The translations under genes were made by a program, and so were the position numbers. From Spiroplasma phoeniceum (GTDB taxonomy: Bacteria > Bacillota_I > Bacilli_A > Mycoplasmatales > Mycoplasmataceae), in NCBI GenBank assembly GCA_026239495.1, contig CP110830.1, positions 620,001 through 684,000 on the forward strand: 64,000 nucleotides of DNA. The letters are read 5' to 3'. The notes below the pieces were generated by a model. It was not told where the DNA came from, searched no databases, and saw only the letters and a program-made list of their open reading frames with translations. Positions 1 to 64,000 of this stretch are shown in pieces. Positions within the stretch are counted from its first letter, which is position 1. Each line of letters starts with the position of its first letter.

Positions 1-2
1 AA

Positions 3-1202
3 TTTAAAGATTATAAAGTAAAAGAAATAAAACCAAGAACATTAACTATTTTAAATGGGAAAATAACTTTTAAAAGAAGAAAATATTATAAAATTAATCC
101 AGAAACAGGTAAAGAAGAATATATTTTTCCTTTGGATAAACTTTTAGTAATTAAAAAATGACAAAGAATAGATAATTCTGTTAAAGAAAAAATATTATCA
201 TTTATTGGTAATAAAAAAACATATCAAGATATTTTAGATACTATAGAACATGTAAAAATTTGTATAAAAACAATTTCAAATATTATGAAAAATGAAAAAA
301 CTGATAAAGAATATTATATTAATAAAACTGATAAAAAAATAAAGGTACCTCATACTTTATATATTCAAATTGATGGAACTTATTTAAAAATGTGAAATGA
401 AAATAAAAAGGGGAAAGAAAAAATAAAAAAACATAGTATATTTTCAACTGTTCATACTGGTTTTAATAAAACAAAATCAACTAAAAAAAGACCTGTAATT
501 GCAAATAAATTAGGTGTTATAGAACTAGATAATATTCCAGAATATATTAAAAAAAATAGTAAATTAATTAATTTTGTTAGTAAATTACTTACATTAATTA
601 CCAGTTATTATGACATTAATGACAATATTGAATTTATGGTATTAGGAGATGGTGCACTTTGAATTAAAAATATGGTAAAATTTATTCAAGAATATTTTCC
701 TAAAAATAAAGTACATTACACGATAGATAAATTTCACCTTACAAGTAGATTTAAAAAATTATATCCTTATCAAAGTAAAAACAAAGAAAACAGAGAAACG
801 TACCATAAAGCAGTCGATTATTTTTTTAATGGTAAATATGAAGAATTATTAGAACGCGTAGAAAACAGTGCTTCTTTTATAAAAGAATCAAAAATGAAAT
901 TCTTAAAAGAGACAATTAAATTAATTAAAAATAATGAAGAAAGTGTCAGAAATCAAACATTATGAAATAATATTGGTTGTCATATTGAGGGTGATATATC
1001 ACATTACTGTAAGGGTGTTTTGGTTAAAAAAGCAACTTATCATGAAAAAACTATTAAAAATAAATTAAATACTAGTATGATGAATTTTAAAAATAAAATT
1101 AATTTATTTAATACTAATGAACCATTAGAAGAAAATAGAATTAATTATTTAGTTAATAATTTTGTAAATAATAGTTTACAATCAAACTTATATTTTTATT
1201 AA
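3..1202 (+). CDS. ISLre2-family (UPF0236) transposase, 5' end outside window
   Basis: About 399 residues stay open in code 4 (TGA as Trp at several codons) and end in TAA at 1200-1202. The protein has the lysine-rich, Asp-dependent look of ISLre2/UPF0236 transposases: an IDGTYLKMW segment, LGDGALWIK and YTIDKFHL carry the likely catalytic acidic residues. The N-terminus lies before the window. No internal stop is visible, so this copy could be functional if its start is intact. A truncated, nearly identical copy lies at 35829-36437. Family assignment is from recalled motifs. Confidence 0.75.
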
Positions 1203-1381
1203 TTTTATCTAAATAAATTAAATAACTTTAATAAACATGTATTTTTGTCGTGGAAAAATTTAAAAATAATGAAAAAATATATTGACAATAAAATTAAAAG
1301 TAATACAATTTAATTAAGTAAGTGTCATATTATTCCACAATTTCTAAGATATTAATTAAAACCCTTAAATAATACATACAA
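1203..1381 (+). mobile_element. Right end of the ISLre2 element
   Basis: No gene. The same A+T-rich 3' tail follows the truncated copy at 36438-36613, and the two match up to the motif AATACATACA and then diverge. That marks the approximate element end near 1381. Confidence 0.55.
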
Positions 1382-2028
1382 CCGATAAAACTATTATTAT
1401 TGATGTTACCGATACCCCAATCCAACGCCCAAAAAAAGACAAAAACAATATTATTCTGGTAAAAAGAAAAAACACACTATTAAAACACAAGTAATTATCG
1501 AACAAGAAACCAAAAAAAATTATTGCAACAAGTTTTTCGCTTGGAAAAAAACATGATTATGCTTTATTTAAAGAATCAAAAATCTCAATTTTAAAAAATA
1601 CCAAATTAATAGTTGATAGTGGTTATCAAGGAATTCAAAAAATTCACAATAATGTTCTAATTCCTACAAAAAAACAAAAAAAACCTTTAAATAAAGTACA
1701 AAAACAACGTAATAGAATAGTTTAAAGAATGAGAATTATTATTGAAAATATTTTTGCTATTCTTAAAAAATTTAAAATTATTACAGAAAAATATCGTAAT
1801 CGAAGAAAACGATTTAGTTTAAGATTTAATTTAATTGCTTCAATTTATAATTTGCAGTTAGCATAGAAGATTTATTTAAAATTAAAGAATTTAAATAATA
1901 AATTCATTTTTTGTTGTGGCAAAATATTAAATTTTTAAATAAAAAATATAATTAATTAAAATTATATTTTTCTATTAGTGTCTTTTTACAAATATTTGCA
2001 ATTTTTTAATAGGTTACGCAAGAAGTCT
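1382..2028 (+). mobile_element. IS5-family element, subtype B, 5'-truncated remnant
   Basis: Holds the second half of a subtype-B transposase (from the first catalytic Asp region on) and the right terminal repeat ending GCAAGAAGTCT. The reading frame has an in-frame TAA at 1723-1725 where sister copies read TCA (Ser), so it is dead. The left part was lost at the junction with the ISLre2 tail. Confidence 0.85.
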
Positions 2029-2031
2029 AAT

Positions 2032-2068
2032 AAAAGAAAAAGTTATTCAAAGAATAACTTTTTCTTTT
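2032..2068 (+). terminator. Strong stem-loop, likely bidirectional terminator
   Basis: A 17-bp perfect stem (2032-2048 with 2052-2068) has a 3-nt loop, A-rich on the left arm and U-rich on the right. It lies directly beside an IS end and upstream of the small-gene module. Terminator function is inferred from shape. Confidence 0.55.
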
Positions 2069-2415
2069 ATTATGTTTTATTTAACTAATCTTGTTGTATT
2101 GTTTTAAAATGATGTATCATGTACGATGAAGCGGCAAAAAAAAACAACTCTTGTTAAATAAAGGAGTTTTTTTTATTTATAAAACCAAATTATTTATTGA
2201 TTCAGAGAAAGGGCGGCATCTTAAATTCTTAAAATAGAAACTTTTTATTACAGCTTTTGTTAACTTTATAAAAGTTGTGTTAAACATTTATTAAATATCT
2301 TAGAAATCTTTACAAAATGTACCTTTTTTTCTCCTAATTTAATTTGTTGTCCTTTCTCTGTTTCAGTTAATTAATTTGCTAATAAAAAAACTTAATAAAA
2401 AGGAAGAAATAAGTA
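2069..2415 (+). other. Leader region of module copy 1
   Basis: No gene seen. A second hairpin with a T-run lies at about 2142-2172, after the motif GTACGATGAAGCGGC. From about 2192 the sequence is conserved with 62530-62755, the leader of module copy 3, ending in an AGGAAG ribosome-binding site before the ATG at 2416. Conservation over some 220 nt of non-coding DNA suggests a promoter or leader. Confidence 0.45.
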
Positions 2416-2540
2416 ATGAAAATTAATAAGCAACAACAAATTTGCGATATTGATAACTACTATAAAACAATATCATTCATTACTGAAGAATTTTTATCAA
2501 ATAAAGTTTTATGAACTTGTAAAAAGTATAAATATTTATT
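2416..2540 (+). pseudogene. N-terminal half of the module's 79-residue protein, split by an IS
   Basis: Begins MKINKQQQICDIDNYY and matches the first half of the intact 79-residue gene at 62756-62995. The reading frame runs into an IS5 end at 2541; the other half is at 10137-10253, 7.6 kb away. The ATT before the IS is the left target duplication. Function unknown. Confidence 0.7.
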
Positions 2541-2829
2541 AGACTTCTTGCGTAACCTATTAAAAAATTGCAAATATTTGTAAAAAGACACTAATAGAAA
2601 AATATAATTTTAATTAATTGTGTTTTTTATTTAAAAATTTAATATTTTGCCACAACAAAAAATGAATTTATTATTTAAATTCTTTAATTTTAAATAAATC
2701 TTCTATGCTAACTGCAAATTATAAATTGAAGCAATTAAATTAAATCTTAAACTAAATCGTTTTCTTCGATTAAGATATTTTTCTATAATAATTTTAAATT
2801 TTGGCGTCCTGTACGATGAACCGGCAAAA

Positions 2830-2857
2830 AACAAATCTTGTGAGATTGTTTTTTTTA
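2830..2857 (+). terminator. Rho-independent-type terminator
   Basis: The stem AACAAATCT/AGATTGTT with a TGTG loop is followed by a run of eight T. It follows a GTACGATGAACCGGC motif that resembles the one at about 2118, so the motif plus hairpin is a repeated unit, probably the end of a mobile module. Confidence 0.6.
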
Positions 2858-2867
2858 TTTTTATATT

Positions 2868-3934
2868 AGACTTCTTGCGATACCTGGTTTTATTATTAAA
2901 ATATTATTATAAAATATAATTTATGAGGATATTAAATTATGAAATTTGATGAATTTAAAAATATTAATGATAAAGAATGATTAAGATTAACAGGAATAAA
3001 GCAAGATATTTTTAATAAAATGTTAGATATTTTACAAGTAGCTGAAATAGAAAAATTTAAAAAAGGTGGCAAAACTAATAAATTATCACTAGAAAATCGA
3101 TTATTGATGACTTTATCGTATTGACGAGAATATCGAACTTATTTTCATCTTGGAAAAATTTCGGAATTAGTGAAGCTAATTGTTATCGCAATATCAAGTG
3201 AATTGAAGATATTTTAATTAAACACCCTGATTTTCAGCAAGTTGCTGGTAAAAAAGCACTAATAAATGATTATTTTAATGATAAAACTATTATTATTGAT
3301 GCTACCGAAACCCCAATCCAACGCCCAAAAAAAGACAAAAACAATCTTATTCTGGTAAAAAGAAAAAAAACACTATTAAAACACAAGTAATTATCGAACA
3401 AGAAACCAAAAAAATTATTGCAACAAGTTTTTCACTTGGTAAAAAAACACGATTATGCTTTATTTAAAGAATCAAAAATCTCAATTTTAAAAAATACCAA
3501 ATTAATAGTTGATAGTGGTTATCAAGGAATTCAAAAAATTCACAATAATGTTCTAATTCCTACAAAAAAACAAAAAAAACCTTTAAATAAAGTACAAAAA
3601 CAACGTAATAGAATAGTTTCAAGAATGAGAATTATTATTGAAAATATTTTTTCTATTCTTAAAAAATTTAAAATTATTACAGAAAAATATAGAAATCGTA
3701 GAAAACGATTTAGTTTAAGATTTAATTTAATTGCTTCAATTTATAATTTACAATTATTATAGTTATCATAAAAGATTTATTTAAAATTAACGAATTTGAA
3801 TAATAAAATAATTTTTCGTTGTGGCAAAATATTAAATTTTTAAATAAAAGACATAATTAATTAAAATTATAATTTTATATTAACCCTTTTTTACAAATAT
3901 TTGAAATTATTTTAATGGGTTATGCAAGAATTCT
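2868..3934 (+). mobile_element. IS5-family element, inactivated mosaic copy
   Basis: Flanked by ATT on both sides (2865-2867, 3935-3937). The transposase begins at 2940 like subtype A (MKFDEFKNINDKE) but has one A too few in the GGAAAAATTT run near 3152 and extra A residues near 3440, so the frame is broken. The 3' half (IPTKKQKKPLNKVQ, about 3560-3600) is subtype B. The right end reads GAATTCT instead of GAAGTCT. Confidence 0.85.
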
Positions 3935-3960
3935 ATTTTAGAAAGGAGGAAACTATTTAT

Positions 3961-4110
3961 ATGATTATTATTGTGATTTTATTGTATTAATCTGGTCTCG
4001 CGGTGATTTTTATAATTTTTGCGAAAAATGCCTTAAAGTTTAAAAAAATTTTGCCGCGCTTTTCAAAATACTTGGGAAAAATTCTAAGCGTTAAGCGAAG
4101 AATTTTATAA
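3961..4110 (+). pseudogene. Small membrane protein, internal stop
   Basis: A strong AAAGGAGG site precedes the ATG. The 49-codon frame gives MIIIVILLY, a TAA at 3988-3990, then a hydrophobic stretch and a basic tail (KKILPRFSKYLGK). The shape (one membrane segment, basic end) fits a small phage membrane protein. It sits beside the terminase remnant but on the opposite strand. Function unknown. Confidence 0.4.
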
Positions 4111-4120
4111 AGTTTCCCAA
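4072..4120. promoter_or_regulatory. Nested inverted repeat
   Basis: An outer stem TTGGGAAA/TTTCCCAA and an inner stem AATTCT/AGAATT form a 49-nt hairpin across the end of the small membrane ORF. It may be a terminator between the two opposed genes or structure within the ORF. No other gene is seen in 4121-4215. Confidence 0.4.
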
Positions 4121-4215
4121 ATTTGTTTGAAAGAACCTCAAAACTTTTTTAACTTGTAAGTCATTTTATCACAAAAATTTAAGAAAATCAACCGCTCGCC
4201 CAACAACAAGATTAG

Positions 4216-5953
4216 TTATAACCCCATTTTAAAACGATACGGATAAGAACCATAAAACAAAGCATCATATGGGTCATGATACATTTTACTATCGGGTATG
4301 TTTGTTTTGGTATCACTAAATCTTAGTTCACTAATGCACTTGTCTAAAAATGGGAAGTTATCTAAAATACCATATATTTTACCTTGAACAAACATTTTTC
4401 TTATTCAGGTTGCGCGATTGATTATACCCGCCTCTTTATTAAGAGATGTCTGATGTTTTTTGGCTTTAAACATCTTAATTTTATAACCTAAATAAGGGTA
4501 AATATCTTCTTGTAATTTTTGCATAAAATCGTGGGCATTAATATCATAATGAAATGTAGCATATTCAAAACCATCAAATTTATCAAATGTATTAATTATT
4601 CATTGTCCGTAATGTTCAACTATTTCATTTAAATTCATTGCGTTTTTTGGTGTAACAACATTTTCTTCAATTAAATATTTATCATATTCATTATTTTCAT
4701 TAATTTTATAACCACTAAATAAAAATATCGTATGGTCTTCACTACCATTAGCATAATCAACACCAATTGAATAACTATCAAATTGATAATTTTTTGTATT
4801 AGAATTATAAAAATCTTGTAGATTATAATCTTTAATATATTTACAATAATTTCGCAAAACATAAATACTGGGGTCATTGTCATTATATTCAAAACCATAA
4901 TATTCAAGTTCAAATAAATCAGGTCTCCCTTCTTTATTTGTTAAAACAAGTTTTTTAGTAATATCAGGTATTTTATTTCAAACAGCACCCATTGTTAATC
5001 TTAAATTAAAAACACCCAAGCCATTAAATGCCTGTGTATTTTCTGAATATACTTGATTGTGTTCTTTTAAAATGTTTTTAATTCTTTCATTTAAAGGTAA
5101 AAATAGCGTTACAAATTTTTCATAAAAGACATGGTATTTATCAAAAGGGTTAAAAGTAAATTGATTAGAATATGTTTTATGAAAATATGTTGTTACTGTT
5201 ATGTATTGTTTTGCTATGTTGTCTCATTCTTGAAATGTCCAAGATAATTCTTTTACTGGAATAGGATTATCTAAATTATATTGTTTATTATCATTTTCAT
5301 CCGTGTATTTTTTATAAGATACTTTTAAACTTTTAGAACGAAACATTGAAACTCTTAAATTATTATATCTTTTATCTAGTTCTTTGTCCGTTAAAATTTC
5401 TTTTTCTTCAGCATGTATCATTTCATCTGTTCACGCCGATATAATACCACTACCTTTACCAACTTTTCCCATAATTTTATTACCATTAGCATAACCAGCA
5501 AAGGCAATGCGAACACCACTATGAAAAACAATTTCACCACCTTCTTTAACATTTTTAGGTCAAACAATGCCATTGTCATTGTCGGGTCCTATATCAATCC
5601 CATATTTATCATATAAATAATTACAGACATTAATTGTATCACCAAATGTGGTATCTTCGTGGGTGTTGGCGTATCTTCGTAAAATATTAGATGAAGCATC
5701 GGTAAAATTACAAGCAAAAAACAATTTTTTTACTAAATGATTTCATGTTTTATTAGTACCACGCCCCGCTGAAACAAACTTAAAAAAAACTTGGCGAAGT
5801 AAAATATCGGGCATAACTATCACCGACAAAGTCTTTAAATACTTCTCAATCAAAACCAAAATTATAGTCACTAAAATTTAAATCATATTTTTTATTTAAA
5901 TGTTCATAACTAGTAATTCGTTTTTTATTATTAATTTTACAAAATTCTTGCAT
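4216..5953 (-). pseudogene. terL: Phage terminase large subunit, frameshifted near its start
   Basis: The long frame 4216-5814 (532 residues from the ATG at 5814) shows an ATPase half with a Walker-A-like SAGRGTNKT and a nuclease half with SIGVDYANGSEDHT, FHYDINAHDF and YHDPYDALFYG, the acidic motifs of large terminases that cut and package DNA. Upstream, 5780-5953 encodes 57 residues (MQEFCKINNKKRITSYE) that fit the terminase N-terminus in a different frame, so a 1-nt indel near 5815 breaks the gene. Translation from the ATG at 5814 (weak GGTGA site) would keep both domains. It is a relic of a tailed phage, separate from the plectroviruses. Confidence 0.75.
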
Positions 5954-5988
5954 ATTTATTGACCTTTTTATTTTATATATAATACATT

Positions 5989-7058
5989 AGACTTCTTGCA
6001 TAACCCATTAAAATAATTTCAAATATTTGTAAAAAGGGGTTAATATAAAATTATAATTTTAATTAATTATGTCTTTTATTTAAAAATTTAATATTTTGCC
6101 ACAACGAAAAATTATTTTATTATTCAAATTCGTTAATTTTAAATAAATCTTTTATGATAACTATAATAATTGTAAATTATAAATTGAAGCAATTAAATTA
6201 AATCTTAAACTAAATCGTTTTCTACGATTTCTATATTTTTCTGTAATAATTTTAAATTTTTTAAGAATAGCAAAAATATTTTCAATAATAATTCTTATTT
6301 TTGAAACTAGTCTATTATGTTGTTTTTGTTCTTTATTTAAATGTTTTTTCTTAGTTTTCTTTGTGGGCATTATAACATTATTGTGAATTTTTTGTATTCC
6401 TTGATAACCACTATCAACTATTAATTTGGTATTTTTTAAAATTGCGATTTTTGATTCTTTAAATAAAGCATAATCGTGTTTTTTACCAAGTGAAAAATTT
6501 GTTGCAATAATTTTTTTGGTTTCTTGTTCGATAATTACTTGTGTTTTAATAGTGTGTTTTTTCTTTTTACCAGAATAAGATTGTTTTTGTCTTTTTTTGG
6601 GCGTTGGATTGGGGTTTTGGTAGCATCAATAATAATAGTTTTATCATTAAAATAATCATTTATTAGTGCTTTTTTACCAGCAACTTGCTGAAAATCAGAA
6701 TGTTTAATTAAAATATCTTCAATTCACTTGATATTGCGATAACAATTAGCTTCACTAATTCCGAAATTTTTTCCAAGATGAAAATAAGTTCGATATTCTC
6801 GTCAATACGATAAAGTCATCAATAATCGATTTTCTAGTGATAATTTATTAGCTTTGCCACCTTTTTTAAATTTTTCTATTTCAGCTACTTGTAAAATATC
6901 TAACATTTTATTAAAAATATCTTGTTTTATTCCTGTTAATCTTAATCATTCTTTATCATTAATATTTTTAAATTCATCAAATTTCATAATTTAATATCCT
7001 CATAAATTATATTTTATAATAATATTTTAATAATAAAACCAGGTATCGCAAGAAGTTT
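5989..7058 (-). mobile_element. IS5-family element, subtype A, apparently intact
   Basis: 1070 bp with ends AGACTTCTTGC and GCAAGAAGTTT (one change in the outer repeat) and an ATT target duplication on both sides (5986-5988, 7059-7061). It lies between the terminase relic and an IS30 transposase. Confidence 0.9.
6161..6987 (-). CDS. IS5-family transposase, made by -1 frameshift
   Basis: A 150-residue first frame (MKFDEFKNINDKEWLRL, helix-turn-helix-rich) and a second frame overlap at a run of seven A followed by G, a classic A-AAA-AAG -1 slippery site. The 827-nt length fits exactly one -1 shift and gives about 275 residues. DDE residues are in IIIDATKTP, LIVDSGYQG and IIIENIFA. This copy has DATKTP where others have DATETP. 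Start ATG at 6987 with a GAGGATAT leader. No nonsense change seen. Confidence 0.85.
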
Positions 7059-7071
7059 ATTATAAGAAAAA

Positions 7072-9148
7072 ATGAAAGAAATTTGTATAAAAATGAGAAA
7101 ATTTAAACATTTAATATTTGATGAACGAGATTTATTTAAGGATTTATTGTTATCTGATACTTGTAAAAAGAAAAATGGCACAATTAATTTATCTGAAATA
7201 TCACGACAAACGGGTCGTGGAATTAATACTAGACTTCTTGCATAACCCATTAAAATAATTTCAAATATTTGTAAAAAGGGGTTAATATAAAATTATAATT
7301 TTAATTAATTATGTCTTTTATTTAAAAATTTAATATTTTGCCACAACGAAAAATTATTTTATTATTCAAATTCGTTAATTTTAAATAAATCTTTTATGAT
7401 AACTATAATAATTGTAAATTATAAATTGAAGCAATTAAATTAAATCTTAAACTAAATCGTTTTCTACGATTTCTATATTTTTCTGTAATAATTTTAAATT
7501 TTTTAAGAATAGCAAAAATATTTTCAATAATAATTCTTATTTTTGAAACTAGTCTATTATGTTGTTTTTGTTCTTTATTTAAATGTTTTTTCTTAGTTTT
7601 CTTTGTGGGCATTATAACATTATTGTGAATTTTTTGTATTCCTTGATAACCACTATCAACTATTAATTTGGTATTTTTTAAAATTGAGATTTTTGATTCT
7701 TTAAATAAAGCATAATCGTGTTTTTTTTACCAAGTGAAAAACTTGTTGCAATAATTTTTTTGGTTTCTTGTTCGATAATTACTTGTGTTTTAATAGTGTG
7801 TTTTTTCTTTTTACCAGAATAAGATTGTTTTTGTCTTTTTTTGGGCGTTGGATTGGGGTTTCGGTAGCATCAATAATAATAGTTTTATCATTAAAATAAT
7901 CATTTATTAGTGCTTTTTTACCAGCAACTTGCTGAAAATCAGGGTGTTTAATTAAAATATCTTCAATTCACTTGATATTGCGATAACAATTAGCTTCACT
8001 AATTCCGAAATTTTTTCCAAGATGAAAATAAGTTCGATATTCTCGTCAATACGATAAAGTCATCAATAATCGATTTTCTAGTGATAATTTATTAGCTTTG
8101 CCACCTTTTTTAAATTTTTCTATTTCAGCTACTTGTAAAATATCTAACATTTTATTAAAAATATCTTGTTTTATTCCTGTTAATCTCAACCATTCTTTAT
8201 CATTAATATTTTTAAATTCATCAAATTTCATAATTTAATATCCTCATAAATTATATTTTATAATAATATTTTAATAATAAAACCAGGTATCGCAAGAAGT
8301 CTACTGTTAAAAGAGAAATTAATCGATTTAAAAATATACAAGATTATAATCCATATCAAGCACAAAAAGATTATAAACAAAAACGTAAAAAATGTATTAA
8401 AAAACTACCTAAATTTACAAAAGAGCAGTTAGATTTTATTAAAATAAGATTTAATAAATACCGCGATAGACCCGAACAATTGATTTATCGTTATTTCTTG
8501 GAGTTTGGTGTTAAATTTCCTGCTTGTGTTAAAACATTGTATAAATGAATTTGCTTAGGTGAATTTGGATTAAAAAAAGAAAATTTACCCCATCGTGGTA
8601 AAAAATATAAAACAAAAGGAAAACCTGATAATCGTGGTAAATTAACTAACTTTAAATCAATTTGAGATATTGAAAATAAAGTTTCTAATGTTGGATGATT
8701 TGAAATGGATACTGTTGTAGGAAAAGACCATCAATCTAGTAATTTAGTTTTAGTAGAACAATCAAGTAAAAATTATTTTGTAATGAAATTAAAAAATAAT
8801 ACTGCTAATGAAGTTTTAGAAAAATTTAAAGAGATTGTTAAAAAAAATAATTTAATTAGGAAAATTAAAGGAATAATAACTGATAGAGGAAAATAATTTA
8901 GTAAATGAAGAGAAATGGAAATATTTACTGAAACACAAGTTTATTTTTGTGACCCCAGTAAACCACAACAAAAACCATTAATTGAGCATATGAACGGCGA
9001 ATTTAGATATTGACTTTCTAAGGGAATTGATTTTAATAATATTAGTCAAAAAATGATAGATTGAGTAGTTAATGTTATAAATGATAAACTCCGACTATGT
9101 TTAAATTGACTAAATGCAAAGACAATGTTTTTACAAAATTTTAAATAA
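7072..9148 (+). pseudogene. IS30-family transposase split by an IS5 element
   Basis: The first part, 7072-7230 (MRKFKHLIFDERDLFKDLL, N-terminal HTH), stops at an IS5 copy and resumes at 8306. Removing the IS and one ACT duplication restores the frame (GINT-VKREINRF). The core has EMDTVVGKD, ITDRGK and KPLIEHMNGEFR, the IS30 DDE triad region. A TAA at 8894-8896 replaces the Glu codon of the usual DRGKEF. It is therefore broken twice. The true start may have been lost at the IS junction. Confidence 0.8.
7231..8302 (-). mobile_element. IS5-family element, subtype A, frameshifted
   Basis: Target duplication ACT on both sides (7228-7230, 8303-8305), inserted in the IS30 transposase. The transposase (7403-8231) has the 7-A slippery site but two extra A residues in the run near 7726 (eight where intact copies have six), which destroys the second frame. 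It is otherwise nearly identical to the copy at 5989-7058. Confidence 0.88.
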
Positions 9149-9315
9149 ATTTATTAGTTAAAATTTAATAAATTATTTTTAGTGTGATTAAATATGAATA
9201 AAATAAGATAAAATTACAAAAATTTAATTTTTTATGAAAAAGTTGTTGCAATTTATTAAAAATATTTTATTATTAATTTAACAAGATATAAATTTGCCGT
9301 TTATATCTACACAGC
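9149..9315. other. A+T-rich spacer after the IS30 relic
   Basis: No gene seen. It ends TCTACACAGCGCC at the point where the split IS5 element resumes; the other side of that insertion starts GGCGTCCTG. The two edges look like a short imperfect inverted repeat and may be the ends of the inserted segment. Confidence 0.3.
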
Positions 9316-10136
9316 GCCTTTTTAAGAATAGCAAAAATATTTTCAATAATAATTCTTATTTTTGAAACTAGTCTATTATGTTGTTTTTGTTCTTTATTTA
9401 AATGTTTTTTCTTAGTTTTCTTTGTGGGCATTATAACATTATTGTGAATTTTTTGTATTCCTTGATAACCACTATCAACTATTAATTTGGTATTTTTTAA
9501 AATTGCGATTTTTGATTCTTTAAATAAAGCATAATCGTGTTTTTTACCAAGTGAAAAACTTGTTGCAATAATTTTTTTGGTTTCTTGTTCGATAATTACT
9601 TGTGTTTTAATAGTGTGTTTTTTTCTTTTTGCCAGAATAAGATTGTTTTTGTCTTTTTTTGGGCGTTGGATTGGGGTTTCGGTAACATCAATAATAATAG
9701 TTTTATCATTAAAATAATCATTTATTAGTGATTTTTTACCAGCGAGTTGTTGAAAATCAGAGTGTTTAATTAAAATATCTTCAATTCACTTGATATTGCG
9801 ATAACAACTAGATTCGCTAATATCAAAACTTTTAGCAAGATGAAAATAAGTTCGATATTATCGTTAATACGATAAAGTCATCAGTAGCCGATTTTCTAGT
9901 GATAATTTATTAGTTTTGCCACCTTTTTTAAATTTTTCTATTTCAGCTAGTTGTAAAATATTTAACATTTTATTAAAAGTAGTTTTTTTTACTCTGGTTA
10001 ATCGCAATAATTCTTTATCATTAATAAAATTAAATTTATCAAATTTCATAATTTTAATCTCCTATAATTTCTATTTTAATTTAAAAATATTTTATAGGAA
10101 TTTTAAAATAATTAGATTAGGTTATGCAAGAAGTCT

Positions 10137-10253
10137 AATAAATCATACAAAAGATAAAAAACAAAAGCGTTTTATAAACGATTAGAAAATTCAAAAATTA
10201 TCTTTGATTATGAAACTAGTTCTTTAAAACTTTGATTTTACAAAACAACTTAA
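10137..10253 (+). pseudogene. C-terminal half of the split 79-residue module protein
   Basis: Continues the gene begun at 2416, matching the TKDKKQKRF...LKLWFYKTT end of the copy at 62756-62995. One G is missing in the AAGCGTTTTATAAACG stretch relative to copy 3, so this half is also frameshifted. The TAA at 10251-10253 lies only about 5 nt before the structured RNA. Confidence 0.65.
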
Positions 10254-10258
10254 TGCAG

Positions 10259-10580
10259 TGTGGGACGGTTATTTTATAAATAACTAATTTTTTTCCCACA
10301 TAGGCGGGCCTGGCCCAGAGGTTAATCAGTCCGGAAATAATAGACGCTTTAGCAAGAGATAGTAGTGATAAGTGCGAGGTCAACATTGAACGACAATAAA
10401 TATTGAGATGGTCACTTTATAAATAAATTTGCGATAGATATTACTTCTTAGAAATGAGATCGGTTTAACAAAAACCACAAAGCCAGCATTAGGCTCTTCA
10501 AAATGCAAGTGAATTTATTTTAAAAAATGAACGCTTTGACCTGAAATGGTGCGTATGAAGAGAGATAATTCTCTGGCGCC
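10259..10580 (+). ncRNA. Structured RNA candidate, module copy 1
   Basis: About 320 nt, clearly richer in G+C than its surroundings, with no open frame. Paired segments: closing stem 10259-10265 with 10294-10300; long-range AGGTCAA (10377-10383) with TTGACCT (10536-10542); GCATT (10486-10490) with AATGC (10502-10506); AAATAAATT with AATTTATTT; and a final AGAGA/TCTCT hairpin. Homologues at 40795-41138 and 63002-63325 keep several pairs by compensatory change. The GTCACTT stem has one mismatch in this copy. I recognise no known RNA family. Confidence 0.65.
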
Positions 10581-10632
10581 AAAAATAAAAAAACTGTGGA
10601 TTATTAAACATTCAAACAATTAACATAACGCA

Positions 10633-10735
10633 ACGCCCGCCCCTATTGAGGCGGATGGCGTAGTAAATAATTAATAAATAGCTTATCTAACTAATTCTCG
10701 CTTGGCATTTTCACTTGGGGAGTGAGTGCCAGCGA
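10633..10735 (+). promoter_or_regulatory. Two GC-rich hairpins before the zinc-ribbon gene
   Basis: Hairpin 1 at 10633-10661 (ACGCC...GGCGT) and hairpin 2 at 10698-10735 (TCGCTTGGCA...TGCCAGCGA) sit between the structured RNA and the next start codon. Both recur in the other two module copies with sequence changes that keep pairing. The second ends some 27 nt before the ATG, so it could act on translation of the small genes or as an attenuator. Confidence 0.5.
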
Positions 10736-10762
10736 ATTAAAAATAGGGAGAATTAAATAAAA

Positions 10763-10936
10763 ATGAAAAAATTAAATAAAATTTGTCTTAAACAAAGATA
10801 TTGAGGTTATTGTTTTAGATGTAATAAAGAAAACAAATTACAAGAATTAATATTAGGGGCTTACCCCGTATCATTTGAAAAAATGACTGACGATCTTTGA
10901 GCATTAGGTTTACGTAAAAAGAATTATGAGGAATAA
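10763..10936 (+). CDS. Small zinc-ribbon-like protein of the module
   Basis: 57 residues, basic, with a YCFRCNKENK segment giving one CxxC pair; MKKLNKICLKQRYWGYC at the start. Preceded by GGGAG 8 to 12 nt upstream. Homologues are at 63503-63661 and, with ATT in place of ATG, at 40126-40287. A single CxxC could form half of a zinc site in a dimer. Function unknown. Confidence 0.6.
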
Positions 10937-10939
10937 ATT

Positions 10940-11113
10940 ATTAATAAAAGATACTTATTAGTAATGAAAAGTAAATATATTGATTTTAAAACAAACTTCT
11001 TTTATACATTAGAAGAAGCAAAAATTACTGCTAATGTTTAAAATCAACAAGAATGATTAACAACTATTATTGATTTAGAAAACGAAAATATTAAATGACA
11101 AGGATTTGAATAA
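10940..11113 (+). pseudogene. MNKRYLLVMK-type small protein, broken
   Basis: Matches the intact 56-residue gene at 39942-40112, but the start is ATT and codon 34 is TAA (11038-11040) where the intact copy has GAA. Both changes are G to T. Function unknown. Confidence 0.6.
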
Positions 11114-11114
11114 T

Positions 11115-11252
11115 ATGTTAAAAGATGAAGAAGGTGAAGTTTATACCTAAGAAGATTTATTTAATATGGCATTATAAGAATGTAATTCAGAAGAAAGTGC
11201 TTGTGATTATATTGATAATTTAATTAATGAAATGGAATTAGAGGAAATTTAA
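11115..11252 (+). pseudogene. Short acidic protein of the module, two nonsense codons
   Basis: 45 codons starting MLKDEEGEVYT, with TAA at 11148-11150 and 11175-11177. The copy at 39803-39940 has a stop at a different codon. Overlaps its neighbours by ATG/TAA spacing of 1 to 2 nt, so these small genes were once one operon. Confidence 0.55.
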
Positions 11253-11254
11253 TT

Positions 11255-11897
11255 ATGTCAGATTTAAAGTTAAATAATGAATTTAAAAATATTAATTATC
11301 CGTTTTATTTAAAAGGAAATAATTTTAAAGAATTAAGTTTAAAAGCATTAACAATTAAAAAATGAATTGATGAAAATGGGCAAGAATTAGCAGAATTTAT
11401 ATATAGACAACAAGCTTGATTAATAAATGGAGAATATAAATCACAATCACTAAAAGATTTAAAATTATTAGTTTCAAAAATTGATTATATTTTTAGAGAG
11501 CCATTAGAACTAATTAAAAATTTTAAAAATGAATTAAATTTTATTAGAAAATATATTTTAAATTTATAAAATAATATTAAAAATAATCATGATTCTTTAA
11601 AAAATATTGTCATTAATATTCAATTTTAAAAAAATGAAATTGTGAAAACGCATAAAAAAGAACAATTTTTAAAAATTAAAAGTGTAGCAAAACAAAAGCA
11701 AGAATTAAAAATTATTACTAGTAATTTTCGTAAAGATAAATTATTAATTAAAGATATTAAAATATTGGGTATTAATGATGATTTTTTACAAAATTCGGAT
11801 AAATTAGAACTTATTAATTTAATTAAAAATTATTTAGTTGTTGATGAACAAATTGTTAAAAATGAAATTAAAGAACAATGAGATAGTAATAAAGATA
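11255..11897 (+). pseudogene. Unknown module protein with two in-frame TAA, 3' end cut by IS
   Basis: Starts MSDLKLNNEFKNINYPFYL two bases after the previous stop. The frame stays open for about 214 codons except for two TAA codons (near 11566 and 11626), and is lost at an IS5 fragment. It is charged and helical in appearance (lysine/glutamate rich). No family recognised. Confidence 0.5.
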
Positions 11898-11899
11898 TT

Positions 11900-12509
11900 A
11901 TACTTCTTGTGATACCTGGTTTTATTATTAAAATAATCATTTATTAGTGATTTTTTACTAGCGAGCTGTTGAAAATCAGAGTGTTTAATTAAAATATCTT
12001 CAATTCACTTGATATTGCGATAACAACTAGATTCACTAATATCAAAACTTTTAGCAAGATGAAAATAAGTCCGATATTATCGTCAATACGATAAGGTCAT
12101 CATTAGCCGATTTTCTAGTGATAATTTATTAGTTTTGCCGCCTTTTTTAAATTTTTATATTTCAGCTACTTGTAAAATATTTAACATTTTATTAAAAGTA
12201 ACTTTTTTGTTCCGGTTAATCGCAATAATTCTTTATCATTAATAAAATTAAATTTATCAAATTTCATAATTTTAATCTTCTATAATTTCTATTTTAATTT
12301 AAAAATATTTTATAGGAATTTTAAAATAATTATATTAGGTTATGCAAGAAATCTAATTAAAATTAAATAATTTAAATAATAAATTCATTTTTTGTTGTGG
12401 CAAAACATTAATTTTTTAAATAAAAAACATAATTAATTAAAATTATATTTTTCTATTAGTGTCTTTTTACAAATATTTGCAATTTTTTAATAGGTTACGC
12501 AAGAAGTAT
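11900..12509 (-). mobile_element. Chimeric IS5 remnants
   Basis: A subtype-A left end (11900-11935) is joined at ATTATTAAAAT to a minus-strand fragment of a subtype-B transposase with its left end (to about 12354), followed by a subtype-B right end (to 12509). The outer repeats are altered: ATACTT for AGACTT and AAGTAT for AAGTCT. It has no coding capacity. Confidence 0.75.
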
Positions 12510-12516
12510 ATTGCTT

Positions 12517-12825
12517 TTATTGCTTTGTAAATTTTTTTAATTTTTTTTCACCATAACTTAATATTAATATTTTAGTATCTTCATTAATATCATAAGTATC
12601 CATTGATTTAAAAATTTTATCAATAAAATTATAAATATTAGATTTATCATTTTTATTCTTATGATTTTTATTCATCATTTGAAAAACGCCTTTTTTCTTT
12701 TTCATTTTTATTCTGGTTTTTGTTGACTTTTCTAAAAGACCTCCTTTTATTCATTCATATGCTGCAATTGTTATTTGTTTTTTTTGAACTAATTGTAATA
12801 GTTCTTTAACTATTTTTCCCCTCAC
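12517..12825 (-). CDS. Hypothetical basic protein
   Basis: 102 residues from GTG at 12825; one TGA Trp codon (AAYEWIKGG). The N-terminal half looks helical (KIVKELLQLVQKKQITIAAYEW), then a very basic linker (KMKKKKGVF) and a C-terminal stretch. A TATAATATT box lies upstream. The start is uncertain; ATG at 12705 would give 62 residues. Divergent from pgsA. Not recognised. Confidence 0.45.
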
Positions 12826-12923
12826 CTCATAAACTTTTTTTAATATTATACATTTATATAATATAATATGTAAGTAATATTAATATATCAAAGATAAAAT
12901 ATTTTTAGAAAAGAGGACTTAAA

Positions 12924-14423
12924 ATGAATTGAGCTAATCGTATTACATTAATTCGGATTTTTTTAATCCCAGTTATTATTGCTTTAATGGTAATTGTTCC
13001 ATTTGAAAATAGTTTCTTATATAATGGATGAGATCAATGATTAACAATTAAAGGAGACAATGTTACTTATTCATTACCAATTAGTTATTTAATTGCCGGG
13101 ATTTTATTTATTATTGCTAGTTTAACTGATTTATTAGATGGTTTTATTGCTAGTCGCTACAATCAGGTCACAACATTCGGTAAATTTTTTGATTCAATTG
13201 CCGATAAATTACTGACAAATACTGTTTTAATTGTCTTTTCTTGTGCAAACATTATTCCAGTTTGAATGGTTGTATTGTTAATTGCTCGCGATTTTGTAAT
13301 TGATGTTGTTCGCCAAATTTTAGCAACAAAAAAAGTGGTGATGGCTGCTAATCAACTAGGGCGTGTGCGAGCAGCAATGGAGATGTTTGGAATGACAATT
13401 TTATTTTTTATTGGTTTTCGTATCTTTAATGGTCATTCTTTAAAAATAGGACAATGAGATGAATTTGGTTGAGTAAACCAAATTATTATGATTCCAATGT
13501 ATTTAGCAACGGTATTATCATTAGCGGCAGCAGGAAATTATATTTTCTTAAATCGTAAAATATTATTTGATATGACAGTTATTAAAAAACCAAAATTAGA
13601 AAATGGACAAGAAAATAATGAAATAAAAAATAGTAATAGATTAGAATGGGCTGTTGTTACTGGCGCTAGTAAAGGATTAGGATATTATTATTGCGAAGAA
13701 TTATTAAGACTTGGTTATAATGTTGTTGCTGTTGCTCGTGATACAACCCCTGTTACTGCTTTACAACAAAAATATCCAACACAAACAATTAAAATGATAA
13801 ATTATGATTTAAGTAATTTAGAAAATTGTGAAAAATTATATAATGATGTTGCAAAAGATAATGTAACAATTTTAATTAATAATGCTGGATATGGTGTATG
13901 AGGTTATTTTAATGAATCTAGTTTAGAGCAAGAAATGAATATGATTGATTTAAATATTAAAGCGCTCCATATTTTAACAAAATTATTTGTACAACGTTTT
14001 ATATCGCAACAACAAGGGCGTGTTTTAAACATTGGTAGTTTATTAGCGGCATTTACGCCAGCCCCAGTTTTTGCTAGTTATTATGCTTCAAAAGCTTATG
14101 TCTGAAGTTTGGGAGTGGCGATTAATACGGAGTTGAAAAAAATAAAATCACCAGTTCGAGTTATTACCTTATGTCCAGGACCGTTAAAAACTGATTTCTG
14201 AAATCGAAGTAGTAACCAGAAAGATGAAAAATATCATTCAACAGTGAAAGTTATGAAGACATCTACTTATGCTCGAAAAAGTTTAATAAAAGGATTAAAA
14301 GTAAAAAGAAAAAATTATATTGTAACAGGTAGTGTTAATAAAACTGTAAAAAAATTAACAAAATGAAGTCCCCAAAATTGGGTATTAACATCGGTTTACA
14401 ATTATCAAAGAAAACGAAAATAA
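12924..14423 (+). CDS. pgsA: Phosphatidylglycerophosphate synthase fused to a short-chain dehydrogenase
   Basis: One 499-residue frame. Residues 1-210 are a membrane CDP-alcohol phosphotransferase (CDP-diacylglycerol + glycerol-3-phosphate to phosphatidylglycerophosphate + CMP): D69xxDG, then G86xxxD90xxxD94, with Ser where the motif usually has Arg (DGFIASR). A charged linker (KKPKLENGQENNE) leads to an SDR domain from about residue 240: VVTGASKGLG cofactor loop, NNAGYG, and active-site Ser plus YYASK near residue 386. PgsA makes phospholipid at the membrane; the SDR part may reduce a lipid-related substrate (inference). AGAGG precedes the ATG. The stop lies right at the edge of an IS3 element, so the natural C-terminus may be trimmed. 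Confidence 0.85.
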
Positions 14424-16780
14424 AAACAACAACAAAATTGACAGAAAAAAAGACATTTTTATTTTGAAACTCCATTCGTTGTTCAAATGAAGTTTTTCTT
14501 TTTTTAACTCTAGTTCTGACAAAATTATAGAAATCAACATAATTTGAAACAATGTTCATAATATTACTAAAATTAAGACTGCTTCGTTTATATAAGAAAA
14601 AAATTAATTTTTAAATGAACTGAATCAAGTTTCACAAGCACCATTATCTCGTGAATTACCACGGGGAGACATCGAAATAATAATTCCTATTTTTCACACA
14701 ATTATTTTCATTGCGGATATGTATATGCATAGCCTTGATCTGAATGAATAATTAATTTTTTGGGACATCCTGCATAATTTAAAGCTGATACTAAATTCTT
14801 AAAAATCAAATTAGCATCAGCATGATTTGATAATTTTCAATCTATTATTTCACCATTGAATAAGTTACGGATAATTGATAAATATACCACGCAATTATTA
14901 ATAGGTAAATATGTTGTATATCTGTCACTCATTTTTTTGTTTGGTTCAGATGTAACAAAATCTCGTTTTAAGATATTTGGGAACCTTAGAGGACCTGATT
15001 TAAAATAATTCGGTTTTATTTTTTTCCTAATAGACTTAATTTTTAATATTTTCATATATCGATAGAATACTCATTTGTTAACTTTGATATTTTTATATTA
15101 GACTTCTTGCATAACCCATTAAAATAATTTCAAATATTTGTAAAAAGGGGTTAATATAAAATTATAATTTTAATTAATTATGTCTTTTATTTAAAAATTT
15201 AATATTTTGCCACAACGAAAAATTATTTTATTATTCAAATTTGTTAATTTTAAATAAATATTTTATGATAACTATAATAATTGTAAATTATAAATTGAAG
15301 CAATTAAATTAAATCTTAAACTAAATCGTTTTCTACGATTTCTATATTTTTCTGTAATAATTTTAAATTTTTTAAGAATAGCAAAAATATTTTCAATAAT
15401 AATTCTTATTTTTGAAACTAGTCTATTATGTTGTTTTTGTTCTTTATTTAAATGTTTTTTCTTAGTTTTCTTTGTGGGCATTATAACATTATTGTGAATT
15501 TTTTGTATTCCTTGATAACCACTATCAACTATTAATTTGGTATTTTTTAAAATTGCGATTTTTGATTCTTTAAATAAAGCATAATCATGTTTTTTACCAA
15601 GTGAAAAACTTGTTGCAATAATTTTTTTGGTTTCTTGTTCGATAATTACTTGTGTTTTAATAGTGTGTTTTTTCTTTTTACCAGAATAAGATTGTTTTTG
15701 TCTTTTTTTGGGCGTTGGATTGGGGTTTCGGTAGCATCAATAATAATAGTTTTATCATTAAAATAATCATTTATTAGTGCTTTTTTACCAGCAACTTGCT
15801 GAAAATCAGGGTGTTTAATTAAAATATCTTCAATTCACTTGATATTGCGATAACAATTAGCTTAACTAATTCCGAAATTTTTTCCAAGATGAAAATAAGT
15901 TCGATATTCTCGTCAATACGATAAAGTCATCAGTGGCCGATTTTCTAGTGATAATTTATTAGTTTTGCCACCTTTTTTAAATTTTTCTATTTCAGCTACT
16001 TGTAAAATATCTAACATTTTATTAAAAATATCTTGTTTTATTCCTGTTAATCTTAATCATTCTTTATCATTAATATTTTTAAATTCATCAAATTTCATAA
16101 TTTAATATCCTCATAAATTATATTTTATAATAATATTTTAATAATAAAACCAGGTATCGCAAGAAGTCTATTTTTCTAACAAAATCGTAATCATTGGGTG
16201 CCCATAAAAACCTTTAAATTTATTAAATATTTCAAGTATTATTTCTGCTAAAACAAAATTATATTTTTTATACATAGGTTTTGTTTGTTTAATCCATAAG
16301 TAATAACCTTGTCTAGTAATACCTAATTTTCTACATAGAAAATCAGCAGATTATTCTGTTGATAATTTATTTACTGCGAAGAACTTTTATTTAATAGTCT
16401 TCGCCTCATACTTTTTTAATGCAAAATGTAATTTATCAATCTCTTCTAATTCATAACGTGACATTTTTTTGACATCATTTTAGTCAATTGTTGAAATACT
16501 AATTCTTCTTTTTGTCTTTTGTTTACTTTAAGATCAACGACCTCATTCTAGGTTATCAAAATTGTTTTGTGCGTGTACACGTAATCTATGTATGGTAGAT
16601 TTGGCTATGTTATATTTTTGAAATGTTAGTTTAATGCCATTTAACTCAGCAAATGTTAAAATTTCTATTTTTTCATTTTTGTTTCATTGTTTTGCCATAA
16701 GAAAAGAGCGCCCTTTCAATAAAATTATATAAAAGAAAGTGTTTGTCTCTTTTTTCTGTTAATTTTATTTTAGATGTTCA
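14424..16780 (-). mobile_element. IS3-family element (type 1), decayed and split by IS5
   Basis: Ends share AAAATTGACAGAAAAAA-like repeats; the right end reads AACATCTAAAATAAAATT on the minus strand. orfA at about 16380-16705 (MAKQWNKNEKIEILTFAEL, HTH) and orfB (RYTTYLPINN, IIHSDQGYAYT, an rve-type integrase core) both carry stops and frameshifts. An IS5 copy at 15100-16169 splits orfB. A partial second copy lies at 36614-37568. A fragment of the same end occurs near 60257. Confidence 0.75.
15100..16169 (-). mobile_element. IS5-family element, subtype A, one nonsense mutation
   Basis: 1070 bp, ATT on both sides. Deleting the element plus one ATT reproduces exactly the uninterrupted IS3 copy at about 36955-36970, so the 3-bp target duplication is demonstrated inside this window. 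The transposase (15272-16098) has correct length and the 7-A slippery site but TAA (15862-15864) where all sister copies have GAA. Confidence 0.92.
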
Positions 16781-16797
16781 CAAATGTTGTTGAACAG

Positions 16798-16935
16798 TTT
16801 CAAATAAATTTAAATACATTTTTTATCATTCTAAACATTGTAAATCATAATGATTTTTATGGTGCGAAATACGACAATCAGCGGGCTTACAATTAACTCA
16901 ATCAAATGATTTTGTTATTTCATTTCAAGTTTTTA
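16798..16935 (-). pseudogene. Fragment of a module gene next to tpx
   Basis: Encodes KTWNEITKSFDWVNC...HHKNHYDLQCLEW, matching codons 11 to 50 of the module gene at 40126-40581, with a TAA after LEW. It shows that a fourth module copy once lay here or that a piece was carried by the adjacent IS3. Confidence 0.6.
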
Positions 16936-17443
16936 TTTTTGAAAAGTATCTAAAAATTGATAAACTTCGTCATAATTTTGTTCAGAAGAAATTGGTGAAA
17001 CAATTTGTAAATAAATAATTTTATTGTCTTGATCTAAAACAATTACACTTCGTGCTAATAAGTTATTAAATGGAAAGTATAATTTTGTTTGTGTTACAAA
17101 TTCACGATAATTAGTATCAAATAATAGAATATGTTTTGAATTAATAAAAGCTTCACATGCTAGTTTCAAAGCAAATGGCAAATCACGTGAAATTGTTATT
17201 AATTGAAAATTAGGATATTTACTTAATTGTTTCATTAAATTGTTTTGTTTGCGTTAAACAAACACCAGCATCTATAATAGGTACTGCGGAAATAACTTTA
17301 TATTTTTTTGTTATGGTTGCTGTTGCTAATTAAAAATCTTGTCAATCAACCATATCAGCTTTAAATGATACTTTCTCACCAACTTGAAGATGATCTTTTG
17401 CAAGCAAATTTTTAACATCGCCACTCATTGTTCCTGCTGCCAT
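16933..17443 (-). pseudogene. tpx: Thiol peroxidase, stop codon and frameshift
   Basis: The start ATG at 17443 follows GGAGG. The N-terminal part (AAGTMSGDVKNLL) has an in-frame TAA after QDF; the peroxidatic Cys is in DAGVCLTQT, and a frameshift follows at FNE. The C-terminal part (16933-17235) holds the typical SRDLPFALKLAC, NLLARSVIVLD and QFLDTF ends. Tpx reduces hydroperoxides with thioredoxin as donor. Loss would weaken peroxide defence, which is notable next to the G-to-T damage signature seen elsewhere. Confidence 0.8.
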
Positions 17444-17495
17444 AAAAGTTGTTTCCTCCCTTCTTTTATAAAAAATATTATATCCTAAAATATTA

Positions 17496-18305
17496 TTATG
17501 ATAATAAAGTATTCCAAGCATTTTCAATTATTGTTGCTATAAATTCGTCGGCAATATAATTAATCGGATTTATTGTTCGTTGTAATAAACAAATAAATTC
17601 AATGTTTTTCTTTTTATTTCCTAAAATTGGAGAATAGTCACAATTGATAACACTGAAACCATTATTAAGGCCTAAAGTAAATATTTTTTTAATAACATCA
17701 TAGTGAGTTGCTTTATGATTAATTTTTCCTTTCTTAACAGCTTCTTTTGTACTCTCAAACTGTGGTTTAATTAAGAAAAAAGCATAATGATTTAATAATA
17801 AAATATCTTTTAAAGATGGAATAATTTTATCTAATGAAATAAAAGAAACATCACAGCAAGCAAATTTAATTCCATCAGGGGCAAATAATGCTTTAGTAAC
17901 ATATCTAAAATTAGTTTTCTCTAATGAAATAACCTGCGGATTATTGCGTAATTTTCAAGCTAATTGGTTTGTCCCGACATCGACAGCATAAACTTTTTTA
18001 GCATTATTTTGTAATAAACAATCGGTAAAACCACCGGTTGAAGCACCAATGTCAAGGCAAACTAGGTTCTTAACGGTTAAATTAAAAGCAGTTAAACCTT
18101 TGGATAACTTTTCCCCTGCTCGGGAAACATATTTTAATGGTTCACCACGTAATCTAATAATACTATTTTTTTTTACTGGTTCACCTGGTTTTAAAACTGG
18201 GGCATTATCAACCAAAACATTGTTTGCTAAAATCATTGATTTAGCTTTTTCACGCGAAGGAGCTAAATTATTATTAACCATTAACTGGTCTAACCGAATT
18301 TTCAT
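17496..18305 (-). CDS. tlyA: TlyA-family rRNA 2'-O-methyltransferase (hemolysin A family)
   Basis: 269 residues. An N-terminal S4-like RNA-binding part (MKIRLDQLMVNNNLAPSREK, residues 1-60) is followed by a Rossmann methyltransferase: CLDIGASTGGFTDCLL (SAM loop, about residue 85), VYAVDVGTNQL, ACCDVSFISL and FFLIKPQFE. It uses SAM to methylate rRNA ribose. No stop or frameshift. GGGAG precedes the ATG at 18305, and the upstream gene ends 6 nt before it, so they are cotranscribed. Confidence 0.88.
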
Positions 18306-18311
18306 TAAAAT

Positions 18312-18824
18312 TTATTCTCCCTTTCATTTACTTTTCTTAAATGCACGTTGGTTTTTATAACGAAATAATAAGCGTTGCTTTCGATTTTTTGTTTCCCGAT
18401 AAGTTTCTAAGATTGTATCTTGTGCCAGGATATAATTAGTAATTTCTTTAAAAAAGTAAGCACCATATGATAATGATCATTTTAATGAAACAAAATTTTG
18501 ATCAATTTTGGCTTCAATAATTTTTGAATAATTACTAATAATGTAATTACATTCTAGCATAATGTTATTAATATTATTATATTTAAAAAGATAATATGTT
18601 GTTTGTGGTAATTGATATTTTTGTGCTAAAAAAGCAAGATTTTTTGGAATAATTAATTGTTGAGTATCTAAGTCAATTCTAATATCAACTGGTTTTCATA
18701 ATGGCACATAGTGGATTTTTTCCGATAAAATTAATAACCGTTGCTTAGCATCTTGTGACATTTGTCACTTTTTCCCTCATTTGTTATTTGCTCAATTATA
18801 ATAATTAAACTTGTTATTTTTCAT
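18312..18824 (-). CDS. Hypothetical protein upstream of tlyA
   Basis: 170 residues with Trp/Lys-rich start (NYYNWANNKWGKKWQMSQD), a central KPVDIRIDLDTQQLIIPKN and a very basic C-terminus (KNRKQRLLFRYKNQRAFKK) that suggests nucleic-acid contact. No membrane segment. Two bases of frame-independent spacing and the shared strand make an operon with tlyA. Family not recognised. Confidence 0.65.
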
Positions 18825-18950
18825 ATAATCACCCATCTTACTAAAATAATTATACCAAATTTAGGATGAAGAAAAAAGGATTTAGATAATAATTGATCGC
18901 ATAAATTATTCGGTTGGTGATAGCTTATTCTAATATATAAATATTTATTA

Positions 18951-19130
18951 GAATGTATACTGTAAAACTAAATCATAAAAAGTTAACAAAATTATAACAA
19001 ATTAAAAATAAAAATCAATAATTACAAAAAATAATAAAATAAAATATTATTTTTAATATTTATTTTCAAAATTATAAAAATAAGCACAACAAAAAATAAA
19101 TTTTATTAATCTTATACATTAAATATTAGT
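18951..19130. other. Non-coding left end of plectrovirus unit 1
   Basis: A+T-rich, no gene. Contains the left 18-bp terminal repeat at 18970-18987 and then the 3' flank of the transposase. Likely a transposase-binding end. Confidence 0.5.
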
Positions 19131-20117
19131 TTAATTTACAAAAACTTTTTTAAAATATTGATTTGATGTAAAATATCCTAAACACGGTCTAATTGTAGCA
19201 TTTAATATATCTAAAACAGATTTTAATTTACTACGAATATTAATTAACAGTTCATTTTGATCAAATCAACGCCTTAAATCTCTATTTATTCGTTCAACTA
19301 ATGCCTTTTGTTTTGGTTTACCGGGGTCACAAAAATAAACTCTTATTTTAAAATGTTTTTCTATTGTTTTTCATCTATAAAATTCTTTTCCTCTATCTGT
19401 CAAAATACAACTAAATTTACTAATACCAATTTGTTTAATAATTTTCATTAAAACCATTAACACAATACTTGCCTTTTTACTAAATAAAATATCATAAAAA
19501 AGTATTTTAGATTTACGATTTACTAAAACTAACAAATGGAAATTACCACAATCAAGAGTATCCATTTCTCAAATTCCACTAAAACTTAAATCATCTCCAT
19601 AATCATTTAAAAATTGCTTATAATCTCTAATATTAATTAATTTTCCACGATTATCATTTTTTTCCCCATTTTTTGTTTTTCTTTTTTTATTTTTAAAATA
19701 TAACATTTCTTTTTTTAAATTAAAATAACCTAATCTAATATATTTATACATTGTTTTAAAACATACACCAAATTTTACATTATATTGTAATTCATACGAA
19801 GTAATAATATTTTGTGGCGAACGACCAAAATTATTATATTCATTCGAAAAATAACTTAATTCTTGTGAATTTAGCATTGAATATTTACGACATTGTTTTT
19901 TATTTTTATCGTGTATTTTTTGTGCTTTTGCTGCATTATAATCATTAATATTATCAAACATATTTAACTCTTGCCAAATAGTTCTATAATCTCTATTCAT
20001 TTGTTTAGCAATTTTTCGAATATTAATTGTTCCATTTTTCTTTTTAAATAATTCACTATCTTTTAATTTTTCCAAATTTACTCTTTCATTAATATCTAAT
20101 CTTTCATATTTTTTCAC
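19131..20117 (-). CDS. Plectrovirus IS30-family transposase (unit 1)
   Basis: 328 residues. An N-terminal HTH (MKKYERLDINERVNLEKL) and second HTH-like part (IRKIAKQMNRDYRTI) precede the DDE core: WEMDTL, ILTDRGKEFY and ALVERINRDLR. It probably integrates the double-stranded viral form using the 18-bp ends, as known for SpV1. ACTTTACCTCC upstream gives a good ribosome-binding site. Identical to 26840-27826 in unit 2. Confidence 0.85.
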
Positions 20118-20196
20118 ACTTTACCTCCTAAAATATTAAAATATGTTATAATTTATATACAATTAATTATAACATTCTAAATAGGGAGATAAAAAT

Positions 20197-20589
20197 ATGA
20201 AAAAGTTACTAAGTATTTTAGGAACAATCGGATTAACAACAACAAGTACAACAACATTAATTAGTTGCGAAAAACCAAAATCAGATAATAATAATGAAAA
20301 CGGGGGGAATAAACCAGAGCCTACACCAGAACCAGAAAAACCACAAAAACCACCAAAAAATAGTAATTGAAAATTAGTTAATGGTTTTGTTAATGAAAAA
20401 AATAATGAAAATAAAAATTATATTGGTGTTATAAAAATTGAAAATGGTTGAAAAATTATAAAATGAATTGGTAAAAGAATAGATTATAAATATCAATATA
20501 AAAATATTTATCGTTGAGACGGTGAAAGTATTCCATCAACCCCAGATATTAATAAAAATAGTGGTGAAATTACAGATTGAAAAGATTAA
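20197..20589 (+). CDS. Viral lipoprotein carrying a copied virion-protein segment (unit 1)
   Basis: 130 residues: signal MKKLLSILGTIGLTTTST, lipobox TLISC with lipid Cys near residue 25, a Pro/Glu linker (NKPEPTPEPEKPQKPP), then about 53 residues identical to an internal part of the large virion protein. The shared DNA is an exact 159-bp inverted repeat (20365-20523 and 22052-22210). It is the only plus-strand gene of the unit, divergent from the transposase, so it can be expressed separately from virion genes, for example in the integrated state. A surface decoy or superinfection-exclusion role is inference. Confidence 0.75.
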
Positions 20590-20618
20590 AAAGGAACTTA
20601 AAAATAGTTCCTTTTTAT
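20588..20618. terminator. Bidirectional terminator between convergent genes
   Basis: AAAAAGGAACT pairs with AGTTCCTTTTT around a short loop; A-run on one side, T-run on the other. It separates the lipoprotein from the convergent virion gene, whose stop lies inside the stem. Unit 2 has the same element at 28297-28327. Confidence 0.75.
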
Positions 20619-22747
20619 ATTAATCTTACAAATTTCATAAAAATAATTAATAAGAATAAATTAGTTATTGTACTATACAATGCGGGACTAAATTTTCATA
20701 CTTCGAATGTTTGACTAAAAAAACTATATATTGTTTGAAAAATTTTACCAACACCACTCGCTAATTCGTTTACTTGTTTTATACCAGGGATATTATTAAC
20801 TATTCAAATTGCAGCATTTCTGATATGACACGCTAAATTATATCAACTACAACTTTCATATTGTGCTTGTCATCATTGACTATCTGGAAATAATCCACCA
20901 TTATTAATTTCTTGTCAGTTATAAATTCCAAAATTAAAGTCATAATAACGGTACATATCATTTTCTTTTTGGGCTTGTAATTCAAAAACATTATAACCGA
21001 TTTTTTGTTCTTCCATTTTTTTATATTTTAAACCATATTTATTTTTTAAAGTGCCTTCAAAAACATAACCCTCATTTTGATTAATATTATAATTATTTGC
21101 AACTGAAAAATCATAATTAAATACATCTCCATAATTTGTGTTATAAAACCGATTTTTATATGCAGAATACATCTTAAAATCTAATAATTTATATTTATCA
21201 GAAAAATAAAAATATCGTGGGTAAATTTTAAAACCATTATTGGATAATAAACCATATTTTTTATTATATCCCTGTGTATAAGTATTATTTTCTAAATCAA
21301 AAATTGTTCGTAAATAATCTTTATAAAAGTTTTGTGAAACTGTAAACATACTATTTAATAATTTTTCAAATTTATTTTTATTAATATTATTTTCATCAAT
21401 TAAAACATCTCTAAAATTAACTAATTTTAAACCAAAAAAATTAATTAAAACAGTATCATATTGTAAATTATCAATATAACCACTTTCAATAAAATTACTC
21501 CGATTTTGAAACACAGGTACCAAAGCATAAGCAAAAAAGGCTTTTAAAAATTTATTAATATCAATTTGTCCTTTCATTTTTTCATAATATTTAATATTTC
21601 CATTTTCTAAATATGAATTAGTATTTGCATCAAAATTAAAGATATTATCTTTTTCTTTTATAAAAGTAAACAAAAAACCTAATTTAGTTTCTTTATAAGG
21701 ATGAAATACATCATTACTAGCTGTCTTAGTATGTGTTAATTCTAAACTGCCAGCAATAATGTTATTATTTTTATCAATTGTTAAAATCATCCGATAAATT
21801 GATTTTTTAATAAAATACATAGCAGTATATCTGTCGCTTTCATCAACAATTTCAAAATCAAAAATTATTCGTTGTGTACCAACAATAGAACTCTCATAAT
21901 TGGGATTACCCCCTTGCTGAACTCGAATATTTTCTTGAATAATAATATCAATATAACTCAATAAAAAAGAACAAGTATTTTGATATTCATTATCAGTTCA
22001 AAAAATTAATTCTCCATTTGTATTAATTTTTGGTGTTTGAGGCTCACCATTACCGTCTCAACGATAAATATTTTTATATTGATATTTATAATCTATTCTT
22101 TTACCAATTCATTTTATAATTTTTCAACCATTTTCAATTTTTATAACACCAATATAATTTTTATTTTCATTATTTTTTTCATTAACAAAACCATTAACTA
22201 ATTTTCAATTTTCTTCAATTAAATTAACGGATTGTAAATCATTTATATTTGTTTTTAATTTATTTAACATTTGGGTTAAATTATATTTAATTGTAAAAGA
22301 ATAAACAAAATTTGTTAATTCTTTTAAAAATTGTTTTTTATCAACATCATAGAACTTATCAATATTATACTTTTTAGAATAAGTATTTCAATTTTTATAT
22401 AAATCCATAAATTTATCACTAGGTTTATCGTAAGAAATACCAGTTGAATAACTATCCTTTAAAAAATCTAAGTATCATTTATCGTTATAGGTTAATGATT
22501 TTGATGTTTTTAAAGTAGGATTAATAAAATAATTAGTATCACTTCAATTTTCAAAAAAAGTACTGCGTAAAAACATCGTATTAATAAAATCATTTTCATT
22601 AATGCCTGTTTCTACACTTCGCTTTGTTCTAGCTTTTTCTGCTGTTTGTTGTGATCGATGGTTTTGTTGTAATGTCATTGCCCCTAACGAGAAAAAAGAA
22701 ATCAATAAAATTGGTACAAACGAAAATAATACTAAAAACTTACGCAT
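20615..22747 (-). CDS. Large virion protein, SpV1 ORF1/DUF3688 type (unit 1)
   Basis: 710 residues. N-terminal signal/membrane segment (MRKFLVLFSFVPILLISFFS), a long Tyr/Asn-rich outer part and a C-terminal membrane anchor (ITNLFLLIIFMKF). By size, topology and position it is the ORF1-type protein of spiroplasma plectroviruses, probably a minor coat or adsorption protein. Residues about 180-232 are duplicated in the neighbouring lipoprotein. Starts inside the stop region of the previous gene (8-nt overlap), showing translational coupling. Confidence 0.75.
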
Positions 22748-23048
22748 TATTATCTACCATCTTATTTTTACGATTCTCTTTTATTAATTTAATAATTTCA
22801 TTAAATAAATAACCATAAAAATAATGAATTATTAAGATATATCATAATATATCAAATCATAAACCATAAAATATATAACCATTTATACCAACATATTTCT
22901 CTTTTAATTCATCAATCGTTGAAACTGTATCTAAAATACATACAAACGCTAATAAACAACTAATAATAAAATATAAAATTAAATCAACCCAAGAAATAAA
23001 TAAACCATTTTGTTTCTTTTCTTTTTTATTTTCTACATTACTTTTCAT
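22740..23048 (-). CDS. Plectrovirus membrane protein, 102 residues (unit 1)
   Basis: A charged N-terminus (MKSNVENKKEKKQNG) is followed by two hydrophobic segments (WVDLILYFIISCLLAFVCIL and a second rich in Trp/Tyr/Ile) and a basic tail. Probably a morphogenesis protein in the cell membrane. Overlaps the start of the large virion gene. Confidence 0.65.
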
Positions 23049-23059
23049 AAATTTAACTC

Positions 23060-23296
23060 CTAACTATATAATGTTTTTGAAATAATAAAACCAATAATAT
23101 ATAAACTTGATATTGTTAACATTAAAGGATGACTAAATAAAATCGCCATTTTACCAAAAATAGATAATAACCAAGTATCAGAATTATATAAATCCATAAT
23201 AATATTTTTTGCTGATGTTAATTGATTTATAATTACTGTAATAAATCCTGTTCCAAAAATAGCAATTGCCGCTACCAATAAAACTAACTTAATCAT
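23060..23296 (-). CDS. Plectrovirus membrane protein, 78 residues (unit 1)
   Basis: Two membrane segments ([16 protein letters not shown] and [14 protein letters not shown]) around a short polar loop. The size and N-terminal segment fit a small virion or assembly protein of filamentous phages. Good AAGGAG-type site upstream. Confidence 0.65.
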
Positions 23297-23314
23297 ATAA
23301 AATCAACTCCTTAC

Positions 23315-23749
23315 TTATTTTTTTATTCTTTTAGTGGTATGAATTCTTTTAAAACCTAATTCTCTTGTTTTTGCTTGTCTTGCTAAACTTGATAACTGTT
23401 GTTTATTGCGACTAACTTTAAATTGTTTTCGTTCTTTAATATGTTTTTGTAAACCTTGTTTAGTACTAGAAACACCCCGAACAGTAGCACCGTATAGTTT
23501 AGAACTATTAATAACACCACTTTTAACTGTTGAACCTAAATCATTATAATGAGTTGATGTTCCATGAATTGCATAAATTGATAACTTAATAACCATAAAA
23601 AAGATTAAAAAATAAGCAATTGTTATATTTGTCATTGGCAATTTAGTATTTCAAATTACATCAAAAACAAATAAAAAAGTATCAAAAATAAAACTAAAAA
23701 TCTTATTTCAATTATCGTTATTAACGCTTTCACTTAATAAATTACTCAT
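23315..23749 (-). CDS. Plectrovirus basic membrane protein, 144 residues (unit 1)
   Basis: One or two N-terminal membrane segments (IFSFIFDTFLFVFDVIW; ITIAYFLIFFMVIKL) and a long, strongly basic C-terminus (KHIKERKQFKVSRNKQQ) suited to binding DNA or phospholipid. The start overlaps the ATPase stop (ATGAGTAA), so expression is coupled. Confidence 0.65.
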
Positions 23750-24755
23750 CTTTTTTCTTTCCTTTCACTTTTTTTGCTTTTAAATTTTCTTTCAAAATAT
23801 CAATATCAAACAATTCTAAGCGTTGTTTATTATTTAATTTTGATATATCTTTTCAAAAGTATTCTTTTTTATTAACAACCTCATCGTTTTTCAAATCACG
23901 AACAAAACTTAATCAATGACTATCATATTTATTTGCAAATTCAAGCGGAATAATTATCTTAAAAAACCGAATTCCCAATCCAACATCCGACTTATGTTTT
24001 GCTCTTTTACCTTCTGCTGTTCGTTCTACTGATTTTGTTTTTCAAATTTCATAATCCGTAATATCTTGGAAAATACCAATTCGCATAACAAAACTACGAT
24101 TAAAAATATTACCTAATTTTGACTTAACAGGTTTTTTCAATGAAATCGGAATAATAATACCACTTGCTAAATGACGAATATTATTTCACATCATACCCTC
24201 ACGCTGAACTGAATGGCTCTATTTTTAAAATGTCTTGCTAAAACAATTCACACACTTTTACCACCATGAACTTTTTTAACTTCGTGGGGACTAGTTCCAT
24301 CAATATATAAAAAACTCTCATCAAACAAAATTAAACTATCATCGGGGTGGGACTAATTTAGTTCTATCAGTAAAATCTAAATTATTAAAAGTTAAAAGTT
24401 TTATTGCATCATCTTCAATAGGATAATTACTACTATAAATTTTCTTTGTTAAAAGTTTCATAACTTGTGATAAAAAAGTTAAAAGCAATGTTTTACCAGT
24501 TCCTAATTTACCAATAATTACGGATAATGGATTATCTCAAATAAAGTGAACTAAACGAAAAACATTTAACTGATAAAAAACATTTTTTCAAACTCACCAA
24601 ACAAAATATACAAATTGTAAAGCAAATAATAGTCAAAATACTAAACCAGTATAATTTAATGAAATTATTCAAAGTAATAAATCAATTAAACTAAACAAAA
24701 CCATTGAACCATTAATATAACAAAAGTTTATTAGAAAAAATACAAACTTTTTCAT
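23742..24755 (-). pseudogene. Zot-like ATPase, frameshifted (unit 1)
   Basis: Same gene as the intact 31451-32464 in unit 2. Here an extra G in the run at about 24344 changes PPDDS to a frame that meets TAG just before the Walker-B strand, four bases (TAAA) are missing near 24209, and one extra AGT codon occurs near 24432. The N-terminal part with GKLGTGKT remains open. Confidence 0.75.
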
Positions 24756-24958
24756 TACTTAAAATACCCAACTATTTTAAAAATCATTCACAACAAAAAT
24801 CAAGTTAAAAACAAAATTACAATTCAAACACCAACCATCAAAGTTAAATATTCATTTTGAGTTAAATTTCAAGTTGTTATTTTTTCAACATTTGTTTTAT
24901 CTATAAACAAAAAGACATGAATAAAAAACTCTTTTAATTTTTCTCAATCATTTTGCAT
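24755..24958 (-). CDS. Plectrovirus 67-residue membrane protein (unit 1)
   Basis: Polar N-terminus (MQNDWEKLKEFF), then a C-terminal membrane segment (LMVGVWIVILFLTWFLLW). Its TAA overlaps the ATPase ATG (TAATG). Probably a minor coat or export-complex partner. Confidence 0.6.
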
Positions 24959-24960
24959 TT

Positions 24961-25110
24961 TTAAAAACTCCACATTTTTTGAATAAGTTTAAAAACATTC
25001 CAAAAAATAAAACGATAAATAATACAAACGATATAAACATATATAAAATTGGGAGCATTTGAACCAATAATATAACTTACAAATTGAACTCAATAATTAT
25101 ATAAACTCAT
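24961..25110 (-). CDS. Plectrovirus 49-residue membrane protein (unit 1)
   Basis: Short hydrophobic protein (MSLYNYWVQFVSYIIGSN). Two compensating single-base indels relative to unit 2 (near 24991 and 25035) change about 15 residues in the middle but leave start and stop intact. Confidence 0.55.
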
Positions 25111-25132
25111 TTAATTTAAACTTTCTAAGTCA

Positions 25133-25549
25133 TTAATTAATTGTTGTACTTTTTTCATCACTTCAATTTGTTAAATTATTATTGTTATTTGTTTTTACTT
25201 TTTGAGGTTTACCAGGGAATAATGCTTTTTTCATTTGTATAAAATAATTTTGTTTATATTGATTATACAAATCAATTATTTCTGTTCCAGTTAAGTATTT
25301 TCAATTGTGTTGTTTTAAATTTTCATCATATTTTACAATACGATAAGAATTATCATAAATTAAACCGATTGCTACTTGTTTAGAATGTTTTTGACTAGGA
25401 TAAATAAACTTATTACTCAATCAAAAACCAATATGGCGATTATGATTAGGTAAATTTATAAAACTTGCTTTATCTGTTTCAAAAGGAATAAGTTCCTTGC
25501 TAATAAAATAATTTTCTATATTTTGATTTTTCTTAACAAAACTACTCAA
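25133..25549 (-). CDS. Plectrovirus hypothetical protein, C-terminus altered (unit 1)
   Basis: Same gene as 32820-33257. An extra A near 25150 shifts the last codons so that it ends after SDEKSTTIN instead of continuing to ESLN, losing about 7 residues. The TTG start at 25549 has AAGGAG 9 nt upstream. Confidence 0.55.
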
Positions 25550-25655
25550 TTTTTTCAACTCCTTCATAACAATTTAAACAATAAAATTGATCAAATCGTA
25601 ATCTTTTCATATCATTAAAACAAGTTTCACATTTATATTCAAAATAATTAATCAT
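25542..25655 (-). CDS. Small two-CxxC zinc-ribbon protein (unit 1)
   Basis: 37 residues with YKCETC and FYCLNC, a full four-Cys zinc ribbon. It is first after the origin-like intergenic region, directly following the AACAATGTTA repeats, so it may bind them (inference). AGGAGATGATAAGTA precedes the ATG. Confidence 0.65.
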
Positions 25656-25967
25656 TACTTATCATCTCCTAACTAAATGTTTGTTTAATAAACAATGTTA
25701 TATTTAATGTTTATATATTGCTAATTTATTGATAAAAACATTAATTATTAACAATGTTATACATAATGCCAATATATTGCTTATTTAATGTTTAATAAAC
25801 AATGTTATTAACAATGTTAAATATATAAAATAGTAAAAATTGGCACACTGAAAAATACTATTAAGTTTTAAAGTAATAGTTATATAAAATAAATTAATAA
25901 AAAATAAATAAACTAGTGTGCCTTAGTTTTTGTTAAAATACTTTGAATATTAGAGTAATATACTCTA
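25656..25967. promoter_or_regulatory. Plectrovirus intergenic region with iterons and nested stem-loop (unit 1)
   Basis: No gene. AACAATGTTA occurs four times (25691-25700, 25750-25759, 25798-25807, 25810-25819). A nested hairpin, GGCACACT/AGTGTGCC outside and ACTATTA/TAATAGT inside, spans about 25842-25922. It lies between the two transcript blocks and is the best origin/promoter candidate of the viral genome. Confidence 0.6.
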
Positions 25968-26186
25968 TTAAAATCCTTTAACCATATGACGGAAAAAGTT
26001 TAATATCTTAATAATAATAAATAATCCAAATGGAATTAAAATAATTCACGCATCACCCAAAAAGGTCATTAATTGCGGTAAAATACCATATACAGCATCT
26101 TTTACTTTACCCATTGCATTACCTAACCCAGTTCAAATAGAATTCATTCCAGTCCCAAAAGTAACTGCATCTGCTAAAAAATTCAT
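25968..26186 (-). CDS. Putative major coat protein (unit 1)
   Basis: 72 residues: polar, helical N-terminus (MNFLADAVTFGTGMNS), a long hydrophobic segment (AWIILIPFGLFIIIKI) and a basic C-terminus (FFRHMVKGF). This is the architecture of filamentous-phage coat protein, with the basic end facing DNA. Start overlaps the preceding stop (TAATG). Confidence 0.65.
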
Positions 26187-26335
26187 TATTTTCTATCCTC
26201 CTTTTTTTCAAATTCTTTTTTTTCTTTTTTCTTACCTTGAATTTGTCGAATTTTTTGATAAATTGATAAACCAATTCACGCAAAAATACCTAACAAAATC
26301 AAAATACTAAATATCCATGTTAATCATACTGGCAT
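26186..26335 (-). CDS. Plectrovirus 49-residue membrane protein with charged tail (unit 1)
   Basis: N-terminal membrane segment (MPVWLTWIFSILILLGIFAW) and a tail of alternating Lys/Glu (GKKKEKKEFEKKEDRK). AAAGGAG precedes it. Cotranscribed with the coat gene. Confidence 0.6.
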
Positions 26336-26466
26336 GATATAACTCCTTTCGATAAATTAAAAAATTGAAATTTGCAAACTCGCTCCGCTCGTTGTCGCTT
26401 TGCTCCACTTAAAAAACATTATTGAATAAATTATCCGCTAATAAATTACGCGTAATAATTTATTCT

Positions 26467-26577
26467 TTACTTTTTAATTTCAATATCATTTGAAATCTTA
26501 TTGACAGTATTAATAACAATATCTTTACCATATTTTTTCACTAACGACCGCAAAATAAAATATTGCTTTGTTTGCAT
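26467..26577 (-). CDS. 36-residue protein at the viral genome end (unit 1)
   Basis: MQTKQYFILRSLVKKYGKD..., basic and amphipathic, with GGAGG upstream. First gene after the unit junction. Function unknown. The 131 bp between it and the next gene (26336-26466) hold only a CTCCGCTCG/GCGTAATAATTT-type inverted repeat. Confidence 0.5.
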   Translation of the reverse strand: MQTKQYFILRSLVKKYGKDIVINTVNKISNDIEIKK

Positions 26578-26839
26578 AATTTTAACCTCCTATAATTAAC
26601 TTAAAAAAGTTAACTAAATTAATAGTTAACTTTTTATGATTTGGCATTTACAATTTACAGAATGTATACTGTAAAACTAAATCATAAAAAGTTAACAAAA
26701 TTATAACAAATTAAAAATAAAAATCAATAATTACAAAAAATAATAAAATAAAATATTATTTTTAATATTTATTTTCAAAATTATAAAAATAAGCACAACA
26801 AAAAATAAATTTTATTAATCTTATACATTAAATATTAGT

Positions 26840-27826
26840 TTAATTTACAAAAACTTTTTTAAAATATTGATTTGATGTAAAATATCCTAAACACGGTCTA
26901 ATTGTAGCATTTAATATATCTAAAACAGATTTTAATTTACTACGAATATTAATTAACAGTTCATTTTGATCAAATCAACGCCTTAAATCTCTATTTATTC
27001 GTTCAACTAATGCCTTTTGTTTTGGTTTACCGGGGTCACAAAAATAAACTCTTATTTTAAAATGTTTTTCTATTGTTTTTCATCTATAAAATTCTTTTCC
27101 TCTATCTGTCAAAATACAACTAAATTTACTAATACCAATTTGTTTAATAATTTTCATTAAAACCATTAACACAATACTTGCCTTTTTACTAAATAAAATA
27201 TCATAAAAAAGTATTTTAGATTTACGATTTACTAAAACTAACAAATGGAAATTACCACAATCAAGAGTATCCATTTCTCAAATTCCACTAAAACTTAAAT
27301 CATCTCCATAATCATTTAAAAATTGCTTATAATCTCTAATATTAATTAATTTTCCACGATTATCATTTTTTTCCCCATTTTTTGTTTTTCTTTTTTTATT
27401 TTTAAAATATAACATTTCTTTTTTTAAATTAAAATAACCTAATCTAATATATTTATACATTGTTTTAAAACATACACCAAATTTTACATTATATTGTAAT
27501 TCATACGAAGTAATAATATTTTGTGGCGAACGACCAAAATTATTATATTCATTCGAAAAATAACTTAATTCTTGTGAATTTAGCATTGAATATTTACGAC
27601 ATTGTTTTTTATTTTTATCGTGTATTTTTTGTGCTTTTGCTGCATTATAATCATTAATATTATCAAACATATTTAACTCTTGCCAAATAGTTCTATAATC
27701 TCTATTCATTTGTTTAGCAATTTTTCGAATATTAATTGTTCCATTTTTCTTTTTAAATAATTCACTATCTTTTAATTTTTCCAAATTTACTCTTTCATTA
27801 ATATCTAATCTTTCATATTTTTTCAC
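26840..27826 (-). CDS. Plectrovirus IS30-family transposase (unit 2)
   Basis: 328 residues, the same protein as at 19131-20117, with DDE motifs WEMDTL, LTDRGKEF and LVERINRD. The Glu of RGKEF, lost in the chromosomal IS30 relic at 8894, is present here. The divergent promoter region 27827-27905 with TTATAATTTATA is shared with the lipoprotein. Confidence 0.85.
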
Positions 27827-27905
27827 ACTTTACCTCCTAAAATATTAAAATATGTTATAATTTATATACAATTAATTATAACATTCTAAATAGGGAGATA
27901 AAAAT

Positions 27906-28298
27906 ATGAAAAAGTTACTAAGTATTTTAGGAACAATCGGATTAACAACAACAAGTACAACAACATTAATTAGTTGCGAAAAACCAAAATCAGATAATAA
28001 TAATGAAAACGGGGGGAATAAACCAGAGCCTACACCAGAACCAGAAAAACCACAAAAACCACCAAAAAATAGTAATTGAAAATTAGTTAATGGTTTTGTT
28101 AATGAAAAAAATAATGAAAATAAAAATTATATTGGTGTTATAAAAATTGAAAATGGTTGAAAAATTATAAAATGAATTGGTAAAAGAATAGATTATAAAT
28201 ATCAATATAAAAATATTTATCGTTGAGACGGTGAAAGTATTCCATCAACCCCAGATATTAATAAAAATAGTGGTGAAATTACAGATTGAAAAGATTAA
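27906..28298 (+). CDS. Viral lipoprotein with copied virion segment (unit 2)
   Basis: 130 residues, same as 20197-20589. The 159-bp repeat is 28074-28232, with its inverse partner at 29761-29919. The lipobox TLISC places it on the outer face of the single membrane, where an incoming virion would make contact. Confidence 0.75.
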
Positions 28299-28327
28299 AA
28301 AGGAACTTAAAAATAGTTCCTTTTTAT
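28297..28327. terminator. Bidirectional terminator (unit 2)
   Basis: Perfect GGAACT/AGTTCC stem with A- and T-runs, between convergent lipoprotein and virion gene. Confidence 0.75.
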
Positions 28328-30456
28328 ATTAATCTTACAAATTTCATAAAAATAATTAATAAGAATAAATTAGTTATTGTACTATACAATGCGGGACTAA
28401 ATTTTCATACTTCGAATGTTTGACTAAAAAAACTATATATTGTTTGAAAAATTTTACCAACACCACTCGCTAATTCGTTTACTTGTTTTATACCAGGGAT
28501 ATTATTAACTATTCAAATTGCAGCATTTCTGATATGACACGCTAAATTATATCAACTACAACTTTCATATTGTGCTTGTCATCATTGACTATCTGGAAAT
28601 AATCCACCATTATTAATTTCTTGTCAGTTATAAATTCCAAAATTAAAGTCATAATAACGGTACATATCATTTTCTTTTTGGGCTTGTAATTCAAAAACAT
28701 TATAACCGATTTTTTGTTCTTCCATTTTTTTATATTTTAAACCATATTTATTTTTTAAAGTGCCTTCAAAAACATAACCCTCATTTTGATTAATATTATA
28801 ATTATTTGCAACTGAAAAATCATAATTAAATACATCTCCATAATTTGTGTTATAAAACCGATTTTTATATGCAGAATACATCTTAAAATCTAATAATTTA
28901 TATTTATCAGAAAAATAAAAATATCGTGGGTAAATTTTAAAACCATTATTGGATAATAAACCATATTTTTTATTATATCCCTGTGTATAAGTATTATTTT
29001 CTAAATCAAAAATTGTTCGTAAATAATCTTTATAAAAGTTTTGTGAAACTGTAAACATACTATTTAATAATTTTTCAAATTTATTTTTATTAATATTATT
29101 TTCATCAATTAAAACATCTCTAAAATTAACTAATTTTAAACCAAAAAAATTAATTAAAACAGTATCATATTGTAAATTATCAATATAACCACTTTCAATA
29201 AAATTACTCCGATTTTGAAACACAGGTACCAAAGCATAAGCAAAAAAGGCTTTTAAAAATTTATTAATATCAATTTGTCCTTTCATTTTTTCATAATATT
29301 TAATATTTCCATTTTCTAAATATGAATTAGTATTTGCATCAAAATTAAAGATATTATCTTTTTCTTTTATAAAAGTAAACAAAAAACCTAATTTAGTTTC
29401 TTTATAAGGATGAAATACATCATTACTAGCTGTCTTAGTATGTGTTAATTCTAAACTGCCAGCAATAATGTTATTATTTTTATCAATTGTTAAAATCATC
29501 CGATAAATTGATTTTTTAATAAAATACATAGCAGTATATCTGTCGCTTTCATCAACAATTTCAAAATCAAAAATTATTCGTTGTGTACCAACAATAGAAC
29601 TCTCATAATTGGGATTACCCCCTTGCTGAACTCGAATATTTTCTTGAATAATAATATCAATATAACTCAATAAAAAAGAACAAGTATTTTGATATTCATT
29701 ATCAGTTCAAAAAATTAATTCTCCATTTGTATTAATTTTTGGTGTTTGAGGCTCACCATTACCGTCTCAACGATAAATATTTTTATATTGATATTTATAA
29801 TCTATTCTTTTACCAATTCATTTTATAATTTTTCAACCATTTTCAATTTTTATAACACCAATATAATTTTTATTTTCATTATTTTTTTCATTAACAAAAC
29901 CATTAACTAATTTTCAATTTTCTTCAATTAAATTAACGGATTGTAAATCATTTATATTTGTTTTTAATTTATTTAACATTTGGGTTAAATTATATTTAAT
30001 TGTAAAAGAATAAACAAAATTTGTTAATTCTTTTAAAAATTGTTTTTTATCAACATCATAGAACTTATCAATATTATACTTTTTAGAATAAGTATTTCAA
30101 TTTTTATATAAATCCATAAATTTATCACTAGGTTTATCGTAAGAAATACCAGTTGAATAACTATCCTTTAAAAAATCTAAGTATCATTTATCGTTATAGG
30201 TTAATGATTTTGATGTTTTTAAAGTAGGATTAATAAAATAATTAGTATCACTTCAATTTTCAAAAAAAGTACTGCGTAAAAACATCGTATTAATAAAATC
30301 ATTTTCATTAATGCCTGTTTCTACACTTCGCTTTGTTCTAGCTTTTTCTGCTGTTTGTTGTGATCGATGGTTTTGTTGTAATGTCATTGCCCCTAACGAG
30401 AAAAAAGAAATCAATAAAATTGGTACAAACGAAAATAATACTAAAAACTTACGCAT
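28324..30456 (-). CDS. Large virion protein, SpV1 ORF1/DUF3688 type (unit 2)
   Basis: 710 residues with an N-terminal hydrophobic leader and a C-terminal membrane segment, so the middle is expected outside the cell or on the virion tip. The segment NWKLVNGF...IYRWDG, followed by GEPQTPKIN...GELIFW, is the part shared with the lipoprotein. The chromosomal lipoprotein at 37591-38070 ends in a similar VYRW...IDENGNIK unit, suggesting one domain family. Cys in SCSWYNLACH near the end could form a disulfide. Confidence 0.75.
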
Positions 30457-30757
30457 TATTATCTACCATCTTATTTTTACGATTCTCTTTTATTAATTTA
30501 ATAATTTCATTAAATAAATAACCATAAAAATAATGAATTATTAAGATATATCATAATATATCAAATCATAAACCATAAAATATATAACCATTTATACCAA
30601 CATATTTCTCTTTTAATTCATCAATCGTTGAAACTGTATCTAAAATACATACAAACGCTAATAAACAACTAATAATAAAATATAAAATTAAATCAACCCA
30701 AGAAATAAATAAACCATTTTGTTTCTTTTCTTTTTTATTTTCTACATTACTTTTCAT
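30449..30757 (-). CDS. Plectrovirus membrane protein, 102 residues (unit 2)
   Basis: Same as 22740-23048. Two membrane segments with five Trp/Tyr codons, several written TGA, and a basic C-terminus (KLIKENRKNKM). Overlaps the virion gene start by 8 nt. Confidence 0.65.
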
Positions 30758-30768
30758 AAATTTAACTC

Positions 30769-31005
30769 CTAACTATATAATGTTTTTGAAATAATAAAAC
30801 CAATAATATATAAACTTGATATTGTTAACATTAAAGGATGACTAAATAAAATCGCCATTTTACCAAAAATAGATAATAACCAAGTATCAGAATTATATAA
30901 ATCCATAATAATATTTTTTGCTGATGTTAATTGATTTATAATTACTGTAATAAATCCTGTTCCAAAAATAGCAATTGCCGCTACCAATAAAACTAACTTA
31001 ATCAT
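30769..31005 (-). CDS. Plectrovirus membrane protein, 78 residues (unit 2)
   Basis: Same as 23060-23296; two membrane segments joined by [12 protein letters not shown]. Spaced 11 nt from the next gene. Confidence 0.65.
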
Positions 31006-31023
31006 ATAAAATCAACTCCTTAC

Positions 31024-31458
31024 TTATTTTTTTATTCTTTTAGTGGTATGAATTCTTTTAAAACCTAATTCTCTTGTTTTTGCTTGTCTTGCTAAACTTG
31101 ATAACTGTTGTTTATTGCGACTAACTTTAAATTGTTTTCGTTCTTTAATATGTTTTTGTAAACCTTGTTTAGTACTAGAAACACCCCGAACAGTAGCACC
31201 GTATAGTTTAGAACTATTAATAACACCACTTTTAACTGTTGAACCTAAATCATTATAATGAGTTGATGTTCCATGAATTGCATAAATTGATAACTTAATA
31301 ACCATAAAAAAGATTAAAAAATAAGCAATTGTTATATTTGTCATTGGCAATTTAGTATTTCAAATTACATCAAAAACAAATAAAAAAGTATCAAAAATAA
31401 AACTAAAAATCTTATTTCAATTATCGTTATTAACGCTTTCACTTAATAAATTACTCAT
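31024..31458 (-). CDS. Plectrovirus basic membrane protein, 144 residues (unit 2)
   Basis: Same as 23315-23749. The chosen ATG at 31458 (MSNLLSESVNNDNW) overlaps the ATPase stop; an internal ATG at 31350 would drop the first membrane segment. Basic tail ends RIHTTKRIKK. Confidence 0.65.
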
Positions 31459-32464
31459 CTTTTTTCTTTCCTTTCACTTTTTTTGCTTTTAAATTTTCTT
31501 TCAAAATATCAATATCAAACAATTCTAAGCGTTGTTTATTATTTAATTTTGATATATCTTTTCAAAAGTATTCTTTTTTATTAACAACCTCATCGTTTTT
31601 CAAATCACGAACAAAACTTAATCAATGACTATCATATTTATTTGCAAATTCAAGCGGAATAATTATCTTAAAAAACCGAATTCCCAATCCAACATCCGAC
31701 TTATGTTTTGCTCTTTTACCTTCTGCTGTTCGTTCTACTGATTTTGTTTTTCAAATTTCATAATCCGTAATATCTTGGAAAATACCAATTCGCATAACAA
31801 AACTACGATTAAAAATATTACCTAATTTTGACTTAACAGGTTTTTTCAATGAAATCGGAATAATAATACCACTTGCTAAATGACGAATATTATTTCACAT
31901 CATACCCTCACGCTGAACTGTAAAAATGGCTCTATTTTTAAAATGTCTTGCTAAAACAATTCACACACTTTTACCACCATGAACTTTTTTAACTTCGTGG
32001 GGACTAGTTCCATCAATATATAAAAAACTCTCATCAAACAAAATTAAACTATCATCGGGTGGGACTAATTTAGTTCTATCAGTAAAATCTAAATTATTAA
32101 AAGTTAAAAGTTTTATTGCATCATCTTCAATAGGATAATTACTATAAATTTTCTTTGTTAAAAGTTTCATAACTTGTGATAAAAAAGTTAAAAGCAATGT
32201 TTTACCAGTTCCTAATTTACCAATAATTACGGATAATGGATTATCTCAAATAAAGTGAACTAAACGAAAAACATTTAACTGATAAAAAACATTTTTTCAA
32301 ACTCACCAAACAAAATATACAAATTGTAAAGCAAATAATAGTCAAAATACTAAACCAGTATAATTTAATGAAATTATTCAAAGTAATAAATCAATTAAAC
32401 TAAACAAAACCATTGAACCATTAATATAACAAAAGTTTATTAGAAAAAATACAAACTTTTTCAT
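31451..32464 (-). CDS. Zot-like assembly ATPase (unit 2)
   Basis: 337 residues. Two N-terminal membrane segments (residues about 5-60), then IIGKLGTGKTLLLTF (Walker A near residue 95) and LILFDESFLYID (Walker B). This is the inner-membrane ATPase that drives extrusion of filamentous virions, the pI/Zot family. The C-terminus is basic (KAKKVKGKKKDE). Intact here, frameshifted in unit 1, so only unit 2 can supply it. Confidence 0.8.
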
Positions 32465-32667
32465 TACTTAAAATACCCAACTATTTTAAAAATCATTCAC
32501 AACAAAAATCAAGTTAAAAACAAAATTACAATTCAAACACCAACCATCAAAGTTAAATATTCATTTTGAGTTAAATTTCAAGTTGTTATTTTTTCAACAT
32601 TTGTTTTATCTATAAACAAAAAGACATGAATAAAAAACTCTTTTAATTTTTCTCAATCATTTTGCAT
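32464..32667 (-). CDS. Plectrovirus 67-residue membrane protein (unit 2)
   Basis: Same as 24755-24958. Single C-terminal membrane span rich in Trp; stop overlaps the ATPase start, so the two proteins may act together. Confidence 0.6.
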
Positions 32668-32669
32668 TT

Positions 32670-32819
32670 TTAAAAACTCCACATTTTTTGAATAAGTTTA
32701 AAAAACATTCCAAAAAATAAAACGATAAATAATACAAACGATATAACATATATAAAATTGGGAGCATTTGAACCAATAATATAACTTACAAATTGAACTC
32801 AATAATTATATAAACTCAT
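32670..32819 (-). CDS. Plectrovirus 49-residue membrane protein (unit 2)
   Basis: MSLYNYWVQFVSYIIGSN then a hydrophobic FIYVISFVLFIVLFFGMFF span. This is the undisturbed version of the unit-1 gene and the better reference for the protein. Confidence 0.6.
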
Positions 32820-33257
32820 TTAATTTAAACTTTCTAAGTCATTAATTAATTGTTGTACTTTTTCATCACTTCAATTTGTTAAATTATTATTGTTATTTGT
32901 TTTTACTTTTTGAGGTTTACCAGGGAATAATGCTTTTTTCATTTGTATAAAATAATTTTGTTTATATTGATTATACAAATCAATTATTTCTGTTCCAGTT
33001 AAGTATTTTCAATTGTGTTGTTTTAAATTTTCATCATATTTTACAATACGATAAGAATTATCATAAATTAAACCGATTGCTACTTGTTTAGAATGTTTTT
33101 GACTAGGATAAATAAACTTATTACTCAATCAAAAACCAATATGGCGATTATGATTAGGTAAATTTATAAAACTTGCTTTATCTGTTTCAAAAGGAATAAG
33201 TTCCTTGCTAATAAAATAATTTTCTATATTTTGATTTTTCTTAACAAAACTACTCAA
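32820..33257 (-). CDS. Plectrovirus hypothetical protein, 145 residues (unit 2)
   Basis: Soluble, mixed-charge protein ([18 protein letters not shown] ... NDLESLN). I chose TTG at 33257 because AAGGAG lies 9 nt before it; an ATG at 33275 in the same frame lacks such a site and would add six residues. The reading frame overlaps the zinc-ribbon gene. It may be an early or replication function by position (inference). Confidence 0.6.
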
Positions 33258-33363
33258 TTTTTTCAACTCCTTCATAACAATTTAAACAATAAAATTGATC
33301 AAATCGTAATCTTTTCATATCATTAAAACAAGTTTCACATTTATATTCAAAATAATTAATCAT
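33250..33363 (-). CDS. Small two-CxxC zinc-ribbon protein (unit 2)
   Basis: 37 residues, CETC and CLNC, same as 25542-25655. First gene downstream of the iterons. Confidence 0.65.
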
Positions 33364-33675
33364 TACTTATCATCTCCTAACTAAATGTTTGTTTAATAAA
33401 CAATGTTATATTTAATGTTTATATATTGCTAATTTATTGATAAAAACATTAATTATTAACAATGTTATACATAATGCCAATATATTGCTTATTTAATGTT
33501 TAATAAACAATGTTATTAACAATGTTAAATATATAAAATAGTAAAAATTGGCACACTGAAAAATACTATTAAGTTTTAAAGTAATAGTTATATAAAATAA
33601 ATTAATAAAAAATAAATAAACTAGTGTGCCTTAGTTTTTGTTAAAATACTTTGAATATTAGAGTAATATACTCTA
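33364..33675. promoter_or_regulatory. Plectrovirus intergenic region with iterons and nested stem-loop (unit 2)
   Basis: AACAATGTTA at 33399-33408, 33458-33467, 33506-33515 and 33518-33527. Nested hairpin: GGCACACT (33550-33557) with AGTGTGCC (33623-33630), enclosing ACTATTA (33565-33571) with TAATAGT (33582-33588). Expected roles are coat-transcript terminator, strand origin and promoter for the early block; only the repeats and pairing are seen. Confidence 0.6.
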
Positions 33676-33894
33676 TTAAAATCCTTTAACCATATGACGG
33701 AAAAAGTTTAATATCTTAATAATAATAAATAATCCAAATGGAATTAAAATAATTCACGCATCACCCAAAAAGGTCATTAATTGCGGTAAAATACCATATA
33801 CAGCATCTTTTACTTTACCCATTGCATTACCTAACCCAGTTCAAATAGAATTCATTCCAGTCCCAAAAGTAACTGCATCTGCTAAAAAATTCAT
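33676..33894 (-). CDS. Putative major coat protein (unit 2)
   Basis: 72 residues, same as 25968-26186. Gly/Ala-rich amphipathic start, one membrane span, basic end. Followed by the large stem-loop that would end its transcript and allow high expression. Confidence 0.65.
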
Positions 33895-34043
33895 TATTTT
33901 CTATCCTCCTTTTTTTCAAATTCTTTTTTTTCTTTTTTCTTACCTTGAATTTGTCGAATTTTTTGATAAATTGATAAACCAATTCACGCAAAAATACCTA
34001 ACAAAATCAAAATACTAAATATCCATGTTAATCATACTGGCAT
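33894..34043 (-). CDS. Plectrovirus 49-residue membrane protein with charged tail (unit 2)
   Basis: Same as 26186-26335. Overlaps the coat start by one base pair set (TAATG). Confidence 0.6.
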
Positions 34044-34174
34044 GATATAACTCCTTTCGATAAATTAAAAAATTGAAATTTGCAAACTCGCTCCGCTCGT
34101 TGTCGCTTTGCTCCACTTAAAAAACATTATTGAATAAATTATCCGCTAATAAATTACGCGTAATAATTTATTCT

Positions 34175-34285
34175 TTACTTTTTAATTTCAATATCATTTG
34201 AAATCTTATTGACAGTATTAATAACAATATCTTTACCATATTTTTTCACTAACGACCGCAAAATAAAATATTGCTTTGTTTGCAT
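34175..34285 (-). CDS. 36-residue protein at the viral genome end (unit 2)
   Basis: Same as 26467-26577. Upstream, 34286-34368 carries several GTTAAC repeats and the right 18-bp terminal repeat. Confidence 0.5.
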   Translation of the reverse strand: MQTKQYFILRSLVKKYGKDIVINTVNKISNDIEIKK

Positions 34286-34368
34286 AATTTTAACCTCCTA
34301 TAATTAACTTAAAAAAGTTAACTAAATTAATAGTTAACTTTTTATGATTTGGCATTTACAATTTACAG

Positions 34369-34757
34369 AATAAAAATCCTAAGAAAAAAATAAATTTATT
34401 TTTTTTAATTATTTTAATCTTAACATAAAAGTAATAATTTACAATACAAAAAATAATAATTCGCAAATTATTTAATAAATTTATAAATTTATTTTAAATT
34501 ATTGATTTTTACTTTAAATTTTAGACAAAGGCTTGTACATATTGACTAAAGTTTTTATTTATTAAAAATTGTTGATTATTATTATTTTAATTTTTAAAAT
34601 AAAAATTATATTCTTTTTCATTATTTTTGTTTAATTTATTAAGATAAAAATCAATTAAATTAACACCATTTTCTTTCGCCAATTTCATTGCAATCATATT
34701 TTTAAAAACTTTTTCACTATATGATTTAGTACCTTATCCTTTTAATCATTTAACATT
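34369..34757 (-). pseudogene. Decayed gene remnant beside the prophage
   Basis: Mostly A+T-rich. On the minus strand about 34595-34750 reads GTKSYSEKVFKNMIAMKLAK...NGVNLIDFYLNKLN, with TAA codons before and after. It is cut by an IS5 end at 34758. No family recognised; the rest of the segment holds nothing. Confidence 0.35.
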
Positions 34758-35827
34758 AGACTTCTTGCGATACCTGGTTTTATTATTAAAATATTATTAT
34801 AAAATATAATTTATGAGGATATTAAATTATGAAATTTGATGAATTTAAAAATATTAATGATAAAGAATGATTAAGATTAACAGGAATAAAACAAGATATT
34901 TTTAATAAAATGTTAGATATTTTACAAGTAGCTGAAATAGAAAAATTTAAAAAAGGTGGCAAAGCTAATAAATTATCACTAGAAAATCGATTATTGATGA
35001 CTTTATCGTATTGACGAGAATATCGAACTTATTTTCATCTTGGAAAAAATTTCGGAATTAGTGAAGCTAATTGTTATCGCAATATCAAGTGAATTGAAGA
35101 TATTTTAATTAAACATTCTGATTTTCAGCAAGTTGCTGGTAAAAAAGCACTAATAAATGATTATTTTAATGATAAAACTATTATTATTGATGCTACCAAA
35201 ACCCCAATCCAACGCCCAAAAAAAGACAAAAACAATCTTATTCTGGTAAAAAGAAAAAACACACTATTAAAACACAAGTAATTATCGAACAAGAAACCAA
35301 AAAAATTATTGCAACAAATTTTTCACTTGGTAAAAAACACGATTATGCTTTATTTAAAGAATCAAAAATCGCAATTTTAAAAAATACCAAATTAATAGTT
35401 GATAGTGGTTATCAAGGAATACAAAAAATTCACAATAATGTTATAATGCCCACAAAGAAAACTAATAAAAAACATTTAAATAAAGAACAAAAACAACATA
35501 ATAGACTAGTTTCAAAAATAAGAATTATTATTGAAAATATTTTTGCTATTCTTAAAAAATTTAAAATTATTACAGAAAAATATAGAAATCGTAGAAAACG
35601 ATTTAGTTTAAGATTTAATTTAATTGCTTCAATTTATAATTTACAATTATTATAGTTATCATAAAAGATTTATTTAAAATTAACGAATTTGAATAATAAA
35701 ATAATTTTTCGTTGTGGCAAAATATTAAATTTTTAAATAAAAGACATAATTAATTAAAATTATAATTTTATATTAACCCCTTTTTACAAATATTTGAAAT
35801 TATTTTAATGGGTTATGCAAGAAGTCT
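34758..35827 (+). mobile_element. IS5-family element, subtype A, apparently intact
   Basis: 1070 bp with ATT on both sides, but the left flank is unrelated to the ISLre2 sequence that continues on the right, so the element marks a rearrangement point rather than a simple insertion. Confidence 0.88.
34829..35655 (+). CDS. IS5-family transposase (frameshift product)
   Basis: First frame 34829-35281 (150 residues), slippery A-run 35218-35224, second frame to TAG at 35653-35655. Total fits one -1 shift, about 275 residues. DDE residues: DATKTP, VDSGYQ, IENIFA. THe C-terminal basic patch RNRRKRFSLRFN is typical of the group. Confidence 0.85.
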
Positions 35828-35828
35828 A

Positions 35829-36437
35829 TTAATTACCAGTTATTATGACATTAATGACAATATTGAATTTATGGTATTAGGAGATGGTGCACTTTGAATT
35901 AAAAATATGGTAAAATTTATTCAAGAATATTTTCCTAAAAATAAAGTACATTACACGATAGATAAATTTCACCTTACAAGTAGATTTAAAAAATTATATC
36001 CTTATCAAAGTAAAAACAAAGAAAACAGAGAAACATACCATAAAGCAGTCGATTATTTTTTTAATGGTAAATATGAAGAATTATTAGAACGCGTAGAAAA
36101 CAGTGCTTCTTTTATAAAAGAATCAAAAATGAAATTCTTAAAAGAGACAATTAAATTAATTAAAAATAATGAAGAAAGTGTCAGAAATCAAACATTATGA
36201 AATAATATTGGTTGTCATATTGAGGGTGATATATCACATTACTGTAAGGGTGTTTTGGTTAAAAAAGCAACTTATTATGAAAAAACTATTAAAAATAAAT
36301 TAAATACTAGTATGATGAATTTTAAAAATAAAATTAATTTATTTAATACTAATGAACCATTAGAAAAAAATAGAATTAATTATTCAGTTAATAATTTTGT
36401 AAATAATAGTTTACAATCAAACTTATATTTTTATTAA
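35829..36437 (+). pseudogene. ISLre2 transposase, N-terminal half missing
   Basis: Matches codons about 198 onward of the copy at 3-1202 and is cut on the left by the IS5 element. A few substitutions separate the copies (HEK to YEK, LVNN to SVNN). Confidence 0.75.
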
Positions 36438-36613
36438 TTTTATCTAAATAAATTAAATAACTTTAATAAACATGTATTTTTGTCGTGGAAAAATTTAAAA
36501 ATAATGAAAAAATATATTGACAATAAAATTAAAAGTAATACAGTTTAATTGAGTAAGTGTCATATTATTCCACAATTTCTAAGATATTAATTAAAACCCT
36601 TAAATAATACATA
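36438..36613 (+). mobile_element. ISLre2 right end
   Basis: Same tail as 1203-1381. Joined directly to a broken IS3 element at about 36614. Confidence 0.5.
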
Positions 36614-37568
36614 CAAACATTAATTTTTTGGGACATCCTGCATAATTTAAAGCTGATACTAAATTCTTAAAAATCAAATTAGCATCAGCATGATTTGATA
36701 ATTTTCAATCTATTATTTCACCATTGAATAAGTTACGGATAATTGATAAATATACCACGCAATTATTAATAGGTAAATATGTTGTATATCTGTCACTCAT
36801 TTTTTGTTTGGTTCAGATGTAACAAAATCTCGTTTTAAGATATTTGGGAATCTTATAGGACCTGATTTAAAATAATTCGGTTTTATTTTCTTCCGAATAG
36901 ACTTAATTTTTAATATTTTCATATAGCGATAGACTAATCATTTGTTAACTTTGATATTTTTATATTTTTCTAACAAAATCGTAATCATTGGGTACACATA
37001 AACACCTTTAAATTTATTAAATATTTCAAGTATTATTTCTGCTAAAAAAAATTATAGTTTTTATACATAGGTTTTCCTTGTTTAATCCATAAGTAATAAC
37101 CTTGTCTAGTAATACCTAATTTTTTACATATAAAATCAACAGAATAATATGCTTATAGTTTATTTAATGCGAAGAACTTTTCTTTAGTAGTCTTCGCCTC
37201 ATACTTTTTTAATGCAAAATGTAATTTAGCAATCTCTTCTAATTCAGAAAGTGACATTTTTTTGACATCATTTGAGTAAATTGTTGAAATACTAATTATT
37301 ATTTTTTTTGTTTACTTTAAAATCCACGACCTCATTCTAGGTTATCAAAATTGTTTTGTGCGTCTATACGTCATCTATGTATGGTAGATTTGTCTGTGTT
37401 ATATTTTTTAACTGTTAGTTTAATGCCATTTAACTCAGTAAGTGTTAAAATTTCTAGTTTTTCATTTTTGTTTCATTGTTTTGCCATAAGAAAAGATAAT
37501 CCTTTCAATAAAATTATATAACAGAAAAATTTTATCTCTTTTTTCTGTCAATTTTATTTAGATGTTCA
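36614..37568 (-). mobile_element. IS3-family element (type 1), partial
   Basis: Second copy of the element at 14424-16780, lacking its orfB 3' end. It supplies the uninterrupted site for the IS5 insertion at 15100. orfA starts near 37488 (MAKQWNKNEKLEILTLTEL) and is frameshifted near 37305; orfB (SDRYTTYLPINN) is incomplete. Confidence 0.7.
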
Positions 37569-37590
37569 TTATATATCTCTTTTTCTATTT

Positions 37591-38070
37591 TTACTTAACT
37601 TTTATGTTACCATTTTCATCAATATATAATAAATTAGATATATTAGTATCTAAATTTCAACGATAAACTGATTTAAAATAATCATTATTTTTATTTCATT
37701 TAGCACTAAATCCTATTGCTCCTTGTTTTTTAAAAATATATAATTCTTTTTTATTATTTATAGAAAGAATAAAATTATTATATTCTTCTAATAAACCTTG
37801 TTTTTTATACTTATAGTTAACAATTATTCAATTATCATTTTTATCACCACGACATACTACATAATAATATTTATTATCGACTGTATTAAACGGTTTTTCT
37901 TGTGGTGCTATTCATTCTAAAATACCATCTTTTGTAGTTATATTATTTTTGTCTTTTAGTTCTTTTAATTCTTCTTTTGTATATTCTTGTGGTGTATTAC
38001 AAGCAACTAAACTTGTTGTGCTTGTTACTGCTAAACTAATTGCACCTATTATACTTAATAATCTTTTCAT
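37591..38070 (-). CDS. Lipoprotein related to plectrovirus virion-protein domain
   Basis: 159 residues: signal MKRLLSIIGAISLAVTST, lipobox SLVAC (Cys near residue 24), then a domain ending FKSVYRWNLDT...LLYIDENGNIKVK. This end resembles the YRWDG...INTNGEL unit in the viral ORF1 protein and viral lipoprotein, though the rest is diverged. It is likely an anchored surface protein left from another plectrovirus. TATATTATATATA upstream looks like a promoter. No stop codons. Confidence 0.7.
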
Positions 38071-38399
38071 TCCAATTAACCCTCTTTTCTGATATTTATT
38101 AACTTCTTATATTATATATATATACATAATATATACAAGGGTAAATTAGTTATTTTAAATACCTTTATTACTTGTTTTAAGACCTAAATTAGCAATAAAA
38201 TATATTAAGTTTAGTAAATTTTTTTGTCTACAAAAGGTATTATATTGGTAAAATAGTGTGATATTATTATTCCATTTAAATAAAAAATAGAATTACCACT
38301 CATCATTCTTATTAGTAATTATATATCAATAAATAATAATTTCAAGTAAGAATGATAAGGTTTTTACCTCTTTATTAATTTAATCAAAGGGGTGAAAAA
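38071..38399. promoter_or_regulatory. Divergent intergenic region with stem-loop
   Basis: No gene. Two A+T promoters are plausible. An inverted repeat ATCATTCTTA (38302-38311) / TAAGAATGAT (38347-38356) stands 44 nt before the next ATG and could be an operator or attenuator. Confidence 0.4.
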
Positions 38400-38444
38400 A
38401 TGATTTTTAAAACAAATAATTTAATATTATCAATTGATAACAAT
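38400..38444 (+). pseudogene. Start of an unknown gene cut by IS5
   Basis: GGGGTGAAAAA precedes ATG; 15 codons (MIFKTNNLILSIDNN) remain. The two flanks of the IS do not match (AAT left, ATT right), so the rest of the gene was removed by recombination. Confidence 0.45.
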
Positions 38445-39514
38445 AGACTTCTTGCATAACCCATTAAAATAATTTCAAATATTTGTAAAAAGGGGTTAAT
38501 ATAAAATTATAATTTTAATTAATTATGTCTTTTATTTAAAAATTTAATATTTTGCCACAACGAAAAATTATTTTATTATTCAAATTCGTTAATTTTAAAT
38601 AAATCTTTTATGATAACTATAATAATTGTAAATTATAAATTGAAGCAATTAAATTAAATCTTAAACTAAATCGTTTTCTACGATTTCTATATTTTTCTGT
38701 AATAATTTTAAATTTTTTAAGAATAGCAAAAATATTTTCAATAATAATTCTTATTTTTGAAACTAGTCTATTATGTTGTTTTTGTTCTTTATTTAAATGT
38801 TTTTTCTTAGTTTTCTTTGTGGGCATTATAACATTATTGTGAATTTTTTGTATTCCTTGATAACCACTATCAACTATTAATTTGGTATTTTTTAAAATTG
38901 CGATTTTTGATTCTTTAAATAAAGCATAATCGTGTTTTTTACCAAGTGAAAAACTTGTTGCAATAATTTTTTTGGTTTCTTGTTCGATAATTACTTGTGT
39001 TTTAATAGTGTGTTTTTTCTTTTTACCAGAATAAGATTGTTTTTGTCTTTTTTTGGGCGTTGGATTGGGGTTTCGGTAACATCAATAATAATAGTTTTAT
39101 CATTAAAATAATCATTTATTAGTGCTTTTTTACCAGCAACTTGCTGAAAATCAGGGTGTTTAATTAAAATATCTTCAATTCACTTGATATTGCGATAACA
39201 ATTAGCTTCACTAATTCCGAAATTTTTTCCAAGATGAAAATAAGTTCGATATTCTCGTCAATACGATAAAGTCATCAATAATCGATTTTCTAGTGATAAT
39301 TTATTAGCTTTGCCACCTTTTTTAAATTTTTCTATTTCAGCTACTTGTAAAATATCTAACATTTTATTAAAAATATCTTGTTTTATTCCCGTTAATCTTA
39401 ATCATTCTTTATCATTAATATTTTTAAATTCATCAAATTTCATAATTTAATATCCTCATAAATTATATTTTATAATAATATTTTAATAATAAAACCAGGT
39501 ATCGCAAGAAGTCT
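38445..39514 (-). mobile_element. IS5-family element, subtype A, apparently intact
   Basis: 1070 bp; flanks AAT and ATT differ, indicating that IS-to-IS recombination rearranged the neighbourhood. Confidence 0.88.
38617..39443 (-). CDS. IS5-family transposase (frameshift product)
   Basis: 827 nt, seven-A slippery run, both frames open; DVTETP in place of DATETP around the first Asp. Most typical subtype-A copy. Confidence 0.85.
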
Positions 39515-39531
39515 ATTATTTATCCTTCTTG

Positions 39532-39801
39532 CTAGATGTGTCTCATGATTCAATAATACTTAATTGTTCTAATTGTTGCTTTTGTAATTAAGACATTAGT
39601 TAAATTAACATCTCGTAATTTAGCAAAAAATAAATTAGCACCTTGTAAATCAGAACGCCTTAAATTAGCATTTCGTAAATCTACACCTACTAAATTAGCA
39701 TCTTGTAAATCTAATATTTCACTTTTTAAATATTTATTTATTTTTCATTGTTCAACAGTAATATCTGTTAAATCTTTAATCATTTCTCGTATTGTTTTCA
39801 T
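39532..39801 (-). CDS. Pentapeptide-repeat protein of the module, tail frameshifted
   Basis: 89 residues. Residues 31-70 show A(N/D)LxxxDLRNANL-type pentapeptide repeats (LDLQDANLVGVDLRNANL, SDLQGANL, KLRDVNL). The tail ITKATIRTIKYYW is out of register with a better frame ending QKQQLEQLSIIES, so a small indel changed the end. It is the last gene of the inverted module copy 2. Pentapeptide proteins can mimic DNA; the role here is unknown. Confidence 0.65.
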
Positions 39802-39802
39802 T

Positions 39803-39940
39803 TTATAATTCCTCCAAATTCTTTTCTTCAATTAAAGTATCAATATAGTTATAAGCACTTTCTTCTGAATGACATTATTCTAATGCTTCATTAAATAAAT
39901 CTTCTTCTGTATAAACTTTGCCTTCTTCATCTTTTCACAT
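39803..39940 (-). pseudogene. Short acidic module protein, one nonsense codon
   Basis: MWKDEEGKVYTEEDLFNEALE then TAA (39875-39877), then CHSEESAYNYIDTLIEE. The TAA stands where copy 1 has GAA, and copy 1 has TAA one codon earlier, so the two copies were disabled independently. Confidence 0.6.
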
Positions 39941-39941
39941 A

Positions 39942-40112
39942 TTATTCAACTCCTTTTCATTTAATATTTTTATTTTCTAAATCAATAATTGTTGTTAATC
40001 ATTCTTGTTGATTTTCAACATTAGCAGTAATTTTTGCTTCTTCTAATGTATAAAACAATTTAGTTAGAACTTCATTTTCATATTTCATTACTAATAAATA
40101 TCTTTTATTCAT
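39942..40112 (-). CDS. MNKRYLLVMK-type small protein, intact
   Basis: 56 residues, MNKRYLLVMKYENEVLTKL...; intact counterpart of 10940-11113 and of 63919-64000. Ends 1 nt before the next start. Function unknown. Confidence 0.6.
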
Positions 40113-40125
40113 AATTTATTTCCTC

Positions 40126-40581
40126 CTAATTCTTTTTAGTATTTAATGCTCAATGTTCATCTGTAATATCTTCAAATGACACTGGATAAGCATGTAGCAT
40201 TAATTTTTGTAATTTATTTTCTTGATTGCATTTAAAGCAATAACCTCAATATCTTTGTTTAAGACAAATTTTATTTAACCTTTTAATATAAACCTCATAA
40301 ATTATTCCTTTAATTTTTTGGTCGATTTGTAATATTTTTCAACCATCTGATGCTAAATCTAAAATATCGTTAATTTTGTAATGTTGCATATAAGAAACAA
40401 TAACATCTCATTTATTTTTAAATAAATTTAAGTACATTTTTGCTCATTCTAAACATTGTAAATCATAATGATTTTTATGGTGAGAAATACTACAATCAAC
40501 GGGCTGACAATTAACTCAATCAAATGATGTTGTTATTTAATTTCAAGTTTTATTGATATATTTACTTTTATATTCTGTCAT
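40126..40581 (-). CDS. Two module genes joined in one frame, one internal TAA
   Basis: The upstream part (MTEYKSKYINKTWN) has TAA at 40537-40539 (GAA in the fragment at 16.9 kb), then FDWVNCQPVDCSISHHKNHYD, a CxxxxC...HH pattern that may bind metal. It continues without a stop into the zinc-ribbon gene (RYWGYCFKCNQENK), whose own start is ATT at 40287 instead of ATG. The other copies keep the zinc-ribbon gene separate and lack the upstream gene. It may be translated from ATT, or be a dying fusion. Confidence 0.5.
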
Positions 40582-40602
40582 TATAATTCCTCCTAGTTTT
40601 AA

Positions 40603-40711
40603 CTCGCTGGCACTCACTCGCAAGTGAAAGTGCCAAAGCGAGAATTAGTTATATAATTATTTATCTATTTATTTACTACGCCATCCGCTTCACTGGGGGT
40701 GAGCGGTGGCG
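40603..40711 (-). promoter_or_regulatory. Two GC-rich hairpins, module copy 2
   Basis: 40603-40642 (CTCGCTGGCACTCACT with AGTGAAAGTGCCAAAGCGAG) and 40679-40711 (CGCCATCCGCTT with AGCGGTGGCG). Same order and distance from the structured RNA as in the other copies. Confidence 0.5.
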
Positions 40712-40794
40712 ATGTTAACATTTACAATTAACTACAAAGTACTACAATGTTCTACATTTTGTATTTGTTTGTAAATTTGTTACGCCTTATATAT

Positions 40795-41138
40795 ACACCT
40801 CTTCATCCGCACCATTTCAGGTCAAAACGTTCAGTTTTTAAAATAAATTCACTTGCACCCTGAAGATCCTAGTGCTGGCTTTGTGGTTTTTAAACCGCTG
40901 CCACTTCTAAGAAGTAATATCTATCGCAAATTTATTTATAAAGTGGCCATATCAATATTTATTGTAGTTTGATGTTGACTTTGCACTTATCACGACTATC
41001 GCCTAGTTCTAATGAACCAGCGCCGATTTACATTTTTCCTCATACACTATTTCAGTACTTGCCTCGGCCGGCTGCGGGAATGAGTTAATACTCATGTTCT
41101 TATGGAAGCACTTAGTTATTTAAAATAACCGTCCCAAT
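40795..41138 (-). ncRNA. Structured RNA candidate, module copy 2
   Basis: Reverse-strand homologue of 10259-10580. Stem GCCACTT/AAGTGGC (plus-strand 40900-40906 and 40941-40947) replaces GTCACTT/AAGTGAC of copy 3, keeping the pair; GCACT/GGTGC replaces GCATT/AATGC. A G+C-rich peripheral insertion of about 20 to 60 nt near 41000-41095 forms its own hairpins (ATGAGT/ACTCAT and GAACTAGGCG with CGCTGGTTC). Core conserved, periphery variable. Confidence 0.65.
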
Positions 41139-41169
41139 CTGCATTAAGTTGTTTTATAAAATTTAAGTT

Positions 41170-41286
41170 TTAATATTCAGTATAATAAACATCTTCAAAT
41201 CATTCTGTTTTTTCACGATGGTTAACTTTGTGAAACTGCTTTGGTGTTCCACATTTTTTGCATTTAATAAAAGTATTTTCAGACAT
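41170..41286 (-). CDS. 38-residue zinc-finger-like protein of module copy 2
   Basis: MSENTFIKCKKCGTPKQFHK: CKKC followed by H19 and H23 could make a zinc site. It stands where copies 1 and 3 have the 79-residue gene, directly before the structured RNA, so the module can swap its first gene. AAGAGAGTAAAAAA upstream is a weak ribosome site. Confidence 0.55.
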
Positions 41287-41326
41287 ATTTTTTTACTCTC
41301 TTTCTAAGAGTTTTTTTCAAATAAAA

Positions 41327-41355
41327 AAACAACCCTTTAATAAGAGTTGTTTTTT
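41327..41355. terminator. Terminator hairpin at the edge of module copy 2
   Basis: ACAACCCTT...AAGAGTTGT stem with A-run and T-run. Equivalent hairpins stand at about 2142 and 62490 at the same edge of the other copies. Confidence 0.55.
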
Positions 41356-41380
41356 CCTACTTCATCCTTTATTCTACAAA

Positions 41381-41528
41381 TTAAATAATTTAAATAATAA
41401 ATTCATTTTTTGTTGTGGCAAAATATTAAATTTTTAAATAAAAAACATAATTAATTAAAATTATATTTTTCTATTGGCGTCTTTTTACAAATATTTGCAA
41501 TTTTTTAATAGGTTACGCAAGAATTCTA
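41381..41528 (+). mobile_element. IS5 subtype-B right-end fragment
   Basis: 148 bp of right end, finishing GCAAGAATTCT. No coding part. Confidence 0.7.
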
Positions 41529-41846
41529 ATAAGTAAATTTGTAAATTTAATTAATAAAGTTAATCAAGTTCAAAATAAAGTATTAAAACCAATTAATTAT
41601 ATTACTGATAAATATAATAAAATTACAAGTAAAGTTGAAGATATTTATCAGTGATTAAATCCATTTACTTATTTAGATTTAATTAAAAAAGGTCATAAAA
41701 AAGAAATAGAACAAATATTAAGTCAATTAGAAAAAGATAATAATATTAAAAATAGAGAACAATTTAAAAATCAAAATTATCTAAATACTAATTGACAATA
41801 TTTAAATAATAGTTGACTTGATAGTGGTATTTTTAATATTAAAAAT
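41529..41846 (+). pseudogene. Phage structural protein, N-terminal piece (copy 1)
   Basis: Reads SKFVNLINKVNQVQNKILKP... up to FNIKN, where an IS5 enters. It continues at 43992 with KLTLTGNLTILIYTKTAKHP. The duplicate at 48555-49160 is uninterrupted. A beginning is missing (left IS fragment). Confidence 0.6.
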
Positions 41847-43991
41847 AGACTTCTTGCGATACCTGGTTTTATTATTAAAATATTATTATAAAATATAATT
41901 TATGAGGATATTAAATTATGAAATTTGATGAATTTAAAAATATTAATGATAAAGAATGATTAAGATTAACAGGAATAAAACAAGATATTTTTAATAAAAT
42001 GTTAGATATTTTACAAGTAGCTGAAATAGAAAAATTTAAAAAAGGTGGCAAAGCTAATAAATTATCACTAGAAAATCGATTATTGATGACTTTATCGTAT
42101 TGACGAGAATATCGAACTTATTTTCATCTTGGAAAAAATTTCGGAATTAGTGAAGCTAATTGTTATCGCAATATCAAGTGAATTGAAGATATTTTAATTA
42201 AACACCCTGATTTTCAGCAAGTTGCCTGGTAAAAAAGCACTAATAAATGATTATTTTAATGATAAAACTATTATTATTAGACTTCTTGCATAACCCATTA
42301 AAATAATTTCAAATATTTGTAAAAAGGGGTTAATATAAAATTATAATTTTAATTAATTATGTCTTTTATTTAAAAATTTAATATTTTGCCACAACGAAAA
42401 ATTATTTTATTATTCAAATTCGTTAATTTTAAATAAATCTTTTATGATAACTATAATAATTGTAAATTATAAATTGAAGCAATTAAATTAAATCTTAAAC
42501 TAAATCGTTTTCTACGATTTCTATATTTTTCTGTAATAATTTTAAATTTTTTAAGAATAGCAAAAATATTTTCAATAATAATTCTTATTTTTGAAACTAG
42601 TCTATTATGTTGTTTTTGTTCTTTATTTAAATGTTTTTTCTTAGTTTTCTTTGTGGGCATTATAACATTATTGTGAATTTTTTGTATTCCTTGATAACCA
42701 CTATCAACTATTAATTTGGTATTTTTTAAAATTGCGATTTTTGATTCTTTAAATAAAGCATAATCGTGTTTTTTACCAAGTGAAAAACTTGTTGCAATAA
42801 TTTTTTTTGGTTTCTTGTTCGATAATTACTTGTGTTTTAATAGTGTGTTTTTTCTTTTTACCAGAATAAGATTGTTTTTGTCTTTTTTTGGGCGTTGGAT
42901 TGGGGTTTCGGTAACATCAATAATAATAGTTTTATAATTAAAATAATCATTTATTAGCGCTTTTTTACCAGCAACTTGCTGAAAATCAGGGTGTTTAATT
43001 AAAATATCTTCAATTCACTTGATATTGCGATAACAATTAGCTTCACTAATTCCGAAATTTTTTCCAAGATGAAAATAAGTTCGATATTCTCGTCAATACG
43101 ATAAGGTCATCAATAATCGATTTTCTAGTGATAATTTATTAGCTTTGCCACCTTTTTTAAATTTTTCTATTTCAGCTACTTGTAAAATATCTAACATTTT
43201 ATTAAAAATATCTTGTTTTATTCCTGTTAATCTTAATCATTCTTTATCATTAATATTTTTAAATTCATCAAATTTCATAATTTAATATCCTCATAAATTA
43301 TATTTTATAATAATATTTTAATAATAAAACCAGGTATCGCAAGAAGTCTATTGATGCCACCGAAACCCCAATCCAACGCCCAAAAAAAGACAAAAACAAT
43401 CTTATTCTGGTAAAAAGAAAAAACACACTATTAAAACACAAGTAATTATCGAACAAGAAACCAAAAAAATTATTGCAACAAGTTTTTCACTTGGTAAAAA
43501 ACACGATTATGCTTTATTTAAAGAATCAAAAATCGCAATTTTAAAAAATACCAAATTAATAGTTGATAGTGGTTATCAAGGAATACAAAAAATTCACAAT
43601 AATGTTATAATGCCCACAAAGAAAACTAAGAAAAAACATTTAAATAAAGAACAAAAACAACATAATAGACTAGTTTCAAAAATGAGAATTATTATTGAAA
43701 ATATTTTTGCTATTCTTAAAAAATTTAAAATTATTACAGAAAAATATCGTAATCGAAGAAAACGATTTAGTTTAAGATTTAATTTAATTGCTTCAATTTA
43801 TAATTTGCAGTTATTATAGTTATCATAAAATATTTATTTAAAATTAACGAATTTGAATAATAAAATAATTTTTCGTTGTGGCAAAATATTAAATTTTTAA
43901 ATAAAAGACATAATTAATTAAAATTATAATTTTATATTAACCCCTTTTTACAAATGTTTGAAATTGTTTTAATGGGTTATGCAAGAAGTCT
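41847..43991 (+). mobile_element. IS5 subtype-A element, itself interrupted by another IS5
   Basis: AAT duplicates flank it (41844-41846, 43992-43994). Removing it restores the sequence of the phage-gene copy at about 48780. Its transposase has an extra C near 42225 (GTTGCCTGGT) and is split at 42278 by the nested copy; the distal part (43350-43819) includes IPTKKTKKKHLNKEQ-type sequence. Confidence 0.88.
42279..43349 (-). mobile_element. Nested IS5 subtype-A element, frameshifted
   Basis: Inserted in the outer element with ATT duplicated. Its transposase (42451-43278) has eight T in the run near 42801 where intact copies have seven, so the second frame is broken. Confidence 0.88.
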
Positions 43992-44291
43992 AATAAATTA
44001 ACTTTAACAGGTAATTTAACTATTTTAATATATACAAAAACAGCAAAACATCCGAAATTTTATGGACCTTATGTTTATCCTAGTTTTCCAGTTGGAATAT
44101 GAAAATTATTAAGTAATGCTGTATATAATGCAGGGACTTTATTTTGACGTTATTGATTAAGAAAATGATTGCCTAGTCATTTAAGAAATTATATTAAAAA
44201 ACAATTACCGCAAGCATTAAAAGAAAAATACACCAAAGAAACTAATAAATTAACATTACCAACTATTCAAAAATTAAATCAAATTAAAAAG
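43992..44291 (+). pseudogene. Phage structural protein, C-terminal piece (copy 1)
   Basis: KLTLTGNLTILIYTKTAKHPKFYGPYVYPSFPVGIWKLL..., Trp/Tyr-rich, then YWLRKWLPSHLRNYIKKQ. The frame continues through a palindrome into an IS3 transposase (44328 on), so the natural end was replaced by, or lies within, the hairpin region. Exact function unknown; the neighbours suggest a tailed-phage virion or scaffold part. Confidence 0.5.
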
Positions 44292-44327
44292 TTTATTAAT
44301 AGGCATCGTACACGATGCCTATTAATA
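44292..44327. repeat. Perfect 17-bp palindrome at a phage gene/IS3 junction
   Basis: TTATTAATAGGCATCGT, AC, then the exact reverse complement. The duplicate at 48447-48482 reads TTATTAATAGGTATCGT with the matching change on the other arm. Confidence 0.75.
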
Positions 44328-44907
44328 AAAAAGGACAAAAATAAAAATATAATTAAATATCCTGATTTAGGAAATCATAAATTTAATAAAATTAAAGAAA
44401 AATTTAAAGTTTTATTTACTGATGTAACTTATTTAATTTGAAATGGTAAAAAACATTATCAATCAACAATAATTGATGGATATACTAAATAAATTTTTGA
44501 TGTGCAGTGATCAAAATATAATGATAACAAAATTGTTATGAACAATTTAGATGCTGCAATTAATAAAATTAAAAAAACAAAAAAAAGATCTGAGTAACAT
44601 AATAATTCATTCAGATCATGGATTTCAATACACATCAAAAATATATAATAATAAATGTATATCTAATGAAATTAGAATTTATATGGGTAAAAATTATTAT
44701 TATGCTGATAATATTGTTATTGAAAGTTTTCATTCTTTATTAAAAAAAGCAACAATGCATAACAATATTTATTTATCTAATGATGAATATATTAATGATG
44801 TTAAAAAATGAAATAAATGATATTCAAGTCGGAAAGAAAAAGATATAATAAATAAAAGTTTAGCAAAGTTCTTTTTTAATTTTACTTACTAAACTGGGTG
44901 CAGTATA
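44328..44907 (+). mobile_element. IS3-family (type 2) orfB remnant
   Basis: Integrase core: VLFTDVTYLIWNGKKHY, IIHSDHGFQYTSK, DNIVIESFHSLLKK. An in-frame TAA follows IDGYTK and a frameshift lies in the AAAAACAAAAAAAAG run near 44580. The right end is AACTGGGTGCAGTATA. Part of the same end appears at 60171-60210. Confidence 0.7.
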
Positions 44908-44920
44908 ACTTTTGCTCTTT

Positions 44921-45469
44921 TTATCTTTCGTTTTCAATTTCTTGGCTTTGTTCTTGCTGTGTTGCAATATGTTCTTTATAAATTTTTATCTTTTGTTCTT
45001 TATTTAATTTTTCTAATCTTGCTGGTTTAGGTGCTGCATTTGGGATGTGTTTTATTCCCCCTGTATAAAAGATTGAATTACCTGTTTGTAATATGTTTTC
45101 ATTTTTGTAATCAGTTTCAGACGAAGGGCTACCAACTTCTAGTCCTGGATTTACTTTTAATTCAAAAGTATTTAGTTTACTTTTTAAATTACTTAAAGTT
45201 TTCTGTGCGACATCAATAATTTCTGTTCCATTTACAATATTTTATTTATCTTTATCATTGTAAAAATATTGTAAAAATACCCCATTAAATACCTCATTAT
45301 AAAAATTTTTAATGTCTGATAGTTCTTCTAAGTTTATTATTTCTTTTAAATTATTATCATTTGAGATAACTTCTTGGTATATTTTATATTTTTCATTTAA
45401 TTCTGCTTTAAAATCTACATATTCATTAGCAATAACTTTTAAATTATTAATAAATTAGATTATTTTCAT
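44921..45469 (-). pseudogene. Unknown phage-type protein with two TAA
   Basis: 183 codons with TAA at codon 5 and after DKDK (near 45242). Charged, helical (DFKAELNEKYKIYQEVIS...), Pro-poor, with C-terminal KIYKEHIATQQEQSQEIE. It could be a scaffold or tail protein; not recognised. Confidence 0.45.
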
Positions 45470-45516
45470 TGCAATTTTCTTTCAATATTGTTTTTAATTA
45501 TTATTTCATAAATAAT

Positions 45517-46586
45517 AGACTTCTTGCGATACATGGTTTTATTATTAAAATATTATTATAAAATATAATTTATGAGGATATTAAATTATGAAATTTGATG
45601 AATTTAAAAATATTAATGATAAAGAATGATTAAGATTAACAGGAATAAAACAAGATATTTTTAATAAAATGTTAGATATTTTACAAGCAGCTGAAATAGA
45701 AAAATTTAAAAAAGGTGGCAAAGCTAATAAATTATCACTAGAAAATCGATTATTGATGACTTTATCGTATTGACGAGAATATCGAACTTATTTTCATCTT
45801 GGAAAAAATTTCGGAATTAGTGAAGCTAATTGTTATCGCAATATCAAGTGAATTGAAGATATTTTAATTAAACACCCTGATTTTCAGCAAGTTGCTGGTA
45901 AAAAAGCACTAATAAATGATTATTTTAATGATAAAACTATTATTATTGATGCCACCGAAACCCCAATCCAACGCCCAAAAAAAGACAAAAACAATCTTAT
46001 TCTGGTAAAAAGAAAAAACACACCATTAAAACACAAGTAATTATCGAACAAGAAACCAAAAAAATTATTGCAACAAGTTTTTCGCTTGGTAAAAAACACG
46101 ATTATGCTTTATTTAAAGAATCAAAAATCGCAATTTTAAAAAATACCAAATTAATAGTTGATAGTGGTTATCAAGGAATACAAAAAATTCACAATAATGT
46201 TATAATGCCCACAAAGAAAACTAAGAAAAAACATTTAAATAAAGAACAAAAACAACATAATAGACTAGTTTCAAAAATAAGAATTATTATTGAAAATATT
46301 TTTGCTATTCTTAAAAAATTTAAAATTATTACAGAAAAATATAGAAATCGTAGAAAACGATTTAGTTTAAGATTTAATTTAATTGCTTCAATTTATAATT
46401 TACAATTATTATAGTTATCATAAAAGATTTATTTAAAATTAACGAATTTGAATAATAAAATAATTTTTCGTTGTGGCAAAATATTAAATTTTTAAATAAA
46501 AGACATAATTAATTAAAATTATAATTTTATATTAACCCCTTTTTACAAATATTTGAAATTATTTTAATGGGTTATGCAAGAAGTCT
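45517..46586 (+). mobile_element. IS5-family element, subtype A, apparently intact
   Basis: 1070 bp, AAT on both sides (45514-45516, 46587-46589). Left repeat has GATACATGG instead of GATACCTGG. Confidence 0.9.
45588..46414 (+). CDS. IS5-family transposase (frameshift product)
   Basis: Both frames open, 827 nt, seven-A slippery run near 45976. QVAEIEK is QAAEIEK here. DATETP, VDSGYQ and IENIFA are all present; one of the four best candidates for an active transposase in this window. Confidence 0.87.
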
Positions 46587-46679
46587 AATAATTAAAGTAA
46601 TTTATTTTAAAATTAGTTTTAAAATAATATATTTATTAATTTTATCATAATTTATTAGTACAAACATTAATAAGCAAAT

Positions 46680-46706
46680 AAAAAATCAACATTTGTTGAG
46701 TTTTTG
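46680..46706 (-). terminator. Terminator of the azoreductase gene
   Basis: On the minus strand, CTCAACAAATGTTGATTTTTT: a TCAAC/GTTGA stem and T-run about 15 nt after the stop. Confidence 0.6.
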
Positions 46707-46719
46707 TTATTTTTGTTAA

Positions 46720-47322
46720 TTAAAATGTTTTAACAACTTTTTGAATTTCTTCATCATATTGGTCAATTAACTCATCTGGACTTATGGCATTGGTTGGGGC
46801 AACTTTCGTTCCTGCAACAAGAATTGGTTTATTAACAGTAGAACCAACAAATTCTCATATTCCTTTTAAATATTCGGCGTGATTTCCCCATGGATATCAA
46901 CCAAAAGGAGCCCCTTGGGTTGTTAAAATTTGTACTTTTAAATGTGGCAATAACCCGATTGCATAACCCTTTTTTGCATATTTATATGAAAATGTTTTAT
47001 CTGCAACTAACACATGATCTAAGTAATTTTTAATTAAGCCAGAAACATTAAAGTTGTTCATTGGACATACAATAATAACTTTTTGCACTTCTTTTAATTG
47101 ATTAATATAAACATCAGTATCCTCTGCATTAAAATAAGTGCCAAAATTATCGCGCGTAAGTGTTTTAAGGGCCATTGGTGTTTCGTTTAAATCTAAATGA
47201 ATAATTTCATCGTTTACATTTGCTGCTTGATAATATTTAAGAAAACGAGCTGCTAAAGCTTTTGAATATGATTTTTCATTAGGGCTAACCGTTCCATAAA
47301 TTACTAATACTTTATTTGCCAT
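46720..47322 (-). CDS. azoR: FMN-dependent NADH-azoreductase / flavodoxin-like quinone reductase
   Basis: 200 residues. N-terminal KVLVIYGTVSPNEKSYSKAL is the FMN phosphate-binding strand-loop of the flavodoxin fold; VIIVCPMNNFNVSGLIKNYLDHVL and TQGAPFGWYPWGNHAEYLKG are typical of AzoR (flavin and quinone site). It uses NADH to reduce quinones or azo compounds in the cytosol, possibly for thiol/redox stress. GGAAGGATAATC precedes the ATG. Single-gene unit with its own terminator. Confidence 0.85.
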
Positions 47323-47510
47323 GATTATCCTTCCTTTCTAGTTTTATTTTATCATGTTTTATTCTATAAACTAATTAATAATATTGCTAGGAACTGTTGA
47401 AAATGATAATTTTTGATAATTTAAAAAATTTAACAAAATTTTTAAAATAGCAAATTATTTTTAGCATTTTAATAATATAATAATGTTATGAAAAAAAAGA
47501 AAAAAATATT

Positions 47511-47794
47511 ATGTATGATCAAAAAAGCAATATTATTTTTAAAATAACAAATATCGCTCCGTTCGGTGCTTTTTGTGATTTAAAAGATGCAGCTTGTTTA
47601 ATTGATATTAGTGAATTTTCTGATTTCTTTGTTCGAGATATTTGAGAATTTGTTATTGTTGATGACAATGTTGAAGTAGAAGTTCTTGATTTTGACCCCG
47701 TTAAAAAACATGTCAAATTAAGTTACAAAATTGCCGTCCATAATTATTGAAAAAGGACAATAATCTAACGGAAGAAACACTGCCGAATTTATAA
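47511..47794 (+). pseudogene. S1-domain RNA-binding protein, frameshifted near the end
   Basis: The S1 fold is clear: IIFKITNIAPFGAFCDL, LIDISEFSDFFVRDI, VEVEVLDFDPVKKHVKLSYK. The frame ends at 47766-47768 after HNYWKRTII; one added A would instead give HNYWKKDNNLTEETLPNL, ending at 47792-47794, a more natural tail. Small S1 proteins bind the ribosome or mRNA. It may still work because the S1 domain is complete. Promoter region 47400-47500 is A+T rich, TAATATAATAATG. Confidence 0.6.
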
Positions 47795-47876
47795 TCATTA
47801 CCTAATAAGCATAATTTATTATCAAAATAAATAAAATAATAAAAAGTATAAAAAAGCTAAAAAGTATCTTTAGGCT

Positions 47877-48446
47877 TCCCCCTAGTTTAGTAATTATTAA
47901 TAAAAAAGAGTTATAAACTTTTATTTATTATATTTTTTTCTTTAAGACTTGAATATCATTTATTTAATTTTTTAACATCATTAATATATTCATCATGAGA
48001 TAAATAAATATTGTTATGAATTGTTGCTTTTTTTAATAAAGAATTAAAACTTTCAATAACAATATTATCAGCACAATGATAATTTTTACCCATAGAAATT
48101 CTAATTTCATTAGATATACATTTATTATTATATATTTTTGATGTGTATTGAAATACATGATCTGAATGAATTATTATATTACTGAGATCTTTTTTTTGTT
48201 TGTTTAGTTTTATTAATTGCATTATCTAAATTGTTCATAATAATTTTGTTATCATTATTTTTTGATCACTGCACATCAAAAATTTATTTAGTATATCCAT
48301 CAATTATTGTTGATTGATAATTTTTTTTGCCATTTCAAATTAAATAAGTTACATCAGTAAATAAAACTTTAATTTTTCTTTAATTTTATTAAATTTATGA
48401 TTTCCTAAATCAGGATATTTAATTATATTTTTATTTTTGTCATTTT
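47877..48446 (-). mobile_element. IS3-family (type 2) orfB remnant, second copy
   Basis: Mirror of 44328-44907: VLFTDVTYL, IIHSDHVFQYTSK, DNIVIESFNSLLKK, with frameshifts. The end reads CCTAGTTTAGTAATTATTAA, a degraded form of the CCCAGTTTAGTAAG end. Confidence 0.65.
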
Positions 48447-48482
48447 TTATTAATAGGTATCGTACACGATACCTATTAATAA
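48447..48482. repeat. Perfect 17-bp palindrome, second copy
   Basis: TTATTAATAGGTATCGT, AC, reverse complement. One C/T and one G/A change against 44292-44327 preserve pairing. Confidence 0.75.
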
Positions 48483-48554
48483 ACTTTTTAACTTGATTTA
48501 ATTTTTGAATAGTTGGTAATGTTAATTTAGTAGTTTCTTTGGGGTATTTTTCTT

Positions 48555-49160
48555 TTAATGCTTGCGGTAATTTTTTTTAATATAATTTCTTAAATGACTA
48601 GGCAATCATTTTCTTAATCAATAACGTCAAAATAAAGTCCCTGCATTATATACAGCATTACTTAATAATTTTCAAATTTCAACTGGAACACTAGGATAAA
48701 AATATGGACCATAAAATTTCGGATGTTTTGCTGTTTTTGTATATATTAAAATAGTTAAATTACCTGTTAAAGTTAATTTATTTTTAATATTAAACATACC
48801 ACTATCAATCCAACCATTATTTAAAGGTTGTAAATTAGTATTTAGATAATTTTGATTTTTAAATTGTTCTCTATTTTTAATATTATTATCTTTTTCTAAT
48901 TGAATTAATATTTGTTGTATTTCTTTTTTATGACCTTTTTTAATTAAATCTAAATAAGCAAATGGATTTAATCACTGATAAATATCTTCAACTTTACTTG
49001 TAATTTTATTATATTTATCAGTAATATAATTAATTGGTTTTAATATTTTATTTTGAACTTGATTAACTTTATTAATTAAATTTACAAATTTACTTATTAA
49101 AGGTTTATTTTCTAAATTAGATACTAATAAAGTTAAAACTCGTAAAATTAGTAAATTCAT
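48555..49160 (-). pseudogene. Phage structural protein (copy 2), frameshifted before its end
   Basis: 201 residues: hydrophobic start MNLLILRVLTLLVSNLENK, coiled-coil-like middle (LINKVNQVQNKILKP, QQILIQLEKDNNIKN), Trp/Tyr-rich KFYGPYFYPSVPVEIWKLL. An A-run indel turns KKQLPQALKEKY of copy 1 into KKNYRKH and a stop. It follows the capsid-like gene by 6 nt, so both belonged to one phage operon. Confidence 0.6.
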
Positions 49161-49166
49161 TGTTTA

Positions 49167-50431
49167 TTAATAATTTTTAATTACTACATCAATTAGGTTT
49201 GTTTGACCAGTAGCGTTATTTTTACCTTGAATTTGAACTTCAACAGTTTTATCATTTGTAATATTAATTGGTCAATCTTCACCTTTACTTTCAATAAAGT
49301 AATCAAAATCACCTTCAGTTAAAGAATTATTTACGGCTTTTACTGCTTTTAAAACAACATCTTTAAATTGTGTTTTTAACTGTGCGGCTGTTGCTTTTGT
49401 TGGGTCTGTGACGTGAATATTTGGTTTATCTAGTTTATTAATTTTACTAATATCTATTTTACTTGGTGTTGGTGCAGTGATTACATAATCAACTGGCACT
49501 CTAAATGTTTTATTTAGATTACTTTTAGCAGTATTAATTTCATCTTGTGTTGGTTCTTTTTCTAAAATAATTTTACATTTTTTAGTATATAAAATAGTTG
49601 GTGTTGCATACTGTACTTTACTAATTCATTTGGGGTTAGCAGTATCATTATCTAAAACTTTTTGAATAGTACCCCATATTAATTGGATATGCTCATACTT
49701 GTTTATTAATGATTAAACCATTTACATTAGTAAAATTATAACCTTTATCACGGTTAACTTCTCCCTTTGTATATGTTTTTTCTAAATGGAAGCTTTTTGA
49801 TACTGGAACACCCATTGCTATATTTTCATATAATTCACCATTAACCATCGATTTTAATTGTGCTTGTGAACCAATTACTTTTAAATAAGCAGGTGTTAAT
49901 CCTAAATATGATATTCGACCTAAAACCATAAACACTTTATCGGTTGGTAAACCAAAATATAAATTACTAATTTGATTTGTTAATTCAATCAAAGTTTAAT
50001 TTAATTTAAAGAATGCTCTATTTGCATCATAAGCATTATCTGCTGTATAACTACTATATGGAATTACTTCATATTGACCATCTGCTAAACAATAATCATA
50101 AATAGCCTGAATTAATTCACATCCTAAATTAACAAATTTATTTTGCACAACACTATAAATAGCATCAGCAATAACGCCATTTTTAATATTTTTGTTATAT
50201 TAATGATAAATCAAAATCCTCATTCATTAATTTTAAATTAAATTTTTTATAAATAGGAACTGGAATTATTGTTAATCCCATTGTTTTAGTTGTTCAACCA
50301 TTTGGCAATGAATAATCATCTTGTCATACTACACGATGAGTTAAATTATATAGTGCTTGACCAGCATTATGTAATCAAGCAACTTGTTCTGCGGTTGCAG
50401 TAGCATACTGCATAATACTTTCATATTCATT
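49167..50431 (-). pseudogene. Capsid-like phage protein, several lesions
   Basis: About 415 codons readable through two frameshifts (near 50195 and 49680) and a TAA near 49997: AEQVAWLHNAGQALYNLTHR, VNLGCELIQAIYDYCLADG, YTADNAYDANRAFFKLN, QTLIELTNQISNLYFG and a C-terminal Ig-like ITAPTPSKIDISKIN. The N-terminus is cut by IS5 at 50432. Length, alternating helices and order suggest a major capsid or similar virion protein; not certain. Confidence 0.5.
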
Positions 50432-51487
50432 AGACTTCTTGCATAACCTAATCTAATTATTTTAAAATTCCTATAAAATATTTTTAAATTAAAATAGAAA
50501 TTATAGGAGATTAAAATTATGAAATTTGATAAATTTAATTTTATTAATGATAAAGAATTGTTGCGATTAACCGGAGCAAAAAAAAGCTACTTTTAATAAA
50601 ATGTTAAATATTTTACAAGTAGCTGAAATAGAAAAATTTAAAAAGGTGGCAAAACCAATAAATTATCACTAGAAAATCGATTATTGATGACTTTATCGTA
50701 TTGACGAGAATATCGAACTTATTTTCATCTTGCTAAAAGTTTTGATATTAGTGAATCTAGTTGTTATCGCAATATCAAGTGAATTGAAGATATTTTAATT
50801 AAACACCCTGATTTTCAGCAAGTTGCTGGTAAAAAAGCACTAATAAATGATTATTTTAATAATAAAACTATTATTATTGATGTTACCGAAACCCCAATCC
50901 AACGCCCAAAAAAAGACAAAAACAATCTTATTCTGGTAAAAATAAAAAACACACTATTAAAACACAAGTAATTATCGAACAAGAAACCAAAAAAAATATT
51001 GCAACAAGTTTTTCACTTGGTAAAAAACACGATTATGCTTTATTTAAAGAATCAAAAATCGCAATTTTAAAAAATACCAAATTAATAGTTGATAGTGGTT
51101 GTCAAGTAATTCAAAAAATTCACAATAATGTTCTAATACCTACAAAAAAAACAAAGAAAAACCCTTTAAATAAAGTACAAAAACAACGCAATAGAATAGT
51201 TTCAAAAATGAGAATTATTATTGAAAATATTTTTGCTATTCTTAAAAAATTTAAAATTATTACAGAAAAATATTGTAATCGAAGAAAACGATTTAGTTTA
51301 AGATTTAATTTAATTGCTTCAATTTATAATTTGCAGTTAGCATAGAAGATTTATTTAAAATTAAAGAATTTAAATAATAAATTCATTTTTTGTTGTGGCA
51401 AAATATTAAATTTTTAAATAAAAAACATAATTAATTAAAATTATATTTTTCTATTAGTGTCTTTTTACAAATATTTGCAATTTTTTA
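50432..51487 (+). mobile_element. IS5-family element, subtype B, right end cut, inactive
   Basis: Starts after ATT. The transposase has eight A in the GGAGC(A)nGCT run (7 needed for frame), one A less in AAATTTAAAAAGG near 50640, and further changes (SGCQVIQ for SGYQGIQ). The right repeat is missing after AATTTTTTA. Confidence 0.82.
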
Positions 51488-51662
51488 TTTGTTCCAATTT
51501 TATAATTAATTCTTTTCCTTCTTTAATTTTATTATTAAATTTTGAAATTGAATCAAAAACATCATTAAAACATTTTTCTTGGTCTTCTAAAATATCTCAT
51601 ACACCCAATATATAATCATTTTGTTTTTTTAAGTCAATAAGTTTAATTAAAAAAACTACCAT
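51488..51662 (-). pseudogene. Fragment of an unknown phage-type ORF
   Basis: MVVFLIKLIDLKKQNDYIL...SISKFNNKIKEGKELIIKLE, open to the IS edge. Helical and charged; ends lost. Nothing else seen to 51693. Confidence 0.35.
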
Positions 51663-51693
51663 ACTCTTGAAATTTTTTAATCTCAAAATTATT

Positions 51694-52769
51694 AGACTTC
51701 TTGCATAACCCAATCTAATTATTTTAAAATTCCTATAAAATATTTTTAAATTAAAATAGAAATTATAGGAGATTAAAATTATAAAATTTGATAAATTTAA
51801 TTTTATTAATGATAAATAATTATTGCGATTAACCGGAGCAAAAAAGCTACTTTTAATAAAATGTTAAATATTTTACAAGTAGCTGAAATAGAAAAATTTA
51901 AAAAAGGTGGCAAAACTAATAAATTATCACTAGAAAATCGGATACTGATGACTTTATCGTATTGACGAGAATATCGGACTTATTTTCATCTTGCTAAAAG
52001 TTTTGATATTAGTGAATCTAGTTGTTATCGCAATATCAAGTAAGTTGAAGATATTTTAATTAAACACTCTGATTTTAAACAACTCACTGGTAAAAAATAA
52101 CTAATAAATGATTATTTTAATGATAAAACTATTATTATTGATGTTACCGAAACCCCAATCCAACGCCCAAAAAAAAGACAAAAACAATCTTATTCTGGTA
52201 AAAAGAAAAAACACACCATTAAAACACAAGTAATTATCGAACAAGAAACCAAAAAAATTATTGCAACAAGTTTTTCGCTTGGAAAAAAACATGATTATGC
52301 TTTATTTAAAGAATCAAAAATCTCAATTTTAAAAAATACCAAATTAATAGTTGATAGTGGTTATCAAGGAATTCAAAAAATTCACAATAATGTTCTAATA
52401 CCTACAAAAAAACAAAGAAAAAACATTTAAATAAAGTAAAAAAAACAACGTAATAGAATAGTTTCAAAAATGAGAATTATTATTGAAAATATTTTTGCTA
52501 TTCTTAAAAAATTTAAAATTATTACAGAAAAATATCGTAATCGAAGAAAACGATTTAGTTTAATATTTAATTTAATTGCTTCAATTTATAATTTGCAGCC
52601 AGCATAGAAGATTTATTTAAAATTAAAGAATTTAAATAATAAATTCATTTTTTGTTGTGGCAAAATATTAATTTTTTAAATAAAAAACATAATTAATTAA
52701 AATTATATTTTTCTATTGGTGTCTTTTTAAAAATATTTGCAATTTTTTAATAGGTTACGCAAGGAGTCT
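51694..52769 (+). mobile_element. IS5-family element, subtype B, full length but dead
   Basis: ATT on both sides. Start codon ATA, TAA for Glu at 51817, six A in the GGAGC(A)n run, TAA near 52097, and other lesions. It has eight A at the frameshift heptamer (52169-52176), which would fuse both frames without slipping. Confidence 0.87.
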
Positions 52770-52772
52770 ATT

Positions 52773-53612
52773 GTAATATCAATTGATCATTTTTGATTCA
52801 TTTGATTAGAATGAAAATTACGTTTAAGTAAATATGGGTATTTTTTATGTTCATATAACATATTATTAAAATGTTTAATTAGTTTTTTATGTTTAATTCT
52901 AACTTCAGAACATATTTGTAATATCTTCATATAACGATATACAGTGTTTGCTGATATTTTTATTTTTTGTTCTTCCAAATCAAGTTTTATTTGTCGATGA
53001 CCTTTATTTTTATTGTTTTTTCAAATTATTTTAATTATTTCTAATATATTGTAATCAATTTTTCATTCATATTTTTAATGAATATTTTTATATTTATTTC
53101 ATGTATCACATGAAATGCATAATATTTTTAAAAATCATCTTAATGGTAAGATTGAATTGTTATTTAATTCGTTTTTAATAAAATCAATTTGTTTTCTAAT
53201 ATTCATATTTGTTTTTGTTTTTTTGTAAGAGATTAAAGCTTTTTTAAAATATTATTTTCTGCTTTTATTTGTTCATTTTTTTGTTAATAAATATATAGTT
53301 TTATCATGCGGATTATTAAAAATTGGCATTTTTTTAATATATGTTCGTTTGTCAAATTTTTTATCTTTATTGAAAACATTAATTCACCTAGAAATAGTTG
53401 CAGTACTTATTTCATATTCTTTAGATATTAAAGATATTGATTTATTATATTTGTAATATTCGTTAATAATTTTAGTTTTAAATTCAATATCATGGTCTTT
53501 TGACCCCTTAGTTTTACCCTTTGCAATATAAACAATGTTTCTTCTAACTTTATATATTTAATAATAACCTAGAAAGGTTTTTTATTTCATATTCTCAGTT
53601 AAAAGAAACATT
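52773..53612 (-). mobile_element. IS3-family element (type 3), decayed
   Basis: orfA (IAKGKTKGSKDHDIEFKTKI...SISLISKEYEISTATISRW, HTH) and the start of orfB (KGHRQIKLDLEEQKIKISANTVYRYMKIL, rve N-terminal HTH) with stops and frameshifts. The end repeat is TACAATGTTTCTTTTAACTG. A second copy, plus strand, is at 61455-61947. Confidence 0.7.
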
Positions 53613-53636
53613 GTAGATTTTTCTAAATATTTAATT

Positions 53637-53674
53637 AAAAAAGTGCTATTAAGATCAACTTAATAGCACTTTTT
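53637..53674 (-). terminator. Operon terminator
   Basis: AAAAGTGCTATTAAG and its reverse complement with a 5-nt loop, followed on the minus strand by a run of T. It covers the stop codon of the 498-residue gene. Confidence 0.75.
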
Positions 53675-55169
53675 AACTAATTGTCTCTTCGAAAATAGTT
53701 TGAATATTATTTAATAAGTTTCCTTTAATATATGTCAATTCATTATCTAATAAATGACAACTAGTTTTAACATCATATCATAGGACATGGTCATTAATTG
53801 TTGTTTTTTTAAAGTTAATTTTATTAATATTTTCTTTTAATAATTCTAATAGTTTATCACTTTCCAAATGATCAATAATTAAATTAATTGCTTGTTGATT
53901 TGAAGTAAATTTATATCCTTCAAAAAAGTTAATAAAATTCACTGCATATTCTTCTTTTCATTTTGGGTTTGTTGAAAAAATATAATCTTTAAATTCAAAT
54001 AAATGCATTTTTTGATTAAATGATCAATAAAAATTTTTAATTTGACTAATAACCTCTGGACTAATTTGTAATTTTTTTTCATTAACATTAAAAGTTGAAC
54101 TTAAAAATTGCATAAATAAATTAAGAATAATGTTTTCAGCAGCTGTTTTAACTTCTTTATGATATTTATCAAGGTTCTTTTGAATTAAAGGAACATCATA
54201 AAATAAATTATAATCAATTAAAAAAGCATAATTAATCAGGTTTCGTAAATAATTATCATACAAAGCTTGATAAATTTTTTTATTCACAATTACATTACTA
54301 TAATAATTTGTAATTAATTTATCATTAATTGGTAAAGCTAATAAATAATCAATAAAAAATTTATTCAACCCTTGGTACTGAAATGTCATAATTTGATGAT
54401 ATGATAAAAAATATTTTCGATATTGACTAATACTCATTTTTCGTCAAATTGCTTCAGAACTAGTTGGATTAGAAAAATCAAATGTTAACTTTTCTGATTT
54501 AACAGTTGTTCATTCCGAAGGTTCTTTGACAATTTGTTCATGGTCATCTTTTAAAATAATATTTTGTTTTGTTGGGTCAATATAATTATCGTCATCATTT
54601 GTCATAATATGTTGTTTGTTAAATTTAAAATATTTTTCTTCATTAGAAAAATTATTAACTATTAAATCAGGAATATCATGTAAATCAATTACGGCCTTTT
54701 CCTTTTCATTTTTAATTGGATATAATAACTGAATAAAATTGAGATACCGGTCTGGGAAAGATAGACTACTAAAATCAATTGTTTTGCGTGGTGACGTTGC
54801 TTTTGCTGTTGATTCATATTTTTCTTTTTTTTCAGAATTAGAACTTAACTTCGCAATTGGATTTGTTGAAGGCGAGACAGATGGTTCAACTATTTCTTCT
54901 TTTTCTTGTTCTTTTAGACTAAATGATTCTAATGTTTCATTACCAACATAATAATATCCGCGGAGAAAAATAACCCGATTATCTTTTAATAATGTAATAA
55001 ATTGATTTGCCTGGTCAGAAGTTACGGTTGGAAAATAAGTATGAATTAAATTTAATAATTCTGCTTTAATAATACGATTACCATTTTTTGGTAAATATGT
55101 TTTAAATAAATATATTTCTAAATCCTTAATATTTTTCATTTTTTTAATTTTAGTTAAATCAAATTTCAT
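53673..55169 (-). CDS. Helicase-partner protein of unknown function, 498 residues
   Basis: N-terminal region 1-75 (FDLTKIKKMKNIKDLEIYL...VIFLRGYYYVGN) looks like a winged-helix fold; residues 80-140 are a low-complexity linker (SVSPSTNPIAKLSSNSEKK); the C-terminal 300 residues are helical, Tyr/Asn/Ile-rich (ISQYRKYFLSYHQIMTFQYQG). No catalytic motif recognised. It follows the helicase by 8 nt with its own AGGAGGT site, so the two are coexpressed and probably work together. Confidence 0.65.
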
Positions 55170-55177
55170 AAGACCTC

Positions 55178-58100
55178 CTATTTACCAATAATTTTTTGGA
55201 CAATCCTATTAATAATATCTGCTTGGTAATTTTTAAATAACCAATTACTATGTAAAATTGCTTCAATTTTTCATCCGCGGTCAACCAAATACTTTTGACG
55301 ATAAAAATCGTATTCTTTTTGTTCAACCATAATTGGATATGTTAAATCATCACAAATAATGCCTAATACATAATGGTCTTTTTTCTGATCATATACTGTA
55401 ACATCAATTTGATAAGTTCCTTGCACTGTATATGTTGCAATTTGATAACGTTCATAACCACTTAAGGCCGCTGTTAAGGCAGTGGCAACTTCTGTTGTAA
55501 ATTGTCGATTAATTTTAGAAATTTGCTGTTCTTGGTCATAACTTTTTGCTGTTGTTAACTTTGCTAATACTTTGTCTTCTTGATCTTTACCACGGTTTAA
55601 TTGTTCAACATATTCTAAATAATATTTAAAGTACCGTGGACCAGGATGTTTTGAATCTTCTGAAATTAATGCTGATGGAAATGACTTAACAATATAAATT
55701 TTTTCTTTAGCCCGCGTAATTGCCACATTTAAGCGATTCTCACCACCTGCTTGCGATAAAGGTCCAAAAAATTGTGCAAATTTATTATTTTCATCTCGGG
55801 CAAAACCAATTGAAAAAATAATAATATCACGTTCATCACCTTGAATATTTTCAATATTTTTAACAAATAATCCTTCATTACAGCCATTATGCATTCGATG
55901 TAATTCTTGTTCTAATGCTGGTATTTTTTCAAATTCCTCAGTTAAATATTGTCAAATTAAGTTTTTTTGCACTTCATTAAAAGTAACAACCCCTATTGTT
56001 TCTTTTTGTTTTCGAGTTGTAATAATTTCTTTTAGTAACATAACAATTCGTTTTGCTTCAGGAATATTCCCGCGGTTTTTTAATAACCCATTGGGAACAT
56101 CAATTAATTTTAACGGAAAATCTTTTTTTGTCTTATTTGAAATCATAATTAAATTATTATCATAGAAAGCAGCATTTGAAAAATTAATTAATTCACTATA
56201 CTTTGACCGGTAATGAAATCTTAACATACTAGAATTATATTGCTTACTAGCAAAATCAAGTAAACTATTATCAGTTAACGTTGTTTCAAGAGCTAATAAT
56301 TCTTCGTTTTGTTCTAATCCATCATAATCAAACCGGGATGAAAAGAAATTTGTTGGCCCTAATTGTTTTTTATCTCCAGCAACTAAAATTCGTTCTGCTC
56401 GATAAATAATTGGAATTGCGCGCTCAACAAAAATTTGTGATGCTTCATCAAAAATTAATTGGTCAAATTCTTGATTATTTAATGGTAATAATTGTGAGGC
56501 AATATCTGGGGTTACCATAATAACAGGAAATAAAATTTTAATTAATTCATAATTATTTTTAAAAAAATAAGTAATTGACCGTTTTGTTTTCTTTCGACAT
56601 TCTTCAATAATTTTAGGCAATGTTTCAATATATTTTACTTTAATAACATCTCGAATTTGTTGATGGTATAAATGGGTTAAATATTCTGTTGTATTAACCA
56701 TTGATTGATTGCTTAATTTAGTTAGTTCTTCTCGTCAATTTAAAGTTCCAACTTTTAATAACTCAGCATGTTCTGATTGAAAACAATGAACAAAATAATG
56801 TTGATAAATTAACGGCATATCTGCTTCAGTTTTAACAACAGTTACTAAGTAGGCATATAAGTCATAATTTTTGTCTTCCCGACGAAGACAATCATTTTGG
56901 TCAATCAATTCTAAACGATTAACAAAATAATCAATATTTTTAAATTCCCTTGTTAATGCATCAATTAAGGCTGCTTCCTCGATTTTAAATAAATTAAATT
57001 TATTTTTATCAACATTATTAATCGTATAACTAACAATATTATTTTTTAATACATTAAATATTAAAGCTAAAAATTTATGTGATTTTAAACCTTTTGCTTT
57101 TTTTAACATTTTTTTAAATTCTTTTGCTCTAAAACGATGATAAATTTCTGAAAAATGCGGAAAATCATTAAACAATGCTAAGTATTTTTGAACTATCATT
57201 ATATTTTGATACATTCTATGACAATGACGATAATAATCTTCATATTCTAATTCAAAATAATAAAATTGACTTAATAATTCAAAATCTAATGATAATGGAT
57301 GGTCCTTAACATTATTTAAAAATTGTAAATAATCTTGATAAGTATTTTGGCGCGCAAAAATTTTATATTTCTTAATATTATCAAATAACTGATCCATTTT
57401 AGTTAGATACATTGCACTTTCTACTTCTGGATATAATTGATTAATATTATTAATACTATCTAAAATTTTTTGATAAAAACTCTCTTTTTCTTCTAAGTTA
57501 GTAATCATTAAACAATAATTTTTAATTTTTTTCATATTATTATAAACAACTTTAATTGCATCTTGTTTTTCCGCACAAAATAGAACACGTTCCCCGCGAC
57601 ATAAATTATTAACAATTAAATTACTAATTGTTTGAGATTTTCCTGTTCCAGGCGGTCCTTGAATAATTGTATTTTTTTCTAATGCTTTCTTAATGGCCAC
57701 TTTTTGGGAAATATCATAATTGTTAATTGCCATTACTGTTCTTTCATTTAATTTTTCTTGATATAACAGTTGGTTTTCTACTCAATCCTCCTCAATATTA
57801 TATTCATTTTTAAACATTTGACTAACAGAATGATCAGAAACTTTCTCTAAATCACAATAATCACGATATAACGTTGTTGATGAAATATTATACATTCCAA
57901 GATAACAATCAAAAACTAATCCTAAATTATTAACTTGATAATTATTAATTAAATATTTATCAAATTTATCAATAATATTAGAAGATAATTGCTCATTTTG
58001 TTTGTAGTAATTTAAATTGTATAAATAATTTACTTTATCTTCATTTTTAATCTTAAATCCTAATGTTTTTAAATCATTAATTGCTTTTTTAAAAATATCA

Positions 58101-58840
58101 TCTGTTAAATTTAGGAAATCAAAACTAAATTCTGCAACATTATAATTACTATCTTTAATTTGACTTAAGCGAATTGCTGAATTTAATAAAATTTCATCAT
58201 GTTTTGTTGCTAAAACAATTTTATTTTTTGTGCGACTAAGTTCATTAAGTGGCCACAATAATAATGGCGCACGAAAAATTTTTTGTGATTGTGTTAGTCC
58301 TTCAATGTATGGTCAACCAATATATAATGGATTTATGTTTCGTTCAAAGTAATATAATTTAGCATCTTGTAAAATTCGTGTAAATTTATTAAAAATTTTT
58401 GTTGTTTCTTCACTAATAATTTTTTCTAATTTTAATAAGCTTTCCTCACTAACTTTTTTTCCATCTTTCTTAACAAACAATGTAAAAATAAATTCAAGAA
58501 TTTTTGAATAATGCAAAATGGCGCACTTATTAAATCCATGTTGTTTTAAGTGTGAAGCAAATTCTGTATCATTTTTACTTTTATTAATAATTCCTCCAGC
58601 GTAACCACAAATTTCCCTAATTGTTTCTCCAGATAATTTAGTAATAATAAGATTTTCTTTCTTATTAATATTTTTTCAAACTTTTTCTGGGTCTTGGTTT
58701 GATAAAAATAATAAGTCTAAGAAATTAATGATATTTTTACTTTTTGTGTTAATTTTGGTTAAAAAAATGTCTCCCACTGATTTATCATTTAATAGTCGTT
58801 TTTTATACTCACTTAAAATCGTTAGAATATTTTTTTTCAT
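55178..58840 (-). CDS. SF1 (Upf1-like) helicase with C-terminal nuclease-like domain
   Basis: 1220 residues. About 1-360: accessory N-terminal region (KNILTILSEYKKRLL; PLLLWPLNEL). Helicase motifs: Q-like NYDISQKVAIKKAL, Walker A GPPGTGKS near 395, DEAS near 798, VAGDKKQLGPT, RFHYRSKY, NIQGDERDIIIFS and LNVAITRAK near 1037. The last 100 residues (YQIDVTVYDQKKDHYVLGI, CDD, LVDRGWKIEAILHSNWL) fit the REase_MTES/Vsr-type PD-(D/E)XK domain. ATP-driven unwinding plus cleavage is expected. Such large helicase-nucleases occur in repair and in phage defence; which applies here is open. Start ATG at 58840 with AGGAAGAG upstream. Confidence 0.82.
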
Positions 58841-59495
58841 AGTCTTTCTCTTCCTATTAATATTACTTATGTTAGCACATTTGTTAAAAGTTGTAAATTA
58901 TCGTAGAAAAACAAATGTCTTAAAAATAAAATTTTATGAAATAAATTTAGTTAAAAACTACAATAATTTTCAAAAATAGTTATGATTGAAGTAGTATATG
59001 ACTAATTTGTTTAGTAGATAACATTACATTGATTAGGATAATAGTATGAGCACTATTAATTAATTATTAAATACATTAGAAAATTACGTCAGTATTACGG
59101 GAGCTAATATTGTTAAAATTCAAACATTACAAAAAAATTCTACCATTAAAGATAATTGTTATTTAGTTTAAAAGAAACAAAATTCAAATTAATATTTCTT
59201 TTTTGATAACGCGAAAATATTGCCTTGATGAAATTATGAATATAATAATGATCAAAACTTAAAAATTATGAAAAATAACAAGGAAATTATTAAAAAAAAT
59301 TCCGAAAGAAAGATATTTATTATTCAAAAATGATAAAGATGCAATAACTAGTAGTCAAATAGTAATTCTGTTACCGTTAGCAAAACCATTATCAGTACAT
59401 AAACTAATTGATGATTATGCTTCAGCACATATTATTCGAACTTTTATTACTGCTTCAGTTTTGAAGTTTTTCACAACATATTAATGGAGCAAAAT
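58841..59495 (+). pseudogene. Decayed coding region
   Basis: Plus-strand frames show pieces such as LENYVSITGANIVKIQTLQ (59064-59130) and RYLLFKNDKDAITSSQIVILLPLAKPLS...SAHIIRTF (59305-59470), separated by stops and frame changes. They look like one decayed gene; family not recognised. The 58841-59040 part holds only the helicase promoter. Confidence 0.35.
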
Positions 59496-59533
59496 AAAAT
59501 GATATTAGCATTAATTCTAATATCATTTTATTT
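59496..59533. terminator. Terminator hairpin
   Basis: AAAATGATATTAG and CTAATATCATTTT with an 8-nt loop, T-rich on both sides. Confidence 0.65.
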
Positions 59534-59568
59534 TAATTGTTTTTAAAAAATATATTTGTTATTGAACT

Positions 59569-60168
59569 TTATTTATCTAATTCATATTCTTGTTTGTGTT
59601 GATTTGTTTGTTGTTGATCCAAATTGTTTGATTGCTCATTAATTGATTTTAATTGTGCTTTATTTAAATCTGTTAAATTTGGTTTTCGAGCAATTGGTTG
59701 TTTTCCTTGCCCATTAATGCCATTTACTTGTGGTTCTTTTGAATCTACTTTTAGTAAATTATTTTTCATTTTCATAATTTCTTGTTGAAAAAGACTTGGT
59801 GGCGCTGGTGGCGCTTTTTTGGGTCTTTGCATTTTATTTTGCATTCCATCAAATTTTGCTTATGGTTCCACAAGATAACTTTCTGTGCTCCCCGGGATTG
59901 GTGACGCTGGAAGATGCGGTTTTAATGGTTGCAAATTTTCATAAATTGGTTCAATATCTTTTGTGATAATTTCTTTTAAAGCTTCCCGATATTGTTTATA
60001 TTTAAGATGATTTTCAATTGTTTCACTCATTGTATTAGCAAATTCTGATGAAACTTGGGTTTCTTCTTTACTACTAAAACCAATTTTTTTCAAAAATTAA
60101 TTAAATGAATTTTTAACTGATTTATAGGCTAATTTTAATTTATTTTTTGCTTTTGAAGTAATTACCAT
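59569..60168 (-). pseudogene. Unknown Pro/Gln-rich protein, two in-frame TAA
   Basis: 200 codons: VITSKAKNKLKLAYKSVKN, TAA, FLKKIGFSSKEETQVSSEF..., PHLPASPIPGSTESYLVEP, TAA, then RPKKAPPAPPSLF and a Gln-rich end (NLDQQQTNQHKQEY). Pro-rich PPAPP and the Gln tail suggest a cytoskeletal or surface-protein cytoplasmic tail, but no family is recognised. The apparent start sits against an IS3 end (60171), so the gene probably began further upstream. Confidence 0.45.
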
Positions 60169-60170
60169 TT

Positions 60171-60281
60171 TATACTGCACCCAGTTTAGTAAGTATTAAT
60201 AAAAAAGAGTTTATGCTGACTTGTTAATCGAACAAGGATAAAAAAAGAGAGGTTTTTGAACATCTAAAATAAAATTGACAT
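60171..60281 (+). mobile_element. Ends of two IS3 elements
   Basis: ACTGCACCCAGTTTAGTAAG (type 2 end) near 60175, and TGAACATCTAAAATAAAATT (type 1 end) near 60257. Left after deletion of the elements. Confidence 0.55.
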
Positions 60282-60282
60282 T

Positions 60283-60433
60283 GTCACCTTATAAAACGGC
60301 ACTTACAAAAGAACAATTAATCGAACAAGGCTTAAGTAAAGAGATTGCTGAAAATATCTTAAATCAGTTTAATAATGAAGCAAAGCAAATTAGAGAAAGT
60401 GTGGATAGCATTACAAAAGTTGAGGTTTTATAA
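60283..60433 (+). pseudogene. Phage-type fragment, helical
   Basis: SPYKTALTKEQLIEQGLSKE...EAKQIRESVDSITKVEVL, ending TAA; the start is lost at the IS end. A KEQLIEQGLSKEIAENIL style helix is common in phage scaffold or DUF-type head proteins. 60434-60542 shows only a short minus-strand WYKKYFFNVIDEFKTLI stretch. Confidence 0.4.
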
Positions 60434-60542
60434 AAAATATAAATAAAATAATTGGATAAATTTTTAAAAATCCTGATTTATTAGTGTTTTAAATTCATCA
60501 ATAACATTAAAAAAATACTTTTTATACCAAAACCTCAACCCT

Positions 60543-60848
60543 TTTCTTACTACCGAAAGTGTGCAAAAACGCGAAGATGTTATTAAAAAAGAAGATTTTA
60601 TTAAATTATCTAATGAATTAGATGAATTAAAAGCATTTAAAGATGTTAGATCTAATAAAATTGAAGATATTAAAACTAATTTAAATAAAGTTAGTGGTAA
60701 TTTTTTAATTGAAAAAATGCAAACTTTAAAAGAATTAAAACCTGATTTGTTTGTTAAAGAACAACGATAAATTTCACCAAATAATATTATTAAAGAAATG
60801 ATTGAAAAGTCTACTGAAAATAAGGATGATAAAATTGCTTCTTTATAG
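60543..60848 (+). pseudogene. Phage scaffold-like fragment with one TAA
   Basis: ESVQKREDVIKKEDFIKLSN...DELKAFKDVRSNKIEDIK, then TAA at 60767-60769 and the frame continues ISPNNIIKEMIEKSTENKDD. Coiled-coil-like. Joined abruptly to a permease fragment at about 60849. Confidence 0.45.
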
Positions 60849-61440
60849 TGCCGACCAAATAAATCCGGAATGAAATCTACCGATAAGAATGAACCTCCGA
60901 CAAATAAAATTGTTAAAATGGTAGTTAATACTGATTGCATTGTTCGTGAATTAATTAAGATAACAGCAATAATCATTAAAGCAATTGAAAAAGTAGTAAT
61001 AAAAATTGAAATAATGAAAAACAAAAGAACAATTAAATTATACGCAACAGCAAAATTAATGTTTAACACCACATTAATAATGAAACTAGTAATTAAAACT
61101 AGGAAATAAGCAATTAATACTAAGTTAAAACAATAAGCGTAAAAAATTAAAACAAAACCTAGTGGTTTAATTCCTAATAATCCAATGCATTTATAGACAG
61201 CGGACATTTTTAAATCAATTAAAAAACCCATTAACATATATACAGCAACGCTTCTCCCCGTTGCAATAAAAGTAATTCCAATTGATAGTGCCATAACTTC
61301 GGGTCCTTGGCGGGAATTAACAAAAATTGCTTGACAAAGAATTGCAATTGGAATTAGTACAACGGAAAGAATTAAAATCATTTTTTGACGTCGCAAATAA
61401 CTTAGAAAAAAAACGATATAATGCTGATAAATTAACTTTT
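60849..61440 (-). pseudogene. ABC-2-type permease fragment
   Basis: About 197 codons with five or six membrane segments (MILILSVVLIPIAILCQAIF; PLGFVLIFYAYCFNLVLIAY; LIVLLFFIISIFITTFS). Reads LIKKLIYQHYIVFFLSYLRRQK at its start, cut by an IS3 end upstream, and ends DFIPDLFG at the phage fragment. Frames running further (to 60464) are not part of the gene. Confidence 0.55.
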
Positions 61441-61454
61441 TAATTAACTAATCA

Positions 61455-61947
61455 ACTACAATGTTTCTTTTAACTGATAATATGAAATAAAAAACCTTTC
61501 TAGGTTGTTATTAAATATATAAAGTTAGGAGAAACATTTTTTATATTGCAAAGGGTAAAAATAAAGGGTCAAAAGACCATGATATTAAATTTAAAACTAA
61601 AATTATTAACGAATATTACGAATATAATAGACTTCTTGCGATACCTGGTTTTATTATTAAAATATTATTATAAAATATAATTTAATATCCTCATAAATTA
61701 TATTTTATAATAATATTTTAATAATAAAACCAGGTATCGCAAGAAGTCTAATAAATCAATATCTTTAATATCTAAAGAATATGAAATAAGTACTGCAACT
61801 ATTTCTAGGTTAATTAATGTTTTCAATAAAGATAAAAAATTTGATAAACGAACATATATTAAAAAAATGCCAATTTTTAATAATCCGCATGATGAAACTA
61901 TATATTTATTAACAAAAGAAAATGAACAAATAAAAGCAGAAAATAAT
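61455..61947 (+). mobile_element. IS3-family element (type 3), partial, carrying a MITE
   Basis: orfA as at 53.2-53.6 kb, interrupted by the MITE at 61629-61749 and cut at 61948 by an IS5. A Trp TGA of the sister copy is TTA here (FLGL-type change ISRLI). Confidence 0.7.
61629..61749. mobile_element. 121-bp palindromic MITE from two IS5 left ends
   Basis: About 56 bp of subtype-A left end on each side face each other around a 9- to 11-bp loop; no transposase. AAT is duplicated (61626-61628, 61750-61752), and removing it gives the uninterrupted orfA site at about 53445. Hence it moved as a unit. Confidence 0.88.
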
Positions 61948-62430
61948 AGACTTATTGCATAACATAATCTAATTATTTTAAAATTCCTATAAAATATTTT
62001 TAAATTAAAATAGAAATTATAGGAAGTTAAAATTATTAAATTTGATAAATTTAATTTTATTAATGATAAAGAATTATTGCGATTAACCGGAGCAAAAAAG
62101 CTACTTTTAATAAAATGTTAAATATTTTACAAGTAGCTGAAATAGAAAAATTTAAAAAAGGTGGCAAAACTAATAAATTATCACTAGAAAATCGGCTACT
62201 GATGACTTTATCGTATTGACGAGAATATCGGACTTATTTTCATCTTGCTAAAAGTTTTGATATTAGTGAATCTAGTTGTTATCGCAATATCAAGTGAATT
62301 GAAGATATTTTAATTAAACACTCTGATTTTCAACAACTCGCTGGTAAAAAATCGCTAATAAATGATTATTTTAATGATAAAACTATTATTATTGATGTTG
62401 CCGAAACCCCAATCCAACGCTAAAAAAAGA
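61948..62430 (+). mobile_element. IS5 subtype-B remnant, 3' part lost
   Basis: Left repeat AGACTTATTGC; start codon ATT (62035-62037); six A in the GGAGC(A)n run; ends just after the CCAATCCAACGC site. Dead. Confidence 0.82.
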
Positions 62431-62489
62431 CGGTCGCATGTAAAAAAGAAGGGTTTTAAGAAAATAGATAGAAATTGAATAAAAATAAT

Positions 62490-62516
62490 AAACCATTTAC
62501 TAAAATGGTTTTTTTA
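62490..62516 (+). terminator. Terminator hairpin at the edge of module copy 3
   Basis: AAACCATTT/AAAATGGTTT followed by seven T. Confidence 0.7.
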
Positions 62517-62529
62517 TTTGTAAAACCAA

Positions 62530-62755
62530 AATTATTAATTGATTCAGAGAAAGGACAGCATCTTAAATTCTTAAAATAGAAACCTTTTATTACAACTTTT
62601 TGATACCCTCTTTAAGTTGTTTACACATTTATTAAATATCTTAGAAATCTTTACAAAGTGTACCTGTTTTTTCTCCAATTTTAAGGTGTTGTCCTTTCTC
62701 TGTTTCAGTTAATTAATTTGCTAATAAAAAAACTTAATAAAGGAAGGATTAAGTA
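62530..62755 (+). other. Leader of module copy 3
   Basis: Non-coding, conserved with 2192-2415. Ends AAAGGAAGG before the ATG. Probably promoter plus leader. Confidence 0.45.
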
Positions 62756-62995
62756 ATGGAAATTAATAATAAACAAACAATATGTGATGTTTATAATTGC
62801 TATAAAGCAATATCATTCATTACTGAAGAATTTTTATCAAATAAAGTTTTATGAACTTGTGAAAAACACAAAGATTTATTAAGTCGCACAAAAGATAAAA
62901 AACAAAAGCGGTTTTATAAACGCTTAGAAAATTCAAAAATTATCTTTGATTATGAAACTGGTTTTTTAAAACTTTGATTTTACAAAACAACTTAA
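62756..62995 (+). CDS. 79-residue protein of the module, intact
   Basis: MEINNKQTICDVYNCYKAIS...FYKRLENSKIIFDYETG; C10 and C15 plus C37 (LWTCEKH) could bind metal, and the middle is basic (SRTKDKKQKRFYKR), so RNA or DNA binding is possible. Its stop lies about 6 nt before the structured RNA. Split by IS in copy 1 and replaced by another small protein in copy 2. Function unknown. Confidence 0.6.
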
Positions 62996-63001
62996 TGCAG
63001 A

Positions 63002-63325
63002 GTGGAACGGTTATTTTAAATAACTAAGTGTTTTTATTCCACATGAGGCGGTCTAGCCCAGCGGTAATCAGCCCGGAAATAATAGGCGCTTTAACAAGCG
63101 ATAGTCGTGATAAGTGCGAGGTCAACATCAAACGACAATAAATATTGAGATGGTCACTTTATAAATAAATTTGCGATAGATATTACTTCTTAGAAGTGAC
63201 AGCGGTTTAATAAAAACCACAAAGTCAGCATTAGGCTCTTCAAGGTGCAAGTGAATTTATTTTAAAAACTGAACGCTTTGACCTGAAATGGTGCGGATGA
63301 AGAGAGAGAATTCTCTGGCTCCACA
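63002..63325 (+). ncRNA. Structured RNA candidate, module copy 3
   Basis: Pairs: GTGGAA (63002-63007)/TTCCAC (63037-63042); AGGTCAA (63119-63125)/TTGACCT (63278-63284); GTCACTT (63153-63159)/AAGTGAC (63194-63200); GCATT (63228-63232)/GGTGC (63244-63248); CGCTT/AAGCG; CAATA/TATTG; AGAGA/TCTCT near the end. Best-paired copy. Transcript boundaries are not seen; limits are those of conservation and pairing. Confidence 0.68.
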
Positions 63326-63362
63326 AAGAAAAAACAACTGTCTATTATTAAACAAAAAACAT

Positions 63363-63471
63363 ACCGCCACCGCTCACCCCCAGTGAAGCGGATGGCGTAG
63401 TAAATAGATAAATATTTATATAACTAATTCTCGCTTTGGCACTTTCACTTGGAAGTGAGTACCAGCAAGTT
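63363..63471 (+). promoter_or_regulatory. Two GC-rich hairpins, module copy 3
   Basis: 63363-63399 (CGCCACCGCT with AGCGGATGGCG, matching copy 2 almost exactly) and 63431-63471 (CTTTGGCACTTTCACTT with AAGTGAGTACCAG). Confidence 0.5.
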
Positions 63472-63502
63472 AAAAATAGGAAAAATAATTTAGGAGGTTT
63501 AT

Positions 63503-63661
63503 ATGAAAAAGTTAAATAAAATTTTTCTTAAACAAAGATATTGAGGATATTGTTCAAAATGCAATCAAGAAAATAAATTACAAAAATTAATGCTTAAAAG
63601 TTATCCGGTTTTATTTGAAAATATGACTGATGAACATTGGGCATTAGGTAAAAAGAATTAG
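63503..63661 (+). CDS. Small zinc-ribbon-like protein, module copy 3
   Basis: 52 residues, MKKLNKIFLKQRYWGYCSKCNQENK; CSKC pair. A strong AGGAGG site 7 nt before ATG, better than in copy 1. The Trp codon near the end is TGG rather than TGA. Confidence 0.6.
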
Positions 63662-63673
63662 GGGGAATTAAAA

Positions 63674-63926
63674 ATGATATGTAATAAAGCATTAAAAATT
63701 ACAAATAAAGATATTATTTATGCACAACTTGATAGTGGTTATTCAGATAATTTGGAGTTAAATTTATATCTTAAATTTGGCGATGAAGAACGACATGTAG
63801 GTAACTTTTCAACCAGTAGACTTTGATTTAAATTGCAAATGATATGAAATTGATGAAGTTAAAGGTTTAATTAGTGATTATTTAGAAGATGAAGAAGCAG
63901 ATTACGAGGTGATAAATTATGAATAA
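63674..63926 (+). pseudogene. Unknown acidic protein, one frameshift
   Basis: MICNKALKITNKDIIYAQLD...GDEERHVGNFS, then a shift near 63810 to PVDFDLNCKWYEIDEVKGLI...EDEEADYEVINYE. Acidic C-terminus; GGGGGAATT before ATG. Overlaps the next start (ATGAATAA). Confidence 0.5.
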
Positions 63927-64000
63927 AAGATATTTATTAGTAATGAAAGATAAATATAGCCTAAATACTATATATTTTTATACATTTGATGAAGCGAGAA
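63919..64000 (+). CDS. MNKRYLLVMK-type protein, runs off the window
   Basis: MNKRYLLVMKDKYSLNTIYF..., the homologue of 39942-40112. Its start ATG is intact, unlike copy 1. End lies outside the window. Confidence 0.55.
   Translation, partial: MNKRYLLVMKDKYSLNTIYFYTFDEAR

Follow-up and report, generated by a model that had tools for sequence, protein, structure and literature searches.

We observed that the window (the whole stretch of DNA analysed, 64 kb long, positions 620001-684000 of a 2.18-Mb Spiroplasma chromosome) carries three RNA-like copies of one element. Sequence comparison indicates that the element is almost certainly an uncatalogued family of structured phage RNA with a double pseudoknot. 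The family, its fold, the folding strand, its linkage to a phage and its position there were established by computation: the conserved part forms nine helices with two H-type pseudoknots, and the RNA belongs to a tailed phage of 19-20 kb of the MaM-2019a type. A preliminary description of this DNA had recognized a structured RNA at these three places. A covariance model placed a conserved core at each of them, with a variable 5' domain upstream (Table 1).

The G+C content of the core is 34-37%, against 19-28% in the surrounding kilobases, in agreement with the enrichment noted earlier. The reported lack of an open reading frame also held, since the only ORFs overlapping copy 1 are short antisense ones, none of them conserved. 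A CDS annotated at 984-1163 of the phage record OL689226 was regarded as spurious; it begins in P6, and its start codon is missing in divergent copies. Homologues of the 57-aa zinc-ribbon-like protein encoded downstream of copy 1 were found in RNA-bearing genomes only. Elsewhere in the window, positions 19131-25567 and 26840-33275 hold two near-identical SpV1-type plectrovirus insertions with an IS30-like transposase, and the ATPase gene is disrupted in the first. Upstream of copy 3, inverted repeats of about 20 bp (GAGAAAGGACA.. / ..TGTCCTTTCTC) enclose a 160-base stretch at 62540-62700, possibly a small mobile element.

Table 1. Positions of the three RNA copies, their neighbours and the helices of copy 3, in window coordinates
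Feature	Position	Strand	Basis or remarks
Copy 1, variable 5' domain: stem GUGGGA/UCCCAC, hairpin GGUUAUUU/AAAUAACU, type-A subdomain	10259-10353	+	
Copy 1, conserved core (PK1, P2-P7, PK2), long form with insert hairpins	10354-10580	+	covariance-model match 630354-630580; alignment A3 row L016
Hairpin HP1, downstream of copy 1	10629-10660	+	sequence
Hairpin HP2, downstream of copy 1, without U-tract	10697-10736	+	sequence
Zinc-ribbon-like early gene, 57 aa, downstream of copy 1	10763-10936	+	ORF, code 4
Copy 2, conserved core	40781-41004	-	covariance-model match 660781-661004
Copy 2, variable 5' domain, type B	41005-41138	-	sequence
Small zinc-ribbon gene (MSENTFIKCKKCGTPKQF..), directly upstream of copy 2, replacing the 80-aa gene	41171-41287 (approximate)	-	sequence
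80-aa gene (CxxxxxC..CxxH), stops 6 nt upstream of copy 3	62756-62995	+	match at 682756-682992
Copy 3, variable 5' domain: stem GUGGAA/UUCCAC, type-A subdomain	63002-63095	+	
Copy 3, conserved core	63096-63322	+	covariance-model match 683096-683322
PK1, copy 3	63104-63108 (GUCGU) with 63132-63136 (ACGAC)	+	95.7% paired; one pair C-G 54 / G-C 12
P3, copy 3	63112-63116 with 63155-63159	+	3 compensatory pairs; one pair G-C 37 / C-G 28
P2, copy 3	63126-63129 with 63149-63152	+	one pair C-G 51 / U-A 21
P4, 12 bp, copy 3	63163-63174 with 63251-63262	+	97.1% paired; 4 compensatory pairs
P5, copy 3	63228-63232 with 63244-63248	+	
PK2, copy 3	63236-63241 (CUCUUC, P5 loop) with 63299-63304 (GAAGAG)	+	95.9% paired; 5 of 6 pairs compensatory
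P6, copy 3	63274-63276 with 63293-63295; 63281-63283 with 63290-63292	+	
P7 terminal hairpin, copy 3	63305-63308 with 63313-63316	+	4 of 4 pairs compensatory
Hairpin HP1, downstream of copy 3	63365-63397	+	sequence
Hairpin HP2, downstream of copy 3	63430-63469	+	sequence
Zinc-ribbon-like early gene, downstream of copy 3	63503-63661	+	match at 683503-683658

The fold was derived from an alignment of 23 diverse cores (A2), on which a nested model and two pseudoknots were written by hand. A covariance model (R1) built from the nested part only was used to realign 85 copies, 74 of them distinct (A3), and PK1 and PK2 were thereby left out of the model used to align. Over the 74 distinct copies the fold comprises 47 pairs in 9 helices with 95.9% of the cells paired, and 23 of the 47 pairs show changes on both sides. 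When the 3' partners were slid out of register, pairing was 36-48%, and the covariation score was 0.03-0.08 as compared with the observed 0.202. The slid control is biased towards the fold, because the fold was drawn from the same sequences; the pseudoknots and a tree-aware null are the stronger tests. In this null, substitutions were simulated on the tree in 300 runs, and the maxima reached were 88.2% for pairing, 85 for compensatory cells and 16 for compensatory pairs; the observed values were 95.9%, 186 and 23. The covariation is beyond chance and shared ancestry, all 300 tree-aware simulations being exceeded, and chance structure or common ancestry as its source was excluded by this null together with the slid controls. 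A stricter scan over all columns placed only three model pairs among the highest-ranking ones (E about 0.1 to 0.75), because the copies form strongly linked clades.

In PK1 an upstream strand pairs into the loop of the first hairpin, while in PK2 the loop of the second hairpin pairs downstream; divergent copies retain PK2 as UCCUUC/GAAGGA, UCUCUC/GAGAGA, AUCUUC/GAAGAU or CUCUUUC/GAAAGAG. P3 joins CACUU or GACUU with an upstream AAGUG or AAGUC (96.5% paired). P4 pairs AAAUAAAUUUGC with GUGAAUUUAUUU, stays intact as AAAUAUUUAUGC/GCAUGAGUAUUU in the most divergent copy, and in copy 3 surrounds the optional insert and P5. The preliminary description had been right that the structure is real and that it carries compensatory changes, but neither pseudoknot (GUCGU/ACGAC and CUCUUC/GAAGAG) nor the 12-bp P4 had been recognized in it. 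Its pairings GCAUU/AAUGC, GCAUU/GGUGC and GCACU/GGUGC were correct and correspond to P5. The long-range AGGUCAA/UUGACCU that it had proposed fails in divergent copies (84% paired, with 2 compensatory pairs against 2.3 in shuffles). The GUCACUU/AAGUGAC hairpin does not hold as a general feature either: it belongs to the optional insert, and in several long copies it fails to pair. Copies L002, L006 and L008, for example, have GUGACUU with AAGUGGC in its place, and P3 pairs there instead.

Outside the core, much is optional. The core is 179-230 nt long, and an optional 5' domain adds about 95-135 nt. The change of the 5' stem from GUGGGA/UCCCAC to GUGGAA/UUCCAC had been read correctly. The stem had been taken to close the whole RNA, but it bounds only a local domain with the hairpin GGUUAUUU/AAAUAACU, and a pattern search did not detect it in 30 of the 85 copies. 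In copy 3, the CGCUU/AAGCG hairpin of the 5' domain extends into the core. Two alternative subdomains occur 5' of the core, type A (GGUCUA..UAGAC) and type B (GCCG..CGGC). A long form has a hairpin pair inserted between P4 and P5, which the short form lacks; all three window copies are long. HP1 follows 56 of the 85 copies. Since the 5' domain, the insert and HP1 all vary, only the core, about 180-230 nt, makes up the conserved unit, and the conserved core with variable periphery first seen in three copies was borne out on 85.

Inside the helices, G-U cells outnumber A-C cells six to one (273 vs 45), so it is the strand in the sense of the early genes that folds. Thermodynamic stability was rejected as support for an RNA: single-sequence folding energy was ordinary and not significant on this strand (z -0.12, against -2.64 on the other), and by that measure alone it counts against an RNA. 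The strand asymmetry would also fit a single DNA strand folding as a single-stranded origin, a pac site or a recombination site, and in other elements the same slot is filled by filamentous-virus intergenic regions. We consider such a DNA-level element very unlikely, as several short helices, two H-type pseudoknots and many G-U pairs suit RNA better, the element runs in the early-gene sense in all phages in which the two can be read, and the scanned phage proteins included no recognisable rolling-circle initiator.

A BLAST search with copy 3 followed by the covariance model gave about 28 copies in the S. phoeniceum source genome, and the element was present in 8 of the 14 Spiroplasma genomes searched, S. 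phoeniceum P40 and S. poulsonii MSRO being two of these. It was also found in the records of Spiroplasma phage MaM-2019a (OL689226, OL689227 and OL689230) and in plasmid records of S. citri, one of which is a complete 22.3-kb circle with terminase genes. Outside Spiroplasma, there were no matches among 320 genomes of the order, among 395 genomes sampled from the class, or, using the covariance model with laxer filters, in 39 genomes of the family. A pattern scan of genome contigs matched in Spiroplasma only, and in the search for distant homologues outside the genus the IMG/VR entry was a single contig. Some copies are dead, as two of them in one genome (L121 and L122 in G012) carry an insert of about 1.2 kb at the same point, between query positions 213 and 216. 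In another copy (L101, G007:C1:112850-113750) the 5' domain is joined straight to the end of a downstream gene; both share the word AGCATTAGG at the junction, as a microhomology-mediated deletion would leave it.

Rfam 15 gave no matches to the window at gathering cut-offs, and permissive searches (copy 1 with E up to 10, divergent copies with E up to 1) gave nothing near a gathering score. The Rfam covariance models for ROOL, GOLLD and the phi29-type pRNA did not match the element, and the C4 antisense RNA model did not match the window. A decayed tRNA, rRNA or tmRNA was ruled out by the lack of any ARAGORN match or any Rfam rRNA or tmRNA match; the 64-kb window has no tRNA or tmRNA. The suggestion that the element matches no known family therefore stood, and with the many homologues from Spiroplasma genomes, plasmids and phages the covariation was not lost. 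A literature search found no earlier description of this RNA, the phage paper of Ramirez et al. lying outside its reach.

The MaM-2019a records are about 19 kb long and carry genes for the small and large terminase, portal, capsid, connector, SSB/RecT or ERF, and RuvC; TerL matches Terminase_3, and TerS is annotated in the phage record. Contigs of this type were assembled from DNA of phage-like particles, according to a passage of PMC12453411 that cites Ramirez et al. The RNA-positive genomes are exactly the eight with a MaM-2019a-type terminase at 79% identity or above. Five of the 14 Spiroplasma genomes lack both the RNA and the terminase, and one (G005) has a terminase at 48% and no RNA. 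S. phoeniceum also has a lineage with a 46% terminase in which the RNA is present, so the RNA spans rather divergent phages. The mobile module of small genes proposed earlier is indeed of phage origin; it becomes the left end and early region of the tailed phage. In S. phoeniceum, an apparent tandem prophage array with a spacing of about 20.3 kb was seen at about 1636190-1695060 (G007:C1), with terminase at 1636190 and 1656523 and the RNA at 1654171, 1674497 and 1694838. In three phage records (L031 17758-19098, L032 17566-18741 and L033 17549-18886), transposases of different families (UPF0236, IS30 and IS285/mutator) occupy the same site, with the small terminase gene on one side and the left end on the other; they may have a part in integration, or the site may be an insertion hot spot.

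Across the phage genome junction the RNA also adjoins the terminase genes. This location, together with a compact, phage-borne fold with two pseudoknots, would suit a trans-acting and possibly multimeric RNA for virion assembly, like the phi29 pRNA, or an RNA particle of the ROOL/GOLLD kind. Such a structural or packaging role is unlikely in our estimate. Both terminase genes of the phage, small and large, are of the ordinary kind, and phages with such terminases are not known to require a pRNA; moreover, pRNA, ROOL and GOLLD models were unmatched, the core is merely 180-230 nt, and a related phage has a terminase without the RNA.

Wherever the two could be read in a phage, the RNA is immediately upstream of the early genes (SSB/RecT/RuvC) and on their strand. 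This order was seen in MaM-2019a NSRO-P1 and NSRO-P2, the S. phoeniceum tandem prophage, a prophage of genome G006 and the circular pSciBLH13-2. The 80-aa gene is directly upstream of 59 of the 85 copies, and a terminator-like hairpin alone precedes 19. The genes downstream vary, hence the RNA is not a switch for one downstream gene. From this arrangement we tentatively favour, at somewhat less than an even chance, a cis-acting early leader of the phage. The RNA would be made as the leader of the early transcript, whose transcription we infer, would fold as it is transcribed, and would act in cis on the same molecule and start or gate the early programme. Against this, pattern scans for promoters and terminators around the RNA were at about chance level, in the 19 terminator-preceded copies a promoter would need to sit within a few tens of bases, and extensive pseudoknotting is also typical of trans-acting RNAs.

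The same position at the left end, the one related phage that lacks the element, and the swapping of 5' domains as modules (types A and B) would also fit an accessory ('moron') RNA that a prophage expresses to the advantage of host or phage, e.g. in anti-defence or superinfection exclusion. We regard this as distinctly improbable, as the element runs into the early genes and is not isolated behind its own terminator, and its copies do not clearly exceed terminase copies in several genomes, giving no sign of retention without the phage. An RNA immunity or early attenuation system similar to the CI RNA of satellite phage P4 or C4 of P1, in which a processed leader stops early transcription of an incoming or resident phage, appears a little more doubtful still. 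The element does head the early operon, neither repressor nor integrase is annotated in the phage records, and a terminator-like hairpin lies close to the left end; however, about 28 copies in a single genome fit poorly with strong homoimmunity, the element is far larger and more conserved than the P4 CI RNA, and it leaves the C4 model unmatched.

As regards what a cis-acting leader would do, the likeliest version is that the folded transcript serves as a replication origin transcript or primer; taken as a claim in itself, a leader that sets up replication is rather unlikely. RNAs with such a replication role include ColE1 RNA II and the T4 R-loop transcripts. This version is favoured because no protein initiator was recognised in the early proteins scanned, several of which are of unknown function, and because RNA-less elements carry an origin region of filamentous-virus type and the next gene in the same slot. 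In the prophages of G005, a divergent RNA was sought with filters off and the left-end sequence was read directly; none was found, so the RNA is not essential to the phage type. The early operon of this tailed phage opens with a phrog_15243 gene, behind an AT-rich leader with inverted repeats. phrog_15243 is a gene of the filamentous virus SpV1, next after the SpV1 intergenic region. Plectrovirus-type elements of S. citri, S. phoeniceum and genome G004 have an 80-aa gene of the same family as that upstream of the RNA, an AT-rich intergenic region with iterons, and then phrog_15243; the RNA and phrog_15243 are mutually exclusive across the 13 sequences examined. An RNA-based origin in the early leader might be exchangeable as a module with a protein- and iteron-based one, which we hold to be just as unlikely as the replication role.

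An iteron array downstream of a second 80-aa gene was rejected as a tailed-phage origin, as comparison showed it to be an intergenic region of plectrovirus type; this weakens the argument from the shared slot, though it does not remove it. That the same slot implies the same job is a weak argument also because the function of the plectrovirus module is itself putative, and several elements in the comparison are chimaeric (S. citri C2 and C3) or something other than tailed phages. In five plectrovirus-type elements (L208, L209, L210, L211 and L213), the 80-aa gene family lies just before the AT-rich region, which has 81-bp iteron repeats. The presence of this family in both tailed and plectrovirus-type elements points to an apparent gene exchange between tailed and filamentous viruses.

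To our knowledge, phages have yielded few structured RNAs so far, and a function is known for fewer still. The phi29 pRNA is a small structured RNA near one end of a phage genome of roughly 19 kb, and in this the element resembles it, in a phage of similar size; the TerS/TerL terminase is not the phi29-type packaging ATPase, however, no Rfam match was seen, and the RNA here is read into an early operon. With ColE1 RNA II it would share, if the origin reading is right, a cis-acting folded transcript close to where a replicon begins, in a replicon whose proteins include no recognised initiator; there is no sequence relation, and no antisense transcript of RNA I type is known here. P4 CI and P1 C4 likewise lie in the leader of a phage early operon, but they are short antisense RNAs, while this is a large conserved double-pseudoknot fold without an Rfam match. 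The antitermination RNAs HK022 put and Bacillus EAR also belong to leaders, and their cis action is on the polymerase that transcribes them; they are smaller, and no target terminators were identified for the RNA described here. ROOL and GOLLD are also structured phage or prophage RNAs without an assigned function. They are about 600-900 nt long, whereas the RNA here has a core of about 180-230 nt beside early genes, in a window without tRNA, unlike the ROOL/GOLLD case. ROOL has multiple pseudoknots (PMC12286853).

Together, these results describe an RNA with a strongly supported two-pseudoknot structure that occurs many times over in Spiroplasma associated with insects and plants, S. poulsonii, S. 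citri and S. phoeniceum included. The DNA of RNA-bearing phages has been recovered from particles, as stated where PMC12453411 cites Ramirez et al. The RNA is small and well delimited, which suits it to probing, and it can serve in practice as a marker of the prophage type that fills these genomes and has no characterised control system. If the replication reading is true, a tailed phage of wall-less bacteria would begin its replication with a self-folding, double-pseudoknotted leader RNA.
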